From Chloroflexota bacterium (GTDB lineage Bacteria > Chloroflexota > Dehalococcoidia > GIF9 > AB-539-J10): a DNA stretch of 64,000 nucleotides. Below the pieces are notes generated by a model. That model did no database searches and was not told where the DNA came from. It saw only the letters and a list, made by a program, of their open reading frames with translations. A program made the translations under genes and the position numbers. The stretch is from assembly GCA_013388845.1 (NCBI GenBank), contig JACAEN010000042.1, positions 1-64,000 on the forward strand, read 5' to 3'. Of this stretch, positions 1 to 64,000 are shown in pieces; positions within the stretch are counted from its first letter, which is position 1; the number at the start of each line of letters is the position of its first letter.

Positions 1-1016
1 ATTTGAGCATAAAGTTGGCTATGCGGCATTCCCGTCCACCGGTACTGTTCCACAACTTTCAATACCGGCTGCGAGGGGTTAGCAGCATCCACCTCGGCAA
101 TAGTGATTACTGTGGAATCACGCCCTCTTCTGTCATTGCGAGCGAAGCGAAGCAATCTCATATCATCCCAAGATTGCTTCGTCGCTATTGCTCCTCGCAA
201 TAACATCTCGTCTTCATGTTCGCCGGCCAAATCCACACCGGCAATATAAATCCTCTTCCCCTCAGGCTGCGATTGTCTAGGGTGTTCTCCCAGCATCAGA
301 GCTATCTGCTGCCGCGATAGAAAGCGCCCACCGTGGCTGATAGGTAATAAAGCATATTGGGTCCGAAACAGGGGGTGCTCTTCACCCAATCTTTGCCGCT
401 CTGCTTCCACGAACTTAAGATACTCAGGATTGTATCTGCCAACTTCCTGCCAATCATACCTAAAGTGGCGTCGGATACCATCCTTTCTTTCCAGTTCCAG
501 ATTAGCCTGCTTGACCTCTTCCAGCAAAGTGCTGTCGTCCCAGGTAGTGCCATAGAGAATCGTGGTGGCATTGGCGGCGGAACCCATGGGGCGGAACTCT
601 TTAGTGTACTTTTCCTTGCTGATATCCTGGGCTTCATCAATCTCCAGAAGTAAGTCGGCAGTGTGTCCCACCACGGAAGATGAGCCTTCAGCCGACAAAA
701 AGATAGCTTTAGCGTTGCCGAGCTGAAGCATGTAGCCCATCTGGGGACGGTAAATGCCATCAAAACCAAAGTCGTCGAGCCTCTGCTTGAGTCTTTCAAT
801 AGAGATAATAGTCTGAGGCTTGAAGGTCGGCGAGCATTTTATGAGGTTGCCTCCCCTACCCATATATAGCGTTAACAGCAGGACTTCCAGATGCGCAGAG
901 AGCTCGTTTTTGCCTCCCTGCCGGGCAATCTCCACAGAAAAGGTCAGCCCCATTCTCCTCTGGATAGAGTCCATAGCCGCCCGCGCTACTTCCAGTTGAT
1001 AAGGTCTCAGCTTCAT
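1..1016 (-). CDS. Phage terminase large subunit, 3' end cut by window edge
   Basis: The frame starts at ATG 1014-1016 and stays open for 338 codons to the left edge, so the C-terminus is missing. Residues 31-38 (ARQGGKNE) fit the variant Walker A of terminases and residues 122-131 (LLLEIDEAQD) the Walker B with catalytic Glu. The start of the RNase-H-like nuclease domain is at about 255, with the probable first metal Asp in GVDLAGE (Asp262). Terminase large subunits pump and cut phage DNA during packaging. Residues 272-296 are encoded by a 75-bp dispersed palindrome (131-205) inserted in frame between the first two nuclease strands. No portal, capsid or integrase gene is seen, so this is a prophage remnant or the end of a prophage lying to the left. 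Confidence 0.8.
   Translation of the reverse strand, partial: MKLRPYQLEVARAAMDSIQRRMGLTFSVEIARQGGKNELSAHLEVLLLTLYMGRGGNLIKCSPTFKPQTIISIERLKQRLDDFGFDGIYRPQMGYMLQLGNAKAIFLSAEGSSSVVGHTADLLLEIDEAQDISKEKYTKEFRPMGSAANATTILYGTTWDDSTLLEEVKQANLELERKDGIRRHFRYDWQEVGRYNPEYLKFVEAERQRLGEEHPLFRTQYALLPISHGGRFLSRQQIALMLGEHPRQSQPEGKRIYIAGVDLAGEHEDEMLLRGAIATKQSWDDMRLLRFARNDRRGRDSTVITIAEVDAANPSQPVLKVVEQYRWTGMPHSQLYAQ
131..205. repeat. Dispersed palindromic repeat, in frame inside terminase
   Basis: The two arms, tgtcattgcgagcgaagcga and an imperfect copy ending in cctcgcaataaca, flank agcaatct/agattgct. It is 75 bp, a multiple of three, without a stop in the terminase frame. Related units occur at 1036-1080, 1191-1230, 1575-1624, 12564-12592, 47591-47629 and 48752-48799. 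Confidence 0.8.
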
Positions 1017-1035
1017 TGCCTTTCTTACCCTTTTT

Positions 1036-1230
1036 GTCATTCTGAGCGAAGCGAAGAATCTCTGGGATTCTTCGTCATCCAGATTTGACGGGGCTCCTCA
1101 AAACGACATCACTAAACGCTCTCATTTTGAGACCCTTCACTCCGTTCAGGGTGACAAGAGAGACACACTGCCCTGAACCCTTCCCACTATTGCTATTCTG
1201 AGCCCCGACTTGTCGGGGCGAAGAATCTCA
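1036..1230. repeat. Cluster of short palindromic repeats
   Basis: At least three units lie here. One at 1036-1080 reads gtcattctgagcgaagcgaa followed by gaatctctgggattc. One near 1126-1165 contains cccttcactccgttcaggg and gtgacaag. One at 1191-1230 contains agccccgacttgtcggggcg and gaatctca. They fill the gap between the GIY-YIG gene and the terminase. No gene is visible in the interval. Confidence 0.7.
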
Positions 1231-1267
1231 CCCGCGCTCAGAGCAGGCTCCACCAAGGCGGAATCTC

Positions 1268-1558
1268 CTACTTTTCATACCATTCCTCACTCAAGTCCCT
1301 CCATTCCGGGTTCGCCGCCTCAATCAGAGCTATCTTCTTCTTCCGCAGCCATCCCTTAATTTGCTTTTCCCTCTGAATAGCCTCCTTTGCATCACCCGTA
1401 ACCTCATAATATACCAACCTGGTGATATTATATTTTCGGGTAAATCCCTTAATGAGCTTGTTTTTGTGTTCATATACACGGCGAATCAAGTCGTCGGTCA
1501 CGCCTGCGTAAAGTGTTCTGGAGTTATTGGTCATGATATAAACGTAATACTGCTTCAT
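1268..1558 (-). CDS. GIY-YIG endonuclease family protein (YhbQ/URI type)
   Basis: This 96-residue protein consists of one GIY-YIG nuclease domain. The signature appears as YVYIM near residue 5 and YAGVT near residue 18, followed by the conserved Arg in LIRRVYEHK and a Glu in the AIQREKQIKGW helix. Single-domain members are structure-specific nuclease homologues of uncertain cellular role. They are often found as isolated genes in variable regions. Here the gene sits between two phage-type genes and has palindromic repeats on both sides (1036-1230 and 1575-1624), so it may have arrived separately from the phage genes. Confidence 0.85.
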   Translation of the reverse strand: MKQYYVYIMTNNSRTLYAGVTDDLIRRVYEHKNKLIKGFTRKYNITRLVYYEVTGDAKEAIQREKQIKGWLRKKKIALIEAANPEWRDLSEEWYEK

Positions 1559-1574
1559 TGCCTTAGCCTTTTCT

Positions 1575-1624
1575 TAGATTCTTCGGTCGTCCCGATTTCG
1601 TCGGGACTCCCTCAGAATGACAAG
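1575..1624. repeat. Palindromic repeat upstream of GIY-YIG gene
   Basis: The unit gattcttcggtcgtcccga followed by tttcgtcgggactccctcagaatgacaag belongs to the same family as the repeats at 1036-1230, in the opposite orientation to the 1036 copy. Confidence 0.65.
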
Positions 1625-1728
1625 ATGCAAAATGCTCCGAATGACGAGCTATTTTGCCACAAAACGGAAGATATCTGATAGAAACTGCGATTCTTCTCAC
1701 AACTGGATGTGGCCTTGTGGCTGAAGGC

Positions 1729-2073
1729 TCATTTGCTGACCATCTTGACGCCCACCCCCACGCCCAGGGGCACAGCGACTTCGGTCAAAACTTTCTGGAT
1801 GGCTTCCTTGAGGGATTTCTTCTGTTCTTTGGTGATTTGATATCGAGTCTTTACCAGACGGGCTATGATATTGGCAGCTTCGAAATGCAGGTCAATTCGC
1901 TCCGGCTGCTCTGCCAGAAGTTCCCTGAGCTTGACTCTGAGCAGGGCAATCTCCTCGTCGATTCCTTCCACCTGAGAAGCTTCCTCCAGCTCGAGCTTCT
2001 CCGCCTCATCCAGAGCTCGGCTATAGAAACTCCGTGGGCTACTCCTTCGCTGGCTTTTTCTTTTTGCTGCCAT
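1729..2073 (-). CDS. Small phage-associated protein, possible terminase small subunit
   Basis: The 114-residue product has a very basic N-terminus (MAAKRKSQRR) followed by charged helices with heptad-like leucines at about residues 22-60. It then has a segment (NIIARLVKTRYQIT) that could be a DNA-binding or oligomerisation helix, and a Gly/Val-rich tail. I do not recognise a named family with certainty. Its size, basic start and position upstream of a terminase large subunit on the same strand fit a small terminase or other packaging accessory protein, but this is inference. No clear Shine-Dalgarno sequence precedes the ATG. Confidence 0.5.
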   Translation of the reverse strand: MAAKRKSQRRSSPRSFYSRALDEAEKLELEEASQVEGIDEEIALLRVKLRELLAEQPERIDLHFEAANIIARLVKTRYQITKEQKKSLKEAIQKVLTEVAVPLGVGVGVKMVSK

Positions 2074-2233
2074 GACACTTAGGGGAATTTTGGTAGTTTC
2101 TTAGGGAGGCTTTGACCAAGCCGTAGACGAGGACATGAGCTGCCAGATTGTAATCCTGCTTCTGAAGAGCTGCCGGTAACAATTTCACCAGCCCATCATA
2201 GCACAGGTGTTCTAAAGAGGCAAAGGAGTTTTG
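2039..2233 (-). pseudogene. Open 64-codon remnant overlapping the small phage gene
   Basis: This frame runs from just after a TGA at 2234-2236 to a TAG at 2039-2041 and has no ATG. A GTG about 16 codons in is the only likely start. The peptide contains LVKLLPAALQKQDYNLAAH and ends KKKKPAKE. It has ordinary protein-like composition and overlaps the next gene by 35 bases, as compact phage genes do. It may be the tail of a gene whose 5' part was lost. Confidence 0.3.
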
Positions 2234-2269
2234 TCACTTCAATCCACCCGCGAAAATCTAGAATCAAGC

Positions 2270-2292
2270 GGCCTCAGGCGTGCCGAGAGGCC
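2270..2292 (-). terminator. Hairpin downstream of pit
   Basis: The inverted arms ggcctc and gaggcc enclose an 11-nt loop 22 bases past the pit stop codon. There is no clean T-run on the minus strand, so it is a weak terminator candidate. Confidence 0.35.
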
Positions 2293-2313
2293 TTGTGACT
2301 TTTTGTAGCTAGC

Positions 2314-3309
2314 TCAGAAGGCAAGCTCCAGAAGCGACGCTATTATCCAGCCCAGAGCGGCGCAAGCTGGGAAGGTTATTATCCAGGTCATAACAATGTT
2401 TCGCGCTATCCCCCAGCGTACCGCCGAAAACCGCCGCGTTGCTCCTACCCCCATGATTGACGTACCTATACAATGAGTGGTGCTCAAGGGAATGCCAAAA
2501 TGGGAAGCCAGCAAAATGGCAAATGCTCCTGAACTCTCAGCGGCAAAGCCCTGTATCGGCTCCAGCTTGGTGATTTTGAAACCCACGGTGCGGATTATGC
2601 GCCACCCGCCTAACGCTGTCCCAATCCCCATGACCACACCACAAAGCAGCATCACCCACACTGGAACGGCAAAGTGTGCCATCTTGCCTCCCAGCACCAG
2701 TGCCAGTGTAAAAACTCCCATAAACTTCTGTCCATCATTGCTGCCATGGCTGAAGGCCATAAAAGCAGCAGAGAGTATCTGAAGCCGGCTGAAGACGCCA
2801 CGAATAGATGACACGCTGGTTCGCCGTAACAGCCAGTATAGGCTAGTCATTACTCCCATACCCAGAGAAAAGCCGAGAACGGTAGAGAAGCCGAGGCCGA
2901 TAAGCACCTTGACCCATCCCTCCCAGAGCAGAACAGAGGGGCCGGCAATCGCCAGTCCTGCTCCAGCCAGTCCAGCCACAAGCTCATGGCTTTCGCTGGT
3001 GGGTATGCCATAGAACCAGGCGACCATACTCCAGATGATGATAGTAAGCATAGCAGCAAAAATCACAGGAAGGCTGATAATCTCTGGCTTCACGATGCCC
3101 GTGCCAATGGTGGTAGCGACAGCTGTTCCCGTTACCACAGCACCCACAATATTCAGAACAGCAGCCATAAGCACAGCCAGGGAGGGGGAAAGGACACGAG
3201 TAGAAACTACGGTAGCAATAGCATTAGGGGCGTCTGTCCAGCCATTCACAAATTCAGCGCCGAGCACCAATACTAGAGCGGCTACGAGAAGAAAGTTGCT
3301 GTCAGCCAT
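2314..3309 (-). CDS. pit: PiT-family inorganic phosphate transporter
   Basis: A 331-residue membrane protein that imports phosphate with a cation. The two PiT signature repeats are visible: GAEFVNGWTDAPNAIATVVSTR near residues 17-38, and FSHGSNDGQKFMGVF near residues 187-201. About ten hydrophobic segments span the length. It is a short member of the family without the large cytoplasmic loop of E. coli PitA. Its start overlaps the end of the DUF47 gene by 8 bases, so the two are translationally coupled. DUF47 proteins are known partners of Pit transporters. Confidence 0.93.
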   Translation of the reverse strand: MADSNFLLVAALVLVLGAEFVNGWTDAPNAIATVVSTRVLSPSLAVLMAAVLNIVGAVVTGTAVATTIGTGIVKPEIISLPVIFAAMLTIIIWSMVAWFYGIPTSESHELVAGLAGAGLAIAGPSVLLWEGWVKVLIGLGFSTVLGFSLGMGVMTSLYWLLRRTSVSSIRGVFSRLQILSAAFMAFSHGSNDGQKFMGVFTLALVLGGKMAHFAVPVWVMLLCGVVMGIGTALGGWRIIRTVGFKITKLEPIQGFAAESSGAFAILLASHFGIPLSTTHCIGTSIMGVGATRRFSAVRWGIARNIVMTWIITFPACAALGWIIASLLELAF

Positions 3310-3934
3310 ACTTGAGGACTACCCCCTCAAGTACATTGGCGACATCTTCCCCGCGGTCAGTGGCGTTCTCCAGGTGCTCATAGATTTCACGCCATTTAAT
3401 TACCTCGCAGGCGTCACTGAGACAAGCTTCAAACAGTTCAGCCAAGGCAGCATGAAACACATCATCAGCCTCATTTTCCAGGGTATTGATTTCCACACAC
3501 TGCTTAAGAATCCATGAGAACTGGTCACGGTGACGCAAACGAGGTACTACCTCGTTCAACTTATTAGCCATCTTAACCACGATTCGGGCTAACTCTCGAG
3601 CCCTCTCCGTGGGTTGGGCAATACGATAAAGGCAGGCCGTCCTGCCCGCAGCCTCGATGAAATCCATGACATCGTCCAGGCTGTGAGCCAAGAGAGTAAT
3701 ATCTTCCCTGTCAATCGGTGTCACAAAGGTACGATGCACTCGAGCTATTATTTCATGCGTGACGACGTCACCTTTGTGCTCCAAATCCTTAAGCTCTTTG
3801 GCTTTTGCTTCCACGTTTTCATAGTTGTCAAAGAGGTCAACTAGCTTTTCGGCGGCAGTGACTAGATTAGCCGTCCCTTTTTCGAACAGGTCGTAGAACC
3901 CCATATCTCTGGGGATGAGCGAAAATTTAGCCAA
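3302..3934 (-). CDS. DUF47 (PhoU-like) Pit accessory protein
   Basis: A 210-residue helical protein of the DUF47 family, which is related to PhoU and regulates or assists Pit phosphate transporters. Family hallmarks are ELKDLEHKGDVVTHEI near residues 46-61, DREDITLLAHSLDDVMD near 74-90 and the helix ending ENATDRGEDVANVLE near 188-202. The start is a TTG at 3932-3934 placed 8 bases after a strong aggaggtg ribosome site. The next in-frame Met is at residue 11 and has a poorer site. It is first in a two-gene operon with pit. Confidence 0.9.
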   Translation of the reverse strand: MAKFSLIPRDMGFYDLFEKGTANLVTAAEKLVDLFDNYENVEAKAKELKDLEHKGDVVTHEIIARVHRTFVTPIDREDITLLAHSLDDVMDFIEAAGRTACLYRIAQPTERARELARIVVKMANKLNEVVPRLRHRDQFSWILKQCVEINTLENEADDVFHAALAELFEACLSDACEVIKWREIYEHLENATDRGEDVANVLEGVVLKYG

Positions 3935-4150
3935 AATGCACCTCCTGTCCGTTATCAGTCAAGAAGGTAGACAAGCAAGAATATTCCTCCGGCTTTTTTT
4001 CGCCGGGAGAAAGCAATGTCAGCAGAACCAATCTATTTGTGACATCAACAATGTAAGAAGTAACGCAGGAATGTGAACTCCAACCCCGCTTATTTTCACA
4101 CTGGTCGATATGCACTTCCCGCCCCAAAATTCTCTTAGGTTGCGGCACGC

Positions 4151-4156
4151 ATTATA
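4151..4156 (-). promoter_or_regulatory. Extended -10 promoter for DUF47-pit
   Basis: On the minus strand the sequence reads TGGTATAAT, an extended -10 box. No good -35 is present. The implied leader of about 210 nt before the TTG start contains a C/G hairpin with an A-rich loop (ccggc-gaaaaaaag-ccgg, near 3991-4013), which could serve as an attenuator. An open frame across the leader (3927-4148) shows no protein-like features. Confidence 0.4.
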
Positions 4157-4201
4157 CCATACCGTAAGAAATTTCCACTATGGTCTATGCATCTGGATAA
4201 G

Positions 4202-5542
4202 TTACTCTTTCGCTTCCCCCCACCACTTCTTTAGCCGGTCAGCAATCTCTTTCTCGTAGCCCTGGTCACCGGGGATATAATAGCGTTTTCCCTGAAGAGA
4301 GGATGGTAGGTTTTGTTGCTTGACAAAATGGTCAGGATAGTCGTGGGCATATTTATAGCCCCGGCCATATCCCATCTGACGCATCAGACCGGTTACCGGG
4401 TTACGCAAGTGGAGTGGCACAGGCTCGTTCCGACCTTTTTGTATATCCTCCTGAACTCGGGAATAAGCCTGGTACAAGGAGTTGCTTTTAGGCGCAGTCG
4501 CCAGATAAACCACCGCCTCCGCTAGAGCGAGGTTGCCTTCGGGTAAGCCCACGAAGTGCACCGCCTGCTGAGCAGCTACCGCTATCACCAGTGCCTGGGG
4601 ATCAGCCACGCCCACATCCTCAGAAGCAAAGCGCACGAGGCGCCGAGCGATATACAGAGGGTCCTCCCCAGCTTCCAGCATACGTCCCAACCAATATAAA
4701 CCAGCATCGGGGTCAGAGCCGCGTAAGGATTTATGCAGTGCCGAAATAAGGTCATAATGCTGGTCACCACTTTTGTCGTAGAGCAAAGCTCGGTGTTGCA
4801 GTGCTTCCTCGATAGCAGACAACCCTATTGACCGTGAGCCATCCCTATCAGGCAAAGTAGCAAACACTGCCATCTCCAAAGCATTCAAAGCCACTCGAGC
4901 GTCACCATTGGACATAGTCACCAGGTGACGTAGAGCCTCCTCACTGATGGTAATGTGGAACTTACCCAGCCCTCTTTCTACATCCTTAATGGCTTGCTCG
5001 ACAATGAGCCTGACTTCGTTATCGCTTAGCAGATTCAATCGGAAAACCCGGCAGCGAGAAAGAAGCGGGGAGATGACTTCGAAAGAAGGATTTTCCGTAG
5101 TGGCTCCAATTAAAGTAATTGTGCCATTTTCCACGAAAGGCAATACGGCATCTTGTTGGGCCTTATTGAAACGGTGAATCTCATCAATGAAAAGAATGGT
5201 TCTCTGTCCTGATGATTTTAGCCTCTTCTTAGCTTCCCCAATAACACGGCGCAAATCAGCCACTCCGGCGCTCACGGCACTAACAGGGCTGAAATGCGCT
5301 CTAGTGACATTGGCAATAATATAAGCCAGGGTCGTCTTGCCACTGCCTGGCGGTCCCCAGAAAATCATTGAAGGTAGCTGGTCTGCCTCGATACATTTGC
5401 GGAATACACGTCCATCGGCAACTAAATGCTCCTGTCCCACGAACTCGGCAAAACTCCGCGGTCGCATCCTTGCTGCCAACGGCATGGTGCCAGACAAAGC
5501 CTTTTCCTCCGGCAGCTCAAAAAGAGGCATCCTCTCCATCAT
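4202..5542 (-). CDS. rarA: Replication-associated recombination protein A (AAA+ ATPase)
   Basis: A 446-residue RarA/MgsA/WRNIP1 homologue, a clamp-loader-like ATPase that acts at stalled replication forks. It shows Walker A GPPGSGKT at residues 63-70, Walker [10 protein letters not shown] near 116-124, sensor 1 GATTENPSF near 146-154 and the C-terminal tetramerisation part with [24 protein letters not shown] near 377-400. Length is normal. It lies 16 bases downstream of amrA on the same strand, so the two may be co-transcribed. Confidence 0.95.
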
Positions 5543-5558
5543 TGCTAATCAAGACCTG

Positions 5559-6074
5559 TTACTTGAATCTTCTCACCTGAAACCGATAAAGCTTAACCGG
5601 CTCGCCGGCGGATATCCCCGCCTTGAGCCGACAGATAGCAATTTGCTCCTCGACAGTATCCACACCCTCTAAATCAGGCAACAAAAGTCCCTTTTTCCAA
5701 CCGCTCTCCACGATAACCCCATATTTCTTGGGGTCAAGCTGGCTGACATCTGTGACTGGCTCGGGCTTAGTAAGTATATCCACGCTATATTCCAGGTCAT
5801 CAAGCTCCGACGAAGTGACCGGAGGAAAACGAGGGTCCCTGGTGGCTGAGCTGATAGCATTGGCCATGATCTCTTCAGCCACGTTCTCTTTAGCTGGCTC
5901 AAAAGTGCCAATACACCCCCTTAGCTGTCCATGCTTATGAAGGGAAACAAAAACCCCCGCCCGCTCTCTCATTTCCGGAGTCAACTCCTTGGGCTTGGGC
6001 ATTTTACCCGCTCGGATATAGCTTTCCACAGTCTCCTTAGCCAGCTTTACCACAGGATGAAGTTCCCTTGCCAT
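5559..6074 (-). CDS. amrA: AmmeMemoRadiSam system protein A (AMMECR1 domain)
   Basis: A 171-residue AMMECR1-domain protein. Family motifs seen are [21 protein letters not shown] near residues 35-55 and the segment [22 protein letters not shown] near 80-101. Its molecular activity is not established. It regularly occurs with the AmrS radical SAM enzyme, encoded immediately upstream, and often with a Memo-domain dioxygenase (AmrB), which is absent here. Confidence 0.92.
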
Positions 6075-6119
6075 AAAACACCTCCAATCCCTTGCCTCTC
6101 CCTCGATGGGAGAAAAATT

Positions 6120-7133
6120 TCAAGTCCGGAAATTAAGCTCAGCTCCACAGAACTTGCACTTGGAGCCATCCAGCCCCACCACATAGGTATCATAGCCAAT
6201 GCGACGGACGACAGTCTTGCCACAGGAATAACACACGGTATTTTCATACTCATGCCCTGGCACATTGCCCAGATAGACAAACTTCAGCCCGGCCTTTTTC
6301 CCAATCCGATAAGCCCTCTCTAAAGTGGCTACCGGCGTAGCCGAAAGATGAGTGAATTCGTGCAGAGGGTGGAAACGAGTCACGTGCCAGGGAGTGAACT
6401 CACCCAGATTATCTCGAATCCAGGTAGCAATGCCCCTGAGTTGCTCCTCATCGTCGTTCATGGTGGGAATAACATTAGTCACCACCTCCACATGCATGCG
6501 CCATTTCTCTTTAGCCCGCCTGGCGACGTCCAGAATGCCCCGCCACTGAGGAATCTTAGCTAGCTGCCGATAGAATCCATCAGCGAAGCCCTTGACATCC
6601 ACTCTCCAGGCATCAAGCCAGGGCCCTATGGCATCCAGAGCCTCAGGTGTAGCATAGCCATTGGTCACATACACAGTGTAGAGATTATTTTCCTTAGCCA
6701 GCTTGGCTGAGTCTAGGGTATATTCAAACCAAATCGTCGGCTCATTATAAGTCCAGGCAATGCCCTGGCAATCATACCTCTTGGTTAGCTCTATCTCTCT
6801 TTCCGGGAGCAACTGCTGGGAATCTTGCGGAATATCCACACAGGAAATCTCCCAGTTCTGGCATCCCTTGCAGTGAAAATTGCATCCCCAAGTGCCTAAA
6901 GAAAAAGCATAGGTAGCAGGAAAGAAATGAAATAGAGGTTTTTTCTCAATATGGTCGGCGGCCATCGAGGATACCTCAGCATAATTCATGCTATATAGCC
7001 TGCCATCCCGATTGATGCGCATACGGCAGACGCCAAGCTTGCCGGGATTAATAAGACACCGCCACTGGCAAACATGACACCTCGCCCGGCCACCAGGGAG
7101 TGTCTCATAGAGCATGGCCTCCCTTTCCATCAT
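6120..7133 (-). CDS. amrS: AmmeMemoRadiSam system radical SAM enzyme
   Basis: A 337-residue radical SAM protein of the PflA-like AmrS family. The iron-sulfur site is the CNFHCKGC motif with Cys84, Cys88 and Cys91. An N-terminal Cys cluster (Cys19, Cys22, Cys26, Cys36) and a C-terminal zinc-ribbon-like set (VCYSCGK and KCKFCGAE) are characteristic of this subfamily. The substrate is unknown. It precedes amrA by 45 bases on the same strand, matching the usual pairing. Confidence 0.92.
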   Translation of the reverse strand: MMEREAMLYETLPGGRARCHVCQWRCLINPGKLGVCRMRINRDGRLYSMNYAEVSSMAADHIEKKPLFHFFPATYAFSLGTWGCNFHCKGCQNWEISCVDIPQDSQQLLPEREIELTKRYDCQGIAWTYNEPTIWFEYTLDSAKLAKENNLYTVYVTNGYATPEALDAIGPWLDAWRVDVKGFADGFYRQLAKIPQWRGILDVARRAKEKWRMHVEVVTNVIPTMNDDEEQLRGIATWIRDNLGEFTPWHVTRFHPLHEFTHLSATPVATLERAYRIGKKAGLKFVYLGNVPGHEYENTVCYSCGKTVVRRIGYDTYVVGLDGSKCKFCGAELNFRT

Positions 7134-7194
7134 TTATCATTATACCACCCCAAATTACCTCGACATATCTCCGAGACCGTTTGGCAGTGCTGTG

Positions 7195-7345
7195 GGCGAG
7201 CACAAGCGCGACGCTACAAATTGAGAAATCCCAAACTCAAAGGTCAAAAATCAAAATGACAACTGACAACTCAAAATTTCTAACCTTTGGTCTGTCATTT
7301 TGCACTTTTAGTTTTGCTCTTTGCACTTCGGGGGCGTTTCTTTAG
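7195..7345. repeat. AT-rich inverted repeat element in intergenic gap
   Basis: The gap between amrS and the binding-protein gene holds a degenerate inverted repeat: aaaaatcaaaatgacaactg is answered by ggtctgtcattttgcacttt, with further A-rich and T-rich arms outside. Similar A-rich strings (aaatcctaaatcccaagcac-like) recur at 10141-10215, 47417-47510 and 48803-48900. Confidence 0.55.
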
Positions 7346-7369
7346 AACTCGGCTTTGGGGATTTGAAAC

Positions 7370-8986
7370 TTAGCCCTTGTCGATATACACCTTGCTCAGG
7401 TCGGGAATACCCAGGGGACTGAGCTCGTAGCCTTTGACATAGGGCTTCACCAGGATATAGTTAGTGCCATGGAACAGGGGGAGACAAGGAGCATCATCAA
7501 CCACCAGTTGCTCGGCTTGCTGATACATAGCCAGGCGGACAGCACTATCTGGTTCTACAGCTGCCTGGTCAAGTAAAGCATCCAGGTCGGGATTGCTGTA
7601 TTCGAAGATATTGTTTTCGCTTCCAGTATAAAAGAGGATATCCAAGAAATTATGTGGGTCGGGGTAGTCAGCTATCCAACCCATTACGAACACCTCATCC
7701 TTCTCCTGCTTCAGGTTATAAAGGAAATTCTCCGTTTCCAGTTGCCTCACCGAGACTTCCACACCAAGGTTTTGCTGCCATTCCTGGATGATGGCGCCTA
7801 GATAACTGGGAATGTTATTGCCGTAGCCGTCAACAGTCAGGGTGATAGGGGGCAAGTTCGAGACATCTCTGTACCTCGAGGCGGCGATGAGCCCTTTCGC
7901 CTTTTCCACATCGTAGTCCAGTCCCTCCAGAGCCTCGTTATAGCCAGGCATGCCCGGCGGCAAAATACCATCAGCTTCACTAAGCAGGTCTCGCAATATC
8001 ACCTTAGTAATACGTTCTTTATTCACAGCATGACAGAAGGCACGGCGGATGTTAACGTCGTCGAAGGGAGGCTGAGCAGTATTGAAACCCATATAATAGA
8101 GGCTAAGCTCAGGGGTTACCGCTAACTCTTGATGAAACGAGCCAGTCTCATCGCGCACCAAGTCGATGTAAGCCAGGGAAACAGGAACGACATCAACTTG
8201 CCCTGTTTCGTACAGAGCCATGGGTACACCGGCCAGAAGATAGACAACCTGCTTTAGCTTGGCAGGCTCGCCGTAATAAATCTGGCTACGCTCCAAAATC
8301 AGCCACTGACCTGGTTTCCATTCTTTTAGCTTAAATGGTCCTGTTCCGTTTGGCTTCAGCCACCAGTACTTCCCGGCTTCCACATTAGCCCTGTCAACCA
8401 CAAAGGCGGTGGGATAAGCTAGCTTGTCCAAGAAGTAAGCCTTGGGAGCATCAATGGTGACCTGAAGAGTATAGTCATCAATGACTTCGACCCCGGAGAT
8501 TTCCTCCGCTTTCCCCTCCAACACATCTTTGGCACCCACGATATCGCCCAGATACGTAGCGGCTGTGCCAGAGCCAGTAGCGGGGTCGCAAGCCCGCTCC
8601 CAGGAGTATTTGAAATCGGCGGCTTTGACCTCTTGGCCGCTATGAAACTTCACCCCGTGACACAGATGAAAGGTATATGTTTTGCCATCAGCGCTTTTCT
8701 CCCAAGTCTGAGCAATGTCGGGCACTATGTTCAGTTCTTGGTCAAGGCGAACCAAGCCCGAGAAGATTTGCATGACGTAGATATGAGAAGACATGTCAGC
8801 AGAAATCGCTGGGTCAAGCGTTATGGGACCAGTATCCCAGAGGCGAAGGGTGTCTTCGCTACCCCACCAGAAATAACAACTAGTTAAAGGGAGGAGAAAG
8901 CAGACAAGAACAAGCGAAAGGAATACAACGCGCCGACTTGATTTGCTATGAGAATAACTCGCCTTCATTGCTCTGTTAACCCACAC
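7370..8986 (-). CDS. Peptide/oligopeptide ABC-type substrate-binding lipoprotein
   Basis: A 538-residue family 5 extracellular solute-binding protein (OppA/DppA type). A basic N-terminus is followed by a hydrophobic stretch and an LTSC lipobox near residue 37, so it is a membrane-anchored lipoprotein on the outer face of the membrane. The family core is clear: LRLWDTGPITLDPAIS, KSADGKTYTFHLCHGVKFHSG and DVNIRRAFCHAVNKE. No permease or ATPase gene is adjacent, so it is an orphan binding protein that must use components encoded elsewhere. A second Met at residue 7 is an alternative start. Confidence 0.9.
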   Translation of the reverse strand: MWVNRAMKASYSHSKSSRRVVFLSLVLVCFLLPLTSCYFWWGSEDTLRLWDTGPITLDPAISADMSSHIYVMQIFSGLVRLDQELNIVPDIAQTWEKSADGKTYTFHLCHGVKFHSGQEVKAADFKYSWERACDPATGSGTAATYLGDIVGAKDVLEGKAEEISGVEVIDDYTLQVTIDAPKAYFLDKLAYPTAFVVDRANVEAGKYWWLKPNGTGPFKLKEWKPGQWLILERSQIYYGEPAKLKQVVYLLAGVPMALYETGQVDVVPVSLAYIDLVRDETGSFHQELAVTPELSLYYMGFNTAQPPFDDVNIRRAFCHAVNKERITKVILRDLLSEADGILPPGMPGYNEALEGLDYDVEKAKGLIAASRYRDVSNLPPITLTVDGYGNNIPSYLGAIIQEWQQNLGVEVSVRQLETENFLYNLKQEKDEVFVMGWIADYPDPHNFLDILFYTGSENNIFEYSNPDLDALLDQAAVEPDSAVRLAMYQQAEQLVVDDAPCLPLFHGTNYILVKPYVKGYELSPLGIPDLSKVYIDKG

Positions 8987-9022
8987 ATTCCTTGCTTGTC
9001 CTAGAAGGAGCTTGGCATTCCT

Positions 9023-9703
9023 TCACCAGATGACAATAATTCGGCTTATGGTGTCATCGTAGGGAGGCTTCGTCATATAATGGCCTGCCGGAGGTACTAC
9101 ACACTGGTAATAACGCTTACCAACTTGAAGCTCGACCTCCCAGTCAAGCTGCGGATCAACAAAGACCAGCCCTCTGTCAGTAGTATCAAAGGCAATAATG
9201 GCATGCCCAGTTTCCCCATGATACTCAATAACCACGTAGGCACAGCGAAATCCCTGTCTTACCGCGTTGGCCTTAACATCAGCAGCAAAATTGACACAGG
9301 TATACTCATCTGGTGCATATTCGTGCTCGCTTATTCTGTCCCAGGCTAAAAAATCTTTCATTTCCTGGTAGCTCGGGTCTCTCAACACGTAGCCATATCC
9401 CGTGATGAGGCGCTCATAGTTAACTTGCAGGCTAGAAAGCGTAGCTTCCAGGGATTCGATAAGTTCTTTTGATGTGCTTAATTCAGCCTCCCCCGCTGCC
9501 AGCTCAGCTTCTGCGTCTGTTAATTGCGTTTGCTTCACCTCTAGCTCAGCTTCTACCAGCGCTAGATTACTGCGTGTCTCGTCCAGCTCATTTGATACCC
9601 AAGCCGTGGCGATCAAGAATGCCATGGCTGCTAGTGTTAGAATAACAATAGCAGCCCAGAACTTCTTATGTGAATGGCTCTCCAGCATAATTATGCCCTC
9701 CAA
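9023..9703 (-). CDS. Membrane-anchored transglutaminase-like protein
   Basis: The 226-residue product has one N-terminal membrane segment (residues 14-36) and a coiled coil at about 38-95 (LVEAELEVKQTQLTDAEAEL and similar heptads). Its C-terminal domain has the Cys-His-Asp order of transglutaminase-like cysteine peptidases: Cys in EYTCVNFA, His in ETGHAIIAF and Asp in VFVDPQLDWE. It is therefore probably an extracytoplasmic hydrolase or a binding derivative tethered to the membrane. The substrate is unknown. The start overlaps the end of the DUF1893 gene; a second Met at 9688 is possible. Confidence 0.7.
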   Translation of the reverse strand: MEGIIMLESHSHKKFWAAIVILTLAAMAFLIATAWVSNELDETRSNLALVEAELEVKQTQLTDAEAELAAGEAELSTSKELIESLEATLSSLQVNYERLITGYGYVLRDPSYQEMKDFLAWDRISEHEYAPDEYTCVNFAADVKANAVRQGFRCAYVVIEYHGETGHAIIAFDTTDRGLVFVDPQLDWEVELQVGKRYYQCVVPPAGHYMTKPPYDDTISRIIVIW

Positions 9704-10109
9704 ATATTGATTTCAAAGCGGATAATAACTGAGCGGGATTTTGGGAATCCTTCGCCATCTTCTCGAAAGGACACAAGCCTGTGCCATCATAGTTAGAAAT
9801 ATGAGGAACTATGTTTTTACTGGTAACGGTCACCCCTTGTCCCCTCAGCATATCGAGTGCTCCCTCGCTGGCTATGCCAGCATATACCGAGGCTACCCCA
9901 ACGTAAAGGCAAAGCATAGCTACAGCTAAGCCCACGATGCGGTCAGCTACTGCAGCATTATGTAAACTCTTTCCCATGCTCTGAACAGCCTGAAAAAAAG
10001 GGACTATTCCCCGCTCTCGGGAGCTGACAAGGACTTGCCCACCCTTCACTATAACGAGGTTCCATTTCTCTTCCTCCAAAAGAGAGCGAGCCAGGTCAAT
10101 ATCTTCCAT
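9666..10109 (-). CDS. DUF1893 domain protein
   Basis: A 147-residue protein matching DUF1893, a cytidine-deaminase-like fold family of unknown function. It begins DIDLARSLLEEEKWNLVIVKGGQVLVSS and contains the family-typical AAVADRIVGLAVAMLCLY helix near residues 52-69 and the NIVPHISNYDGTGLCPFEK segment near 99-117. It overlaps the transglutaminase-like gene by 38 bases, suggesting co-translation. Confidence 0.8.
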   Translation of the reverse strand: MEDIDLARSLLEEEKWNLVIVKGGQVLVSSRERGIVPFFQAVQSMGKSLHNAAVADRIVGLAVAMLCLYVGVASVYAGIASEGALDMLRGQGVTVTSKNIVPHISNYDGTGLCPFEKMAKDSQNPAQLLSALKSIFGGHNYAGEPFT

Positions 10110-10140
10110 GTTACTCCACGTAGCGCCTTAAATAATCACG

Positions 10141-10215
10141 CACAAACCTTAAGGGATTAAATCCTAAATCCCAAGCACGAAATCCTAAACAATATCTAAA
10201 TCCAAATACCAAAAC
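10141..10215. repeat. AT-rich repeat, upstream flank of four-helix gene
   Basis: It consists of degenerate units of the form aaatcctaaa and aaatcccaagcac. An inverted relative (gaatttgtttagagtttag with further units) lies at 10571-10618 on the other side of the four-helix-bundle gene. Confidence 0.6.
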
Positions 10216-10578
10216 TTATTTTGCCTTTCCCACTATGGACCCGAAAATTTTCATAAGCTCCGTGGCCTCATTAATCAACGATTGCTTCCTCCTTTCTGCA
10301 TCTTCTTCACTTACCTCAATAAGCCTCAGCCAATACCTACTCTCTTTAGCTTCCTTGCGACAAATCTTAACTCTCATGGTAAAATCTTTTTTGCTTAAGG
10401 CTTCGTTAGCTTCGATGTAATTTGACCCAACTGAACCAGAAGACCTAATAACTTGTTTCATTATTTCAATGTTTGCCACTGTTTTGGGCAGAGTACTTAC
10501 AAATTCTATTACCTCCTTGGCAAATCTTAGAGTTCGCTCTTCTAAATCATACCGTTTTGAGTTTTTAATTTCGGTCAT
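10216..10578 (-). CDS. Four helix bundle protein (23S rRNA intervening-sequence type)
   Basis: A 120-residue all-helical protein of the S23/four-helix-bundle family first noticed as open frames within 23S rRNA intervening sequences. Typical features are the start YDLEERTLRFAKEVIEFV, the RSSGSVGSNYIEANEALSKKDF segment near residues 45-66 and KEAKESRYWLRLIEVS near 75-90. The molecular role is unknown. The gene stands alone and is bracketed by inverted AT-rich repeats, which suggests that the gene and repeats move as a cassette. Confidence 0.88.
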   Translation of the reverse strand: MTEIKNSKRYDLEERTLRFAKEVIEFVSTLPKTVANIEIMKQVIRSSGSVGSNYIEANEALSKKDFTMRVKICRKEAKESRYWLRLIEVSEEDAERRKQSLINEATELMKIFGSIVGKAK

Positions 10579-10618
10579 TTGAATTTGTTTAGAGTTTAGA
10601 ATTTAGTATTTAGAATTT
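10571..10618. repeat. AT-rich repeat, downstream flank of four-helix gene
   Basis: The units tttagagtttagaattt and agtatttagaattt run in the inverse sense of the 10141-10215 array. Together they bracket the four-helix-bundle gene. Confidence 0.55.
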
Positions 10619-10631
10619 CCCCCGCATCACT

Positions 10632-11735
10632 TTATTTTGTTACACACAGCTCATATGCCATGCTCCCCAAGCCAAGTTCCTGGGCAGTTCTTATTTGAAT
10701 CAGGCTGTCTGTACCATTTATCTTGCCCAGTATATCAGAGGAGCTTATACTGGCGAATTTGCCTATGGGCTTGGTTTGAGCAATCAAGTCCAACGACGCC
10801 TTATCAATAGCTACCACGTCTGTGGAGGCAAGCATGCCAATATCGGGGATTATTGGCAAACCTGATGGCGTAATGCAGTCACATAATGGCGTCACATCTT
10901 GTATGAAATTGATGAAAACCACCTTAGAGCGAAACCGGCTTAGCACCCTGGCGGCAGCATGAGCCAGATAAACCTGAAACTTTTCCTTAGCCTGGAGGGG
11001 CAGGGAAAATACCTTCTCCGGGCAAGAATAAAGGCAATTATTACAATTCAGGCATTTCTTTTCATCACGCACTACCTTCTCCTCAAGTACAGACAAAGCT
11101 TCGAAGGCACAAGCTTCGATGCACTTTCCACAGCCCGTACATTTAGAGATGTCCATGACGCCACGATTTACGCTATGTTGAGCAGCCTTCGACTCCTTGG
11201 TAACACAACCCATAGCCACATTCTTGATAGAGCCGCCAAAGCCAGATAGCTCATGCCCCTTGAGATGAGAAAGAACTACCATGGAGTCGGCATCGAGAAT
11301 TTTTCTGGCTATTTTTACTTTGTCTAAAGAGCAATTAGAAACCCGCTTGGGAATATCCACCCACTCTCCATCATAGCCTTGCTCCCCGTCAGCGATAATG
11401 ACCGGCGCTCCCAACGTTCTCTTGGTGAAGCCATTGAACGCTGCTGTGGCCAGGTATTTGCTAGCAGTGAATCTCCCCAAGGAATACAGAGTAGTGGTAT
11501 CCGTGACAAATGGTTTAGCCCCAGCTTCCTTAATCAAATCACATACTCGGCGCACTATGGGTGGGCGAAGGTAAGCACTAGCACCATATTCTCCCATATG
11601 AACCTTCACCGCTACTGAATCACCAGTAGAGACAACATTGGCTACTCTAGAGAAAAGAGTCCTCAACCCTCTGAGGAAAGCTCTATTCGCATCATAAGGA
11701 AAAAAGAAAACCTCGTTCCTTTCGCCAGTCTTCAT
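10632..11735 (-). CDS. DUF362 protein with two 4Fe-4S clusters
   Basis: A 367-residue cytoplasmic protein with an N-terminal DUF362 domain (VAVKVHMGEYG near residues 42-52 and MVVLSHLKGHELSGFGGSIKN near 152-172). Two ferredoxin motifs follow: CTGCGKCIEAC near 200 and CLNCNNCLYSC near 230. DUF362 ferredoxin proteins are common in anaerobes, but the reaction is not known. It lies 16 bases downstream of the radC start on the opposite side of an open run of minus-strand genes, so it is probably in the same transcript as radC. Confidence 0.85.
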   Translation of the reverse strand: MKTGERNEVFFFPYDANRAFLRGLRTLFSRVANVVSTGDSVAVKVHMGEYGASAYLRPPIVRRVCDLIKEAGAKPFVTDTTTLYSLGRFTASKYLATAAFNGFTKRTLGAPVIIADGEQGYDGEWVDIPKRVSNCSLDKVKIARKILDADSMVVLSHLKGHELSGFGGSIKNVAMGCVTKESKAAQHSVNRGVMDISKCTGCGKCIEACAFEALSVLEEKVVRDEKKCLNCNNCLYSCPEKVFSLPLQAKEKFQVYLAHAAARVLSRFRSKVVFINFIQDVTPLCDCITPSGLPIIPDIGMLASTDVVAIDKASLDLIAQTKPIGKFASISSSDILGKINGTDSLIQIRTAQELGLGSMAYELCVTK

Positions 11736-11751
11736 GATGCTCGTTTGCCCA

Positions 11752-12441
11752 TTAAAACAAATTCTTAGCTTTCAGGCTTAAGTAGCTTTTATCACAGACT
11801 ATGATGTGGTCAAGGACATCAATGCCTATGATCTCGCCAGCTTTAGCCAGCCGCTTGGTTAGCTCAACATCCTCTTTGGATGGCTCGGGGTCACCCGAAG
11901 GATGATTGTGCACAAAGATTACCGAAGCGGCGGAGGAAGAAACCGCTTCCTTAAACACCTCGCGGGGATGAACAATGCTCGTATCCAGGCTGCCTATGGA
12001 AACTGGCTTACAATTTATTAACCTGTTTCTAGTATCCAGGCAAAGTACCAAAAAATGCTCCTTCTTCTTGCCTTTCAACTGGCTCCTCACCACGGCAGCC
12101 ACATCCCCCGGGGACTTGAGCATCGGCTGAGGCTCCTCACCAACATCGGCTTCCAGCCTCTTACCTAACTCCACCGCAGCTTTAATCTGCGCCGCCTTGG
12201 CTGGCCCAATGCCACTTATCTGAGTCAACTCCTCCACAGAGGCATTGGCAATGCCTTTGAGATTGCCAAACCGGCTTAACAGCTTTTGGCTAGTTACCAT
12301 GACTGATTCACCTTTAATTCCTCGACCCAGAATTAAAGCTAAAATCTCCTGGGCAGAAAGAGCTTCACTGCCCAGCTTAAGCAGCCTCTCCCTGGGGCGC
12401 TCACTGAGGGGCAAATCGTGAACAGTAAAAGAGTCTTTCAT
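11752..12441 (-). CDS. radC: RadC family JAB/MPN domain protein, full length
   Basis: A 229-residue UPF0758 protein. Residues 1-100 form the N-terminal domain with helix-hairpin-helix GIGPAKAAQIKAA near 76-88. The C-terminal JAB metalloprotease-like domain carries HNHPSGDPEPSKED near 179-192, with the His-x-His and Asp metal ligands. The DNA-repair role implied by the name is not well supported experimentally. It is a useful comparison for the shortened RadC-like gene at 46953-47267, which lacks the JAB half. Confidence 0.9.
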   Translation of the reverse strand: MKDSFTVHDLPLSERPRERLLKLGSEALSAQEILALILGRGIKGESVMVTSQKLLSRFGNLKGIANASVEELTQISGIGPAKAAQIKAAVELGKRLEADVGEEPQPMLKSPGDVAAVVRSQLKGKKKEHFLVLCLDTRNRLINCKPVSIGSLDTSIVHPREVFKEAVSSSAASVIFVHNHPSGDPEPSKEDVELTKRLAKAGEIIGIDVLDHIIVCDKSYLSLKAKNLF

Positions 12442-12458
12442 GGCTTATCGCACATGGT

Positions 12459-13691
12459 CTATTTCCCGGACGATCTTCGCCAGGTCCACTTCTCCAGAGC
12501 CAAGGCACCCCATAAGACCAGAGCTGTGGCTAATGCTGCTAACGCAGCAATCAAAGCAGGATGAGATTGCCTCGCTTCGCTCGCAATGACAGTGTGGGGC
12601 TCCACCGTTGTCCGCCAAAGAGCATCAAGACCATCTATATCAAAACCATAGACTTCAGTCAAAGCTTCATCATAGGTACTACCCTGCTTCAAAAGAGCCA
12701 ATAAATCAAGCATCTTATCCTGTCCATAATTATCCAGCAGATACTCCACAAGGCTATAGCTTTCAGCATACGAAAGGCGAGCTTTTTCAGTGTAAGCGGA
12801 AAATGGACTACACAGGCTACGCACCGAAATAAGCTCGTCCTCTGAAATAGCCCTTTCCAGGTAGGAGCGGAAGACAGGATCAAGCTCGCCCTCGTTATAC
12901 ATAGCTAACCCTTCATCAAGCCAAAGAGGAAGCCGCCCATAGGGGCTAAAAGTTGCTTGATGAACAACAAGATGCGTTAGCTCGTGAACCAGGGCTTTCC
13001 TGCCCCAATCAAGTTCGCCCGGCGGAATACCAATAGCGATTATACCAAACTCCATAAACGCAACGCCGCCACTCCATTCCTGAGGAAAAATCATAGCCCC
13101 CCGTAAATCATCAGTGGAGGCATAAATATATATCTTGATGGGCCTCTCTGGATAGGTGCCAATATCCTGGGTCAATCTGGCAAGTCCTTCCTGACAAGCA
13201 TTCATCAATGCTTGGGCGAAGGACTCACTACCTTCGTACCAGAAAAGCGTCAGATTTCCGCCCGGAGGTGCGATACCAGTCAAGCTCTGCCAGGAATAAC
13301 GAGTGTCATCGAAATGCATTATCTCAGGCGAAGTCTCAATTGTATTCCCAGCACCATCCTTAATCATCCACCAATATGCGACTTCAGCACCAGGGGGCAA
13401 GCTGGCATTCGTCATATCCCATACCCAATTAGCCGCTATCCTGCTTGCTGAGGTAAAATCAGCCCAACCTTCACTGACAACTTCAGCGTAGTTCATCTTA
13501 TCCACCTGGTAATAGAGACGGACATCAACGATATTAGCGCTGCTTTCAGCCTCGAGGGTGAACACAGCCTTGCTTGGGAAATCTACACTTACTTCACTAT
13601 CTATAACTGTAATACCAGCCCCGGCTGCAACAAGTGAGGGGTTTAAAAGCCAAAAAAGCACCGAAATTATTAAGCCAATGCGTTTAATCAT
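12459..13691 (-). CDS. Exported gluzincin (peptidase MA-like) with C-terminal membrane anchor
   Basis: The 410-residue product starts with a signal peptide (residues 1-24). A Fibronectin-like N-terminal part carries VDVRLYYQVDKMNYAEV. A gluzincin domain follows with HELTH near residue 240 and a downstream Glu in WLDEGLAMYNEGE, the zinc ligands of HExxH peptidases. A transmembrane helix near 383-400 and a basic tail complete it. It is probably a cell-surface protease held in the membrane. The linker before the helix (TVIASEARQSHP) is encoded by half of a dispersed palindrome at 12564-12592. Its start overlaps prfB by 4 bases. Confidence 0.8.
   Translation of the reverse strand: MIKRIGLIISVLFWLLNPSLVAAGAGITVIDSEVSVDFPSKAVFTLEAESSANIVDVRLYYQVDKMNYAEVVSEGWADFTSASRIAANWVWDMTNASLPPGAEVAYWWMIKDGAGNTIETSPEIMHFDDTRYSWQSLTGIAPPGGNLTLFWYEGSESFAQALMNACQEGLARLTQDIGTYPERPIKIYIYASTDDLRGAMIFPQEWSGGVAFMEFGIIAIGIPPGELDWGRKALVHELTHLVVHQATFSPYGRLPLWLDEGLAMYNEGELDPVFRSYLERAISEDELISVRSLCSPFSAYTEKARLSYAESYSLVEYLLDNYGQDKMLDLLALLKQGSTYDEALTEVYGFDIDGLDALWRTTVEPHTVIASEARQSHPALIAALAALATALVLWGALALEKWTWRRSSGK
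12564..12592. repeat. Half-unit of the dispersed palindrome, inside peptidase gene
   Basis: The sequence agattgcctcgcttcgctcg followed by caatgacag is one arm of the element at 131-205. It is read through in frame and encodes the linker before the C-terminal membrane helix. Confidence 0.7.
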
Positions 13692-14786
13692 TTCCCTACT
13701 TTAGACCGAAGGTAGGCAGTGATAAATCCGTCCAGTTCTCCATCCAATACAGCTTCGGCGTCGTGAACCTCATAATCAGTGCGGTGGTCCTTCACCATTT
13801 TGTAGGGGTGAAGGACATAACTTCTTATTTGATTTCCCCAAGCCGCTTCGATACGCTCGCCTTTTAGCTTGGCTCTCTCCTCCTCTTTCTTCTTGCGCTC
13901 AAGCTCCAGGAGGCGAGAATAAAGGACCTTCAAAGCAGCTTCTTTGTTTTGGTGCTGAGACCTCTGACCCTGGCAAGTAGCTACCAGCCCTGTAGGTAAG
14001 TGAGTTATCCGGACAGCGCTGCTTGTCTTCTGCATATGTTGCCCGCCAGGACCGCTGGACCTGAAGGTATCTATTCTCAAGTCTTCCGGATTTATTTTAA
14101 CGTCTACCGTCTCTTCAGCTTCAGGGAGGACTTCCACCAAGACGAAAGACGTGTGGCGGGCATGATCAGCATCAAAGGGGGAAAGCCGCACTAACCTGTG
14201 CACCCCGTGCTCACCTTTGAGATAGCCATAGATATAATCTCCTTTAATTTCCACAATAGCGCTTTTGATACCAGCCTCTTCTCCCGTAGAGACATCTAAG
14301 ACTTCAGCCTCATAATCATGCCGCTCTGCCCACCTCAGATACATCCTGAGCAGCATGTTTGCCCAATCCTGAGATTCTGTGCCACCAGCACCAGCATGAA
14401 GAGCCAGCATAGCATTTCGACTATCGTAATCACCAGTGAAAAGCTGCTGGCTCTCCAACTGTTCAAACCGAGAGTTCAGCTTTTTTAGCTCCAGCCCTAT
14501 CTCATCCTTAAGAGAGTAATCTTCTTCCTTGATAGCCAGAGCAATCATTTCCTGAAGGTCGGCAGCTTTCTTTTCCAGCTCCCGCCAAGCCTGGACCAGA
14601 TTCTTCTTGCTCCTGAGCTCCCGCATGATAGCTTGAGCTTTAGCCGGATCGCGCCAAAAATCGGGCTGGGCCGACTCTGCCTCTATCCTGGCAATTTCCT
14701 TTTCCTTGCCCGGGATGTCAAAGATGCACCATGATGTCTGAGATTTGACGAAGCAAAGCTTCTAGATTTTCTTTCTCCTCTTGCAT
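13688..14786 (-). CDS. prfB: Peptide chain release factor 2, with programmed +1 frameshift
   Basis: RF2 recognises UGA and UAA stop codons. Translation starts at ATG 14784-14786 after taaggag. After 22 codons (MQEEKENLEALLRQ...VHL) it meets CTT TGA C at 14717-14723. A +1 slip there joins the GAC ATC CCG frame, which runs to 13688 and gives 365 residues, the normal RF2 length. The main part contains GGQ in SSGPGGQHMQKTSS and the RF2-type SPFDADHARHTSFVLVEV. In-frame UGA readthrough control (autoregulation by RF2 level) is well known for this gene. The gene has a 4-base overlap with the peptidase gene and starts 12 bases after nfi. Confidence 0.95.
14717..14723 (-). promoter_or_regulatory. RF2 autoregulatory frameshift site
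   Basis: The slip sequence is CTTTGAC on the minus strand. The upstream GGTG (in ATG GTG CAT) sits where the stimulatory Shine-Dalgarno-like element is found in other RF2 genes, though it is a weak match. The UGA at 14718-14720 is the regulatory stop. Confidence 0.9.
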
Positions 14787-14798
14787 CTGAAATACTCC

Positions 14799-15500
14799 TT
14801 AATCGAATAACTTCCCCTGGCAGCTTGGTTCGAAGGTCAACATCCCTCCGGCAGCTAGATGAGCCAAGCGGGTAGGTTCCGGAAGTCTGTAACCACGGCA
14901 GCACTTTAACACCCATTGTAAAGCCGACATCAAGTCAATTTTATGACCCACGGAAACATATATTGGCTTCATGCCAGATTTAGTCCTTAACGCTGCCCCA
15001 ATAAGCTCTCCATTATCAAGCAATTCAGCATGAGAGCCAGCCTCTTCTTCCACAGGCTGATGCTGACCACACAGGATAGATTTGGCACAGCCTATAGTAG
15101 GCAAATCGAGAAAAAGTCCCACATGTGAGGCGAGCCCAAACCTCCTGGGATGAGCAATCCCCTGACCGTCAACCAGAATAAGATCAGGAACATTACATAG
15201 TTTTTCGCAAGCAGCCATGATCAAGGGACTTTCCCGAAAAGACAAAAGACCAGGAATATAGGGAAATGTGATCTTACCTTGAGCTACCTCTACCTCCACC
15301 ATGCTAAACTCAGGATAACGGAGTACCACCACAGCTCCCCTTGCCACGCCCTGAGCGTCAGGACGAGATATGTCAATACCGGCAACAAGACGGGGGTTGA
15401 TAACTTCGTTTTCAGTTACCACCCTTCTGGCCAGGTTCAACTGTATTTCCCGGGCTTCGGCAACACTGACATCCCACCCATGTAATGCCTGCACTCTCAT
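14799..15500 (-). CDS. nfi: Endonuclease V
   Basis: A 233-residue enzyme that nicks DNA (or RNA) near deoxyinosine and other deaminated bases. Signatures are VAGIDIS with the first catalytic Asp near residue 42, the wedge motif YIPGLLSFRESP near 80-91, and LILVDGQGIAHPRRFGLASH near 106-125 with the second Asp. The upstream frame reaches 15587, but the extra 29 residues are hydrophobic and unlike the family. ATG 15498-15500 (MRVQALHGW) gives the normal length. It is divergent from the V/A-ATPase operon and just upstream of prfB. Confidence 0.93.
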   Translation of the reverse strand: MRVQALHGWDVSVAEAREIQLNLARRVVTENEVINPRLVAGIDISRPDAQGVARGAVVVLRYPEFSMVEVEVAQGKITFPYIPGLLSFRESPLIMAACEKLCNVPDLILVDGQGIAHPRRFGLASHVGLFLDLPTIGCAKSILCGQHQPVEEEAGSHAELLDNGELIGAALRTKSGMKPIYVSVGHKIDLMSALQWVLKCCRGYRLPEPTRLAHLAAGGMLTFEPSCQGKLFD

Positions 15501-15587
15501 GTCTTGAATTATAAAGCATTCTACTTTAATAACAAACTTTAAAGTCGCGATATATATAAAGAACAGGATTCCTACCAAGAGTACCAT

Positions 15588-15617
15588 TTGCCAAAAAATG
15601 AACTACCATGTTACAAT
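15588..15617 (+). promoter_or_regulatory. Candidate sigma-70 promoter of V/A-ATPase operon
   Basis: TTGCCA at 15588-15593 and TACAAT at 15612-15617 are separated by 18 bases and lie 56 bases upstream of the first ATPase gene. Confidence 0.5.
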
Positions 15618-15672
15618 CACGGACGCAATCAATCATCAGTTGCTGAAATGATTATCCGCCCATTGACGTGTT

Positions 15673-15984
15673 ATGGCCAAAGAAATCACCAGTAACGTAG
15701 AAGCCCTCGAGGTCGAAGCCGAAAAGATACTCCGAGAGGCAAAGACCAGAGCCAGTGAAATCCTCCTCCAAGCTAAGGAGGAGGCCAAGAAAATATCTTC
15801 CTCTCAGTTGCCCCTTCATGAGATGAAAACTCAGTGCGACAAGATTGTGAGCGAGGCTCGGGCAGAAGCTAATAGGAAAATCAAGGATTCCGAGCAGAAG
15901 GCTGCGGAAATCAGCATCAGCGCCGATAGGAAAGTAAAAGAGATTACGGAGCGCGTGGTGAATATTGTCAGGGGGCGAAGCTGA
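15673..15984 (+). CDS. V/A-type ATPase peripheral stalk subunit (H/G type)
   Basis: The 103-residue product is almost entirely a charged coiled coil rich in Ala, Lys and Glu (EAEKILREAKTRASEILLQA). This is typical of the small stalk subunit called H (AhaH) in archaea or G/F in bacteria, which pairs with subunit E to form the peripheral stalk. It is the first gene of the ATPase operon and ends one base before the likely start of subunit I. Confidence 0.8.
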   Translation: MAKEITSNVEALEVEAEKILREAKTRASEILLQAKEEAKKISSSQLPLHEMKTQCDKIVSEARAEANRKIKDSEQKAAEISISADRKVKEITERVVNIVRGRS

Positions 15985-15985
15985 C

Positions 15986-17977
15986 ATGGTGCCTTTGGTC
16001 GTCAATACACCTGACCCCATGGTTAAAATCAGGGTAATGACTCCCAAGGATTACTCCACCCAGACGCTTAAAACTCTGCATACCATTGGTGCGCTTCATG
16101 TTGAGGAAAGCGAAGAGCTAAAGCCTGTAGACAAAGAAGCCATTGAACGGGAAAGAAAGAAAGTCAGTGAACTACTAACCAGCATTAACGATATATTAGC
16201 TTATCTACCGAAGGGAGAAAGGGTCTCGCTGGGAGAGGATTTGGAGGTCATATATGCCAGGCCCCTGGATGAAATTGACACCGAAGTGAGGGCGTTATGT
16301 ACTAAGCTCGGTAAAATGCATCAAATAGCAGCCAAACTCAACAATACAGTTAAGGAGCTAACAGAGCTAACCAAGTATCTGGGCTCTGTGAGTCAACAAT
16401 CCGATATCAGATTAAGAGACCTAAATTTTTCTGGAAGCTATCTGTTTTCTCGGGTTTTCGTGTTTCCTAACGAGCTATTTGAAACCCTCTACCCTAAACT
16501 CAGAGATTACCTACTCGAGAATATTATGACCTCGATAGAAAACGAGACCGTCTTATATGCTATTGCCAAAGTTGAAGACCGGGAAACCATAGAGTCTGCC
16601 GTCAAGGATGATGGCGGTAAAATTTTACAGATACCAGAAAAAGATTTGACACTGAGAGAATTCCTGGAAATGGCCGACGGTAATATTCACAACTTTGAAG
16701 AAGAATTGGCAAAGCTGCAGACCGAGATTGAAAGCAGAACCAGAGAGAATTTGAAGACGCTCGTCCTTTTCAGGGAGGCATTATCAGCCGAAACGGAAAG
16801 GTTAGCAGTTTTAGCCAAAGCCTGTGAGGCAAAATACATCACACTGATTCAGGGATGGATTCCAGGGGCTAGCGCTGAGGATACGATCTCTCAAATCAAA
16901 GAGAAGGTGGACTATGTGTTCGTTGATACCAGTAAGCCGCAAGAGGTTGAGGAGCCTCCCACCAAGTTTAGGAATTCTCGTGCCTTCCGGCCATTCCAGG
17001 TCGTGGTAAAGCTGTTTGGCGTCCCCAGATACAGGGAATGGGATCCCACACCTATAATATCTTACTCCTTTCCTTTTTTCTTCGGTCTGATGATGAATGA
17101 TGTCGCGTATGCCGCTATATTCTTATTATTCGCTAATCGTGGCTTGAGGATGTTTGTTGACGACCCCGAATCCGAAGGATTTAAGCTATTTCAGAGAATG
17201 CTCTATATAAGCGGTAGCGTCGGTCTCGTCTTTGGGTTGCTCACAGGCAGCTATTTTGGGAATTTTCACCAGATCTTCGGGATCGAGAGTTTGGCTCTTG
17301 CTGGGTGGATTGAATCACTACTTGGAAATCCCTTGTGGTTTATAATTCTCTCAATAATCATAGGCTTGATTCACGTAAATATAGCGCACATACTGACGCT
17401 CATTAAGGGGGCAAAAGCAGGTAATAAGGGAACGGTGGTCTGTAAAGTTGGGCTATTCTTACTGGAAATTGGAGCAATACCTTGGATCGCGCATAAGATG
17501 CTTCACGCAGATATCCCCATATTACCAGAACAAGTATATCCTATCCTGTTATACATCGCAGGTGCGGGCTTAATCCTGATTATCGCTTCTTACTTGGTAA
17601 TGAATGGTGCCCTTTTGGGGGGAATTTTCTCATTGTCTGAAGCAACCGGAATCTTAGGTGACGTTATGTCATATTGCCGACTGGCAGGTGTCGGTTTAGC
17701 TACCTATTACCTCGCTTACTCTTTCAATTTGATGGCTACCATATTACCTGATTTGATACCGGCAGTGATTCGAGTCGTTGCTGGACCGTTACTGGCAGTG
17801 ATAATTTTGCTTATTGGCCATACAATCAATTCAGCTCTCACCGGCATCTCCTGTTTTGTGCATTCCCTCAGGTTGTGTTTTGTGGAATTTCTCCTCAAGT
17901 TCTACGAAGGTGGCGGCAGGGAGTATAGTCCATTCCACTTGAAGACTCGACCGGTGTTTGCCAAAGCAAAATCTTAG
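15986..17977 (+). CDS. atpI: V/A-type ATPase subunit I (a subunit)
   Basis: A 663-residue stator membrane subunit that forms the ion half-channels. Residues 1-330 are the cytoplasmic coiled-coil arm (for example ESEELKPVDKEAIERERKKVSELL). The C-terminal half contains about seven membrane helices, with SYSFPFFFGLMMNDVAYA near 357-374 and an essential-Arg-type helix ILGDVMSYCRLAGVGLATYY near 556-575. An upstream TTG (15965) keeps the frame open, but ATG 15986, 10 bases after aggggg and directly after the previous stop, is preferred. Confidence 0.93.
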   Translation: MVPLVVNTPDPMVKIRVMTPKDYSTQTLKTLHTIGALHVEESEELKPVDKEAIERERKKVSELLTSINDILAYLPKGERVSLGEDLEVIYARPLDEIDTEVRALCTKLGKMHQIAAKLNNTVKELTELTKYLGSVSQQSDIRLRDLNFSGSYLFSRVFVFPNELFETLYPKLRDYLLENIMTSIENETVLYAIAKVEDRETIESAVKDDGGKILQIPEKDLTLREFLEMADGNIHNFEEELAKLQTEIESRTRENLKTLVLFREALSAETERLAVLAKACEAKYITLIQGWIPGASAEDTISQIKEKVDYVFVDTSKPQEVEEPPTKFRNSRAFRPFQVVVKLFGVPRYREWDPTPIISYSFPFFFGLMMNDVAYAAIFLLFANRGLRMFVDDPESEGFKLFQRMLYISGSVGLVFGLLTGSYFGNFHQIFGIESLALAGWIESLLGNPLWFIILSIIIGLIHVNIAHILTLIKGAKAGNKGTVVCKVGLFLLEIGAIPWIAHKMLHADIPILPEQVYPILLYIAGAGLILIIASYLVMNGALLGGIFSLSEATGILGDVMSYCRLAGVGLATYYLAYSFNLMATILPDLIPAVIRVVAGPLLAVIILLIGHTINSALTGISCFVHSLRLCFVEFLLKFYEGGGREYSPFHLKTRPVFAKAKS

Positions 17978-18002
17978 AAAGGAGTTTAGAAAGGAGTATA
18001 AA

Positions 18003-18482
18003 ATGGCATTTGATCCAACAGCATTGGCAATTCTGGGCGGGGCCATAGGATTGGCTGGAGGCATGGCAGGTTCTTCAATAGGTGTCGGTATCGCCGCATC
18101 TGCGGGAGCTGGCACGCTGGCTGAAGAGCCTGGGCAATTTAGAAATGTTATCCTGTTATCGTCTCTTCCCATGACACAGACCTTTTATGCGCTCATAGTT
18201 CTTATACTTATCATAACCACGGTGGTGCCAAAAATAGCTGGCATGCCTGATCCTGGTGGTAGTGGTCTGGCTGTGCTGGGCTGTGGTATCTTTGTCGCAT
18301 CCACTGAGGGTTTCTCGGCAGCATATCAGGGTGTTATATGTGCTTCAGGCATCTCGCTCTTGCCCAAGACAAAGGGAAAACTACTAACTACCACCATGAT
18401 ATTAGCCGTACTTGTTGAGCTGTGGGGTATACTGGGAATAGTGTTTAGTGTACTGACGCTAAGCTTGCTAGGGCTTTTCTAG
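18003..18482 (+). CDS. atpK: V/A-type ATPase subunit K (rotor ring proteolipid), double hairpin
   Basis: A 159-residue, four-helix rotor subunit made of two fused hairpins. The start ATG 18003 follows aaaggag at a good distance; an in-frame Met at 17958 lies within subunit I and is rejected. Residues matching the sodium ligands of Enterococcus hirae NtpK are present: Leu55, Thr58 and Gln59 (in LPMTQ), Gln109 (AYQG) and Glu139 (VLVELWG). Only the second hairpin carries the ion-binding carboxylate. This suggests Na+ coupling, which is inference from the motif. Confidence 0.93.
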   Translation: MAFDPTALAILGGAIGLAGGMAGSSIGVGIAASAGAGTLAEEPGQFRNVILLSSLPMTQTFYALIVLILIITTVVPKIAGMPDPGGSGLAVLGCGIFVASTEGFSAAYQGVICASGISLLPKTKGKLLTTTMILAVLVELWGILGIVFSVLTLSLLGLF

Positions 18483-18495
18483 AGGTGTCCTAAGA

Positions 18496-19077
18496 ATGGA
18501 GAAATTGAGCGAAGCTGTCTTAAACAAAGTAAACGCGGAGGCTCAGAGCATAATTCAGGAAGCTAAAGAGAAGGCGCGAGAGGAGATAGAGAAGGCCAAA
18601 AGGCAGAGAGAGGTGAGGTTCGAGGAAGAGAAGAGCAGAATGCTCGGAGAGGCGGAGGAAGAAGCTGCGAGGATTTTAGCACAGGCTTCCATCAAGGCAC
18701 GTCAAAGATTATCCAGTGCCAAAGCTGACATAATCACCAAAATAATTGACGGGGCGCGGAAAGAACTGTCTCAAATTTCAAGCGACGAAACTCACCTTCT
18801 AAACTTGATCAGCGAAGCTATAGACGGGCTCGGCGTGGATAAAGCCAGAGTTTATGTTTCCCCAAGAGATATAAGCACTGTAAAAAAGTTTCTTGGAGCG
18901 GATAAGAAATTGTCCGGCAAGATAGTAGAAGTCAGGGAATCCAATTGCTCGGGAGGGGTCATAGTTGAAGATGTTGAGGGGAAGCTCAGGATAGATAACA
19001 CTTTTGAAACCAGACTGGAGATGCTGCTACCCAAGCTGCTACCGGAGATAAGTAAGGAACTCTTTGAAACCACATAA
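18496..19077 (+). CDS. atpE: V/A-type ATPase subunit E (peripheral stalk)
   Basis: A 193-residue stalk subunit. The N-terminal half is a long charged helix (AEAQSIIQEAKEKAREEIEKA) that pairs with the small H/G stalk subunit. The C-terminal globular half has the family segment VDKARVYVSPRD near residues 114-125 and CSGGVIVEDVEGKLRIDNTFETRLE near 152-176, which binds the top of the catalytic head. It lies 13 bases after subunit K. Confidence 0.9.
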   Translation: MEKLSEAVLNKVNAEAQSIIQEAKEKAREEIEKAKRQREVRFEEEKSRMLGEAEEEAARILAQASIKARQRLSSAKADIITKIIDGARKELSQISSDETHLLNLISEAIDGLGVDKARVYVSPRDISTVKKFLGADKKLSGKIVEVRESNCSGGVIVEDVEGKLRIDNTFETRLEMLLPKLLPEISKELFETT

Positions 19078-19086
19078 GGAAAAGTT

Positions 19087-20121
19087 GTGCTCAATCCAAG
19101 ATACGCATTCATATCTGCTTGTCTGAAAGGCGAGGAACCTAAAACTGTCACCTCCGAGCATATAGATAAAATGATGGCAGCATCCAATCTCCAGGATGCG
19201 CTAGCCATCATCAGAGAGACCGATATAGGAAGCTATCTGGAGGGATTGCCTGTTAGGACTTTTGATGACCTAGATCAATGCCTGTGGAGCTATCTCGCGC
19301 AGCGCATCCAATATGTAGAAGCATTCAAGTTCCTGCCCAAAGACGTTCTGAAACTATCCAGGGCATACGTAGTGAAGTATGATGTCTCCAACGTTAAAGC
19401 TGCTCTACAAAGCATCGCCATTGGTAAGAAAGCCAGCATGATACCAGTTGGGATTATCTATAATAGCGGGTTACTAGATGAACTCTCCAAGGCTGAGAAT
19501 ATAGATGACATCATCGAGCTACTTACCAAGTGCAAACTGGGAGATTATGTACCTGCGCTGGAACAGTACAAAGGAGATAAAGGCGCAAAGTCGAAACTCC
19601 TTGCCGAAGCTAGATTAGATGGTGAGTATTACAAAAACATGTTAAACATGGCCAGAAGAATAAAAGATGGCTTTGTACTTGCTCAGGCTTTCGGCCTAAT
19701 CATAGACTTGGCAAACCTGCAAATCGCCATGAGAGCCATAATTGAGGGCATAGGAGCTGATGCTACTGAATTTGTTATTGCTGGCGGCTACAGGATTACC
19801 GACAAAGCCATTAAAGAATTACTACCTCTTAAAATAACCGACATACCTGCCAGGCTGGAGGATGCCCAATATCAGGAAATAGCCAATGAAGTATCCGCTC
19901 ATTATGATAAGACAAAAAGCATCACGGCTGTTGACGAAATCATTGACAAACACAAGTTCAGGATACTTAAGGAAATGCTGTCACCTCGAGTGCTATCCCC
20001 CCTGGTAATGGCCTGGTATCTAATCCTCAAAGAGGTTGAAATACGGAACCTACGGCTAGCTCTAAAAGCCATAGTCGATGGTGTTTCTGTTCAGGAAATA
20101 AAGAATTACTTGGTGTTTTGA
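19087..20121 (+). CDS. atpC: V/A-type ATPase subunit C (central stalk socket)
   Basis: A 344-residue helical subunit homologous to archaeal AtpC and eukaryotic d, the funnel that joins the membrane ring to the central stalk. It begins with GTG, nine bases after subunit E. Family features include YAFISACLKGEEPK at the start, EYYKNMLNMARRIKDG near residues 180-195 and KEVEIRNLRLALKAIVDGVS near 314-333 at the C-terminus. Confidence 0.9.
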   Translation: MLNPRYAFISACLKGEEPKTVTSEHIDKMMAASNLQDALAIIRETDIGSYLEGLPVRTFDDLDQCLWSYLAQRIQYVEAFKFLPKDVLKLSRAYVVKYDVSNVKAALQSIAIGKKASMIPVGIIYNSGLLDELSKAENIDDIIELLTKCKLGDYVPALEQYKGDKGAKSKLLAEARLDGEYYKNMLNMARRIKDGFVLAQAFGLIIDLANLQIAMRAIIEGIGADATEFVIAGGYRITDKAIKELLPLKITDIPARLEDAQYQEIANEVSAHYDKTKSITAVDEIIDKHKFRILKEMLSPRVLSPLVMAWYLILKEVEIRNLRLALKAIVDGVSVQEIKNYLVF

Positions 20122-20125
20122 TACA

Positions 20126-20476
20126 ATGCCTATCCAACACTTAGATATAGCTGTCATAGGAGACGAAGAGCTGGTCAACGCATTGAGATTGGCTGGCATC
20201 AGCAAGCATTACACGATAAAGGGCAATCATGACGTTCGTGAAAATGTCAGGAAAACCCTGACCGAGCTACTGGCCGAGCCCAATGTGGGCATAGTAATTA
20301 TATTAGAGGACTATGCACAATATGTTGAAGACCTGCTGACCCAGATTAGAAAAAGGAAAGGAACAACCCCTGTAATCGTCGAAGCTCCGTCGAAGTTTGG
20401 CACAAAGTATCCAAATGTTAGAGAATATTACCGGGCGCTTATCAGAGAATCTATAGGGTTTGAAATAGAAATTTGA
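20126..20476 (+). CDS. atpF: V/A-type ATPase subunit F (central stalk)
   Basis: A 116-residue central-stalk subunit with a Rossmann-like core: IAVIGDEELVNALRLAGIS near residues 7-25 and VGIVIILEDYAQYVEDLL near 52-69. The subunit F pattern PVIVEAPSK is seen near 86-94. It lies four bases after subunit C in the usual gene order. Confidence 0.92.
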   Translation: MPIQHLDIAVIGDEELVNALRLAGISKHYTIKGNHDVRENVRKTLTELLAEPNVGIVIILEDYAQYVEDLLTQIRKRKGTTPVIVEAPSKFGTKYPNVREYYRALIRESIGFEIEI

Positions 20477-20504
20477 GATTATAGTAAAGTAGGAGGATAA
20501 AGAC

Positions 20505-22256
20505 ATGGGCAAAATATGGAGAGTTTCCGGTCCTCTAGTCATCGCTGATGACATGAAAGGTTCCCAAGTTTACGAAGTTGTCGAGATAGGTGAAGAAGGG
20601 CTTGTCGGGGAGATAGTAGGACTGGAAGGGGAGAAGGCCATAATCCAGGCACACGAAGATACTCTGGGATTGAAAGTTGGCGAAGTGGTGAGAGGAACGG
20701 GAAGAGTATTAAGTGCCGAGCTAGGCCCCGGACTCGTGGGCTCTATTTACGATGGGCTACAAAAATCCTTGCTTACCCTGGGTGAGAACATTGGCCCGTT
20801 TATAAAACGGGGTGCTAAAGCCTCAGCTCTCCCCCGCGACAAAAAGTGGCAGTTCACACCTAAAGTCAAAGTCGGGGATGCTGTCAGTCAAGGGGATATA
20901 ATAGGCGTAGTGCCGGAGACTAATCTGATAGAACACAGGATAATGGTGCCCGTGGGAATCCAAGGCACGATAAAGGAGATACGCCAAGGCGACTACACTG
21001 TCGAAGAGCCTGTAGCCTGGGTAGAGCATAATGGCGAAGTAAAAGAACTCACGCTGATGCAAGTGTGGCCAGTAAGAAAGCCCAGACCTTATAAGCAGAG
21101 GCTGGACCCTGCGGGCTTGCTCACCACTGGGATGCGAATTTTGGATTACATGTTCCCCTTAGCTCTTGGTGGCAAAGCCTCTATACCTGGAGGTTTTGGT
21201 ACCGGGAAAACCGTTGCCCTGCAGCAGCTAGCTAGATGGGCTCAGACACATCTGAACATCTACGTTGGCTGTGGCGAAAGGGGCAACGAGATGGCAGACG
21301 TGCTTTACAGCTTTAGGCAACTCAAGGACCCCAATACAGGAAGATTACTACAAGAGAAGGAGATTTTTATAGCTAACACCTCTAACATGCCCGTTGTAGC
21401 CAGGGAAGCAAGTATTTTTGTGGGCATTACTATGGCCGAGTATTTCCGGGACATGGGCTACGATATTTTGCTGGTTGCTGATTCGACTTCGAGATGGGCT
21501 GAAGCCATGAGGGAGATGAGTGGCAGACTGGAGGAAATGCCAGGGGAAGAAGGTTTTCCTTCCTATATGGGCTCTCGACTTTCCTCTTTCTACGAAAGAG
21601 CCGGAATGGTTGAATGCTTAGGTAATCCTCCAAGAAAGGGCTCAGTGACAGTAGCCGGTGCGGTAAGTCCCCCGGGAGCTGACTTCAGCGAACCGGTAAC
21701 CCAAAACACACTTAGAATAATAGATGCCTTGTATGCCTTGGATGTTTCCCTGGCCAATAAGAGACATTTTCCAGCTATAAACTGGCTTACCAGTTATAGC
21801 CTTTATGTAGATGCAGTCAAAGATTGGTGGAATGAGCACGACCCAGGGTGGGAGAATACCCGAGCTAGTGCCTTGAGAGTATTGCAGCAGGAGGCTGAAC
21901 TGGAGGAAATTGTCAGACTCGTCGGTCCCGAAGCTTTGCCCGAAGGAGACAAATTATTGCTTCTTATCGCCAGGATGATACGTGAGGACTTCCTTCAGCA
22001 AAGCGCCTATCACGAAGTCGATACCTACTGCGTGCCCAAAAAAGCAGGGCTTATGCTTAAGACAATAATGAAGTTCTACGAACTAGCTCAGGAGATGTTA
22101 AATTCAGGGGCAGGCATTGAGAGTATTCGTTCCTCACCCATGGTGTACAAAATATCCAGGATGAAAGACATACCCAACGAGGTCTTTGAACACAGAATCA
22201 AAGAATTGTGGTCGGAGATGGAACAAAGCATGGTAACTGGCAAACGCGTTCCCTGA
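20505..22256 (+). CDS. atpA: V/A-type ATPase catalytic subunit A
   Basis: The 583-residue catalytic subunit that hydrolyses or makes ATP. The P-loop GGFGTGKT follows the subunit A signature GGKASIPGG near residue 225. The A-specific bulge domain lies between the N-terminal barrel and the P-loop ([25 protein letters not shown]). [29 protein letters not shown] near residues 327-355 holds the conserved catalytic-site segment. A strong aggagg site precedes the ATG. Length is normal. Confidence 0.97.
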
Positions 22257-22272
22257 GGAAAGGAGGACTTTT

Positions 22273-23676
22273 ATGGATTTTTCTTCGCTTTACGTCAAAG
22301 AAGGAAGAGCAATCAATAAGGCTAAGGGAGCCTTGCTCGTAGCTGAAAGCATCCCCGGTATAAAATTTAATGAGATGGTTGATGTCCAGCTTGGGAATGG
22401 CGAGATAAAAGGTGGTCAAGCCATAGACATCAGTGAAAAGGCAACTATCATCGAGGTATTTGGTGGCGTCAGCGAAGTAGACCTCATCGGAAGCAAGATA
22501 AGGTGTAAGGGCGAAACTTTGAAGTTGCCAGTATCTATGGACATTTTAGGGAGAATCTTTAATGGGATGGGAGAACCAATAGATGGAGGCCCGCAGGTGA
22601 TTCCCGAAGATTACCTGGATATTAACGGTGAGCCCATAAACCCCGCCCTCCGCCAGCCTCCAGCAGAATTTATTGAAACGGGAATCTCGGCGATAGATGG
22701 CTTGAACGCATTAGTCAGAGGGCAAAAATTGCCCATATTCAGCGGCTCGGGACTGCCTCACAACCGAATTGTAGCTCAAATAATCAGACAGGCAACCGTA
22801 AAGGGCAAGGAGGAAAGATTCGCCTTAGTGTTTGCGGCTATTGGCATCAGTTACGATGATGCCTCCTTTTTCATGAAGAATCTGGAAAGGACGGGGGCAC
22901 TGGAGAGAACTGTGGCCTTTATCAATACCGCATCAGACCCTGTTATCGAGCGAATATCAACACCACGGCTAGCTTTAACCGCAGCCGAATATCTGGCCTG
23001 GAAAAGGAATATGCATGTGCTAGTCATACTCACTGACATGACCAATTATTGCGAAGCGCTCCGCGAACTTTCTTCCATGCGAGAGGAAATACCTTCCAGA
23101 AGAGGATATCCCGGGTATATGTACACTGACCTGGCCACAATGTATGAGAGAGCAGGCAGGATTTTTGGTAAAGAGGGCTCAGTGACTATAATGCCCATTT
23201 TGACTATGCCTGACGATGATATAACACATCCCATACCCGACCTTACCGGCTATATAACCGAGGGACAGATTGTCCTTTCCCGAAATCTAGAAAGAAAAGG
23301 AATATACCCACCCATAGATGTATTCTTATCTCTTTCCCGAATGATGAAAGAAGGCATTGGGCCGGGCAAGACCAGGGAAGACCACAACAATGTCTTCATG
23401 CAATCCTACGCTGCTTATGCTGAAGGATGCTACCTCAGAGAGATATCCACCATTATAGGTGCCGAGGCACTAAGCGAAAGAGACAAAATATATTTGACCA
23501 ACGCCGATGAGTTCGAGAGAAAATTCATATCTCAAGGTGAGTCGGAGAAAAGAACGGTAGAACAAACCCTGGATACAGCTTGGGGGCTATTTTCAGCACT
23601 GCCTGAAGAAGATTTGAAACTTATTAGAGAAGAGTTTATCAAGAAGTATCTTCCCGAGTATCGGAAGTCGAAGTAG
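22273..23676 (+). CDS. atpB: V/A-type ATPase subunit B (non-catalytic)
   Basis: The 467-residue regulatory nucleotide-binding subunit that alternates with subunit A in the head. It lacks a canonical P-loop and has the B-type [15 protein letters not shown] near residues 156-170. [22 protein letters not shown] near residues 276-297 and the C-terminal helical domain ending KYLPEY are typical. It lies 16 bases after subunit A. Confidence 0.97.
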
Positions 23677-23687
23677 GTGCCGAGGAA

Positions 23688-24317
23688 ATGCCGGAACTAA
23701 TCAAAGTTAGACCTACAAAAATTGAGCTGGTAAAACTAAAACGCCGACTTGCGTTGGCGCAAAGAGTACAAAAGATAGTAAAGGACAGGCTTTCCATACT
23801 AACCATGGAATTTTTACAAACAGCAAGAGATACAGTGGAAGCCAAGGGAAAACTACTCGATGAACTAGCCAAACTTTATAAGGCACTATCCATCGCCGCC
23901 GGCTACCACGGGTACATAGCTCTGGAAAAGGAACTAATAGCCACCGAGGCCGATTTGAAAGTCACCGCTGGCTTAAGAAATGTAGCCGGTGTGCGAATCC
24001 CATCTTTTGAGGTTACCGACGGTGCAAAGCCAATGAGAAGATACAATCTAGTTGATACCTCCTCATGGTTAGACCAGGCAGCACAATTATCCAAAGAATG
24101 CCTCAAAGCCATCGTGGAGCTGGCTGAACTTCAGAGGAATTTTGAATTACTGGCCATGGAAATAAATAGGACAAAGAGGATAACCAATGCTCTGGAATAT
24201 GTGGTAATCCCCGGACTACAAACGACGATAAATTACCTAAATATGAAGTTCGAGGAAAGAGACAGAGAAGAGAAAGCGCGACTGAAACGTGTGAAAGTGC
24301 TGGTCGCTCGAGGATAG
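23688..24317 (+). CDS. atpD: V/A-type ATPase subunit D (central rotor shaft)
   Basis: A 209-residue antiparallel coiled-coil rotor shaft. The N-terminus PTKIELVKLKRRLALAQRV and the C-terminal segment INRTKRITNALEYVVIPGLQ near residues 159-178 are strong family signatures. It ends four bases before the UPF0216 gene, suggesting a shared transcript. Confidence 0.95.
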   Translation: MPELIKVRPTKIELVKLKRRLALAQRVQKIVKDRLSILTMEFLQTARDTVEAKGKLLDELAKLYKALSIAAGYHGYIALEKELIATEADLKVTAGLRNVAGVRIPSFEVTDGAKPMRRYNLVDTSSWLDQAAQLSKECLKAIVELAELQRNFELLAMEINRTKRITNALEYVVIPGLQTTINYLNMKFEERDREEKARLKRVKVLVARG

Positions 24318-24321
24318 ACAA

Positions 24322-24780
24322 ATGCCTAAGCCTTTACAAGATGAAGCAAAACAATCTCCCTACGAAAAAATGCTCCAGGAATGCCTGAGAGGCGAACTCA
24401 GGATAGTGAATTCTGGGTTACCACAAAGCCAAAAACGGCTATCAAATCTATTAACCGAGGAATATCCTCATGTGGTATGTAACGATGGCAGCATCCACCC
24501 CTTTAAGAAAAGTGAACTTGCATATCTGGCAAGCATACTAGACAGTGATGAACAGAAAGCATTGTTATTACCCATGCTTATAGAGGTAGGAGCAAATCAA
24601 GGCGAAGCAGCCATAATATGTGGAGGGGAAATAGAGGAGAAAGTCATATCAAAAGCACTTAATATGCCGGTCACATGCGAGGAAAGAAGGATTAGGATAT
24701 ATAAACCACAACTAGCTTTGCTAAGGAGGAAGTTCAAAACCACAACCGTATATGTATTCTCTCCTAAAATCGTTGCCTAA
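24322..24780 (+). CDS. UPF0216 (DUF61) family protein
   Basis: A 152-residue protein resembling UPF0216/DUF61, a family I know mainly from archaea and whose function is unknown. Family-like segments are the LPQSQKRLSNLLTEEYPHVVCNDGS stretch near residues 34-58, FKKSELAYLASIL near 61-73 and the C-terminal RIRIYKPQLALLRRKFKTTTVYVFSP. It starts four bases after subunit D, so it is the tenth gene of the ATPase transcript. The linkage suggests the whole block was acquired from, or exchanged with, archaea; this is inference. Confidence 0.7.
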   Translation: MPKPLQDEAKQSPYEKMLQECLRGELRIVNSGLPQSQKRLSNLLTEEYPHVVCNDGSIHPFKKSELAYLASILDSDEQKALLLPMLIEVGANQGEAAIICGGEIEEKVISKALNMPVTCEERRIRIYKPQLALLRRKFKTTTVYVFSPKIVA

Positions 24781-24914
24781 TTTGCCCAACCACCCCGATG
24801 TAATCAGAGCAGTTTTCTTATTCCTGTACCGCCAAGCTATTAGGAGTATGCTCTTTAGGCCAGAAGCCATTGACAAACATCGCCACTTAGGAGATAATCA
24901 CTTTATTGAATTCA

Positions 24915-24942
24915 CCCACAAAAATCTTGCGATTTTCGTGGG
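24915..24942 (+). terminator. Hairpin after the ATPase operon
   Basis: Arms of 12 bases (cccacaaaaatc and gattttcgtggg, one mismatch) surround a 4-nt loop. No T-run follows, so termination would not be purely intrinsic. The surrounding 24781-25012 interval has no convincing gene. Confidence 0.4.
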
Positions 24943-24976
24943 AACCTGACAGATGTAGAAATTAAATTTATCAAGG

Positions 24977-25002
24977 CCCAAAAAGTCTGGTAACTTTTTG
25001 GG
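24977..25002 (+). promoter_or_regulatory. Hairpin occluding the rpsP ribosome-binding site
   Basis: Perfect 10-base arms (cccaaaaagt and actttttggg) enclose the loop ctggta. The 3' arm contains most of the gggg that would act as Shine-Dalgarno sequence nine bases before the rpsP ATG. It could control S16 translation. Confidence 0.5.
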
Positions 25003-25012
25003 GTTGATTTAA

Positions 25013-25282
25013 ATGGTTAAAATTAGATTACGCCGCATGGGTAGAAGAAATAGACCATTCTACCGAGTGGTAGTAGCGGATAGTCACTCTCCCCGCAATG
25101 GTAAATTTATTGATATTATCGGCCACTACAATCCTTTGACTGACCCCGCAACTATCAGCATTGATGAAGAAAAAGCTTTAAAATGGCTTAGATATGGAGC
25201 TCAGCCTACAGATACGGTACGCAGCTTGCTTGGCAAACTAGGCATTATGGATAAAGTTAAGCCGACCTCAGGCCAAAACTAA
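25013..25282 (+). CDS. rpsP: 30S ribosomal protein S16
   Basis: An 89-residue small-subunit ribosomal protein. The signature [21 protein letters not shown] at the N-terminus and [20 protein letters not shown] near residues 40-60 are diagnostic. It is followed after 14 bases by the KH protein gene. The usual downstream neighbours rimM, trmD and rplS are not here, and ffh is 6 kb away. Confidence 0.97.
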
Positions 25283-25296
25283 CTTAAGGAGGCGAA

Positions 25297-25524
25297 ATGA
25301 AAGACCTGCTGGAATACATTATCAAAGCCATTGTGTCACAACCTGACGCAGTAAAGATCACCGAGGAAAACAGTGATGAGGGCCTGTTAATTAAATTAGA
25401 AGTTGCTCCCGATGACAAAGGAAGGGTCATCGGTAGGCAGGGTCGCGTAGCTCAAGCGCTACGAACGCTACTTCGAGTAAAAGCAGCTAAACAAGATACC
25501 AGAGTCAGACTGGAAATACTGTAG
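25297..25524 (+). CDS. khpA: KH-domain RNA-binding protein
   Basis: A 75-residue KhpA/YlqC-type RNA-binding protein. The KH signature is VIGRQGRVAQALRTLL near residues 46-61. Relatives bind sRNAs and affect ribosome biogenesis and cell size in Gram-positive bacteria. Pairing with rpsP is conserved in many bacteria. aaggagg precedes the start. Confidence 0.93.
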   Translation: MKDLLEYIIKAIVSQPDAVKITEENSDEGLLIKLEVAPDDKGRVIGRQGRVAQALRTLLRVKAAKQDTRVRLEIL

Positions 25525-25659
25525 TTAGGATTGACAACAGATCCGATTTCCAAGGTTTATCAACCCTTAATTATGCGCACACCTCGGATCACATTTCTCA
25601 AGAAGGCTGGCAATCCTTTTGAAGGGGATTGTCAATCCTCAGAGTAGTTTCTGCCCTCA

Positions 25660-25806
25660 TCAAACATAATCTTCAAGTTCCAGCAAGGTTATGATTCCCT
25701 TTTCCTGGCCCTTGTCCATAGTGATAGAACATCCTTCACTTTGAATTTTTGTCTGAGTTCGTACCGCCATAAACTCTTTGACAATTTTTTCTACCCAAAT
25801 GGCCAT
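25660..25806 (-). CDS. Possible 48-residue small protein
   Basis: ATG 25804-25806 opens a 48-codon frame beginning MAIWVEKIVKEFMAVRTQ and ending LLELEDYV. The composition is protein-like, with a possible amphipathic first helix. No Shine-Dalgarno sequence is evident and I recognise no family. It lies in the 330-base gap between the KH gene and recO, opposite to both. Otherwise the gap holds only a short hairpin (caatcc/ggattg near 25610-25635). Confidence 0.3.
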   Translation of the reverse strand: MAIWVEKIVKEFMAVRTQTKIQSEGCSITMDKGQEKGIITLLELEDYV

Positions 25807-25856
25807 GAGCAAACTGACAAAATGTGCTAAATTGTAGTTAGATTTGGGGACTTAAG

Positions 25857-26675
25857 GTGGCTACGTTTCGGAGTTATCAAACAAAAGGCATCATCTTAAA
25901 ACAAACCAAGCTGGGGGAATTCGACAAGATAGTCACCGTTTATACCCAGGAATTTGGTAAGTTACGGGCAGTAGCTAAAGGCGCCTGTCGCCCCAAGAGC
26001 AAATTGGGCGGCAACGTAGAACCACTCACGTATAGCCTGATGTTTCTAGCTAAAGGGCGTAATCTGGACATTATCACTCAAAGTCAAACGATAAATGGTT
26101 TTCTGGCTTTGAAAAGTGACCTATGGCGTATGGCCTGTGGCCTTTATATCTTAGAGCTTATTGATTCTTTTACTGTGGAGGGCGGTGAGAATCGTCCCTT
26201 GTTTGATTTACTGCTCGATATCTTAAATCAGCTGAGCAAGCCGGATAGTAATGAGACAGTCTTGCGTTACTTTGAGCTACATCTTCTTCACTATCTTGGC
26301 TACCGTCCCCAATTGCGCCGATGCGTCAGCTGCGATTCCTCCCTCAAGCCGGTAGTCAATTTTTTCAGCCCTAGCAAAGGTGGTCTCCTGTGTCCTCATT
26401 GTAATTCTGGAGAAAGCCACCGTTACGAGCAAATCGAAACAGTTTCATTAAAAACCACTCTTCCCCTTTCAGTCGGAGCTTTGAAAGTTCTTTGTTTGTG
26501 GCAAAGGTGTGACTATGCTACGGCAAAGCGGGTCAAATTGAAACCAGAATTATCCCGGGAGTTAGAGCAGGTATTACACGAGTATATAACATATATTTTG
26601 CAGCGAGAGCTTAAATCACTGACCTGGCTAAAAGAGTTAAAAAGGAAAATTGCCGCCTGTAACCTCAGCACTTGA
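25857..26675 (+). CDS. recO: DNA repair protein RecO
   Basis: A 272-residue recombination mediator that loads RecA with RecR. It has the N-terminal OB fold (TKGIILKQTKLGEFDKIVTVYTQ) and the KGACRPKSKLGGNVEPL segment near residues 41-57. A zinc-finger pair (CVSC near 159 and CPHC near 180) is present. The start is GTG. It is followed by a 195-base gap with no visible gene or strong signal. Confidence 0.93.
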   Translation: MATFRSYQTKGIILKQTKLGEFDKIVTVYTQEFGKLRAVAKGACRPKSKLGGNVEPLTYSLMFLAKGRNLDIITQSQTINGFLALKSDLWRMACGLYILELIDSFTVEGGENRPLFDLLLDILNQLSKPDSNETVLRYFELHLLHYLGYRPQLRRCVSCDSSLKPVVNFFSPSKGGLLCPHCNSGESHRYEQIETVSLKTTLPLSVGALKVLCLWQRCDYATAKRVKLKPELSRELEQVLHEYITYILQRELKSLTWLKELKRKIAACNLST

Positions 26676-26870
26676 CAACTATATTAGGGAGGATTAAAAT
26701 TGCTCGATGCTCAAAAGCGGTGGAGTAACAGAGTGTGAATGGAGAGTGCTTGGTATTCTAAATCAACCTTCAGGTTTCTTTGCTCCTTGATCTGAAACTC
26801 CTTTTTCAGCACATTAGTTCTCTAATTCATTGAAAGTATGGCGAAACTAACTCGGTATTCAAGATAGGAA

Positions 26871-27527
26871 ATGTATATCGTAATAGCAGGCTTAAGTGAT
26901 ATAGGGAAGAATCTGGCAGAGCTCCTTGCCAAAGAAGGGAATGAAGTGGTGGTTATAGACCGGGACCCTGCCAAATGCACTGCAATAGCAGAGGATTCTG
27001 ACGTTACAGCAATCACAGGAGATGCTGGCCAGAAGTCCACCCTCGAAGAGGCGAGAGTCAGGCATGCCCATGCTTTTGTGGCTGCGGCTGGCGATGACTC
27101 GGAGAATTTAATGATTTGTATGATGGCCAAGGAACTGGGGGTAAAAACGGTGATTTCGCTGGTAGATGAGGCAGAGCATGCCGAAACCTTCAGGCAGGCT
27201 GGCATTAATTTACAAGTTAACCCAGACATGGTAGCCGCCAAGCACATCTATCGCCTGATTACACAGCCCTATGTGAAAGACTTTCTCTCTTTCGAAAAGG
27301 CAGAGATTTTCGAAATAGAGATTGAGGAGGGTATGAAATGTGTCGGGCGAACTGTGTCTGAACTAGCAACTCCAATCGGTGTAAAGGTCCTCGTTGTGCA
27401 AAGAGGTGAAAAATATCTGGGTGAAGACAAGGAGATACGGCCGAAAGACTGGTTGACCCTCATTGTGAATCGGGAAGTTGCCAAAAGGGGGACCGATTTC
27501 ATGAATAAATGGTTCGCCAAAGGGTAA
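26871..27527 (+). CDS. trkA: TrkA-type K+ uptake regulatory subunit
   Basis: A 218-residue cytoplasmic gating protein with an RCK_N domain (IAGLSDIGKNLAELLAKEGNEVVVID, a Rossmann nucleotide site with acidic residue at the end of strand 2) and an RCK_C domain from about residue 138. It is a single RCK unit, as in many bacteria. It overlaps trkH by 19 bases, indicating coupled translation. Confidence 0.93.
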   Translation: MYIVIAGLSDIGKNLAELLAKEGNEVVVIDRDPAKCTAIAEDSDVTAITGDAGQKSTLEEARVRHAHAFVAAAGDDSENLMICMMAKELGVKTVISLVDEAEHAETFRQAGINLQVNPDMVAAKHIYRLITQPYVKDFLSFEKAEIFEIEIEEGMKCVGRTVSELATPIGVKVLVVQRGEKYLGEDKEIRPKDWLTLIVNREVAKRGTDFMNKWFAKG

Positions 27528-28933
27528 GATTAACCCTCCACGTCATTGGCTCACTTCTAAAATACTTCGCCTTAATCTATCTTGCTCCTCTGGTAACCGC
27601 TCTCCACTATGGCGAAGAGAAGTGGTACATCTACTTGTATTCGCTACTGCTCACCCTCAGCATCGGACTAATTCTTGAGTTTGGATTAAAGACCAAGAAG
27701 GATATAGAGCGCGCCGATGGTTTTACCATAGTGGCTTTCACTTGGCTTTTCATTTCCCTCCTTGGCACACTCCCTTACGTATTGCTAGGGTTGGGGTTTC
27801 TCGATGCCTTCTTCGAGACCATGTCCGGCTTCACTACCACCGGGGCTACCATAGTAGAGGTAGTCGAGGAATTACCCAAGAGTGCCATCTTGTGGCGTAG
27901 CCTTACTCAATGGTTGGGTGGCATGGGGGTGATTGTTCTCTTTATTGCTATCTTGCCCAGGCTAGCAGTGGGAGGTTCTCAGCTCTTTGAGCGGGAGTTT
28001 CCCGGACCGTTGCCCGAAAAACTGCGCCCCAGATTCAGGACCACAGCCAGGCACCTCTGGATCATTTACGTGTTTTTCACTGTTCTTCAGATAGCGCTCC
28101 TTTTCTTCCTAGCCAGGCTTCCACTCTTTGACTCAATTTGCATCTCCTTCTCGACTCTTTCCACCGGCGGATTCAGCCCTACTACGGCAAGCATCGAAGC
28201 TTATGCTAATCCCGTGGCTGAATATATCATCATGTTCTTTATGCTCCTGGCGGGCATAAGCTTCATAATTCACTACCACGTTTTACATGGAAACTGGAAG
28301 GCAATTAAGGACGAGGAATTGAGGCTTTACTTGATTACTCTGGCAGTCGCTAGCGTTCTATTAGTAATCGCGCAAGGCTTTACTTCATACAGACAAGGAA
28401 TATTTCAAGCAATCTCAATCATGACCACCACAGGCTTTGCTAGTGCTAATTTTGCCTACTGGCACTCTAGCGCTAAAATATTGCTTCTGGCTTTGATGCT
28501 CATCGGAGCCTGTGGTAGCTCGACTGGTGGGGGGATAAAAGTGATGCGGGCTTTAATGCTGATGAAACATTCGGGGGTAATGATGAGGAGGGCTATTTTC
28601 CCGAAGGCCGTCATCCCTGTGAAATACAACAAGAAACCCGTCCCAGACGAAGTAATCCGCGATATAATCTCTTTCCTCTTTCTCTATATTATTGTCGCTG
28701 TTGTAGCTTCAGTGGTGCTTTGTTTCTTTGGGCTTAATTTGGAGACGGCAGTTTCAGCAGTAGCTGCTACTTTGGGGAATGTGGGACCTGGCCTAGGCGA
28801 CGTTGGGCCTGCTTTGAATTACGCCTGGGTTCCTAGCCTACCCAAACTCATCTTGATTTTCTGTATGTGGTTGGGACGGTTAGAATTGTTTACCGTTCTT
28901 ATGATACTTTCTCCCCGCTTCTGGAAAGGCTGA
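27509..28933 (+). CDS. trkH: TrkH-type K+ transporter membrane subunit
   Basis: A 474-residue membrane protein that carries potassium. Selectivity-filter-like P-loops are visible at SGFTTTGATIVE near residues 105-116, STLSTGGFSP near 214-223, TTTGFASANF near 309-318 and TLGNVGPGLGDVGP near 421-434. It works with TrkA encoded just upstream. Confidence 0.93.
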   Translation: MVRQRVRLTLHVIGSLLKYFALIYLAPLVTALHYGEEKWYIYLYSLLLTLSIGLILEFGLKTKKDIERADGFTIVAFTWLFISLLGTLPYVLLGLGFLDAFFETMSGFTTTGATIVEVVEELPKSAILWRSLTQWLGGMGVIVLFIAILPRLAVGGSQLFEREFPGPLPEKLRPRFRTTARHLWIIYVFFTVLQIALLFFLARLPLFDSICISFSTLSTGGFSPTTASIEAYANPVAEYIIMFFMLLAGISFIIHYHVLHGNWKAIKDEELRLYLITLAVASVLLVIAQGFTSYRQGIFQAISIMTTTGFASANFAYWHSSAKILLLALMLIGACGSSTGGGIKVMRALMLMKHSGVMMRRAIFPKAVIPVKYNKKPVPDEVIRDIISFLFLYIIVAVVASVVLCFFGLNLETAVSAVAATLGNVGPGLGDVGPALNYAWVPSLPKLILIFCMWLGRLELFTVLMILSPRFWKG

Positions 28934-28987
28934 CCAAGCTGCAGTAGAAGTTCCCAAGGAGTTTAGGCTATACTTTGCAGCAGACTT

Positions 28988-29803
28988 ATGGTCAAGATTG
29001 CTTTTCAAGGAGAAAGAGGCGCTTTCAGCGAAGACGCTGCAACTAAGCTCTTTGGCGAGAACATTGATTTCTTACCTTGCATTCAACTTCGAGATGTTTT
29101 CCGTGCTGTGTCGGAGGACAAGGTCAGATTTGGGGTAGTGCCCCTGGAAAACTCCCAAGCCGGCAGCATCAATGAGACTTATGACTTGTTATTGACATAT
29201 CCTCTTCATATATTTGCTGAGGTTATTCTCAGAGTGAGCCACTACCTTATGGCTTTGCCTGGGGAGAAACTGGATGACATAAAAACGATTTATTCCCATC
29301 CTCAAGCTTTGGCTCAGTGTGAAGGATTCTTAAGTAAGCTGAAGGTTGAAATTGTGCCCAGCTATGATACCGCGGGAAGCGCCAAAATGATAGCAGAGAA
29401 GGGACTAGGAAACTGTGCCGCTATCGCAAGCAGGAGAGCAGCCGCTCTCTACGGTTTGGAGATACTGGCATCAGAAATCGAGACGAGTGTCATCAACTAC
29501 ACGAGATTTGTGGCTATCTCTAAAGAAAAAGCTAAACGGGCAGAGCAAAACAAAACCTCTCTTGTTTTTGCTGCTGAACATAAGCCTGGCTCCCTATACA
29601 GGATTTTAGGTATCTTCGCCACCAAGAACATAAATTTAACAAAATTGGAGTCCAGACCGAGCCGAACCAAGCCCTGGGAATATGTTTTTTATGCTGATTT
29701 CGAAGGTCACCTCGACAGCGAGGTTTGCCAAGAGGCTCTGAAAGAATTACAAAGAGAGGCTACTTTTATTAAGATACTGGGCTCCTATCCTCAAGCTACC
29801 TGA
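28988..29803 (+). CDS. pheA: Prephenate dehydratase
   Basis: A 271-residue enzyme converting prephenate to phenylpyruvate in phenylalanine synthesis. The catalytic domain shows FQGERGAFSEDAA at the start, YSHPQALAQCEGFL near residues 101-114 and the NYTRFVAIS motif with catalytic Thr near 172. The C-terminal ACT domain carries the phenylalanine-binding motifs KPGSLYRILGIFA and LESRPSR, so feedback inhibition is expected. No chorismate mutase domain is present. Confidence 0.95.
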   Translation: MVKIAFQGERGAFSEDAATKLFGENIDFLPCIQLRDVFRAVSEDKVRFGVVPLENSQAGSINETYDLLLTYPLHIFAEVILRVSHYLMALPGEKLDDIKTIYSHPQALAQCEGFLSKLKVEIVPSYDTAGSAKMIAEKGLGNCAAIASRRAAALYGLEILASEIETSVINYTRFVAISKEKAKRAEQNKTSLVFAAEHKPGSLYRILGIFATKNINLTKLESRPSRTKPWEYVFYADFEGHLDSEVCQEALKELQREATFIKILGSYPQAT

Positions 29804-29883
29804 AGTTGAACTGCCAATAACCCTACTTCTTCAATCCTGTTTAGATTCCGGAAATTCCTTTCCAGTTTTCAGTCTGGTGAAAG

Positions 29884-31023
29884 CTAAGCTGTTCTTCTGA
29901 CCACGAAGAGTAGAGGAATTGATATTAGCTCCATAATGACGGCAAACAGGATTAAATAGTTGATGGAAAGCTGATAGAGTGGCCCCATCAGAGCGCCGCC
30001 CAAGAGCCAGCCCGCCCCATACACAGTATTAAAGATTCCATAGGCAAATCCTCTTCGCTCTATGGGTGTCAGGTCAGCAATGGCGGCACGCATAATCGTT
30101 TCCTGAATTCCCATCACCACACCCCACAATATTATGCCCATTAGCACCAAGCTGTAGCTCGAGGAAAAGGCCAGAAAGGGAATCGGCAAGATTAACGAAG
30201 GGACCGCCAACAGCGACATAAGCCCGATTCTATCGTATGTTTTGCCCACGAGAAGAGCTGCGACAGCATCTACCCCCATAGCAATGGCATAGATTATGGG
30301 AATCTGAGCATCGGAGATAATAGATTGGACTTTAAGATGGTAGGAAATCAACTGGAAATTAGCAAATCCCGCCACCGAAAACAAAGTAAATATACTGTAG
30401 AACCAGAAAACCCTGGGGAGTTTGCCTTTGACATTTTGCCAGCTTGTTTCTCCGCGTGCTTCAAATTTCTCTGGCGAAGGAACTTTCTTCTTGGCTAGAG
30501 CCAGAACAGTCAGGGTCAGCAAAGCCGGTATCCATAGCAGGGTGAAGCCCTCACTATAGCCAGACCGGGAGCGAAGAACGAGGAAAAATATGATAGGACC
30601 AACGATAGCGCCGATCTGGTCCAATGCCTCGTGAACAGCAAATCCCCAGCCCCTCCCCACTCCTTTCGCGGCATAAGAAAGCATGGCGTCTCTGGCTGGG
30701 CTTCTTATTGCTTTTCCCACCCGCTCTAAAATGATGAGCACGGCAGCAAGTTGCCAATAGCCAGCAAATGCCAGCAAAGGAATGGACAGGAGCAGTCCAT
30801 AACCAATAAAGGTCAAAAGCCAATATGACTTAGTGCGGTCAGCAAGATAGCCGGAGGCCAGACGAGGAGCATAGCCAAAGAATTCGCCGATGCCCGCTAC
30901 CAAACTGACGGCACTGGCGCTGGCTCCCAAGGTACGCAGGTAAGGCCCGGTAACGCTCCTGGCTCCTTCGTAGGTTATATCACCGAACAGGCTGACAATC
31001 CCCAGGAGGATAATGAAATACAC
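29884..31023 (-). CDS. Major facilitator superfamily transporter
   Basis: A 379-residue protein with about eleven or twelve hydrophobic helices. MFS-like loop motifs are seen, for example GYLADRTKSYW near residues 58-68, corresponding to the conserved loop 2-3 motif, and GKTYDRIG near 262-269 in the second half. The YEGARSVTGPYL segment near the N-terminus resembles MFS proteins of archaea and anaerobes annotated only as drug or unknown transporters. The substrate cannot be inferred. Confidence 0.85.
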   Translation of the reverse strand: MYFIILLGIVSLFGDITYEGARSVTGPYLRTLGASASAVSLVAGIGEFFGYAPRLASGYLADRTKSYWLLTFIGYGLLLSIPLLAFAGYWQLAAVLIILERVGKAIRSPARDAMLSYAAKGVGRGWGFAVHEALDQIGAIVGPIIFFLVLRSRSGYSEGFTLLWIPALLTLTVLALAKKKVPSPEKFEARGETSWQNVKGKLPRVFWFYSIFTLFSVAGFANFQLISYHLKVQSIISDAQIPIIYAIAMGVDAVAALLVGKTYDRIGLMSLLAVPSLILPIPFLAFSSSYSLVLMGIILWGVVMGIQETIMRAAIADLTPIERRGFAYGIFNTVYGAGWLLGGALMGPLYQLSINYLILFAVIMELISIPLLFVVRRTA

Positions 31024-31089
31024 GACAAATCCCTTTATATTTTTGAATTACTGAATGACTTCAATAAATTTGGCAAGCCGCCAACTACC

Positions 31090-31563
31090 CTAGAGCTTTG
31101 CTCTTAGCTTGCGGTATGTGGAAATCAAGGCTTCCGATATAACTTTGGTATCAGACAATACCGGCATAAAGTTGGTATCACCCTGCCACCTGGGGACTAT
31201 ATGAGTATGCAGATGCTCGGCTATTCCGGCTCCGGCCGCTTTCCCTAAATTCAAGCCGATATTGAAGCCAGTGGGCTGCATCACCTCTTTTAGAAGTTCT
31301 AAGCTCTTCTTGATGATGTCAAAGTGTTCCTTTGCCTCTGCATCCTTCAAATCCTGTAAATTTGCGATATGCCGATAGGGAGCAACCATCAGATGCCCTG
31401 GATTATAGGGAAAGGCGTTCAGGATTATAAAATTGTGTTTCCCACGATAAAGAACGAAATTTGCCTCATCATTATTTTCTCTGGGTTTCTGACATAAGAG
31501 ACAGCCGCTTTCTGGGGCTCTTTGTATATACTCTATTCGCCAGGGTGCCCAAAGATATTCCAT
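31090..31563 (-). CDS. HIT-domain nucleotide hydrolase/phosphorylase
   Basis: A 157-residue histidine triad protein. The catalytic HLHTHIVPRW (His-x-His-x-His) is near residue 115 of this version, after LNLGKAAGAGIAEH. The N-terminal CLLCQKP probably binds zinc. It resembles the AP4A-phosphorylase-like branch. Start ATG 31561-31563 (MEYLWAPWR) fits the family; an upstream extension to 31641 adds unrelated residues. It is divergent from ffh by about 110 bases. Confidence 0.9.
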   Translation of the reverse strand: MEYLWAPWRIEYIQRAPESGCLLCQKPRENNDEANFVLYRGKHNFIILNAFPYNPGHLMVAPYRHIANLQDLKDAEAKEHFDIIKKSLELLKEVMQPTGFNIGLNLGKAAGAGIAEHLHTHIVPRWQGDTNFMPVLSDTKVISEALISTYRKLRAKL

Positions 31564-31671
31564 TAAATCTATATAGTATGCTGATTCTAGGTTAAGTGCA
31601 ATAGGATTTTCAGTTTGAGATGAAAATTCTAGACATGGCAAAATGATGGGAATAAAATACTCAAAGTTACC

Positions 31672-33012
31672 ATGCTGGAAGTCTTAACTCAAAAGTTAGC
31701 TAGCGTATTTGATAAGCTGAGTCGAAAGGGCAAGCTTAGCGAGGGGGACATTGACGATGCCCTGCGGCAGGTCCGGCTGGCGCTCCTGGAAGCCGATGTA
31801 AATTTTAAGGTAGTCAAGGAATTCCTGTCCAAGGTGCGAGAGCGTGCTCTTGGCTCTGAAGTATTGCGCAGCCTAACACCCGCCCAGCAGATTATCAAGA
31901 TTGTCAATGAAGAATTAATTGCTATCTTAGGTGGAGAGCCCAGCCGTTTAGCTTCAGTTAGTGAATTGCCGGCGGTCGCTTTGCTTGTAGGATTGCAGGG
32001 CTCAGGTAAAACCACTACCGCAGTGAAGCTAGCGCTTCAGCTCAAACATCAAGGGCAACGTCCACTGTTAGTGGCTGCTGATACCCGCCGGCCTGCTGCT
32101 ATAGAGCAAATCAAACTACTGGGTCAGCAACATGATATCCCCGTCTACAGTGAGAATGCTAGCGTAGCATCAACAACGATTTGTCAGCATGCTGTAAAAC
32201 AAGCTAAGGAAAGTGGAGTAACCTGGGTCATAGTAGACACTCAAGGGCGTCTCCATATTGACGAAGCTATGATGAAGGAGTTGGCTGATATCAAGTCCGT
32301 GCTGAAGCCTTCAGAGGTATTGCTTACAGTAGATGCTATGATTGGGCAAGATGCCGTAAGGGTGGCTCAAGAATTCCACAACCGAATCGGACTCACTGGA
32401 CTCATCTTAACGAAAATGGATGGTGATGCCCGAGGCGGAGCTGCCCTTTCTATCAGATTTGTTACCGGAGTGCCTATAAAATACCTGGGCACAGGCGAGA
32501 AAATGGATGCTTTAGAACCATTTTATCCCGATAGGCTGGCTTCTCGCATCTTGGGTATGGGGGATATGCTCACCTTGATTGAACGAGCTGAGGAGACCTT
32601 CGACCAAGAGCAAACCAAGAGTTGGGAAAAGAAAATGCGCACTGGCAATTTTGACCTTGATGACCTCCTTAGCCAGATGCGTCAAATTCACAAGATGGGT
32701 TCTTTGGGGCGAATAGCGGAAATGATACCGGGCTTTTCCCGATTCTCTTCACATTTGCCAGATGACCAAGGTGAGAAACAACTGAAGAAAATGGAAGCCA
32801 TTATTCAGTCTATGACTTATGAGGAGCGGCGCAATCCCGCCATTATTGATGGGAGCCGACGAACCCGCATTGCTCGAGGTAGCGGAACCACGCCCAAAGA
32901 TGTTAATCAACTTCTTAATCAGTTTCGTGAGGTACAAAAGTTAACTAAGTCGCTAACCCAAGGCAAGTTGCCTAGAAACATAAGTACTATATTTGATACG
33001 CCCTTAAGGTGA
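31672..33012 (+). CDS. ffh: Signal recognition particle GTPase Ffh
   Basis: A 446-residue GTPase that targets nascent membrane proteins to the translocon with SRP RNA and FtsY. The N domain precedes the P-loop GLQGSGKTTT near residue 104. The G domain has VDTQGR and TKMDGDARGGAALS. The C-terminal M domain (residues about 325-446) ends without a long Met-rich tail. No SRP RNA gene was recognised in the window. It converges with rpoD, leaving only two bases between stop codons. Confidence 0.96.
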   Translation: MLEVLTQKLASVFDKLSRKGKLSEGDIDDALRQVRLALLEADVNFKVVKEFLSKVRERALGSEVLRSLTPAQQIIKIVNEELIAILGGEPSRLASVSELPAVALLVGLQGSGKTTTAVKLALQLKHQGQRPLLVAADTRRPAAIEQIKLLGQQHDIPVYSENASVASTTICQHAVKQAKESGVTWVIVDTQGRLHIDEAMMKELADIKSVLKPSEVLLTVDAMIGQDAVRVAQEFHNRIGLTGLILTKMDGDARGGAALSIRFVTGVPIKYLGTGEKMDALEPFYPDRLASRILGMGDMLTLIERAEETFDQEQTKSWEKKMRTGNFDLDDLLSQMRQIHKMGSLGRIAEMIPGFSRFSSHLPDDQGEKQLKKMEAIIQSMTYEERRNPAIIDGSRRTRIARGSGTTPKDVNQLLNQFREVQKLTKSLTQGKLPRNISTIFDTPLR

Positions 33013-33014
33013 AA

Positions 33015-34493
33015 TCAGTCTAGATAGCCTTTGAGCTTTCGACTGCGGGTGGGATGACGCAACTTACGCAGAGCTTTGCCTTCAATCTGTCGTATTCTTT
33101 CTCGAGTTACATTGAATTCCTTGCCTACTTCTTCCAGAGTTCGAGCATGCCCGTCTTTAAGACCAAATCTAAGCTGTAGCACCTTCTTTTCACGCTCAGT
33201 AAGCTCATCAAGCACCTTATCTATTTGTTCTTTCAGCAGCTGCTGCGAAGTAGCTTCAGTAGGTGCTAAACTGGCGTGATCCTCAACAAGGTCACCCAGA
33301 CGGCTATCAGCATCTTCACCGATGGGCATGTCTAGCGATATTGGCTCACGGAAAAACAAAGCCATGATTCCCTCTACTTTTTCTGGAGGAATATTCAGCC
33401 GGCTGCCAATCTCCTCGTAACTTGGTTCGCGTCCTAGTTCTTGAATTAATTGCCGGGTTGTGCGCAATAGCTTGTTAATTGTTTCTACCATGTGTACCGG
33501 AATGCGAATGGCACGGGATTGGTCAGCTATAGACCGAGTGATACCTTGCCTGATCCACCAGGTGGCGTAGGTACTGAATTTATAGCCTTTTCTATACTGA
33601 AACTTATCTACAGCCCTGATAAGGCCAATATTCCCCTCCTGGATAAGCTCAAGGAGAGGCATGCCATGCCCAATGTATTTCTTGGCTATGCTCACCACCA
33701 GGCGTAGGTTGGCTTCGGTGAGGTGTTTCTCTGATGCCTTTGCTTCACCCTTTATCCGTTCAAAGTAAGCTTTAAACTCTTTGCTATGAGTATCAAGTTG
33801 CGATAGGAATTTATTATTAGTCAAGAGAGTCTTTAGTTTTTGCCATGAAGTTTTATTTTTAGCTAAGAGCTCTAGCAATTGCGGAGGCAGAAGTTGACTG
33901 TTTATGGAAAGATTTACTATAACATTTTCGGCGGCAACGGTTCCCTTATCCTTTCCCTTAGCAACTGCCGCTATCAACGATGGGTCTATAACAGCATCAA
34001 TGGCAGCGCGAAATTTAGGATTCTTGATTGTCTCCACCACGCTGCCGGAGAGCTTGATACCGATGTGCTCTTCGACAATCTGAACAACGGGTTGTGCCTT
34101 GGATAACTGAGAGATTATGTGAATAACTATGTCGATAGGTGAGGGAAATTTCCTATATTTTTTGAAGTAGCTATCCTCGACCTTTTCTAAGTATCTGCCC
34201 AGCTCTATCTTTCGACAGAGTAACTTCTCTTCCTGAACAGTGAGGAGTGGCACTCTGCCAATCTCTTGAAGATACATACGAGCTGAGTCGTCAATTACTT
34301 CATATTCTCCTAACGGTGGCGGAGGCTTAATCTCTTCAAGCTCTTCAGCGGGGAATTCCTCAGCTTCTTCTTTTTCCTCAACTTCCTCGGCTAAGGTGCT
34401 GACATCCTCCACTACAACTTCATCGCCGAGTAAGCCTTCAACCACTACCTCTTCACTATCCAGGTTGATGTCTTCTTCTTTCATTGAATCCAT
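33015..34493 (-). CDS. rpoD: Primary sigma factor RpoD
   Basis: A 492-residue sigma-70-family primary factor. Region 1.2 begins [17 protein letters not shown], region 2.4 is [22 protein letters not shown], and region 4.2 includes [20 protein letters not shown]. The N-terminal 60 residues are acidic and there is an inserted non-conserved segment between 1.2 and 2. ATG 34491-34493 has aaaaaagga at a good distance; an in-frame TTG seven codons earlier is possible. The start lies within the end of dnaG. Confidence 0.96.
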
Positions 34494-36270
34494 GGTTTTT
34501 TCCTTTTTTGACAAAGACGTCCTGGAGTTGTTGCCCGGAACTTATTCCTTGCTCCTCCAGTTTGGACAACTCCGAGCTTACCCCACCCTTTTCCCTCTCA
34601 ATCTCAAGCATAGCCTCTTTCTCACGTTCTAACTTCCGGAACAACTCTTCCTGGAGACGGAGAACACAATTGGCTAAATCCAAGCGCCGTGTTTGCTCGC
34701 TTTCCCGTATGGCTGGCAGGAAATCTTTATTAACCAAATAGTATAAATGTTCTAATAAACTCGTGTCAAGTTCGCTTTCGAGGTCCGAGATATCAGAAGA
34801 ATGTTGCCATGTGACAAAGACCTCCCGATTTTCCGTGGTTTCGAAGTGCTCCAGGGATAGCTCTTGAGCTAAAGGCCGAAGCTCCGGGTACTGTAGGAGA
34901 AGTGCCAAACAGTATTCTTCAATAGGGTTGGATACAAACTGGCGGGCAAGACGAGATTGTTCTGTGGGCTTGCTAGGTTGAGGCCTTTTCCGACCGGCTT
35001 TCGACTCCCGCAAAGCAGCTTTTATGGCGGACTCTTCAATTCTTAATTCACGTGCCAATCTCTTCAGGTAATGGGATTGTTGTACAGGGTCTTTTATCTC
35101 ACAAATTGAGAGCAGGAGTTTTTGCACAGCCAGGGACTTGTCTTTGGCTTTATTGATATCGACTTTGCTTATCACAGATTGAAAGGCGAAGTCTAGAATA
35201 GGCATAGCTTGTTCTACTAGCTTCTGCCAGAGAGTAGAATCCTCTCTTATTACTTCGTCCGGGTCTTTCCCTGAAGGTAGTAAGATGACATTTGCTTCAG
35301 CGTTGGAGTAGGCTAATATCGCTTTGCCTCGCAAGGTAGCCTCTTCTCCGGCAAGGTCAGCATCGAGCGCCAGGGTTATGTTATTGGTCAATTTTCTAAT
35401 GACTTCCACTTGCTTCTCAGTTAAAGAAGTTCCCATTGAGCCAACTACATTTTGCCAGCCGTGCTGGTGGGCAGTGAGAACATCCATATAGCCTTCTACG
35501 ATTATTACAAAGTTTTTCTTCCTGATGTCAGATTTAGCCTTATCAATGCCATATAAGCTGCTACTCTTATCGAAAATTGGTGTTTGGGGGGAGTTGATAT
35601 ATTTAGGCAAGGAGTCATCCAGAACTCTAGCCCCGAAACCAGTGACCCGACCTTGGCTATCACATATAGGAAACATCAGCCGGTTGCGAAACCGATCATA
35701 ACTACCTCCTTCTTCCTTCTCGATTATTAGACCAGCTTCCACCAGGTCCTTTTGCGTATAACCTTTACCCAGCAGGTAATTCTTAATGGTTTCCCAGGCA
35801 TCAGGGCTGAAACCGAGACGGAACTCCTTGATAGTCTCGGACAGGACCTTTCTTCTTGCCAGATAGCTTCTCGCTGCCTCGCCGGCCTTAGTGCTCAAAA
35901 GCAAATGGTGATAGTATTCCGTAACTGCCTCGTTAATCTGAAATAATTTCTCTTTCTTCTCATCCTCAGCCTTGCTTGGCGCCTCACGGGGGCTTAAAGC
36001 TATGCCCCCCCTTTGTGCTAAAAGACGAAGAGCTTGGCCAAAATCAATGCCTTCCTTTTTCATGATAAAGGAGAAAATGTCGCCGCCAGTCCCGCAGGCA
36101 CCAAAACAATGCCAGCTTTGTTGCTCAGGAAAGACAAAAAAGGAAGGATGTTTCTCAGTATGAAAAGGGCATAAGCCTTTGAAGTTGCGCCCTGCTTTTT
36201 GCAGAGTCACATACTCAGAGACAAGCTCTACAATGTCTAATCTCTGCTTTACCTCTGTGATTACGCTCAT
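34456..36270 (-). CDS. dnaG: DNA primase DnaG
   Basis: A 604-residue replicative primase. The CHC2 zinc finger is [20 protein letters not shown] continuing to [11 protein letters not shown] near residues 35-65. The TOPRIM domain has [10 protein letters not shown] near 256-265 and [11 protein letters not shown] near 300-310. The C-terminal helicase-binding region is charged and helical. It overlaps rpoD by 38 bases and dgt by 4 bases, so dgt-dnaG-rpoD form one operon similar to the classical macromolecular synthesis operon. Confidence 0.96.
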
Positions 36271-37304
36271 TGGGATATATCTTCAGCTAATCTTAATGCA
36301 TATTGATCGGTCATTCCAGCAATGTAATCAATGACTTTGCGCTCCTTGTCACCTGGCAAAGAGGCAAATTCACGAGGTAATCTATCATCGTGTTTCAAGA
36401 AATAAGAATACAACAGACGCAATACCTCCCTCGCCTTTACTGCCTCCTCTCCAGTTAAGCTGGGATAATATACTTTGTCAAACAGAAACTGACGGAGTAT
36501 GTTAGTTTCTCTGAGAACCTCAGGGCTCATCCCTATACTTGGCTTAGTTACATCGCCCTTGCCGGTAACAGCCCACGAACAATTTATTATATCACAAACC
36601 AAGGTATTAATTCGCTGTGAATGCGTATGTCCCAGAGTCGCTAGCACTGACTTGGGCAAATCATTCTGGGAGATAATGCCAGCTCTTATGGCGTCTTCCA
36701 CGTCGTGGTTAACATAAGCCACGATGTCGGCTATCTTGCATATCTGGCCTTCAAAAGTGCCGACATCCCCCCATCCTTCTCCCAGTATCTCCGCTTGTCC
36801 CTTAGAATGATTGAGAATGCCATCTCGTACCTCCCAGGTCAGATTTAGCCCCTGTCCATCCCTCTCTAATAAATCAACCACTCGCAAGCTTTGCTCATTA
36901 TGTCTGAAACCACCATGATATAACTCGTTTAGGACCTCCTCGCCTATATGACCAAAAGGTGTATGCCCCAAATCATGTCCCAGAGAGATAGCCTCAGCGA
37001 GGTCTTCATTGAGATTTAGAGCCCGAGCTATGGTTCTGGCTATTTGGGATACTTCCAGAGTGTGAGTAAGCCTGGTGACATAATGGTCACCTGAGGGAGC
37101 AACAAAAACTTGCGTCTTGTGTTTCAACCGACGGAAAGCCTTGGAATGGATGATGCGGTCACGGTCACGTTGGAAACTGGTTCTTATGGGGCAGGGCTCT
37201 TCCCACTTCAGCCGACCCCGACTGAACTTGCTCTTAGCGGCATAGGGGGAAAGGGCTTCTTCTTTTTTCTCTGTTTGCTCACGTATATTAACTTTGTTAA
37301 CCAT
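36267..37304 (-). CDS. dgt: dGTP triphosphohydrolase-like HD protein
   Basis: A 345-residue dNTPase that removes triphosphate from deoxynucleotides. HD-domain metal ligands are in THTLEVSQIARTIA near residues 76-89 and GHDLGHTPFGHIGE near 109-122, with a distal Asp in ADIVAYVNHDVEDAI. It is the type 2 dGTPase-like form. It shares an ATGA overlap with dnaG, a linkage seen in other bacteria. Confidence 0.94.
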   Translation of the reverse strand: MVNKVNIREQTEKKEEALSPYAAKSKFSRGRLKWEEPCPIRTSFQRDRDRIIHSKAFRRLKHKTQVFVAPSGDHYVTRLTHTLEVSQIARTIARALNLNEDLAEAISLGHDLGHTPFGHIGEEVLNELYHGGFRHNEQSLRVVDLLERDGQGLNLTWEVRDGILNHSKGQAEILGEGWGDVGTFEGQICKIADIVAYVNHDVEDAIRAGIISQNDLPKSVLATLGHTHSQRINTLVCDIINCSWAVTGKGDVTKPSIGMSPEVLRETNILRQFLFDKVYYPSLTGEEAVKAREVLRLLYSYFLKHDDRLPREFASLPGDKERKVIDYIAGMTDQYALRLAEDISQ

Positions 37305-37367
37305 GGAATCATTGTAATGTAGTAAGTCAAAGCAAAATCTTTAATTTTCGCCGCAGTGCCTGCGCCT

Positions 37368-39791
37368 TCACGCACGCTTTCTTTTGCCTTTTGATTTTAT
37401 CCTATTTTCCACCTCTGCTATACTTAACCTCGTCGACAACACCACATCCGGGTTCAGAGACATCGAATCTATCCCGCACTCAACTAAAAAGTCGGCAAAT
37501 TCCGGAAAATCACTCGGCGCCTGACCGCATATCCCTATTTTTCTTCTCGGTTTGTGATTATGTGCCGCTTCTATGACTTGCCTCACCAACCTTTTCACCG
37601 CCTCATTTCTTTCATCAAATATGTGCGCCACAAGCGCCGAATCCCTATCCAAACCCAGAGTTAATTGCGTCAAATCATTGGACCCTATGCTGAACCCGTC
37701 AAATACATCAGCGAACTCCTCCGCCAGAACCACATTTGACGGTATTTCGCACATCACGTACACCTCTAACCCATTTTCTCCTTGCCGTAAGCCAAACTCT
37801 CTCATCGCTTCTATTACCTTCTTCCCTTCTTCTGGCGTCCGGCAAAAAGGAACCATTACCTTGACATTGGTCAATCCCATCTCATCCCTTACTTTCTTTA
37901 TCGCCTGGCATTCCAAACCAAAAGCAGGCTTGAACTTGTCATCGTAATAACGAGACGCACCTCTCCAACCTATCATTGGGTTGCTTTCCTTGGGCTCGTA
38001 GAGATATCCCCCGATTAAATTGGCATACTCATTCGTCTTAAAGTCGGAAAACCGAACGATGACCTCGTTGGGATAAAACCCCGCCGCTATTTTCGCTATC
38101 CCCATGGCCAGGTTATCTATGAAAAACTCCCTTTTATCCTCATATACTGCGCTCTTATCTTCTATCTCTGTGATTACTTTTGCTAAGTTGCTATCCTTCT
38201 TCGTTGATTCCTTCAACTTAGGGTATTCTATTAGCGCCATGGGATGTATACCGATGTAAGAGTTGATGATGAACTCTTCCCGAGCTAGACCCACGCCGTC
38301 ATTGGGAATTTGACCTTGAACAAACGCCCCATCAGGAATGCCCACGTTCATCATGATCCTGGTGCTGGGTCTGGGGAGCTTGCTTACTTCTATTTCATCT
38401 ACTCTGTATTTCAATTTCTCTTGATATACCCGGCCTTCACCTCGCGAACAATCTACTGTGACCTCTTTTACCTCCTTCAAGACCTCCGTCCCCTTGCCAG
38501 TGCCAATTACACAGGGCACCCCCAGCTCCCGACTCACGATAGCCGCGTGGCAGGTCCTGCCTCCTTTGTTTGTAACTATGGCACTAGCCATCTTCATTAT
38601 CGGTTCCCAGTCGGGGTCTGTCATATCCGTGACCAAAACTTGACCCTTCCTGAATTTGTGGATTTCATTACTACTTTCTATGACATGCACCTCACCCTGC
38701 CCTATCTTTGTACCCACTGCTTCCCCTGTGAGCAATAACTTCCCCTCTTCTTCAAGCACATAAGTCCTCAGCGATGCTACATCTTTCTGTGAATGCACTG
38801 TCTCTGGCCTGGCTTGGACTACGAAAAGTTCCTCGCTTGTCCCGTCCTTGGCCCATTCAATATCCATCGGCAGGCCATAATGTTCCTCTATGATACAAGC
38901 CCATTTGGCGAGAGTCAGAATCTCATCGTCGCTCAATGCAAACTTTCTTTGCTCGTCAAGCTTGACTCCCTTTTGCTCCGTTCCAGCTCCATCTTCCTTG
39001 TAGACCAATTTCCTCTCTTTCGTCCCCAGCCTCTTTTCCACGATGGGTTTGAACCCTTCCCTCAGAGTGGGCTTGAAAACGTAAAACTGGTCGGGGTCGA
39101 CAATTCCCTGTACCACATTCTCTCCCAGACCATAGGCAGCAGTTATATAGACCACATCCTTGAAGCCTGAATCTGTATCTATGGAAAACATCACACCAGA
39201 ACACGCTAAATCAGAACGGACCATCTTCTGCACCCCCACCGAGAGGTAAACGCTGAGGTGGTTAAATCCTTTATCCACGCGGTAGGAAATCGCCCGGTTC
39301 GTGAACAAAGAGGCAAAGCAGTCCATGACCTTCTCCAAAAGGTCACGTTCTCCACGCACATTCAAATAACTTGTTTGCTGTCCCGCAAATGAGGCTGTCG
39401 GTAAATCTTCAGCAGTAGCACTGCTCCTCACCGCCACGTCCACATTCCTTCCAAATCTCTCTTCCATCTTGCGATAGCAAATTCTTACCTCTTCTTCCAA
39501 TTCTTTAGGACAGGGAGAATGTGCTATCAAATTCCTTAACTTTTCGCCCCTTTCCGCCAAATCCTCCATATTATGTGTATCCAGACCCGCTAAAGTGTCT
39601 CTGATTTTCTGGCCTATGCCTGCTTTCTCTATTACATACTTATATGCCTCAGCAGTAATGGCAAATCCCGGAGGCACATTTACCCCTTTCCCACCCAGAT
39701 TTCTTATCATTTCACCAAGAGATGCATTCTTGCCACCGACCAAAGCTATGTCTTTTGCTCCAATCTCTTCAAACCATTTTACAAACCTCAT
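37368..39791 (-). CDS. ppsA: Phosphoenolpyruvate synthase
   Basis: An 807-residue enzyme converting pyruvate, ATP and water to PEP, AMP and phosphate, the entry to gluconeogenesis from pyruvate in anaerobes. It has an N-terminal ATP-grasp domain (EEIGAKDIALVGGKNASLGEM near residues 7-27). The swivelling phosphohistidine domain has GGRTCHAAIVSRELG near 416-430. The C-terminal PEP-binding barrel carries SNDLTQLTLGLDRDS near 700-714 and CGQAPSD. Length is typical. It stands alone with about 285 bases of repeat-like sequence upstream. Confidence 0.96.
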   Translation of the reverse strand: MRFVKWFEEIGAKDIALVGGKNASLGEMIRNLGGKGVNVPPGFAITAEAYKYVIEKAGIGQKIRDTLAGLDTHNMEDLAERGEKLRNLIAHSPCPKELEEEVRICYRKMEERFGRNVDVAVRSSATAEDLPTASFAGQQTSYLNVRGERDLLEKVMDCFASLFTNRAISYRVDKGFNHLSVYLSVGVQKMVRSDLACSGVMFSIDTDSGFKDVVYITAAYGLGENVVQGIVDPDQFYVFKPTLREGFKPIVEKRLGTKERKLVYKEDGAGTEQKGVKLDEQRKFALSDDEILTLAKWACIIEEHYGLPMDIEWAKDGTSEELFVVQARPETVHSQKDVASLRTYVLEEEGKLLLTGEAVGTKIGQGEVHVIESSNEIHKFRKGQVLVTDMTDPDWEPIMKMASAIVTNKGGRTCHAAIVSRELGVPCVIGTGKGTEVLKEVKEVTVDCSRGEGRVYQEKLKYRVDEIEVSKLPRPSTRIMMNVGIPDGAFVQGQIPNDGVGLAREEFIINSYIGIHPMALIEYPKLKESTKKDSNLAKVITEIEDKSAVYEDKREFFIDNLAMGIAKIAAGFYPNEVIVRFSDFKTNEYANLIGGYLYEPKESNPMIGWRGASRYYDDKFKPAFGLECQAIKKVRDEMGLTNVKVMVPFCRTPEEGKKVIEAMREFGLRQGENGLEVYVMCEIPSNVVLAEEFADVFDGFSIGSNDLTQLTLGLDRDSALVAHIFDERNEAVKRLVRQVIEAAHNHKPRRKIGICGQAPSDFPEFADFLVECGIDSMSLNPDVVLSTRLSIAEVENRIKSKGKRKRA

Positions 39792-40042
39792 GATTTACCC
39801 CCTGAATTATGCTGAAGTAGATTATCTTGGCATGCGCATTTCGGCTAAATCTGCCTCCTTACTTACAGGTAGTTAAACCAAAAAACGAAGCTACATTATA
39901 CCATGCTTCAGCAAGGCCAGAAGAAGAGGCACTTTTGCCTCTCCGGCTTGGCTCCACCGCACCCGGTCTATTACTCCATGAAAATTCCCTTCGCTTCTTT
40001 TTCGTGGTGACCCCGCAAAATCCCACTGAATAAATCTGGGGC

Positions 40043-40069
40043 CCCCTGAAAAACAAAGTTTTTCAGGGG
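40043..40069. terminator. Perfect 12-bp inverted repeat after ruvA
   Basis: The arms cccctgaaaaac and gtttttcagggg are perfect, with a 3-nt loop, nine bases beyond the ruvA stop. The U-rich arm end may help termination. A second hairpin (gaggca-cttt-tgcctc) lies near 39925-39942. The 39792-40077 gap has no convincing gene. Confidence 0.5.
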
Positions 40070-40077
40070 TAACTAAC

Positions 40078-40659
40078 CTACCCTCTGGCCATCTGCTGCA
40101 GCGCCATTTTAACCTTCTCTTCTAAGCTTAGTCCTTCAGAATCTGGAAGCTTGGAAATAGCTTTGGTGGCTTCAGCTAAAGAGTAGCCCAAGCCGGTTAA
40201 AGCAGCTATGACATCGGCACTCTCCGGGGCTAAAGGCAGAGCCACCTCTTTCCACTCCCTTTCCAACTTGCCTTTGAGTTCAACAACAAGGCGGCTGGCC
40301 AATTTTTTACCAATGCCCGGCGTCTGGCTGAGAAGGTCAGTATCGCCGCTAGTTATAGCCTTGACAATTTGTTCAGGACTCAAAGCTGAGAGCAGAGCTA
40401 AAGCCACCTTAGAGCCAACTCCGGAGACGGAAATAAGATTTTTGAACAAAGCCAATTCCTCACTTGAGGCAAAACCGTAAAGAGAAATATTATCCTCTCT
40501 GACATGGAGATGGGTATGGAGGGAAACCTTGCCCTTAACAGCCCCTAATTGGCTTAAAGTTGAACCGGGGACATATACCCGAAAACCTACTCCGCCGACA
40601 TTAATGATAATGGAATCATCACCACGATATTCCAGTATTCCTTCTAATGTAGCTATCAT
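40078..40659 (-). CDS. ruvA: Holliday junction helicase subunit RuvA
   Basis: A 193-residue junction-binding protein. Domain I begins MIATLEGILEYRGDDSIIINVGGVGFRVYVP, domain II has paired helix-hairpin-helix motifs (VSGVGSKVALALLSAL and TPGIGKKLASRLVVEL), and domain III at the C-terminus contacts RuvB. ruvB is not in the window. Overlap with ruvC is 4 bases. Confidence 0.96.
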   Translation of the reverse strand: MIATLEGILEYRGDDSIIINVGGVGFRVYVPGSTLSQLGAVKGKVSLHTHLHVREDNISLYGFASSEELALFKNLISVSGVGSKVALALLSALSPEQIVKAITSGDTDLLSQTPGIGKKLASRLVVELKGKLEREWKEVALPLAPESADVIAALTGLGYSLAEATKAISKLPDSEGLSLEEKVKMALQQMARG

Positions 40660-41156
40660 TTTGGCGTGTGCTCAGTGAGCCACTGGTTAAGGCGCTTCTG
40701 CTGAATGTGACACATGGCTACAGCCAGGGCATCTGCAGCATCGCTAGGCTGAGGTAGCTCGGAGAGCCCGAGCTGGACTTTTACCATTTCTTGAACCTGT
40801 TGTTTATCGCTTTGCCCATAGCTGGTTATTTGCTTCTTTACCCTGGCTGGTGAGTAATAGTAGATGGGCAATCCCTGGTTAGCTGCTGCCAAGATAGCTA
40901 TAGCCTGTGCCTTGCCAATAGCGAACGCTGACCTTACGTTATGTCCAATAAAGGGCTCTTCAATGGCTACTTCGCTGGGTTTATGCCTGGCGATAATTTT
41001 GCTTAATTCCTTGTAGAGAGAGCGCAGCCTTTCCTCCATAGGAAGCCGAGCTGAGAGATTGATTACTCCGCAATCTACCATATGCATTTCCTCTTCGCCA
41101 TCCACTACACCGTAGCCTAAATTTATAGTACCGGGGTCAACGCCAAGAATACGCAT
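40656..41156 (-). CDS. ruvC: Holliday junction resolvase RuvC
   Basis: A 166-residue RNase-H-fold nuclease that resolves four-way junctions. Catalytic acidic residues are in LGVDPGTINLGYGV (Asp7), VAIEEPFIGHN (Glu near 68) and PSDAADALAVAM (Asp near 139-142). It lies between yebC and ruvA in the common yebC-ruvC-ruvA order. Confidence 0.96.
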   Translation of the reverse strand: MRILGVDPGTINLGYGVVDGEEEMHMVDCGVINLSARLPMEERLRSLYKELSKIIARHKPSEVAIEEPFIGHNVRSAFAIGKAQAIAILAAANQGLPIYYYSPARVKKQITSYGQSDKQQVQEMVKVQLGLSELPQPSDAADALAVAMCHIQQKRLNQWLTEHTPK

Positions 41157-41157
41157 A

Positions 41158-41910
41158 CTAGCTTTGATTGCGCAGCTTTTCTAAAGTAGCATCGGAAAAA
41201 TCAATATTGGAGAAAACATGCTGGACATCATCCAATCCCTCTAGCTCATCGAGGAAATTCAGGGCTTGAATTGCTTTGTTTTCGTCCAGCAATACCGGCG
41301 TCTTAGGTGTCAGCGAAAGCTCCGCTGAAATCACATGGTTTTTCTCTTCAATAGCCTTCCTTACCTTTTCCAAATCCTGCGGTTGTGTGTAAATCTCCAC
41401 AAAATCCTTTCCGGTCTTAACATCTTCAGCCCCGGCATCGATAGCTCGGAGCACTATTTCTTCGGCATCCGAGCCATTGCTTTCCACAGTGATGACTCCT
41501 CTACTTTCAAAAAGCCAGGAGACACAACCACTCTCACCAAGATTACCCCCATGGCGTGTAAAGAGACGGCGCACATCCTGAACAGTGCGATTACGATTAT
41601 CGGTCAAGGCTTCCACTAAAACTGCTATCCCACTTGGCCCATAGCCTTCGAATGTCACCTCAGTTAAGGCCGATGCATCAGCTCCGCCGCTACCCCGCTT
41701 TATCGCTCTCTCGATATTCTCTAAAGGCATGTTATTATCACGGGCTTTCTGCACTACCAAACGTAATCGGAAATTACTTTCCAAACTAGGTCCACCCTGT
41801 CGCGCCGCAATCGTGATTTCCCGAGCCAGCTTGGTAAATAGCTGCCCGCGCCTGGCATCGGCTACTCCCTTCTGCCGCTTAATCTGTGCCCACTTAGAAT
41901 GTCCTGACAT
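41158..41910 (-). CDS. yebC: YebC/PmpR family protein
   Basis: A 250-residue member of the YebC family, known as a transcription regulator and, in recent work, as a translation factor for polyproline stretches. The N-terminus MSGHSKWAQIKRQKGVADA and NMPLENIERAIKRGSG near residues 54-69 are diagnostic. It is the first gene of the yebC-ruvC-ruvA operon. A -10-like TATAAT on the minus strand lies at 42012-42017. Confidence 0.95.
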   Translation of the reverse strand: MSGHSKWAQIKRQKGVADARRGQLFTKLAREITIAARQGGPSLESNFRLRLVVQKARDNNMPLENIERAIKRGSGGADASALTEVTFEGYGPSGIAVLVEALTDNRNRTVQDVRRLFTRHGGNLGESGCVSWLFESRGVITVESNGSDAEEIVLRAIDAGAEDVKTGKDFVEIYTQPQDLEKVRKAIEEKNHVISAELSLTPKTPVLLDENKAIQALNFLDELEGLDDVQHVFSNIDFSDATLEKLRNQS

Positions 41911-42297
41911 TGCTATCCTTTATGCCATTTTACCACTGCCCCTCCTAAAAAGGAAAGCAGCTTTTCATGTCGCAAACAACTTGATGGCATCAGCACCATC
42001 ATGCTAAGCCTATTATAGCGGGTAAGTCCTGTGTTAAGTGTGTCACCGGAAGGTGGCATAAACTAGCTGTAAGCTAGTCGCTCGCAGGGGCCGCTTTCTC
42101 ATCTCCCAAAATCTCGTATCAAGCTCTACCACACACAGTTACATTTAATCTCTATAATCCGTCCCCAGCTTCGCTCACATTGCCCTCGTTGCCTCATTGC
42201 CTTGCGAGAGGCAAGCACGAGCTTGCCCAATATTGTGCGGGTGTGATTAGCAACTAGAATATAAGGAGAGGGGGATAAGTATTCAACTTGGGCTGCC
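41911..42297. other. Intergenic region without gene
   Basis: About 390 bases with no convincing reading frame. It has a minus-strand TATAAT at 42012-42017 upstream of yebC with only a poor -35, and small hairpins (actagc-tgtaa-gctagt near 42062-42078; gtcacc-ggaa-ggtggc near 42042-42057). No known RNA was recognised. Confidence 0.5.
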
Positions 42298-42483
42298 TCA
42301 GCCAGTTTCTTTGCGTTTAACGTCAGCGGTGGTTGGCTTTACTCGCTTTCGAGGCTGCGAGTAATGCTCTTCGAAAAGTTTTCTTATAAAAGCTCGCGAT
42401 TCCGCGATGTCCTCCGCACCGGGCACCAAAGAAGTGCGCTTCGGTAGCGCGTTCCGTACTTGTTGCCAAGAGTTGACTGCCAT
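42298..42483 (-). CDS. 61-residue protein coupled to Clp-fold proteinase
   Basis: Start ATG 42481-42483 follows ggagggttagg and lies one base after the stop of the upstream proteinase gene, so translation is coupled. The product begins MAVNSWQQVRNALPKRTSLV, has a helical middle (DIAESRAFIRKLFEEHY) and a basic tail (RKRVKPTTADVKRKE). I recognise no family. A nucleic-acid- or protein-binding partner for the proteinase is a guess from the position and charge. Confidence 0.55.
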   Translation of the reverse strand: MAVNSWQQVRNALPKRTSLVPGAEDIAESRAFIRKLFEEHYSQPRKRVKPTTADVKRKETG

Positions 42484-42484
42484 C

Positions 42485-43384
42485 CTAACCCTCCCTTTTT
42501 TTCGGTTTCGAGCATGGTTCCTGCTCTTCGGCAGGAGACACAAAACCGACCAGTTCATCTACCGACTCCCCAATATATTTTGCTGCTTTGCTATCCTCTT
42601 TGCTCAGCAGGCTCACGTTTAACCCTAGCTCCTTGGCCTCTTCGTAGTCAATGACAAACCCGTGGGATGGGTAAGACCAGACTATCCTATTAATTATGCT
42701 TTCAATATCGTCGCTTTGCCTGCCCGCGTATGAGTATCGTCCCATCACGCGTCTGCCGTACTCTTCACCCACAGCTAGTATCCGCCTGTACTCGCCTAGA
42801 TCCAAAGGCCTTACCTGTTGGTATAGTGGTGTTATTACAATCGATACAAATTGCCGAGCTTCCTCTAGGGCTTCTCTAACAGTCAAGGAAGAACGCTGCA
42901 GAATCATCTTAACCGCTAAATCTAGTGTTTCCATTGCGTATTGTCTGAGATATTCCAAGGCCTTGAATGCGTCTAGCGCTGACATAAATGCCCCGCTTTT
43001 TCGCGGGTCAGGAATTTGCGCATCCAACGGGCCTAGTTCAGCTGTCCTAGTCAAACATATCTCATCTGCTCCAAGACACAAAAAAGTAGCAGCGCTCTTC
43101 GCATAATCCGGTACCACCACTCGCAATTTCGACGTGTGATCGCGCAGAAAGTTTAGTAGTTGGTATGTAACATCGATGTCCCCGCCAACGGAATCAAGCA
43201 AAATATCTAGTGTTTGCAACTTGTCTACTGTCCATTGAGCGCAGATATCGCTTACCAAACCCTCAACCAGCGAATTTGGACTCACAAGAGCAAAAACCCT
43301 CGACTTCCGTCGAGTTTCAAGCTCCTTTATGGCCTTCTCCACACTCTCCGGAACCGGATTTGGGGACAACCTAACGAAACTCAT
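42485..43384 (-). CDS. SDH-family Clp-fold serine proteinase
   Basis: A 299-residue protein with the ClpP/crotonase fold of the SDH_sah family (related to SppA). LDILLDSVGGDIDVTYQLLNFL near residues 59-80 forms the oxyanion region. VVPDYAKSAATFLCLGADEI near 94-113 carries the probable nucleophilic Ser in KSAAT, and ELGPLDAQIPD follows. It lacks a signal peptide, so it acts in the cytoplasm or at the membrane face. It lies 99 bases downstream of the restriction enzyme gene on the same strand. Similar proteinases appear in mobile or defence regions, but a role here is inference. Confidence 0.8.
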   Translation of the reverse strand: MSFVRLSPNPVPESVEKAIKELETRRKSRVFALVSPNSLVEGLVSDICAQWTVDKLQTLDILLDSVGGDIDVTYQLLNFLRDHTSKLRVVVPDYAKSAATFLCLGADEICLTRTAELGPLDAQIPDPRKSGAFMSALDAFKALEYLRQYAMETLDLAVKMILQRSSLTVREALEEARQFVSIVITPLYQQVRPLDLGEYRRILAVGEEYGRRVMGRYSYAGRQSDDIESIINRIVWSYPSHGFVIDYEEAKELGLNVSLLSKEDSKAAKYIGESVDELVGFVSPAEEQEPCSKPKKREG

Positions 43385-43483
43385 CTTGATTTTTTAATAT
43401 TAGCCCCTACACGCCAATTTTGCAAGGTTTGAAGCCGTTGGGAACGAGAAGGTGGTACCGGCTCAGCCCGGACAATATCCCTT

Positions 43484-46400
43484 CTACTTTACAACCTCTT
43501 GCCAGAGTTGGTGGAGGAGGCGCTGGCGGAGTTTGAGGTCGAGTATGGAGCCAAGGTAATCTTCGAAGACTTCGTCTATCTTTCGCTTTAAGCTTTCTAA
43601 TTCGGGGACGATTTCTTCCAAGTAAGCTTCATCTTTGGGTGTCTTGACGCTGTCCAATCCAGCTTCAAGCCAAACCTTGAGATAACGGGCTTCCGTTTCT
43701 GAGCCACAATCTATGTGTTCTCTGCCTGAAGAAAGCCGCCAGCCAAAAAGTTCCTGCTCTAATTTAACTTCACCCGAAACCTTGGGCAAGCTCCGGCTGC
43801 GCAAAGACTTGTGGGACAAAATCTTCTCTCGATAAAACTTCCCCAGGGTATCATCGCCAAGCTTGTCCATTACCGTCTTCACCAGAAGGTCAATATCTAT
43901 TCCTTCCTTAGTCTTTCGCCTCTTGCCCAAGCTTTTAGCCCTCTCAATTCGGGACTTCACCAAATCAACTACCGCTCGATAGACCTCAATCTGCTCCTCA
44001 TCAGTGAGTCCCAGAATCTCGCCCATCACGATTTTGTCCAGCTCCCTTCGGTCAGGCTTGACCTTGTCTAAGGAGACCTCTTCAGTGACAGAAGCACCAA
44101 GTTCGGAGAAAATTGGGGCGATCTTCACCTTGCTGATGTTCTCAGAAGCTTCCTTAAGCTCTTTCATTTGACGCTCAGTGAGTTTAGAAGGGTCATAAAT
44201 ACGAATGTCTTCGACCATCCAAACATCGAGGTCTAAGGGCCCTCCGCCACCTCCAGGTTGTCTTCCGCAAAGCTCAGCAAAAAGGGCTGATACAGTGCTA
44301 TTTAATTGTGCGCAAATCCCTTTAGCTACTGCTCTATTCTTAATAGAGATTCCGTAAAAGCTTTTATTTAAGTAATATTCAAATTGATTGAGCAAGACAA
44401 AAAATCTTTCCCTGAACCGCTCTGGAAATCCTACGAAATTAGCGATTCCTTCTCCTAAATCGTACCACCTTTCCCTTGAAGCGCAGGTAGGGCGGAGGTG
44501 ATAGCCCTTGCTCTCGCCCTCCCGAATGTATTTGAGAACACTAGTTCCTTTTAAATCCTTCCTGTCTTTGTGAATCACCAGCACTCGATATTTCAAGTCT
44601 TTAGGTTTGACTGCAATGGATTTACATTCCCGGGGGCTTTTGATGACATAGTTAGGTATCCAGTTTCCCTTCTCATCCTGGTGCATCCAGAATTCCCTCT
44701 CGATTCCTCTCCGCTTTATCTCCTCCTCAGTTAGATAGAAAAATTCGTTAGCCCCGGTAGTGAAGCCACGCCTTACCTCGGCGATTTCTTTCAGGGGCAC
44801 TAATTTCCCCTTGCCCCTCTCGAGTATCTTGAAGAATATCTCCGGCGCCCTCAGGTATTTGCCCCACTTGGCACCAACATATTTCCCACATTCTTTATCA
44901 AATCCTTCTTCCCACAGTTCCTTTTGTGACTTGGGGAAAATCCTCAATTCTTCATTTTGGTAAAACTCAGAATGAGCCATAATAGTCTTTATCAGCTTGT
45001 CAATTTCCTTTAGCCGCTCAACTTGCGCTTGCCACATGTCCTGAGCGGGTGGGATGAAATAACTCAACGGTTTAAACAAGTAGACGAAGCGGACGGAGTT
45101 CTCGTCCCGCTCTTTTCTATCTTTGCATTTCTCAAGAATGACGATGCAGGTATTAATATCGGCTTCCTCAAACCACCTCTCCACCTTGGACTCGATGATA
45201 GCGATGATTTTATAGTTATGGAGAAAGAATTCCTGAAGCCCCTTGCCATAGTCCACATCCAGCCAGGAATTGGATACAATGAAGCCAAAGCGGCCACCAT
45301 CCTGGAGGAATTTTGTCCCATGCACAAAGAAGTAGGCGTGGATACCCGCTCTCTTTGAGATTTCAGCGATTTTCCTTCCCTTAATACCCTTAAGAGCTTT
45401 GTCTATGAGCCCTTCTTTATATTCCTTCACTTCGGGGGCAATTTCTGGCATCTCCTCCTGGCGGGTATACGGCGGATTACCTACGACGCAATGAAACCAG
45501 CGGGGATACGTAACTTCTCTCTCCTTTACGCCTAGAGTCTTTGCTCTAGCCCTTCGCCATTCGTCGGGTAACTCAAAGCCGCCTTCGGTACTCAAGAGGT
45601 TGAAGAAGTCCTTTTGAAGGATATTGGGATAGTTTTTATCCACACTCAAATCCTGGATAGCCAAGTTTATGGTGGATAGGTGAGCGGGAAACTTGGCAAT
45701 ATCGTTGCCCCAGAGAGTTTCCAAGATTTGTTCGTGCTTTAGCCTCTGGCTCATCAGCTTCTTGTGCTCATAAGCTCTCACCAAAAATGTGCCGGCGCCA
45801 CAGGCAGGGTCAAGGACTTTGTCGTCCTCATGCCTCAGGCAAAACTTGAGAATGATGTCCACAACGTCAGGATTGGTGAAGTATTGACCAAGGTTATGTC
45901 GCTCATCTTGAGGGATAAGCCCCTCAAAGACTCTACCGATAACATCGTAGCCAAGTGTGGAGAAGTCATATTGCCGCAGAATATCCACCAACTCCCTTAT
46001 TTCTTTGACTACACCTTCTTCATCAGGAAAAGCGATGGTATCAATGAAATCTGTGGTGTAGATTGTCTCATAGTCTATCTTGAGAACACGATTAAAATAG
46101 CCTTGAAGAGCTGACTGCAATATGGAGCCCTTGGTGAGGCTGGCCGGAACTTCTAAGGGGTCGAGTTCGTAGGGACGCTTAGCCTGGAGCACGTTGTAGA
46201 ACAGGATTTTGTTGACCAAGAGATAAGCAGTCTGCCTTGCCGCTTTATCAAAGTCTTGGGATTGCCAGGCAAAGCTCCAGCCCTGGGATATGAACCACTT
46301 TCTAAGCTCTTTAGCAAACGTGTTATCTTTGTGGCAGCGATTATCAATTATTGTAGTGTAATACCTTGAAAGCCTTCTTATCTTATCCTGAAGCCTGTAA

Positions 46401-46972
46401 ATGAGTAATTCGTCAATGGCTTGCTTGGGCTTGGCTTTCTTGCCTGAGTGGACCTCATATAGATCGGAGAGGAAGCGCTCCAGCCCAGAAATGATGCTAT
46501 TCTTATATCTTGGTTCCTCTATGAGGTCTAAATTCTCAATTTGGGAAAGGAAATATTTATCCTGGATTTGTTCCTCTAAAGGTCTTAGGCTATTGACCCT
46601 CTCGGTATCAAACCAAATGAGATGTTGGAAATTGGAAGTGGCAAAGTATTTAGCCCCCCTCTTGGTAGCTTTCTTCCTCGCTGGCTCTTTGAGTTCGTCC
46701 TCGTCAAAGGGGTCAAAGTAAGGCTGTTTTGTCTCAATAACGCAGATGACATTCTCACTGGCGGGACTTTCAAACAGGATTATATCCACCCGTTTTCTAT
46801 CACCTTCTTGCGTTGTTTCCACCTCAGCTTGACCCAAAGGCAAATTTTTATCCTTGATGACGTCGTTCATCCACTCAGCAACCTTGGCAGCACAAGTCCA
46901 CTCTGTCTTATGAATAGCGGTGCCGAACGGACTGGGGATTCGCCTTTTAGCACTAAGCTTGGACTTCTTCAC
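43484..46972 (-). CDS. Type IIG-like restriction-modification enzyme (Eco57I family)
   Basis: The 1162-residue single chain has an N-terminal PD-(D/E)xK-like nuclease region (RVDIILFE near residue 57 and CVIETKQ near 77). A helical connector follows. The adenine methyltransferase has DPACGAGTFLVRAYE near 388-402 as the SAM motif, preceded by LGQYFTNPDVVD, and VVGNPPYTRQEE near 492-503 as the catalytic NPPY. A target-recognition-type C-terminal half begins near 690 (AEVRRGFTTGANEFFYL) with PGGGGGPLDLDVWMVEDI near 870. It probably cuts unmodified DNA and protects host DNA by adenine methylation at the same site. It overlaps the small RadC-like gene by 20 bases. Confidence 0.88.
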   Translation of the reverse strand: MKKSKLSAKRRIPSPFGTAIHKTEWTCAAKVAEWMNDVIKDKNLPLGQAEVETTQEGDRKRVDIILFESPASENVICVIETKQPYFDPFDEDELKEPARKKATKRGAKYFATSNFQHLIWFDTERVNSLRPLEEQIQDKYFLSQIENLDLIEEPRYKNSIISGLERFLSDLYEVHSGKKAKPKQAIDELLIYRLQDKIRRLSRYYTTIIDNRCHKDNTFAKELRKWFISQGWSFAWQSQDFDKAARQTAYLLVNKILFYNVLQAKRPYELDPLEVPASLTKGSILQSALQGYFNRVLKIDYETIYTTDFIDTIAFPDEEGVVKEIRELVDILRQYDFSTLGYDVIGRVFEGLIPQDERHNLGQYFTNPDVVDIILKFCLRHEDDKVLDPACGAGTFLVRAYEHKKLMSQRLKHEQILETLWGNDIAKFPAHLSTINLAIQDLSVDKNYPNILQKDFFNLLSTEGGFELPDEWRRARAKTLGVKEREVTYPRWFHCVVGNPPYTRQEEMPEIAPEVKEYKEGLIDKALKGIKGRKIAEISKRAGIHAYFFVHGTKFLQDGGRFGFIVSNSWLDVDYGKGLQEFFLHNYKIIAIIESKVERWFEEADINTCIVILEKCKDRKERDENSVRFVYLFKPLSYFIPPAQDMWQAQVERLKEIDKLIKTIMAHSEFYQNEELRIFPKSQKELWEEGFDKECGKYVGAKWGKYLRAPEIFFKILERGKGKLVPLKEIAEVRRGFTTGANEFFYLTEEEIKRRGIEREFWMHQDEKGNWIPNYVIKSPRECKSIAVKPKDLKYRVLVIHKDRKDLKGTSVLKYIREGESKGYHLRPTCASRERWYDLGEGIANFVGFPERFRERFFVLLNQFEYYLNKSFYGISIKNRAVAKGICAQLNSTVSALFAELCGRQPGGGGGPLDLDVWMVEDIRIYDPSKLTERQMKELKEASENISKVKIAPIFSELGASVTEEVSLDKVKPDRRELDKIVMGEILGLTDEEQIEVYRAVVDLVKSRIERAKSLGKRRKTKEGIDIDLLVKTVMDKLGDDTLGKFYREKILSHKSLRSRSLPKVSGEVKLEQELFGWRLSSGREHIDCGSETEARYLKVWLEAGLDSVKTPKDEAYLEEIVPELESLKRKIDEVFEDYLGSILDLKLRQRLLHQLWQEVVK

Positions 46973-47267
46973 GGTCTTTTAACACCTCGTTTACGATTCG
47001 TCGGGCGATTTCGAAGGCGGCCGCGATACGGATAATCTTGGTATCGCCAAGCCCTTTTATATCCAAGAGCTTTTCTAAAGGCTGGTTAGCCATGCCCTTA
47101 AAGCCGCCAAACCTTTGCAAAATCTCCTCGGCAATCCTTTCCGCTGGCTTGCCTTTAATCCCCGGAGCAACGAGGATGGACAGAAGCTCGGCATCGGTCA
47201 ACGCTTCCGCACCAAGCTCTCTGAGCTTGCCACCGGGGTGCTGCCATTTTTGTGGCTTGCTATTCAT
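46953..47267 (-). CDS. Stand-alone RadC N-terminal (UPF0758 HhH) domain protein
   Basis: At 104 residues it aligns by eye with residues 10-95 of the full RadC at 11752-12441. It has PGGKLRELGAEALTDAELLSILVAPGIKG, then KGMANQPLEKLLDIKGLGDTKIIRIAAAFE with the helix-hairpin-helix GLGDTK. The JAB metal-binding half is absent. There is no sign of a decayed 3' part: the stop lies inside the start of the restriction-modification gene, as a 20-base overlap. This suggests a selected small partner, perhaps a DNA-binding one, rather than a broken radC. Confidence 0.85.
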   Translation of the reverse strand: MNSKPQKWQHPGGKLRELGAEALTDAELLSILVAPGIKGKPAERIAEEILQRFGGFKGMANQPLEKLLDIKGLGDTKIIRIAAAFEIARRIVNEVLKDREEVQA

Positions 47268-47416
47268 GTTTCCACTCTTTCAGTGAAACGCGCTGTAATA
47301 AAGGCACAGCTAAACCTGAGTATATTTTACCATCATATAGAGATGTTTATCTCTAACAAGGGTTGCACTATAAGAACGTGTTCTTAAGCTCCGAGGCTGT
47401 CCCCGAAGGGGGAACT

Positions 47417-47516
47417 CTAAATCCTAAGCACCAAGTCCCAAATGCCGATTTCGTCCCGACAGTATCGCGACAACAGCGAAATTCAAAAATCAAATGACAA
47501 CCCAAAACACAGAAAA
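47417..47516. repeat. AT-rich dispersed repeat
   Basis: aaatcctaagcaccaagtcc and attcaaaaatcaaatgacaa are relatives of the arrays at 7195-7345, 10141-10215 and 48803-48900. No gene is visible in 47268-47627. Confidence 0.5.
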
Positions 47517-47569
47517 TGTAGTGCGAGGCTTTAGCCTCGTGCTGCACGACCTTAAAAGGTCGCACTACA
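47517..47569. repeat. 53-bp double-hairpin element with inverted termini
   Basis: Perfect 10-bp terminal inverted repeats (tgtagtgcga and tcgcactaca) enclose two hairpins, cgaggc-ttta-gcctcg and cgacct-taaa-aggtcg. The form is like a tiny MITE or a REP-type element that could fold as a cruciform. Confidence 0.7.
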
Positions 47570-47590
47570 ATCGTGTTTAAAATTTTGCCA

Positions 47591-47629
47591 CAGAGATTGC
47601 CACGCACCTTTCAGGTGCTCGCAATGACT
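47591..47629. repeat. Palindromic repeat unit at 3' end of mtnA
   Basis: agattgccacgcacctttca followed by ggtgctcgcaatgac is a member of the same family as 131-205, with a different central loop. It touches the mtnA stop codon. Confidence 0.6.
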
Positions 47630-48674
47630 ACGAAGAGCCAGAGCCCATCTCTTTTAGCCCTTTTTTGTAAGGTTCCTTTATTATGCCCTTCTCGGTGATT
47701 ATGGCGGTTATATAACTATGGGGAGTGACATCGAAGGCAGGGTTGGCGGCTCTTACGCCTTCGGGAGCAATGGGCACTCCCTGGATATGAGTCACCTCCT
47801 CAGGGCTGCGCTCTTCGATGGGGATTTTGTCTCCTGAGCTTAAGGAAAGGTCAATAGTGCTGGTGGGAGCAGCGATATAAAAGGGGATTTTATTTTCTTT
47901 AGCCAGCACTGCCAGAGTATAAGTGCCAATTTTATTGGCAACATCGCCATTGGCAGCAATCCTGTCGGCGCCCACAATGACACAGTCTATCTTCCTTTGC
48001 TGCATAAAATAGCCAGCCATGGAATCGGTAATCAAAGTCACCGGGATACCCTCTCGCTTCAGTTCCCAGGTAGTGAGTCGGGCTCCTTGGAGAAGGGGAC
48101 GAGTTTCTGTGACAAACACGCTCAGCTTCTTTCCCTGTTCCTTAGCGGCTTTGATTATACCCAGGGCAGTGCCATAGCCGGCGGTAGCTAAAGGACCAGT
48201 GTTACAGTGAGTAAGCACAGTGAAACCATCCCTGATAAACTCAGCTCCGAGCTGGCTGAGCTTCTTGGTGGCGGTTAATTCTTCCTGATGAATCCGCTTG
48301 GCTTCATTGATAAGCGACCTTTTCATTTCCGCAATGCTACCTCCCCGGGCAGCTTTCTCCATTCTCTTGATAGCCTGAAAAAGGTTGACCGCAGTAGGTC
48401 GGGAGGCAGCAAAGGTTTGCAGGACCCGATTCAATTGGACGAGAAACTCATCCTTGCTGGCTGTTTCGATACCTGATGCCCCCAGAGCTATGCCGTAGGC
48501 AGCAGCCACCCCGACGGCTGGTGCCCCGCGAACCTTCATTTCCTTAATGGCCAGAGCTACATCGTGGTAATTATCCAAGTTGACGAAGATTTGTTCCCAA
48601 GGAAGCTTGCTCTGGTCCAGTATCCTTAGCTTGCCATCAAGCCATTCTATCGCTGTAGGTATTCCCGATTGCAT
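47628..48674 (-). CDS. mtnA: S-methyl-5-thioribose-1-phosphate isomerase
   Basis: A 348-residue enzyme of methionine salvage that isomerises methylthioribose 1-phosphate to the ribulose form. Motifs include RGAPAVGVAAAYGIALG near residues 50-66 and LTHCNTGPLATAGYGTALG near 155-173, with catalytic Cys. VGADRIAANGDVANKIGTYTLA near 236-257 carries the catalytic Asp. No other methionine-salvage gene is adjacent. The Shine-Dalgarno sequence is weak. Confidence 0.95.
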   Translation of the reverse strand: MQSGIPTAIEWLDGKLRILDQSKLPWEQIFVNLDNYHDVALAIKEMKVRGAPAVGVAAAYGIALGASGIETASKDEFLVQLNRVLQTFAASRPTAVNLFQAIKRMEKAARGGSIAEMKRSLINEAKRIHQEELTATKKLSQLGAEFIRDGFTVLTHCNTGPLATAGYGTALGIIKAAKEQGKKLSVFVTETRPLLQGARLTTWELKREGIPVTLITDSMAGYFMQQRKIDCVIVGADRIAANGDVANKIGTYTLAVLAKENKIPFYIAAPTSTIDLSLSSGDKIPIEERSPEEVTHIQGVPIAPEGVRAANPAFDVTPHSYITAIITEKGIIKEPYKKGLKEMGSGSS

Positions 48675-48751
48675 CAGGATTAGTATAATCTAAAGGCTCG
48701 AAATAAAGGAAGCTTTATCCTCGTTCGGTACCTTAGCAATACATCCTTTTC

Positions 48752-48900
48752 TGTCATTGCGAGGAGCCCCGATGAATCGGGGCGAGGAAGCAATCTCGGA
48801 AAGGAAAATCCTAAATCCCAAGCACCAAGTACCAATGCTCAAAACGTTTAGGATTTTGAATTTCGATATTCGAATTTGTTCGGATTTTGGAATTTGGAAC
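48752..48900. repeat. Repeat-filled divergent intergenic region
   Basis: A palindrome at 48752-48799 (tgtcattgcgaggagccccg, central gatgaatc loop, aagcaatctc) is followed at 48803-48900 by an inverted AT-rich array (atcctaaatcccaagcacca against gtttaggattttgaatttcg and ggattttggaatttgg). A partial palindrome (gattgcttcgtcccgacgag) is at 48911-48942. No gene is present in 48675-49042. Confidence 0.65.
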
Positions 48901-48957
48901 TTAGCCAATGGGATTGCTTCGTCCCGACGAGTCGGGGCTCAGGATGGTAAAATAAAC

Positions 48958-49007
48958 AACCTGACAGAACCAAGAAATTTGATAACCTGACAGAATAATG
49001 CTATCCT
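48958..49007 (+). promoter_or_regulatory. Promoter with tandem 12-bp direct repeats
   Basis: TTGATA at 48979-48984 and TATCCT at 49002-49007 have 17-base spacing. The 12-mer aacctgacagaa occurs at 48958-48969 and again at 48984-48995, the second copy within the promoter spacer. The spacing of 26 bases could suit a repressor operator. Confidence 0.5.
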
Positions 49008-49042
49008 TACTAATTTAAATTCACTTATCTAGGGAGGCAAAC

Positions 49043-50281
49043 ATGGCCAAGATTTATTTCATAGATGTTACTAATCGCGACGGCGTTCAAACTGCGCGCC
49101 TGGGTCTGTCCAAGCTGGAAAAGACCATGATAAATATCTACCTCAATGAAATGGGCATTTTTCAATCTGAATTTGGTTTTCCAACCACCAAACACGAACA
49201 GTATTATCTTCAGGCAAATCTGGAATTAGCTGACATGGGAGTCCTGCAACCCATCCGGTTAGGAGGGTGGATAAGGGCAATTGTTGAGGACGTGGAAAAA
49301 GCCTTCGAGCTTGTCCCCAACATCAAGCACCTTAATCTTTCTATCTCCACGTCAGACCAAATGATTCAAGGCAAATTTCTGGGCAAGAAGAGCCGGAAGG
49401 ATATCGTGAAAATGATGGTTGATGCTGTGGAAGCGGCTCGCGGTCATGGAGCCGAAAGCATAGGGGTAAATGCCGAGGATGCCTCGCGAACAGATACAGA
49501 TTTCTTAATTGAATTCGCCCTGGCAGCCAAGGAGCATGGAGCTGACCGCTTCAGATATTGCGATACCCTGGGCTATGACAACCCATTTACCATTTACGAG
49601 AGCGCCAAAACACTGGCGAAACATGTCGGAATGCCTATCGAGCTCCACTGTCATGGCGACTTAGGAATGGCTGTGGCTAATTCTCTGGCTGGGGCGAAGG
49701 GGGTTATAGACGGGGGGCAGGATGCTTACATCAACACCACAGTCAATGGGATTGGGGAAAGAGCTGGCAACGCCGACCTCATAGCCACAGCTCTAGCTGC
49801 CACCAAATCCAAAGGATTCGCAGGAAAATATCAACTGGCAACGCCCCTAGATTTAAAGAAGGCCTGGAAGATAAGCAGATTTGCCAGCTATGCTTTCAAA
49901 GTCCCCATTCCCATTAACCAGCCTGGCGTCGGAGCCAATGCCTTTGCCCACAGTTCTGGTATCCACGCCGATGGGGTATTGAAAGACCCCCAGAACTACG
50001 AGCTATACAGCTTCGATGAACTGGGTAGAGGTGAACCGGAGCTTGTGGAGACTGGCCGGGAGATATGTTCAGGAGAATACGGTGGGGTATCTGGCTTTAG
50101 ACATATAATGGGACGGATGGAGGTAACCTTTGACGACCCTAAGCAAGCTGAAGAGATTCTGGAATTGGTGAGATACGCTAACGTGGAAGCACAAAAACCA
50201 CTGGTTGAGGATGAACTACTCTTCATTGCCAAATGTCCCAAAATTGCCAAGAAACTCTTGACACTTATACCAGAAGAGTAA
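49043..50281 (+). CDS. Homocitrate/Re-citrate synthase-like enzyme (HMGL family)
   Basis: A 412-residue acyltransferase of the isopropylmalate/homocitrate synthase family. It joins acetyl-CoA to a 2-oxoacid. The metal and substrate motifs are VTNRDGVQTA near residues 9-18, ELHCHGDLGMAVANSLAG near 202-219 with the HxH pair, and NTTVNGIGERAGNADL near 234-249. No C-terminal LeuA-type regulatory domain is present. Related Dehalococcoides proteins annotated as homocitrate synthase act as Re-citrate synthase, so citrate synthesis is plausible. gggagg precedes the ATG. tRNA-Gly follows within 50 bases. Confidence 0.85.
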   Translation: MAKIYFIDVTNRDGVQTARLGLSKLEKTMINIYLNEMGIFQSEFGFPTTKHEQYYLQANLELADMGVLQPIRLGGWIRAIVEDVEKAFELVPNIKHLNLSISTSDQMIQGKFLGKKSRKDIVKMMVDAVEAARGHGAESIGVNAEDASRTDTDFLIEFALAAKEHGADRFRYCDTLGYDNPFTIYESAKTLAKHVGMPIELHCHGDLGMAVANSLAGAKGVIDGGQDAYINTTVNGIGERAGNADLIATALAATKSKGFAGKYQLATPLDLKKAWKISRFASYAFKVPIPINQPGVGANAFAHSSGIHADGVLKDPQNYELYSFDELGRGEPELVETGREICSGEYGGVSGFRHIMGRMEVTFDDPKQAEEILELVRYANVEAQKPLVEDELLFIAKCPKIAKKLLTLIPEE

Positions 50282-50288
50282 TCCATCC

Positions 50289-50318
50289 TTGACATCAGGG
50301 CTCCTTCCGTTCGATAAT
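50289..50318 (+). promoter_or_regulatory. Promoter of tRNA-Gly
   Basis: TTGACA at 50289-50294 and GATAAT at 50313-50318 are separated by 18 bases, eleven bases upstream of the tRNA. The -35 lies directly after the preceding stop codon. Confidence 0.65.
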
Positions 50319-50328
50319 ATAGTTAATT

Positions 50329-50400
50329 GCGGGTGTAACTCAGCGGTAGAGTGCTTGCTTCCCAAGCAAGACGTCGTGGGTTCGAATCCCATCACCCGCT
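50329..50400 (+). tRNA. tRNA-Gly (anticodon CCC)
   Basis: It has a 7-bp acceptor stem (gcgggtg with cacccgc), the anticodon stem cttgc/gcaag with loop ttcccaa, and the T-arm gtgggttcgaatcccat. The discriminator is T, and no CCA is encoded. Confidence 0.95.
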
Positions 50401-50438
50401 GTGGCGGGGCTGTAACCAGCAAAAATATGAATTAGAAA

Positions 50439-50714
50439 ATGAGGATAAAGCTAAATAATAGCCAATTGGCAGGGTTAGCACATCAACTTCCTTTCGAAGT
50501 GGTGGTAGAAGACCCGAGGGATGTCAAGGGCCTGCTGGAAATATTGGGCCATAATATGCCCTGGGATGATATGGGGCTTAATAAATTTGGCGATCCCCTC
50601 AAGAAGCCAACCAGGGTAACCTTCTCTGTGGAGGCAGTTGACGGGGGATTTGTCTGCGACATTCACCCGGCTTTCGCCCTCTACCTTTCTAATCTTTTGT
50701 CAGAAGAAAAATAG
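50439..50714 (+). CDS. 91-residue protein of unknown function between two tRNA genes
   Basis: The product begins MRIKLNNSQLAGLAHQLPFEVVVED and includes DVKGLLEILGHNMPWDDMGLNKFG near residues 28-51. It ends with a hydrophobic helix (HPAFALYLSNLLSEEK). I recognise no family. Composition is ordinary and there is no membrane segment. It could be co-transcribed with the tRNAs. Real coding is likely from the length and amino acid balance, but no function is offered. Confidence 0.65.
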   Translation: MRIKLNNSQLAGLAHQLPFEVVVEDPRDVKGLLEILGHNMPWDDMGLNKFGDPLKKPTRVTFSVEAVDGGFVCDIHPAFALYLSNLLSEEK

Positions 50715-50736
50715 GCTGCCCTAGTTCACAAAGTAT

Positions 50737-50809
50737 GGGCCGTTAGCTCAGCTGGTAGAGCACCTGACTTTTAATCAGGGTGTCACAGGTTCGAATCCTG
50801 TACGGCTCA
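50737..50809 (+). tRNA. tRNA-Lys (anticodon TTT)
   Basis: The acceptor stem gggccgt pairs with acggctc (one G-U pair). The D-arm is gctcagctggtagagc, and the anticodon stem cctga/tcagg has loop cttttaa. The T-arm is cacaggttcgaatcctgt. No CCA is encoded. Confidence 0.95.
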
Positions 50810-50977
50810 CTCTCTGTTTCTTGTCTGTCATGCTGACATTTTTGCTAGCGAACTTTTCACCACCAATGAATGCCAAAAGCTACTTATCGGTATAAATCAC
50901 AGCTAACCAGCCTCCTTTTGTGAAGCAAAGAACCATAAATGTTTCGGTAGAAAGGGCATCATGGTAAAATTAGTTAT

Positions 50978-51955
50978 ATGCCAGCGAATCTACCGCCACA
51001 GTATTTTGAGGCTGAGAAGAGATACAGGGCAGCCAGGGAGCCCGAGGAAAAGATTGCGGCTCTGGAAGAAATGCTGGCCATTATGCCCCACCACAAGGGC
51101 ACCGATAAGCTCCATGCCGTGCTAAGACAGAGGATTGCCAAGTTTTCCCAGGAGGCAGAAAGAAAATTTGCCACAGCCCGAAGAGCAGGCTTCTATATCA
51201 AGCGGGAGGGCGCCGGGCAGGTAATGTTAGTAGGGCTAGCCAATACCGGGAAATCACAGCTATTAGCGGCGGTAACCGAGGCCATCCCTGAGATAGCCGA
51301 ATATCCTTTCACCACCAAGACCCTGATTCCAGGGATGATGAAGTTTGAAGATGTCCAGATACAACTGGTGGATACGCCACCCATCGGGCACAAAGAAGTG
51401 AAAGTACTGCTAGCCAACACTCTGAGAAACGCCGACCTCATTGCTATTGTGATAGATTTATCCCGGGAGCCAATAAGCCAGGTAGAGTCAACCCTGCAAT
51501 GGCTAAGAGAAGCCAGAATAGAGCCCTTAGATGGCAATACGCAAATAACCCCGGGAAGCTATCCCAGGAGGATGTTGCTCGTGGGGAACAAGAATGACCT
51601 GGCAGGTTCCAACGAGAATTGGGAGCGCCTGCGTTCACAATATGCTCACCTATTTCCCTTGGTTTCTATCTCAGCTCGGGAAGGTCGTGGTCTGGAGGAA
51701 TTCAAAAGAGCAGTTTATCAAGGCTTGAATATCATCCGGGTCTATACCAAGACCCCTGGCAGCAAGGCTGACCTGACTGACCCCATGATACTGAAGAAGG
51801 GCAGCACGGTCGGAGAAGCCGCTGAGAGCCTCCACAAGGACTTCTATCAAAATTTGAAGTATGCCGTCGTCTGGGGCTCAGGAAAGTATGATGGGCAGAG
51901 AGTTAGCAAGGGACATATCCTTCAGGATGGGGACATAGTCGAGTTTCATATCTAG
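50978..51955 (+). CDS. DRG/Obg-like GTPase with TGS domain
   Basis: A 325-residue P-loop GTPase. An N-terminal helical arm (residues 1-75) is followed by G1 GLANTGKSQ near 84-92, the Obg-type YPFTTKTLIPG near 109-119 (G2), G3 DTPPIG near 131-136 and G4 GNKNDLAG. A TGS domain near the C-terminus contains GSTVGEAAESLHKDF and SKGHILQDGDIVEFHI. It resembles archaeal/eukaryotic DRG proteins, which act on ribosomes. It stands immediately downstream of the tRNA-Lys gene. Confidence 0.88.
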   Translation: MPANLPPQYFEAEKRYRAAREPEEKIAALEEMLAIMPHHKGTDKLHAVLRQRIAKFSQEAERKFATARRAGFYIKREGAGQVMLVGLANTGKSQLLAAVTEAIPEIAEYPFTTKTLIPGMMKFEDVQIQLVDTPPIGHKEVKVLLANTLRNADLIAIVIDLSREPISQVESTLQWLREARIEPLDGNTQITPGSYPRRMLLVGNKNDLAGSNENWERLRSQYAHLFPLVSISAREGRGLEEFKRAVYQGLNIIRVYTKTPGSKADLTDPMILKKGSTVGEAAESLHKDFYQNLKYAVVWGSGKYDGQRVSKGHILQDGDIVEFHI

Positions 51956-51957
51956 AC

Positions 51958-52902
51958 TCACGCGGGGCAGATCGCAAGCTGCCACAGCTTTTGTGCGAGG
52001 GACTCAATGTAATCCTTGTTTTCCAGCTTTGCCAGCCACTCTGGCGGAATAGCGTCTATACCCAGATATGCCCCGGAAATAGCCCCGGCCATAGCCGCTA
52101 TAGTATCAGTATCGCCACCCAAGCTTATAGCGTAAATCACGGCATCTTTGTAGGATTGAGGCTGCCTCAGGAAGCAATAGATAGCTGTAGGCACTGACCT
52201 TGGTGCTTCTATACCATTTCCCAGCACAGCGATTACCTTCGCCTTATCTTGCTCGCCGAGCAACTCTTTTATTTGGGCTAATTTTTCCTGGTATAACTGG
52301 TTCGGGATGAAATTCTGAAGTTTGGAGAGAAAAGCCTCCTTGTCAATATCTTCGTCTGAAGGCGTGTTGACAGCCAGGGCTACAGCGCAAGCCTGGAGCG
52401 AGGCTCCCTCCCTGGCCAATTCATGAGAATGAGTTATGGAGCTTGACTGGTAAGCGATTTCCCTGAGCTTCTCCAGGTCACGGGAATATAGAAGTCCGAC
52501 TGGCGCTACCCTCATGGCTGAGCCATTCCCAAAAGAGCCACCCCGGTACAGTCTATTTGCGGCGCTATACCATGCCTCGCCATCCTTTATCATCCGAAAA
52601 ATTCTGGGAGGGCCTGGCCCGTAACCACGCCACGGCTCAGCGTCATAATTTTTTATGAAGGTTTGTGCCATGTGTTCGCCATCAAAGCCCTTGCTTTCTA
52701 TCAAGGATTCGGCAACACCAATGGTCATGTGAGTATCATCAGTGTAAATTAGCTGCTCCAGCCTCTCAGCAAGGAAAACGATATCCTCGCTTCGAGACAT
52801 TCTCCTCCCTTCCCACCTGGCGCCCAGGGCATCGCCGATTGCCGCCCCTAACAGACATCCCAGGAATTTCAGCCTTAGTTTTTCTTTCTGCACGTCCTGC
52901 AT
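51958..52902 (-). CDS. ADP-ribosylglycohydrolase family protein
   Basis: A 314-residue DraG-like enzyme, which removes ADP-ribose from proteins or nucleic acid in known members. Metal-binding motifs are GAAIGDALGARWEG near residues 19-32, YTDDTHMTIG near 53-62 and SLGGDTDTIAAMAGAISGAYLG near 263-284. No ADP-ribosyltransferase gene or nitrogenase gene is adjacent, so the substrate is open. It converges with the TGS GTPase, leaving two bases between stops. Confidence 0.93.
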   Translation of the reverse strand: MQDVQKEKLRLKFLGCLLGAAIGDALGARWEGRRMSRSEDIVFLAERLEQLIYTDDTHMTIGVAESLIESKGFDGEHMAQTFIKNYDAEPWRGYGPGPPRIFRMIKDGEAWYSAANRLYRGGSFGNGSAMRVAPVGLLYSRDLEKLREIAYQSSSITHSHELAREGASLQACAVALAVNTPSDEDIDKEAFLSKLQNFIPNQLYQEKLAQIKELLGEQDKAKVIAVLGNGIEAPRSVPTAIYCFLRQPQSYKDAVIYAISLGGDTDTIAAMAGAISGAYLGIDAIPPEWLAKLENKDYIESLAQKLWQLAICPA

Positions 52903-53133
52903 CGCTCTATGCTACTTCGCACAGCCAGTCCGTAATTTTATAATTAATGGTGCTTCAAGATGAAGATGCTCAAGCACCAACTTCCCATAGTTGCAATTTT
53001 CCAGGCCCTTTATTATACTTAAAATGGTTATCAGTGTAGGTTATCACGTCTCAGTGAAAGCTCTTGTGAGCCCCTTCGCGAACGTTGGATGACCGAGACT
53101 CGAGCCAAGTATTATAAGAAAGGAGGTCATCCA

Positions 53134-53439
53134 ATGGGATTTGCAGACAAGACACTACAATGTTCTGACTGCGGTGCCACATTCACCTTTACTGCTGAGG
53201 AACAGGAGTTCTACGCTGGTCGGGGATACACCAATGAGCCCAAGCGTTGCCCCGCTTGCCGTGAAGCAAAGAGAGCCCAGTATAATAGCTCCAGAGGTTA
53301 CAGGTCTAACCGCCAAATGCATCCCGCAGTATGTGTTGAATGTGGTAAAGACTGTGAAGTGCCCTTTGAGCCTCGAGAGGGCAGGCCAGTATATTGTAGT
53401 GACTGCTACAACAAGATTAAATTGGGCGGTCGGAAATAA
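53134..53439 (+). CDS. Zinc-ribbon protein (zf_Tbcl-type)
   Basis: A 101-residue protein with an N-terminal zinc ribbon (LQCSDCGATF, then EQEFYAGRGYTNEPKRCPAC) and a second C-terminal Cys set (CVECGKDCEVPFEP, then RPVYCSDC). These modules recur in Chloroflexota and other anaerobes and probably bind RNA or a ribosomal factor, but the role is unknown. aaaggagg at 53119-53126 fixes ATG 53134; the frame upstream to 53089 is not used. Confidence 0.85.
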   Translation: MGFADKTLQCSDCGATFTFTAEEQEFYAGRGYTNEPKRCPACREAKRAQYNSSRGYRSNRQMHPAVCVECGKDCEVPFEPREGRPVYCSDCYNKIKLGGRK

Positions 53440-53459
53440 TTTAACGCATCGGACTCGAA

Positions 53460-53484
53460 GGGGGCTGGAACCAAACCAGCCCCC
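53460..53484 (+). terminator. GC-rich hairpin between zinc-ribbon and RRM genes
   Basis: Arms gggggctgg and ccagccccc (9 bp, perfect) enclose a 7-nt loop, 20 bases after the stop codon. No T-run follows, so it may terminate inefficiently and let the RRM gene be expressed from the same transcript. Confidence 0.6.
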
Positions 53485-53572
53485 GAAGGTTTAGAAACAG
53501 AGGCATTCAGAGCGTCTTAAAGAGTTTGGTTGTGCGAAGGGTAAGGCTGTAAAACTGAAAGGGGGTAATATC

Positions 53573-53881
53573 GTGAATATATATGTAGGTAACTTATCTC
53601 GCGAGGTCACCGAGGATGAACTGCGCAAGGCGTTTGAGGCTTTCGGGCAAGTCACAACGGTGAACATCATTAAGGACAGGTACAGCGGCGAATCTAGAGG
53701 TTTCGGGTTTGTTGAGATGCCCACGAAATCTGAGGCTCAGGCTGCCATCAACGGACTTAATGGAACATCGATGGGAGAGCGAACGCTCAGTGTTAGTGAG
53801 GCACGCCCTCGCGCCGAAGGTGGCAGGAGGCCATTTGGCGGTGGTGGGTTTGGTGGAGGAGGTAGACGGCGCAGATTCTAA
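53573..53881 (+). CDS. RRM-type RNA-binding protein
   Basis: A 102-residue single-RRM protein. RNP2 is IYVGNL at residues 2-7 and RNP1 is RGFGFVEM near 43-50. The C-terminal tail is Gly/Arg-rich (GGGGFGGGGRRRRF). Such small proteins in bacteria are often linked with cold response and RNA chaperoning. The start is GTG with gggggt upstream. It follows the zinc-ribbon gene after a hairpin. Confidence 0.93.
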   Translation: MNIYVGNLSREVTEDELRKAFEAFGQVTTVNIIKDRYSGESRGFGFVEMPTKSEAQAAINGLNGTSMGERTLSVSEARPRAEGGRRPFGGGGFGGGGRRRRF

Positions 53882-54230
53882 GCTGCCAGCATCTTATAGA
53901 TTGAAGCCTTTATAATAACGACCTGAAGTTCCAAAGTGCGGAAGGGAGGTTCGTGTTTTTCTCTCGCACTTCCTCTCTCGTCCACAACTCCAGGATTGCA
54001 CTAGACTACTCGATGTCGCCGTTGCTTCCCCATTCTGGCGTTGCCAGCGACACGGGCTGTAGAGTAGCCATCGCTCAATCCTGTCATCATCGCACAAAAA
54101 TCATCAGATAGCGTTCAACGAGGAAAGCTCATATCCCAAGCGAGCGACGATATCACGGAGTGGACTCTTTGAGACACAGATGAGCTGCCTGAGCTTTATT
54201 GAAAGTTTCCAACCCACATACCGAAAAGGC
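53882..54230. other. Intergenic region without gene
   Basis: About 350 bases with no convincing gene. An inverted pair aagtgcg/cgcactt (near 53934-53971) could be the terminator of the RRM gene. The remainder precedes the promoter of the aldehyde oxidoreductase operon. Confidence 0.45.
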
Positions 54231-54259
54231 TTGACACTTTGGCGCGGTGTTGCTATTAT
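54231..54259 (+). promoter_or_regulatory. Strong sigma-70 promoter of AOR operon
   Basis: TTGACA at 54231-54236 and TATTAT at 54254-54259 have the ideal 17-base spacing. The start codon of the first gene is 38 bases past the -10, after gtaggag. Confidence 0.8.
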
Positions 54260-54296
54260 GTAGGGCTAAAATTTTAGTAAAAGGTAGGAGACTATC

Positions 54297-54545
54297 TTGA
54301 ACCAAGAGACAACGTCGGAATCCATAGCTAAGGGCAGAACATTAGGGGCATTTAGATGTCTAAATTGCTTCGTCAGAATCAGCCCACCCAAGGGGGCAAC
54401 AACGTATAAATGCCCCCATTGTGGTTTTGAATGGCGTGTTTCCTGGCCCTTGCCTGACCTGCCACGTATAAGGGGGCCGGTATGGGAGGTAAACCGTCGA
54501 TTAGCTGAGGAAGCTATAGCGAAGAAAAAGAAGGGAAAGAAGTAG
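54297..54545 (+). CDS. Small zinc-ribbon protein of the AOR operon
   Basis: The 82-residue product has a zinc-ribbon (CLNCFVRISPPKGATTYKCPHC near residues 20-41) and a very basic C-terminus (AIAKKKKGKK). It starts with TTG seven bases after aggag. The next gene begins two bases after its stop. It is not a MoaD-type protein. Its role with aldehyde oxidoreductase is unknown; a regulatory or nucleic-acid-binding task would suit the fold and charge. Confidence 0.7.
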   Translation: MNQETTSESIAKGRTLGAFRCLNCFVRISPPKGATTYKCPHCGFEWRVSWPLPDLPRIRGPVWEVNRRLAEEAIAKKKKGKK

Positions 54546-54547
54546 AT

Positions 54548-56455
54548 ATGGCACTGAATAGGAAGATAGCCTATATCAATCTAACTACGGGCGAAATTGA
54601 GACGAAGCCCATTCCGCTCGAGATACGGAAGATGTTTCTTGGGGGTCGAGGGCTAGATATGTACTTGATGTATAACCATATTAAGCCCGGCATCGACCCT
54701 CTGGGACCAGATAATGTAGCCCTGGTGAGCGCAGGGCTTCTAGTCGGGACCTTGGCTTCAGCTTCAGCGAGAACCCATGTCGCTGGCAAGTCGCCGCTCA
54801 CCGGCTTTGTGGGCAGCACTAATATGGGTGGGTTCTTTGCTCCGGAAATGAGATGGGCTGGCTTCGACCATCTGGTCATAAAGGGAAAGGCCGAAAAACC
54901 AGTTTATCTATGGATTCATAATGGCGAAATCGAAATAAGAGACGGCTCAAGCATCTGGGGGAAAACTGTTCAGGAAACTCAAGAGATTATTCGAGAAGAG
55001 CTGGGCGACAGCGATGTCAAGATATTAACCATTGGCATAGCTGGCGAGAATCTGGTGAGGTACGCCAACGTTATGACCGAGCTCAAGAATGCGGGGGGCA
55101 GGTCAGGGATGGGAGCGCTCCTCGGCTCCAAGAATCTCAAGGCCATAGCGGCTAGAGGCACTATGGACATCAAGATAGCACACCCCAGCGAAGCTCTTGA
55201 ATATAACCGGAAGATAATCAGACAGATAACCTCGGCTAAGGTTTCTCAAACCCAAGGAAGACTAGGTACGAACTTCATCTGGGGTGCGACTAACACCCAG
55301 GGTCTGGTCAGAGTTAGAAACTTCCAGCTCAATCAGCTTGAGGACTCCGATGATATTGAGCCTGAAAAGCTTGATGAATTTAACATTGGAATGACTGGTT
55401 GCTTTGGGTGTCAGGTCCATTGTCGCGGTAAATACATAATACCCAGCGGGCCCTACGCTGGAGTATATGCTGAAGGACCCGAATATACCTCAATTGGGGC
55501 TTGGGCTGGAGAGCCTGGCTGCAGGAATCCACTCACTATTCTGGTAGGCAATCACCTGGTGAATAGCTATGGTCTGGATACCTTAGAAACCGGCAGCATG
55601 ATCGCCTGGGCAATGGAATTGTATGAAGAGGGAATCCTCACCAGCAAAGATACTGACGGCTTGGACTTGAGGTTTGGTAATGATGAAGCGGTTATTGAAA
55701 TGGTTCATCGTATTGCCAATAGGAAAGGGTTAGGCGATATCCTGGCTGAGGGACCGCTACGAGCCGCCAAGAAAATAGGCAAAAATTCCATTAAATACTC
55801 GATCCAGGTAAAGGGTATGAGTAACCTCCACTCTGATGAGAGACCAACCCCGGCTCTGGCACTGGGCATAGCCACCGGTTCCAGAGGTTCTGACCATTTG
55901 AGAAGCAGACCAGCTATTGACCTGTATCATCTGCCTGAACCAGTGCTGAGAAAGATATATAGTCAGCCGGTGCCCTACGATGGTCCATTGTCCTCAGATT
56001 ACAGGGACTATGAAGGAAAACCGTGGCAGGTTTTCTGGCACGAGATGTGCTATGAGGCTGTAGATTGCCTGGGAATATGTAAGTATCACACCACGTTCCT
56101 GGGAGCAACCCTGCCCAACTTTGAGGAATGGTCTAAACTGCTCTACTACAATACCGGGTTAGAGATGTCACCACTGGATATCTGGACGGTAGCGGAACGC
56201 TGCTACAACATAGAGCGGTTATTCAATATCAGGGAAGGATTAACCAGAAAAGACGACTGGCTGTCTGACCGATACTTTGATGAGCCAACTACAGTTGGCA
56301 TACCTGGCGTAAGAAATAAGACATTGGATAGAGAAAAGTTCAAGAAGATGATAGACGAATATTATGAGCATCATGGCTGGGATGAGAATGGCGTTCCTCG
56401 CCCGGAGACGCTTCGCAGACTGGGTATAGATAAAGAGCCATCCCACATGCTCTAG
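54548..56455 (+). CDS. aor: Aldehyde ferredoxin oxidoreductase (tungstopterin)
   Basis: A 635-residue enzyme of the AOR family, which oxidises aldehydes to acids with reduction of ferredoxin through a tungsten bis-pterin. The N-terminus has the pterin segment LGGRGLDMYLMYNHI near residues 31-45. The 4Fe-4S ligands are in CFGCQVHC near 287-294 and a distal Cys in DCLGICKYH near 510. Length is typical. A ferredoxin gene follows 29 bases downstream, which would be its electron acceptor. Confidence 0.93.
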   Translation: MALNRKIAYINLTTGEIETKPIPLEIRKMFLGGRGLDMYLMYNHIKPGIDPLGPDNVALVSAGLLVGTLASASARTHVAGKSPLTGFVGSTNMGGFFAPEMRWAGFDHLVIKGKAEKPVYLWIHNGEIEIRDGSSIWGKTVQETQEIIREELGDSDVKILTIGIAGENLVRYANVMTELKNAGGRSGMGALLGSKNLKAIAARGTMDIKIAHPSEALEYNRKIIRQITSAKVSQTQGRLGTNFIWGATNTQGLVRVRNFQLNQLEDSDDIEPEKLDEFNIGMTGCFGCQVHCRGKYIIPSGPYAGVYAEGPEYTSIGAWAGEPGCRNPLTILVGNHLVNSYGLDTLETGSMIAWAMELYEEGILTSKDTDGLDLRFGNDEAVIEMVHRIANRKGLGDILAEGPLRAAKKIGKNSIKYSIQVKGMSNLHSDERPTPALALGIATGSRGSDHLRSRPAIDLYHLPEPVLRKIYSQPVPYDGPLSSDYRDYEGKPWQVFWHEMCYEAVDCLGICKYHTTFLGATLPNFEEWSKLLYYNTGLEMSPLDIWTVAERCYNIERLFNIREGLTRKDDWLSDRYFDEPTTVGIPGVRNKTLDREKFKKMIDEYYEHHGWDENGVPRPETLRRLGIDKEPSHML

Positions 56456-56483
56456 TAATCACTTAAGAAGAGGGAGTCTACTT

Positions 56484-56978
56484 ATGCAAAAGATGCTAGT
56501 TGTCGATTATGAAAAGTGCACCGGTTGTCGTTTATGCGAGCTGGTTTGTGCGGTTAAGCACGAAGGGGTGAGTAACCCCTTAAGAGCCAGAATCCATATT
56601 GTGAAATGGGAAATGAAAGGTATAATGGTGCCCATGATTTGCAACCAGTGTGAGTCGGCACCTTGTATCAGTGTATGCCCCACAAATGCCCGCACCCGAG
56701 ATGAAGAACAAAGAAAAGTAAATGTTGATTATGACAAGTGCATCGGCTGCAAGATGTGCATAGTAGCCTGCCCCTTTGGAGCTGTGAGTTTTGACCCCTT
56801 TGCCAGCCGGATAATCAGCTGTGACCTGTGTGACGGTGACCCACGGTGCGCTGATTTTTGCGAGACTGGAGCCCTGCGATATGTTGAGGCCAGCCAGAGC
56901 AATAAGCAGAGGCAGAGAGAAGCGGCTGAGAAGCTCTACGAATCAATGCGAAAATTCACCGCAGCATATACCGGGTGA
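56484..56978 (+). CDS. 4Fe-4S ferredoxin-type electron-transfer protein of AOR
   Basis: A 164-residue iron-sulfur protein with four Cys clusters of the HycB/DmsB type: CTGCRLCELVC near 13, CNQCESAPCISVCP near 56, CIGCKMCIVACPFG near 88, and CDLCDGDPRCADFC near 113. It probably carries four cubanes and passes electrons from AOR to a further acceptor. A charged helical tail follows. Spacing after aor indicates one operon. Confidence 0.9.
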   Translation: MQKMLVVDYEKCTGCRLCELVCAVKHEGVSNPLRARIHIVKWEMKGIMVPMICNQCESAPCISVCPTNARTRDEEQRKVNVDYDKCIGCKMCIVACPFGAVSFDPFASRIISCDLCDGDPRCADFCETGALRYVEASQSNKQRQREAAEKLYESMRKFTAAYTG

Positions 56979-57071
56979 CTCACTAGTTTAAAGGTTAACA
57001 CAGACGCCCTCTTCAAATCGGCAACGTTCGCGAGACATTATTCTTTGCGCTAATCGGAAACCATAGATAGC

Positions 57072-57569
57072 CTATTTCTTAACAGGCTCAAAAGCAAAAA
57101 ATACCCTCTCAGCCTTTATTGTCTCCTTTTTGAGTTCTATCGGGTGGGCTGGAACATCAAATACCGCAAGCTGAACTTCGTCGCCTTCTTTGAGACTTTC
57201 TGGGGGACAGTTTATCATTCGACTTAGTATGTGTCTGACTGGACTATCCTTACCAAGGTCAATCCAGGCATCAATCAAAGGTGGCTCGTAGCATATAGGG
57301 ACGCCTCCCCATTTCTCCACGACAACTATTACCTTGCCTTTCTTGGGCAACTCAATCCACTCCAGCTCATCAGAGTAGCACTCCGGGCATATCACGCGAG
57401 GCGGATAGGCCACCCGCCCACACTTCTGACACTTCGTTGTTGTAAACTTGCCTTCCCGAAGATTTTCGTAGAATTTGTATATCCGGTTAAACTCCTTAGC
57501 CTCGATTGGCCACATATCCAGTGTCGGAGAATATCTTCCCTCCAAGAAAGGAATCCATGCTGTTGCCAT
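57072..57569 (-). CDS. DUF35 zinc-ribbon/OB-fold protein
   Basis: A 165-residue acyl-CoA-associated protein. The zinc ribbon is CQKCGRVAYPPRVICPEC near residues 46-63. An OB fold follows (KGKVIVVVEKWGGVPICYEPPLIDAWIDLG). DUF35 proteins form complexes with thiolase-like enzymes and channel acyl-CoA substrates. It is encoded 12 bases after the thiolase gene, in the usual pairing. It has a longer N-terminus than many DUF35 proteins. Confidence 0.9.
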   Translation of the reverse strand: MATAWIPFLEGRYSPTLDMWPIEAKEFNRIYKFYENLREGKFTTTKCQKCGRVAYPPRVICPECYSDELEWIELPKKGKVIVVVEKWGGVPICYEPPLIDAWIDLGKDSPVRHILSRMINCPPESLKEGDEVQLAVFDVPAHPIELKKETIKAERVFFAFEPVKK

Positions 57570-57581
57570 CCTTAGCCTCCT

Positions 57582-58769
57582 TTATTTTCTGGGCTCTCTG
57601 CCGTAGATAACAATCGTGTGCTCCACACACGAGCCGCTCAAGTTGTGTGTAATGCCAATCGCTGCTCCATTGACCTGGTTTGTGGCTCTGCCCTGAAGTT
57701 GCTTTAGTATCTCGATAGCCTGTCGAATCCCGGTTGCCCCGAAGGGATGCCCGCAGGAAAGAAGACCACCATCAGTATTCGTGGGGATGGCACCTCCGAG
57801 CTTGGTCTGCCCCGACTCCACAAAAAGCCCACCTTCGCCCTTTTTGCAGAACCCCAGTTCCTCTACCTCGACAATCTCGGAAATGCTAAAACAGTCGTGC
57901 ACCTGAGCAACATCGACATCCTTAGGGCTAATCTTGGCATTCGCATAGGCTTTTTTAGCTGCCAGCCTCAAATGTGGCCAATCTCCTAAATGCTCTCCAG
58001 GCCAGTTAGCACTTACGCTATGAAGCGACACCTGAGCCCCTCCACGGATATAAACGAGTGGCCTATCGCTGAGCTCCTTGGCCTTCTCCTCAGAAGCGAT
58101 AATTACTGCCGCGGAGCCATCCGTTAATGGACAACAATCATACAACCCCAGAGGAGCGGCTATCTCAGTAGCATTGAGGACGTCTTCCATCGTCAGCTTT
58201 CTTTGAAAGTGACCTTTGGGATTAGTATAACCATAACCATAATTTATTACGGAAACCATCCCCAGCTGTTCCCTTTTTGTCCCGTAGTGTTTCATGTGTT
58301 CTTTGGCAATCATGGCAAACCACAGTGGCGGAGGTCCAATGCCTTGCGGCGCATCCCAGTCATGGTCTATAGCGGCAATCTCATCATACTGCACCTGCCA
58401 TCTTTCCGGAGTGTAAAGTTTTTCACAGCCCACCACCATCACGACGTCAGCCATTCCACTCTCTACAAGTCCCTTGGCCAGCAAGATTCCTGTGCTGCCA
58501 CCGGCACAGAGGACGTCCACCCGAGCACAGATAGAAGTCGGTTTTAATCCCAGCCTCTCAGCCACGACAGGAGCTGTATTAGCCTGGACAGAACGCCTTC
58601 CCACAAAAGTGGAGGAGAAAAGCAAACCGTCAATATTGGTAGGCTTAAGCCCAGGTACATCTTCCAGACAGGCCTTGGCTGCTTCCTGAACCATATCTAT
58701 ATAACTTGCCTCCCTGACACCCCATTTGCACATGCCGCCTCCAACTATACAAGCGCGCCTTCCAGCCAT
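57582..58769 (-). CDS. Thiolase (SCP-x/acetyl-CoA acetyltransferase type)
   Basis: A 395-residue thiolase-superfamily enzyme that forms or cleaves carbon-carbon bonds of acyl-CoAs. Nucleophilic Cys is in VDVLCAGGST near residue 88. The second site is CGHPFGATGIRQ near 338-349 with catalytic His. It groups with archaeal-type thiolases that work together with DUF35 partners. The direction (acetoacetyl-CoA synthesis or thiolysis) cannot be told. It lies 55 bases after the dehydrogenase gene. Confidence 0.92.
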   Translation of the reverse strand: MAGRRACIVGGGMCKWGVREASYIDMVQEAAKACLEDVPGLKPTNIDGLLFSSTFVGRRSVQANTAPVVAERLGLKPTSICARVDVLCAGGSTGILLAKGLVESGMADVVMVVGCEKLYTPERWQVQYDEIAAIDHDWDAPQGIGPPPLWFAMIAKEHMKHYGTKREQLGMVSVINYGYGYTNPKGHFQRKLTMEDVLNATEIAAPLGLYDCCPLTDGSAAVIIASEEKAKELSDRPLVYIRGGAQVSLHSVSANWPGEHLGDWPHLRLAAKKAYANAKISPKDVDVAQVHDCFSISEIVEVEELGFCKKGEGGLFVESGQTKLGGAIPTNTDGGLLSCGHPFGATGIRQAIEILKQLQGRATNQVNGAAIGITHNLSGSCVEHTIVIYGREPRK

Positions 58770-58824
58770 TCTTAACCTCCTATACCAAAGGCTATACTTT
58801 TAGTTGCTGAGAGCGGCCCTGAAG

Positions 58825-59694
58825 TTATCGCTGCTGGCTATAGTCATAAAACCCCTTACCAGTCTTCACACCTAACTCACCAGCCTCAACCTTCCTTCTC
58901 CATAATGGACAAGGCCGGTAAAACTCTCCGAGCTCAGCTCGCATATAATCAAGAGCGTGCAATCCAACTGGTATGCCATTGACTATGTCCTGTGACCTAA
59001 ATGGCCCCATAGCATGCCCTAGTCCTAGCTGGCACGCCTTATCAATGTCCTCAGCAGAGGCTACGCCTTCCTCGAGCAACTTAACCGCCTCATTACAAAG
59101 CACGAGAAACAGTCGGGACACAACAAAACCCGGGACATCCTTATTAACGATAATTGTCTCTTTGCCAAGTTTGCCTGCCACGTCTTTGATGACCTGGCAG
59201 GTCTCGTCCGAAGTCTTGACTCCCGGAATTATCTCAACCAACTTCATTACTGCGACCGGGTTGAAAAAGTGCATCCCTATTACCTTGTCCTGTCGCCGGG
59301 TTAGCGAACCTACGGCAGTAATACTAAGTGCCGAGGTGTTGGAAGCAAGTATTGTTTCCGGAGCACACAGCTCGTCCAGACGCTTAAATGTCTGCTTCTT
59401 TAACTCCATCTCCTCAGGGACGCTTTCAACTACCAACTGGACTCTTTCTGTTGCTCGTTTGAGGTCAGTAGTACCTTTAATACGAGCCACTATTTTGTCG
59501 GCTTGCTCCTGGGTCATTTTGCCTTTATCCACAAAATACTTCTTTAGATTACTTTTGATGGCGTTTAGGCCATTTTGAATAAACCTGTCCTCGATATCTG
59601 TCATCGAGACTTCGTAGCCGCTGCTAGCGAAGAGCTGAGCAAGCTGACTGCCCATGACACCAGCGCCGACAATACAAACCTTGTTGACTTCCAT
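58825..59694 (-). CDS. hbd: 3-hydroxyacyl-CoA (3-hydroxybutyryl-CoA) dehydrogenase
   Basis: A 289-residue NAD-dependent dehydrogenase acting on 3-hydroxyacyl-CoA. The Rossmann motif GAGVMGSQLAQLFASSGYEV is near residues 10-29 with acidic Asp at the end of strand 2. The catalytic His is in GMHFFNPVAVMKLVEII near 140-156, with SNTSALSITA near 117-126. No fused hydratase domain is present. It is upstream of thiolase and DUF35 on the same strand, consistent with a short beta-oxidation or butyrate-type module. Confidence 0.95.
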   Translation of the reverse strand: MEVNKVCIVGAGVMGSQLAQLFASSGYEVSMTDIEDRFIQNGLNAIKSNLKKYFVDKGKMTQEQADKIVARIKGTTDLKRATERVQLVVESVPEEMELKKQTFKRLDELCAPETILASNTSALSITAVGSLTRRQDKVIGMHFFNPVAVMKLVEIIPGVKTSDETCQVIKDVAGKLGKETIIVNKDVPGFVVSRLFLVLCNEAVKLLEEGVASAEDIDKACQLGLGHAMGPFRSQDIVNGIPVGLHALDYMRAELGEFYRPCPLWRRKVEAGELGVKTGKGFYDYSQQR

Positions 59695-59936
59695 TTTGTT
59701 TCCCCCCTTCTCAGTATTTCCTACAATAAGAAATTAGTAGCACATCAAAGAGCGGACAGTTCTCGGGAATTTCTCTGACAGGCGAGCACCATCAGAGTGT
59801 GCATCAAAGCGTATATGATAACTTGTCCTCGAAAGCATGTCAATATTCGAGAGAGTACTAGAACATCACCTGAATAAACTCGGTTCAAAAGCCTGTACTA
59901 TATTATTAGGTAGGAACAATCCCACCCGAGAGACTC

Positions 59937-60461
59937 TTATGCGGGGTGATGCCGGGGCACGCTGGACTTCGCCAGAACCGTGTGAACTGCCAGTTTTCCA
60001 GCCATATCGTCCTGACGGCACTGTGGACAGAGTTCGATAAACTCATCGGCGAGCCCCTTCCCAGCCAGTATTTCCTTGAGACGCTCCAAGGTTGGTAATG
60101 GTAGATAGTACCGCCCGCAGCGGGGGCAAACCACGGAATTCTCAGTAACGCCCTCTCTAATAGCCAGCTGCCTGATATCTTCAACAAATTCTGCATACTT
60201 GACACCGGCCGGACACAGCTGGGCACAGACGTCACACTTCAAGCAAAACCAGATGTTCGGGTCCCTTAAGACGTCCAGCCCCAGCAGTGCCTTTTTGACA
60301 ATGCCCCGCGCTGAGAACAGGAAGGAAAACCGGTCATAAAACTCAGCCATGGGGCAGCTGGCAACACACTTCCCACACTCAACACAGAGGGATAGTTTCT
60401 TTTCCTCGATGATTTTGGCCAGCAGGTCTCCCCCGGCACTAACCTTTCCTTCTTGTTTCAT
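59937..60461 (-). CDS. hdrC: HdrC-like 4Fe-4S protein with extra zinc-ribbon tail
   Basis: A 174-residue protein with two cubane motifs (CVECGKCVASCP near residues 26-37 and CLKCDVCAQLCP near 74-85) as in heterodisulfide reductase subunit C. Beyond them it has an extension with CPRCGRYY near 112 and CPQCRQDD near 143, a zinc-ribbon-like pair not part of ordinary HdrC. The start overlaps the flxA stop (TGATG). No hdrB follows downstream, so the complex must draw HdrB from elsewhere or lack it. Confidence 0.8.
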   Translation of the reverse strand: MKQEGKVSAGGDLLAKIIEEKKLSLCVECGKCVASCPMAEFYDRFSFLFSARGIVKKALLGLDVLRDPNIWFCLKCDVCAQLCPAGVKYAEFVEDIRQLAIREGVTENSVVCPRCGRYYLPLPTLERLKEILAGKGLADEFIELCPQCRQDDMAGKLAVHTVLAKSSVPRHHPA

Positions 60462-61303
60462 CAGTCGCTGGGTATCTCCTTCAACTGTTTAAGAGTAAAA
60501 ACCGGACCATCCAAGCAAACATACTTACTGCCGATGTTGCAGCGTCCGCACTTACCAACGCCACACTTCATTCTTCTTTCCAGAGTAGTGACTATATGCT
60601 CGCTGGGGAATCCCATTTCGTTCAGGGCCTCAATAACAAATTTAATCATTATGGGCGGTCCGCAAGTAATGCTGGTAGTATTCTCTGGCGAAGGATGGAG
60701 TTCTTTCAGGAACGTGGGCACCAGCCCTACATTCCCCTGCCACTTTTCATCGCCCCGGTCCACGGTGAGACACAGTCTAGTATTGTCCACCTTTCGCCAT
60801 TCCTCATATTCACTGGTGAAGACAAGGTCCTGCGGGCTCCTGGCGCCATAGATGATATCAATCTTGCCGTACTTTGCCCGATTATCGAAGACGTTGAGGA
60901 TGACTGAGCGTAGAGGCGCCAGACCGATACCACCACCGATTATGAGCAGGTTCCGCCCCTCCATCTCCTCAAGGGGGAAGAAATTTCCAAATGGGCCACG
61001 AATACCTATTTTATCCCCGGGCTTAAGCTCGTGGAGAGCATTGGTCAGCTCCCCAACCCTTCTGATGCTGAACTCAATAGCCCCCGGGCGGGCCGGCGAA
61101 GAACTAATTGATATCGGCGCTTCTCCCACGCCGGGCACCGATACCTCAGCGAACTGGCCGGACTTATACTCAAATCTCTCGGTCTCGTCCGAACCATCAA
61201 TAGTCACCCTGAAGGTGGTGATGTCTATGGTCTCCGGCCTCATGCTCTGGATGGTCGCCATACGCGGCAGATATATATTCTCAGTCATTTCCGGCTTTCC
61301 CAC
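60461..61303 (-). CDS. flxA: FlxA/AsrB-like FAD/NAD(P)-binding 2Fe-2S protein
   Basis: A 280-residue ferredoxin-reductase-like subunit. The FAD site resembles PISISSSPAR near residues 62-71. The NAD(P) site is LLIIGGGIGLAPLRSVI near 119-135, and a 2Fe-2S Cys set (CGVGKCGRC near 247-255) lies near the C-terminus. Related proteins are sulfhydrogenase gamma, AsrB and FlxA. It should exchange hydride with NAD(H) and pass electrons to the iron-sulfur subunits. An alternative Met lies at residue 6. Confidence 0.88.
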   Translation of the reverse strand: MGKPEMTENIYLPRMATIQSMRPETIDITTFRVTIDGSDETERFEYKSGQFAEVSVPGVGEAPISISSSPARPGAIEFSIRRVGELTNALHELKPGDKIGIRGPFGNFFPLEEMEGRNLLIIGGGIGLAPLRSVILNVFDNRAKYGKIDIIYGARSPQDLVFTSEYEEWRKVDNTRLCLTVDRGDEKWQGNVGLVPTFLKELHPSPENTTSITCGPPIMIKFVIEALNEMGFPSEHIVTTLERRMKCGVGKCGRCNIGSKYVCLDGPVFTLKQLKEIPSD

Positions 61304-62324
61304 TGGCTACCTCTTCTATTATTTGGCTAATATCTATATTGACCGGGCAATACCTGATGCACCGCCCGCAACCGACGCAAGCCAACTCACCATTCCGGTC
61401 ATAGAAGTACTTCAGTTTATGGAAGAAACGCTGCTGTATCCTCGTCTTCCGATTCGGTCGGGGATTCTCCCCACTGGCCATCAGGGTGAACTCGGGGAAC
61501 ATACAGCTATCCCAGCAGCGGAATCTCCCTCCGCCTTCATCAAGGTTGACATCACCAATATCAAAACAGTGACATGTCGGACACAAGTAGGTGCAGATGC
61601 CACACCCCAGACACTTCAAGCCGATGCTATCCCAGTAATCGCCTCCATAGAGCGGCGCCATCTTATCGGCAATAGCACTGACATCCAGTTTCTTCATCCT
61701 GGCCAGCCCGGCTTTTCTAGCTTTTCTGAGCTGTTCCTCATCTCCTCGAGGTTCGACAAAGAATCCGGCAAACTTGTCCAGCAGAGCTGCCCCTTTCTCC
61801 GTAGATGCCTCTACCAGATAGCGGTCGCCGATATCGCTGAACAGTATATCGACATCCTCCCCCGAAGCGGGGTCTATGCCAAAGGTCGGGCAGAAACAGG
61901 TCTCGTCGGGCTCAAAACAGGCCAGTCCAATGAGAGTGGTCTTCTCCCTTTTGTCCAGATAATAACTATCCCGGTACTGCCCGTTAAAAACCATATCCAT
62001 AAGGCGCAGACTGCGTGCATCACAGGGACGGATGCCGAAGATTACTTGCTCACGGTCTGCTTCGACACATGGCTCTATCTGAAACCCCCGGTTATCATCC
62101 CTGAAAAACCGGAAGAGGGTCTCCGTCTGCGAGAAGAAAGCGTTCTTGGGAGACAGCACTGAGTTGATGTAGTCCAGCGTGACCTCGCTGCCCGATTCCA
62201 CTCGTCGGAAGGAAACATCCTTGGCTTGCACCGGCGCAATCAAATGGTAGCCCTGCGTCAGCTTGTCCAGTAGTTCAGTCAGCCTACCCTTTTCAATTAC
62301 TTTACTCTTCTTCTGATTGACCAT
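61281..62324 (-). CDS. flxB: FlxB/HydB-like 4Fe-4S dicluster subunit
   Basis: A 347-residue iron-sulfur protein with two ferredoxin motifs in the C-terminal third: CLGCGICTYLCPTC near 238-251 and CVGCGRCIRYCP near 318-329. The N-terminal domain has GIRPCDARSLRLMD near 93-106, as in sulfhydrogenase beta and AsrA. It is likely to link FlxA with the MvhD/HdrA module. It overlaps flxA by up to 23 bases. Confidence 0.85.
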   Translation of the reverse strand: MVNQKKSKVIEKGRLTELLDKLTQGYHLIAPVQAKDVSFRRVESGSEVTLDYINSVLSPKNAFFSQTETLFRFFRDDNRGFQIEPCVEADREQVIFGIRPCDARSLRLMDMVFNGQYRDSYYLDKREKTTLIGLACFEPDETCFCPTFGIDPASGEDVDILFSDIGDRYLVEASTEKGAALLDKFAGFFVEPRGDEEQLRKARKAGLARMKKLDVSAIADKMAPLYGGDYWDSIGLKCLGCGICTYLCPTCHCFDIGDVNLDEGGGRFRCWDSCMFPEFTLMASGENPRPNRKTRIQQRFFHKLKYFYDRNGELACVGCGRCIRYCPVNIDISQIIEEVASGKAGND

Positions 62325-62332
62325 ATTAACCC

Positions 62333-63298
62333 CTAGAGAAACTCATCCAGGTCACCGACCTGATACTTGGTCAGTGGTGGCTGTTGCTCAACATCAATCC
62401 CGGCGGTATAGCCAAACAGCTCCAATAAATCCTTCTCCACCTTCTTGTTCAGCCTCCGCAGCGGAATACCCATCGGGCAAGCCCGCTCGCACTCACCGCA
62501 GTCCACACATTTCCCAGCCACATGGAAGGCACGTATCAGGTGATAAACCAGATTCTCCGAGATATCATTGGCCTTGCTGAGCCAGCGCGGCGCCTTTTTA
62601 TCAAAGATGCATTCCGGACAATTACAGACCGGACAGACATTGCGGCAGGCATAGCAGCGAATACATTGGCTCAACTCCCTGTTCCAGTAGCGCGCTTTCT
62701 CCTCCGCAGAGAGTTCTTCCAGCTCCCTGACCAGGCTATAATCATCACGTACCCAGGGCAGGCTGGGGATTGCCTCTCCAAGCAGCACATCATAAATTAC
62801 TGGCGTGGGGTAGCGGCAGACTAAGCATTCGCCACGCAGTACCTGCTCCTTCCTCACCCGCCGCTTACCTTCCCTGGTAGTAACCAAGAAAGCGTCACCG
62901 CCATCCTCTACCGCGACCACATCACCTGGCGAGATACCCAGCACCGCCAACAGCTTTTCCCCATCCACAATCCCGCTACAGGGGACGCCTACGATGAAAA
63001 CCCTATCCCGCTCAATCTGGTTCTCCTTGAGCAACTCTACCACCGACCGGGAATCGCATCCCTTGACCAAGATACCGACCTTCCCCTCAACTTTGCGCAA
63101 ATCCAGCAAATATTTGGCGAGGTTATTGGCACAGAGAGGATTCCAGACCAACCGGGAAACCGTCTGCCCGCTTTTCAGAAAGCACGGCGTTACACGCAGG
63201 CTATCGGAACCTGCTTCATAGCCGATAAAATGGCTGATGCGGCCATCTTCAAACAATTTCTTAACGCTGTCCTGTACTTCTTTCGAGCTTGTTTTCAT
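62333..63298 (-). CDS. flxC: FlxC-like 4Fe-4S protein
   Basis: A 321-residue iron-sulfur protein with CIRCYACRNVCPVCNCPEC near residues 211-229 and CVDCGECERACPMG near 267-280. Its N-terminal part resembles F420-hydrogenase beta-like or formate-dehydrogenase-linked subunits (LVKGCDSRSVVELLKE near 98-113). ATG 63296-63298 gives a classic ATGA overlap with the mvhD stop. An upstream Met at 63313 is possible. It completes the flxABC-mvhD set. Confidence 0.75.
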   Translation of the reverse strand: MKTSSKEVQDSVKKLFEDGRISHFIGYEAGSDSLRVTPCFLKSGQTVSRLVWNPLCANNLAKYLLDLRKVEGKVGILVKGCDSRSVVELLKENQIERDRVFIVGVPCSGIVDGEKLLAVLGISPGDVVAVEDGGDAFLVTTREGKRRVRKEQVLRGECLVCRYPTPVIYDVLLGEAIPSLPWVRDDYSLVRELEELSAEEKARYWNRELSQCIRCYACRNVCPVCNCPECIFDKKAPRWLSKANDISENLVYHLIRAFHVAGKCVDCGECERACPMGIPLRRLNKKVEKDLLELFGYTAGIDVEQQPPLTKYQVGDLDEFL

Positions 63299-63732
63299 TT
63301 CTTGTCCACCCATCTGTTGGGACCCAGCGCCGTTATTTTATCTGTCGCCTCTTTAACCACAGCCGAGAATTTGGCGCCCTCAGCAGCCGATACCCACCTC
63401 AGCTGAAACCTTTCCGGCTCGATGCCAATGTAGCTCAGCAATCTTTTGAGAACATGCGCTCGCCTTCGGGTCAGATAATTACCCTCTGAATAATGACAAT
63501 CTCCGGGATGACAGCCGAGTATCATTACTCCATCCAGACCATTGGCCAGAGCCCTGATTACCAGCTCCGGAGGCACTCGACCAGAGCACATCACCCTTAT
63601 CACCCGTACATTCGTCGGCATCTGGAAACGGGAGACGCCGGCCAGGTCAGCCCCGGCATAGGCACACCAGTTACAGCAGAAAGCCAGGATTTTCGGTTTA
63701 AACTCGGTTTGGACTTCTTTGATATCCGGCAA
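63295..63732 (-). CDS. mvhD: MvhD/FlxD-type electron-transfer subunit
   Basis: A 145-residue delta subunit of the F420-non-reducing hydrogenase family, which transfers electrons to HdrA via a 2Fe-2S cluster. The family Cys are in FCCNWCAYAGAD near residues 18-29, MCSGRVPPELV near 49-59, and GCHPGDCHYSEGN near 74-86. The start is TTG 63730-63732, two bases after the hdrA stop and behind aagaggt. No hydrogenase large or small subunit is next to it. Confidence 0.93.
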   Translation of the reverse strand: MPDIKEVQTEFKPKILAFCCNWCAYAGADLAGVSRFQMPTNVRVIRVMCSGRVPPELVIRALANGLDGVMILGCHPGDCHYSEGNYLTRRRAHVLKRLLSYIGIEPERFQLRWVSAAEGAKFSAVVKEATDKITALGPNRWVDKK

Positions 63733-63734
63733 TT

Positions 63735-64000
63735 CTACCTCTTTCCACTCAGGGCATTAACCATGCTCAATAGCTGCATATCAGTAAAGCCTCTTTGCTG
63801 TATCGCCCTATTAGGGCAGGCCGCAGCACAAAGACCGCAGCCTTTACACAGAGCGGCATTAACCTCGGAGACGATCTTACCTTCCAGCCCTTTTATCTTA
63901 GATTCCTTCAACTCAATGGCATCGAAGGGACATACCAGAACGCAGGTTCCACACCCCTTGCAGGTCTTGGGGTCAACTGTAGCTGTTATGGCTTCGACCC
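63735..64000 (-). CDS. hdrA: HdrA (heterodisulfide reductase subunit A-like), C-terminal part only
   Basis: The frame runs from the right edge of the window to TAG 63735-63737. The 87 visible residues contain CKGCGTCVLVCPFDAIE and CKGCGLCAAACPNRAIQ, the paired C-terminal ferredoxin clusters of HdrA. The full protein would carry a flavin, where electron bifurcation takes place in known complexes. It is upstream of mvhD on the same strand. Confidence 0.85.
   Translation of the reverse strand, partial: VEAITATVDPKTCKGCGTCVLVCPFDAIELKESKIKGLEGKIVSEVNAALCKGCGLCAAACPNRAIQQRGFTDMQLLSMVNALSGKR

Follow-up and report, generated by a model that had tools for sequence, protein, structure and literature searches.

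The window analysed here, a stretch of 64,000 nucleotides from a Chloroflexota genome of 1.38 Mb in 52 contigs whose named relatives are Dehalococcoidia, contains a 5.7-kb interval between mtnA and yebC that is occupied by exactly four genes, all read as open reading frames (ORFs) on the minus strand (Table 1). They encode, in this order, a standalone N-terminal domain of the RadC family (RadC-N), a type IIG restriction-modification enzyme, a Clp-fold serine proteinase and a small basic protein. The RadC-N ORF overlaps that of the enzyme by 20 bases, 99 bases lie between the enzyme and the Clp-fold gene, and one base separates the latter from the last ORF. This layout was confirmed as given in the initial annotation, together with its domain assignments (UPF0758_N without JAB, Eco57I-type IIG enzyme, SDH_protease and a 61-aa ORF without a family). 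The region described there as repeat-dense (47400-48950) contains mtnA; what stands of the description is that the non-coding DNA on either side of this gene carries a few repeats of 18-49 nt and one hairpin. The four-gene block is an insert made up of two unrelated modules.

Table 1. Features of the occupied mtnA-yebC site and its flanks, in window coordinates
Feature	Position	Strand	Basis
mtnA (IF-2B/MtnA family), conserved left flank of the site	47628..48674	-	Pfam IF-2B, 9e-97; flank in sister genomes
Occupied insertion site, mtnA (upstream) to yebC (downstream)	41911..47627		Empty in G042, G034 and G024
Inverted repeat AGAGATAAACATCTCT, operator-like, upstream of RadC-N	47339..47354	-	Read in the sequence
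RadC-N, standalone (HhH)2 domain of the RadC/UPF0758 family, 104 aa	46953..47267	-	Pfam UPF0758_N, 1e-15
Class A type IIG restriction-modification enzyme, 1162 aa, GTG start	43484..46972	-	PADLOC, Pfam
N-terminal PD-(D/E)XK nuclease domain (D63, E80-x-K82)	46433..46972	-	Invariant residues, PDB match
N6-adenine methyltransferase domain (DPACGAGTF, NPPY)	45077..45949	-	Pfam; motifs near-invariant across class A
Target-recognition block, residues about 840-960, exchanged between relatives	44093..44455	-	Identity drop in 21 class A enzymes
SDH-type Clp-fold serine proteinase, 299 aa	42485..43384	-	Pfam PF01972, 50.2 bits (cut-off 31.3)
Basic protein behind the proteinase, 61 aa, pI 10.4	42298..42483	-	No relative found
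yebC/TACO1, conserved right flank of the site, then ruvC, ruvA and PPDK	41158..41910	-	Pfam

RadC-N scored 58 bits against the Pfam model UPF0758_N (cut-off 27.1). Neither Pfam nor NCBIfam detected a JAB/MPN domain in it, the ORF ending before JAB, and its scores against full-length RadC families stayed below the cut-offs (74.3 bits vs 180 and 60.5 vs 133.85). AlphaFold2 returned a confident, all-helical (HhH)2 model (pLDDT 88.8), to which the closest PDB folds were the HhH domains of XPF, MutY and NusA, none of them below E 0.001; by sequence, the only solved structures matched were the HhH repeats of topoisomerase V and a designed helical protein. The fold is HhH, no helix-turn-helix family was matched, and the pI is 9.05. 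HhH domains mostly show no sequence preference in binding DNA, and they are rarely sequence-specific regulators. The protein is 38% identical to the host genome's own RadC, and the standalone RadC-N genes form a group of their own with an almost invariant FKGMANQPL stretch. The possibility that the insert had interrupted a radC gene and left RadC-N as its 5' half was set aside, as standalone RadC-N genes are far more alike across phyla than they are to full-length RadC; it is also disfavoured by the separate full-length radC that RadC-N genomes keep. A phage or plasmid origin was rejected as well: no RadC-N match was found in phages, and plasmids yielded only full-length RadC. One standalone relative, 43% identical, lies on a viral contig (L163:7956-8273), with no restriction enzyme seen nearby.

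The 1162-aa enzyme matched the PADLOC model REase_MTase_IIG (7.9e-53) and the Pfam families N6_Mtase (1.3e-21), Eco57I (2.9e-19) and M_Eco57I_C. A nuclease, N6-methyltransferase motifs and a target-recognition domain are all found in the same chain, as in type IIG. The N-terminal 330 residues were modelled as a nuclease domain (pLDDT 84.1) with type IIG BpuSI as the best PDB match (E 2e-4, prob 1.00), and D63, E80 and K82 are invariant in 23 enzymes of the same class (class A). Over residues about 840-960, identity among 21 class A enzymes is 20-36%, compared with about 60-80% on both sides, and this local drop marks a target-recognition block exchanged between relatives. The enzyme of L103 shares this block with the window's enzyme (about 73% identical there) and perhaps has the same target. 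Enzymes of the type IIG family methylate self-DNA and cut unmodified DNA; from this family knowledge, the window's enzyme should methylate its own DNA and cut DNA that is unmodified. Against BREX, DISARM and MADS models the methyltransferase scored far below the curated cut-offs, and the insert contains no other core gene of these systems.

Turnover of cargo at the mtnA-yebC site

The site is empty in three congeneric genomes (G042, G034 and G024), which have 130-260 bases between mtnA and yebC and share the gene order homocitrate-synthase-like gene, mtnA, yebC, ruvC, ruvA, PPDK. The same interval holds RadC-N, a IIG enzyme of another class (class B) and a weakly HicA-like 81+64-aa pair in G028, and a 957-aa Eco57I/TaqI-type enzyme with a DUF3800 gene in G040. 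Across the genus its contents are nothing, three different IIG enzymes or other genes. Since sister genomes have it empty, with class B or with a third enzyme, mtnA-yebC is a turnover site for defence cargo in the host genus. A visible trace of enzyme replacement is preserved in G040, where a RadC-N stump (about 30 first codons, containing a stop codon and showing 83% identity to L092; L263:8003-8093) lies directly behind mtnA, in front of the third, unrelated IIG enzyme; the empty sites showed no such stump. Loci compared within the genus were L262, L265, L268, L263 and L069. Given both recognition-block exchange and enzyme replacement, specificity changes at two levels, that of the block and that of the whole enzyme.

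The 299-aa protein matches the Pfam family SDH_protease with an E-value of 2.4e-13 and scored 66 bits against the NCBIfam equivalog NF047768, under the cut-off of 250. It is probably an active protease, since S97, D121 and H241 are invariant in ten relatives. The 61-aa ORF belongs to no Pfam or NCBIfam family, and the small ORFs behind other SDH genes differ from it. All four genes had been proposed to form one defence module in which the protease pair acts as an effector or as a control that prevents self-damage. The compact row on a single strand would suit such a system, as would the invariant Ser, His and Asp and the presence of protease relatives in multiubiquitin E1/E2 operons, but among the 84 genomes surveyed in the host order the protease lies beside a class A enzyme in no other genome. 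Its relatives in the order lie elsewhere and do not exceed 29% identity (40% over short stretches), and the best one in a 301-genome sample of Chloroflexota, 42% identical, has a different context. Moreover, the slot behind the enzyme is filled by a HicA-type pair in sister genomes (a HicA pair in G037), which suggests that this slot takes interchangeable cargo. We regard a single four-gene system as very improbable and already largely refuted; protease and 61-aa gene are a separate cargo of the same site, unrelated to the enzyme module. In other genomes, protease relatives were found in multiubiquitin E1/E2 operons, on a prophage-like E. coli plasmid, on small plasmids or alone, and none in viral contigs. 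SDH-type Clp-fold proteases stand in multiubiquitin E1/E2/JAB operons at L176:2302-6256, L179:4434-7107 and L185:2478-5777, and may be an unstudied part of multiubiquitin systems.

Pairing of RadC-N with restriction enzymes across genomes

The 84 genomes of the host order contain 14 standalone RadC-N genes, the window's included, and all 14 adjoin a IIG enzyme. RadC-N lies directly upstream of 10 out of 10 class A enzymes (at least 57% identity; those other than the window's are 57-87% identical to it) and of four out of four class B enzymes (at least 84% identity), which are 1078-1080 aa long and resemble class A only in the methyltransferase core, at about 33% identity. To avoid circularity, a converse search was run with the enzyme alone as query in 396 Nitrospirota genomes. 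RadC-N was found within 1.5 kb upstream of all nine class A relatives at least 58% identical, 5'-truncated at two of these loci, and in none of the fetched flanks of 16 distant enzymes (identity 33-44%, or 51% along a partial stretch for one), the flank being short for a few at contig ends. As it is conserved in other genomes, the linkage of RadC-N to the IIG enzyme is far beyond chance, and the two are a real conserved pair. The initial annotation had the enzyme as a defence gene; a restriction-modification locus is supported, with RadC-N as its genuine partner, and the conservation of genes together elsewhere that it sought was borne out for RadC-N with the enzyme and failed for the protease with the enzyme.

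A GTDB-wide scan of 85,000 species with a RadC-N alignment gave 116 relatives, of which the best 80 loci were read; these span about 16 named phyla, the labels being approximate because the majority of the genomes are metagenome bins. Among these 80, a restriction system follows RadC-N on the same strand in 61 of 70 readable loci, the contig ends too early in 10, and nine have no restriction system. One of the nine (L144:5987-7009) has kept RadC-N and an antitoxin/HicA-like pair intact, and only two ends of its class A enzyme are left after an internal deletion. The enzymes behind RadC-N are class A in 45 loci and class B in 11, the other five systems being type-ISP-like, TaqI_C-type, methyltransferase plus DpnII/BanI-like endonuclease (twice) and ResIII-type, at least six enzyme types altogether. 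Where RadC-N and enzyme are directly adjacent, 38 of 40 pairs overlap by 4-74 nt, with starts taken from the longest ORF.

Orphan RadC-N genes without a class A enzyme occur in deltaproteobacterial genomes (L093, L148, L158, L161 and L162). That of L093 stands directly behind a small HTH_17 gene, and in several orphans the usual C-terminal tail is short, altered or lost. It should be borne in mind that such orphans, and enzymes behind truncated RadC-N, call for caution: neither partner would seem to depend strictly on the other. The enzyme may be able to do without RadC-N, as two of the nine Nitrospirota enzymes have a truncated copy and the third enzyme of G040 has no intact one.

Exchanged cargo and the role of RadC-N

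The RadC-N tree (66 rows, 78 codons, weakly supported) carries no signal of enzyme class. Enzyme category changes 20 times on this tree vs 21.4 in shuffles (range 18-23), A/B alone 11 times vs 10.0, and host phylum 19 times vs a shuffled mean of 37, which is strong clustering. The RadC-N nearest to the window's, itself of a class A locus, belongs to a class B locus (90% DNA identity), and L063 and L064 have near-identical RadC-N cores with unrelated enzymes. Within the mtnA-yebC site, too, closely related RadC-N genes are followed by class A in one genome and class B in another. The suggestion that RadC-N guides the nuclease is weakened by these results, and an enzyme-specific guide appears unlikely, since the same RadC-N serves unrelated enzymes.

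The same results bear on the possibility that the enzyme has RadC-N as a genuine DNA-binding subunit, whose (HhH)2 domain would clamp the nuclease on DNA in trans as that of XPF does in cis. The obligate pairing with two enzyme clades, the overlap of the genes and, in Chloroflexota, C-terminal tails that set directly coupled class B RadC-N apart from class A are consistent with a subunit. Such a protein would, however, hardly be expected to serve unrelated enzymes with a near-identical core, to lack an enzyme-class signal or to stand ahead of a separate MTase/REase pair and a ResIII-type protein. Furthermore, in 14 class A/B loci RadC-N and enzyme are 440-1480 bases apart, with other genes, mostly toxin-antitoxin, between them. 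We consider a subunit unlikely. The intervening genes that could be identified are of toxin-antitoxin type (PBECR2/DUF4258 with DUF2283, PHD-like, ParE, nucleotidyltransferase/HEPN and HicB); that of L131 looks like a DUF3800 protein. Toxin-antitoxin pairs lie between RadC-N and enzyme in L088, L100, L101, L106, L118, L126 and L143.

Promoter elements of the type TTGAC...TATAAAAT were found just 5' of RadC-N in 12 loci with different cargo, and from their recurrence RadC-N is predicted to carry its own promoter. The inverted repeat of the window is perfect (arms AGAGAT and ATCTCT around AAAC); in relative L085 it reads AGAGGTAAATACCTCT, with a matching change on both arms, and in L083 it has one mismatch, the comparison covering three sequences only. 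The DNA common to paralogous loci within one genome is mostly RadC-N with at most about 60 bases upstream, and usually stops near codon 90 of RadC-N. Partial RadC-N copies flank the cassettes in L106, L112, L134 and L145. Another possible explanation is that the importance of RadC-N lies chiefly in its DNA: it would be a leader that brings a promoter, and its conserved coding sequence would be the homology arm for the exchange of restriction and toxin-antitoxin cassettes between copies and genomes. The shared DNA, the fragments around cassettes, the recurrence of promoter elements together with RadC-N and the first codons retained in G040 ahead of a new enzyme all fit an arm of this kind, but purifying selection on the protein itself is strong (median dN/dS 0.053, median pS 0.82, pN 0.14), synonymous sites being largely free and protein changes suppressed. 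A role chiefly as DNA is, in our view, rather unlikely.

We favour RadC-N as a generic accessory or regulator, a biochemical role that we infer. The chromosomal insertion site between mtnA and yebC holds a two-gene restriction-modification module, the protease pair being separate. Its first gene, a freed RadC N-terminal (HhH)2 domain, would lead the transcript and be translationally coupled to whichever gene comes next, in the window one for a complete single-chain type IIG enzyme with a BpuSI-like nuclease, an N6-adenine methyltransferase and an exchangeable recognition block. RadC-N is the constant part, followed by six or more types of restriction enzyme and by many toxin-antitoxin pairs; the data show directly the pairing, the gene overlap, this constancy, the exchange of enzymes and the purifying selection. 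Beyond this, RadC-N would bind DNA without sequence specificity and act generically on the cassette. Most likely it would hold down or time the expression or activity of the cassette, so that a newly arrived enzyme is kept from damaging the host. We put this account as a whole slightly short of an even chance. A wider proposal, possible and advanced here only tentatively, is that RadC-N with its own promoter constitutes a leader platform found across phyla, with one restriction or toxin-antitoxin cassette giving way to another in the position behind it. The protein would act generically on the expression, self-cutting or exchange of the cassette, and would represent a class of restriction-system companion not described before. 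The favoured generic role, the subunit and the homology arm are not mutually exclusive.

Comparison with known systems

Full RadC occurs in polyvalent proteins of mobile elements (PMC5512222), and RadC/ArdB antirestriction modules have been listed in mobile elements (PMC12458937). A full-text search of open-licence literature found no publication on RadC-N paired with restriction enzymes. In uncultured bacteria of about 16 phyla, cassettes of restriction and toxin-antitoxin genes are marked by a conserved companion that is independent of the enzyme, and FKGMANQ can serve as a search handle for such systems. The mtnA-yebC site offers a natural record of restriction-system turnover, with an empty state and three enzymes. 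The function of the RadC family is disputed, and RadC-N provides a testable lead to the solo function of its HhH half.

The N-terminal (HhH)2 domain is common to RadC (UPF0758) and RadC-N; the latter lacks JAB/MPN and is found in restriction loci. RadC-N resembles the C proteins of type II restriction-modification systems in being a small, presumably DNA-binding protein whose gene comes first and overlaps the next, but C proteins are helix-turn-helix operator binders, whereas RadC-N is an HhH protein tied to no single enzyme type. The proteinase belongs to the same fold family as other SDH-type Clp-fold proteinases (PF01972 / NF047768) and has the invariant Ser, His and Asp; in the window it is solitary, and elsewhere such proteins stand in multiubiquitin operons. 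BpuSI and the Eco57I/MmeI-like type IIG enzymes share with the window's enzyme the single chain of PD-(D/E)XK nuclease, N6-methyltransferase and recognition block, the block being exchanged between relatives. Unlike them, the clade of the window's enzyme is always preceded by a standalone RadC-N gene, and we know of no RadC-N-like partner for BpuSI or Eco57I/MmeI-like enzymes. The enzyme is of an ordinary restriction kind; what is unusual is the conserved RadC-N leader with its swappable restriction and toxin-antitoxin cargo.
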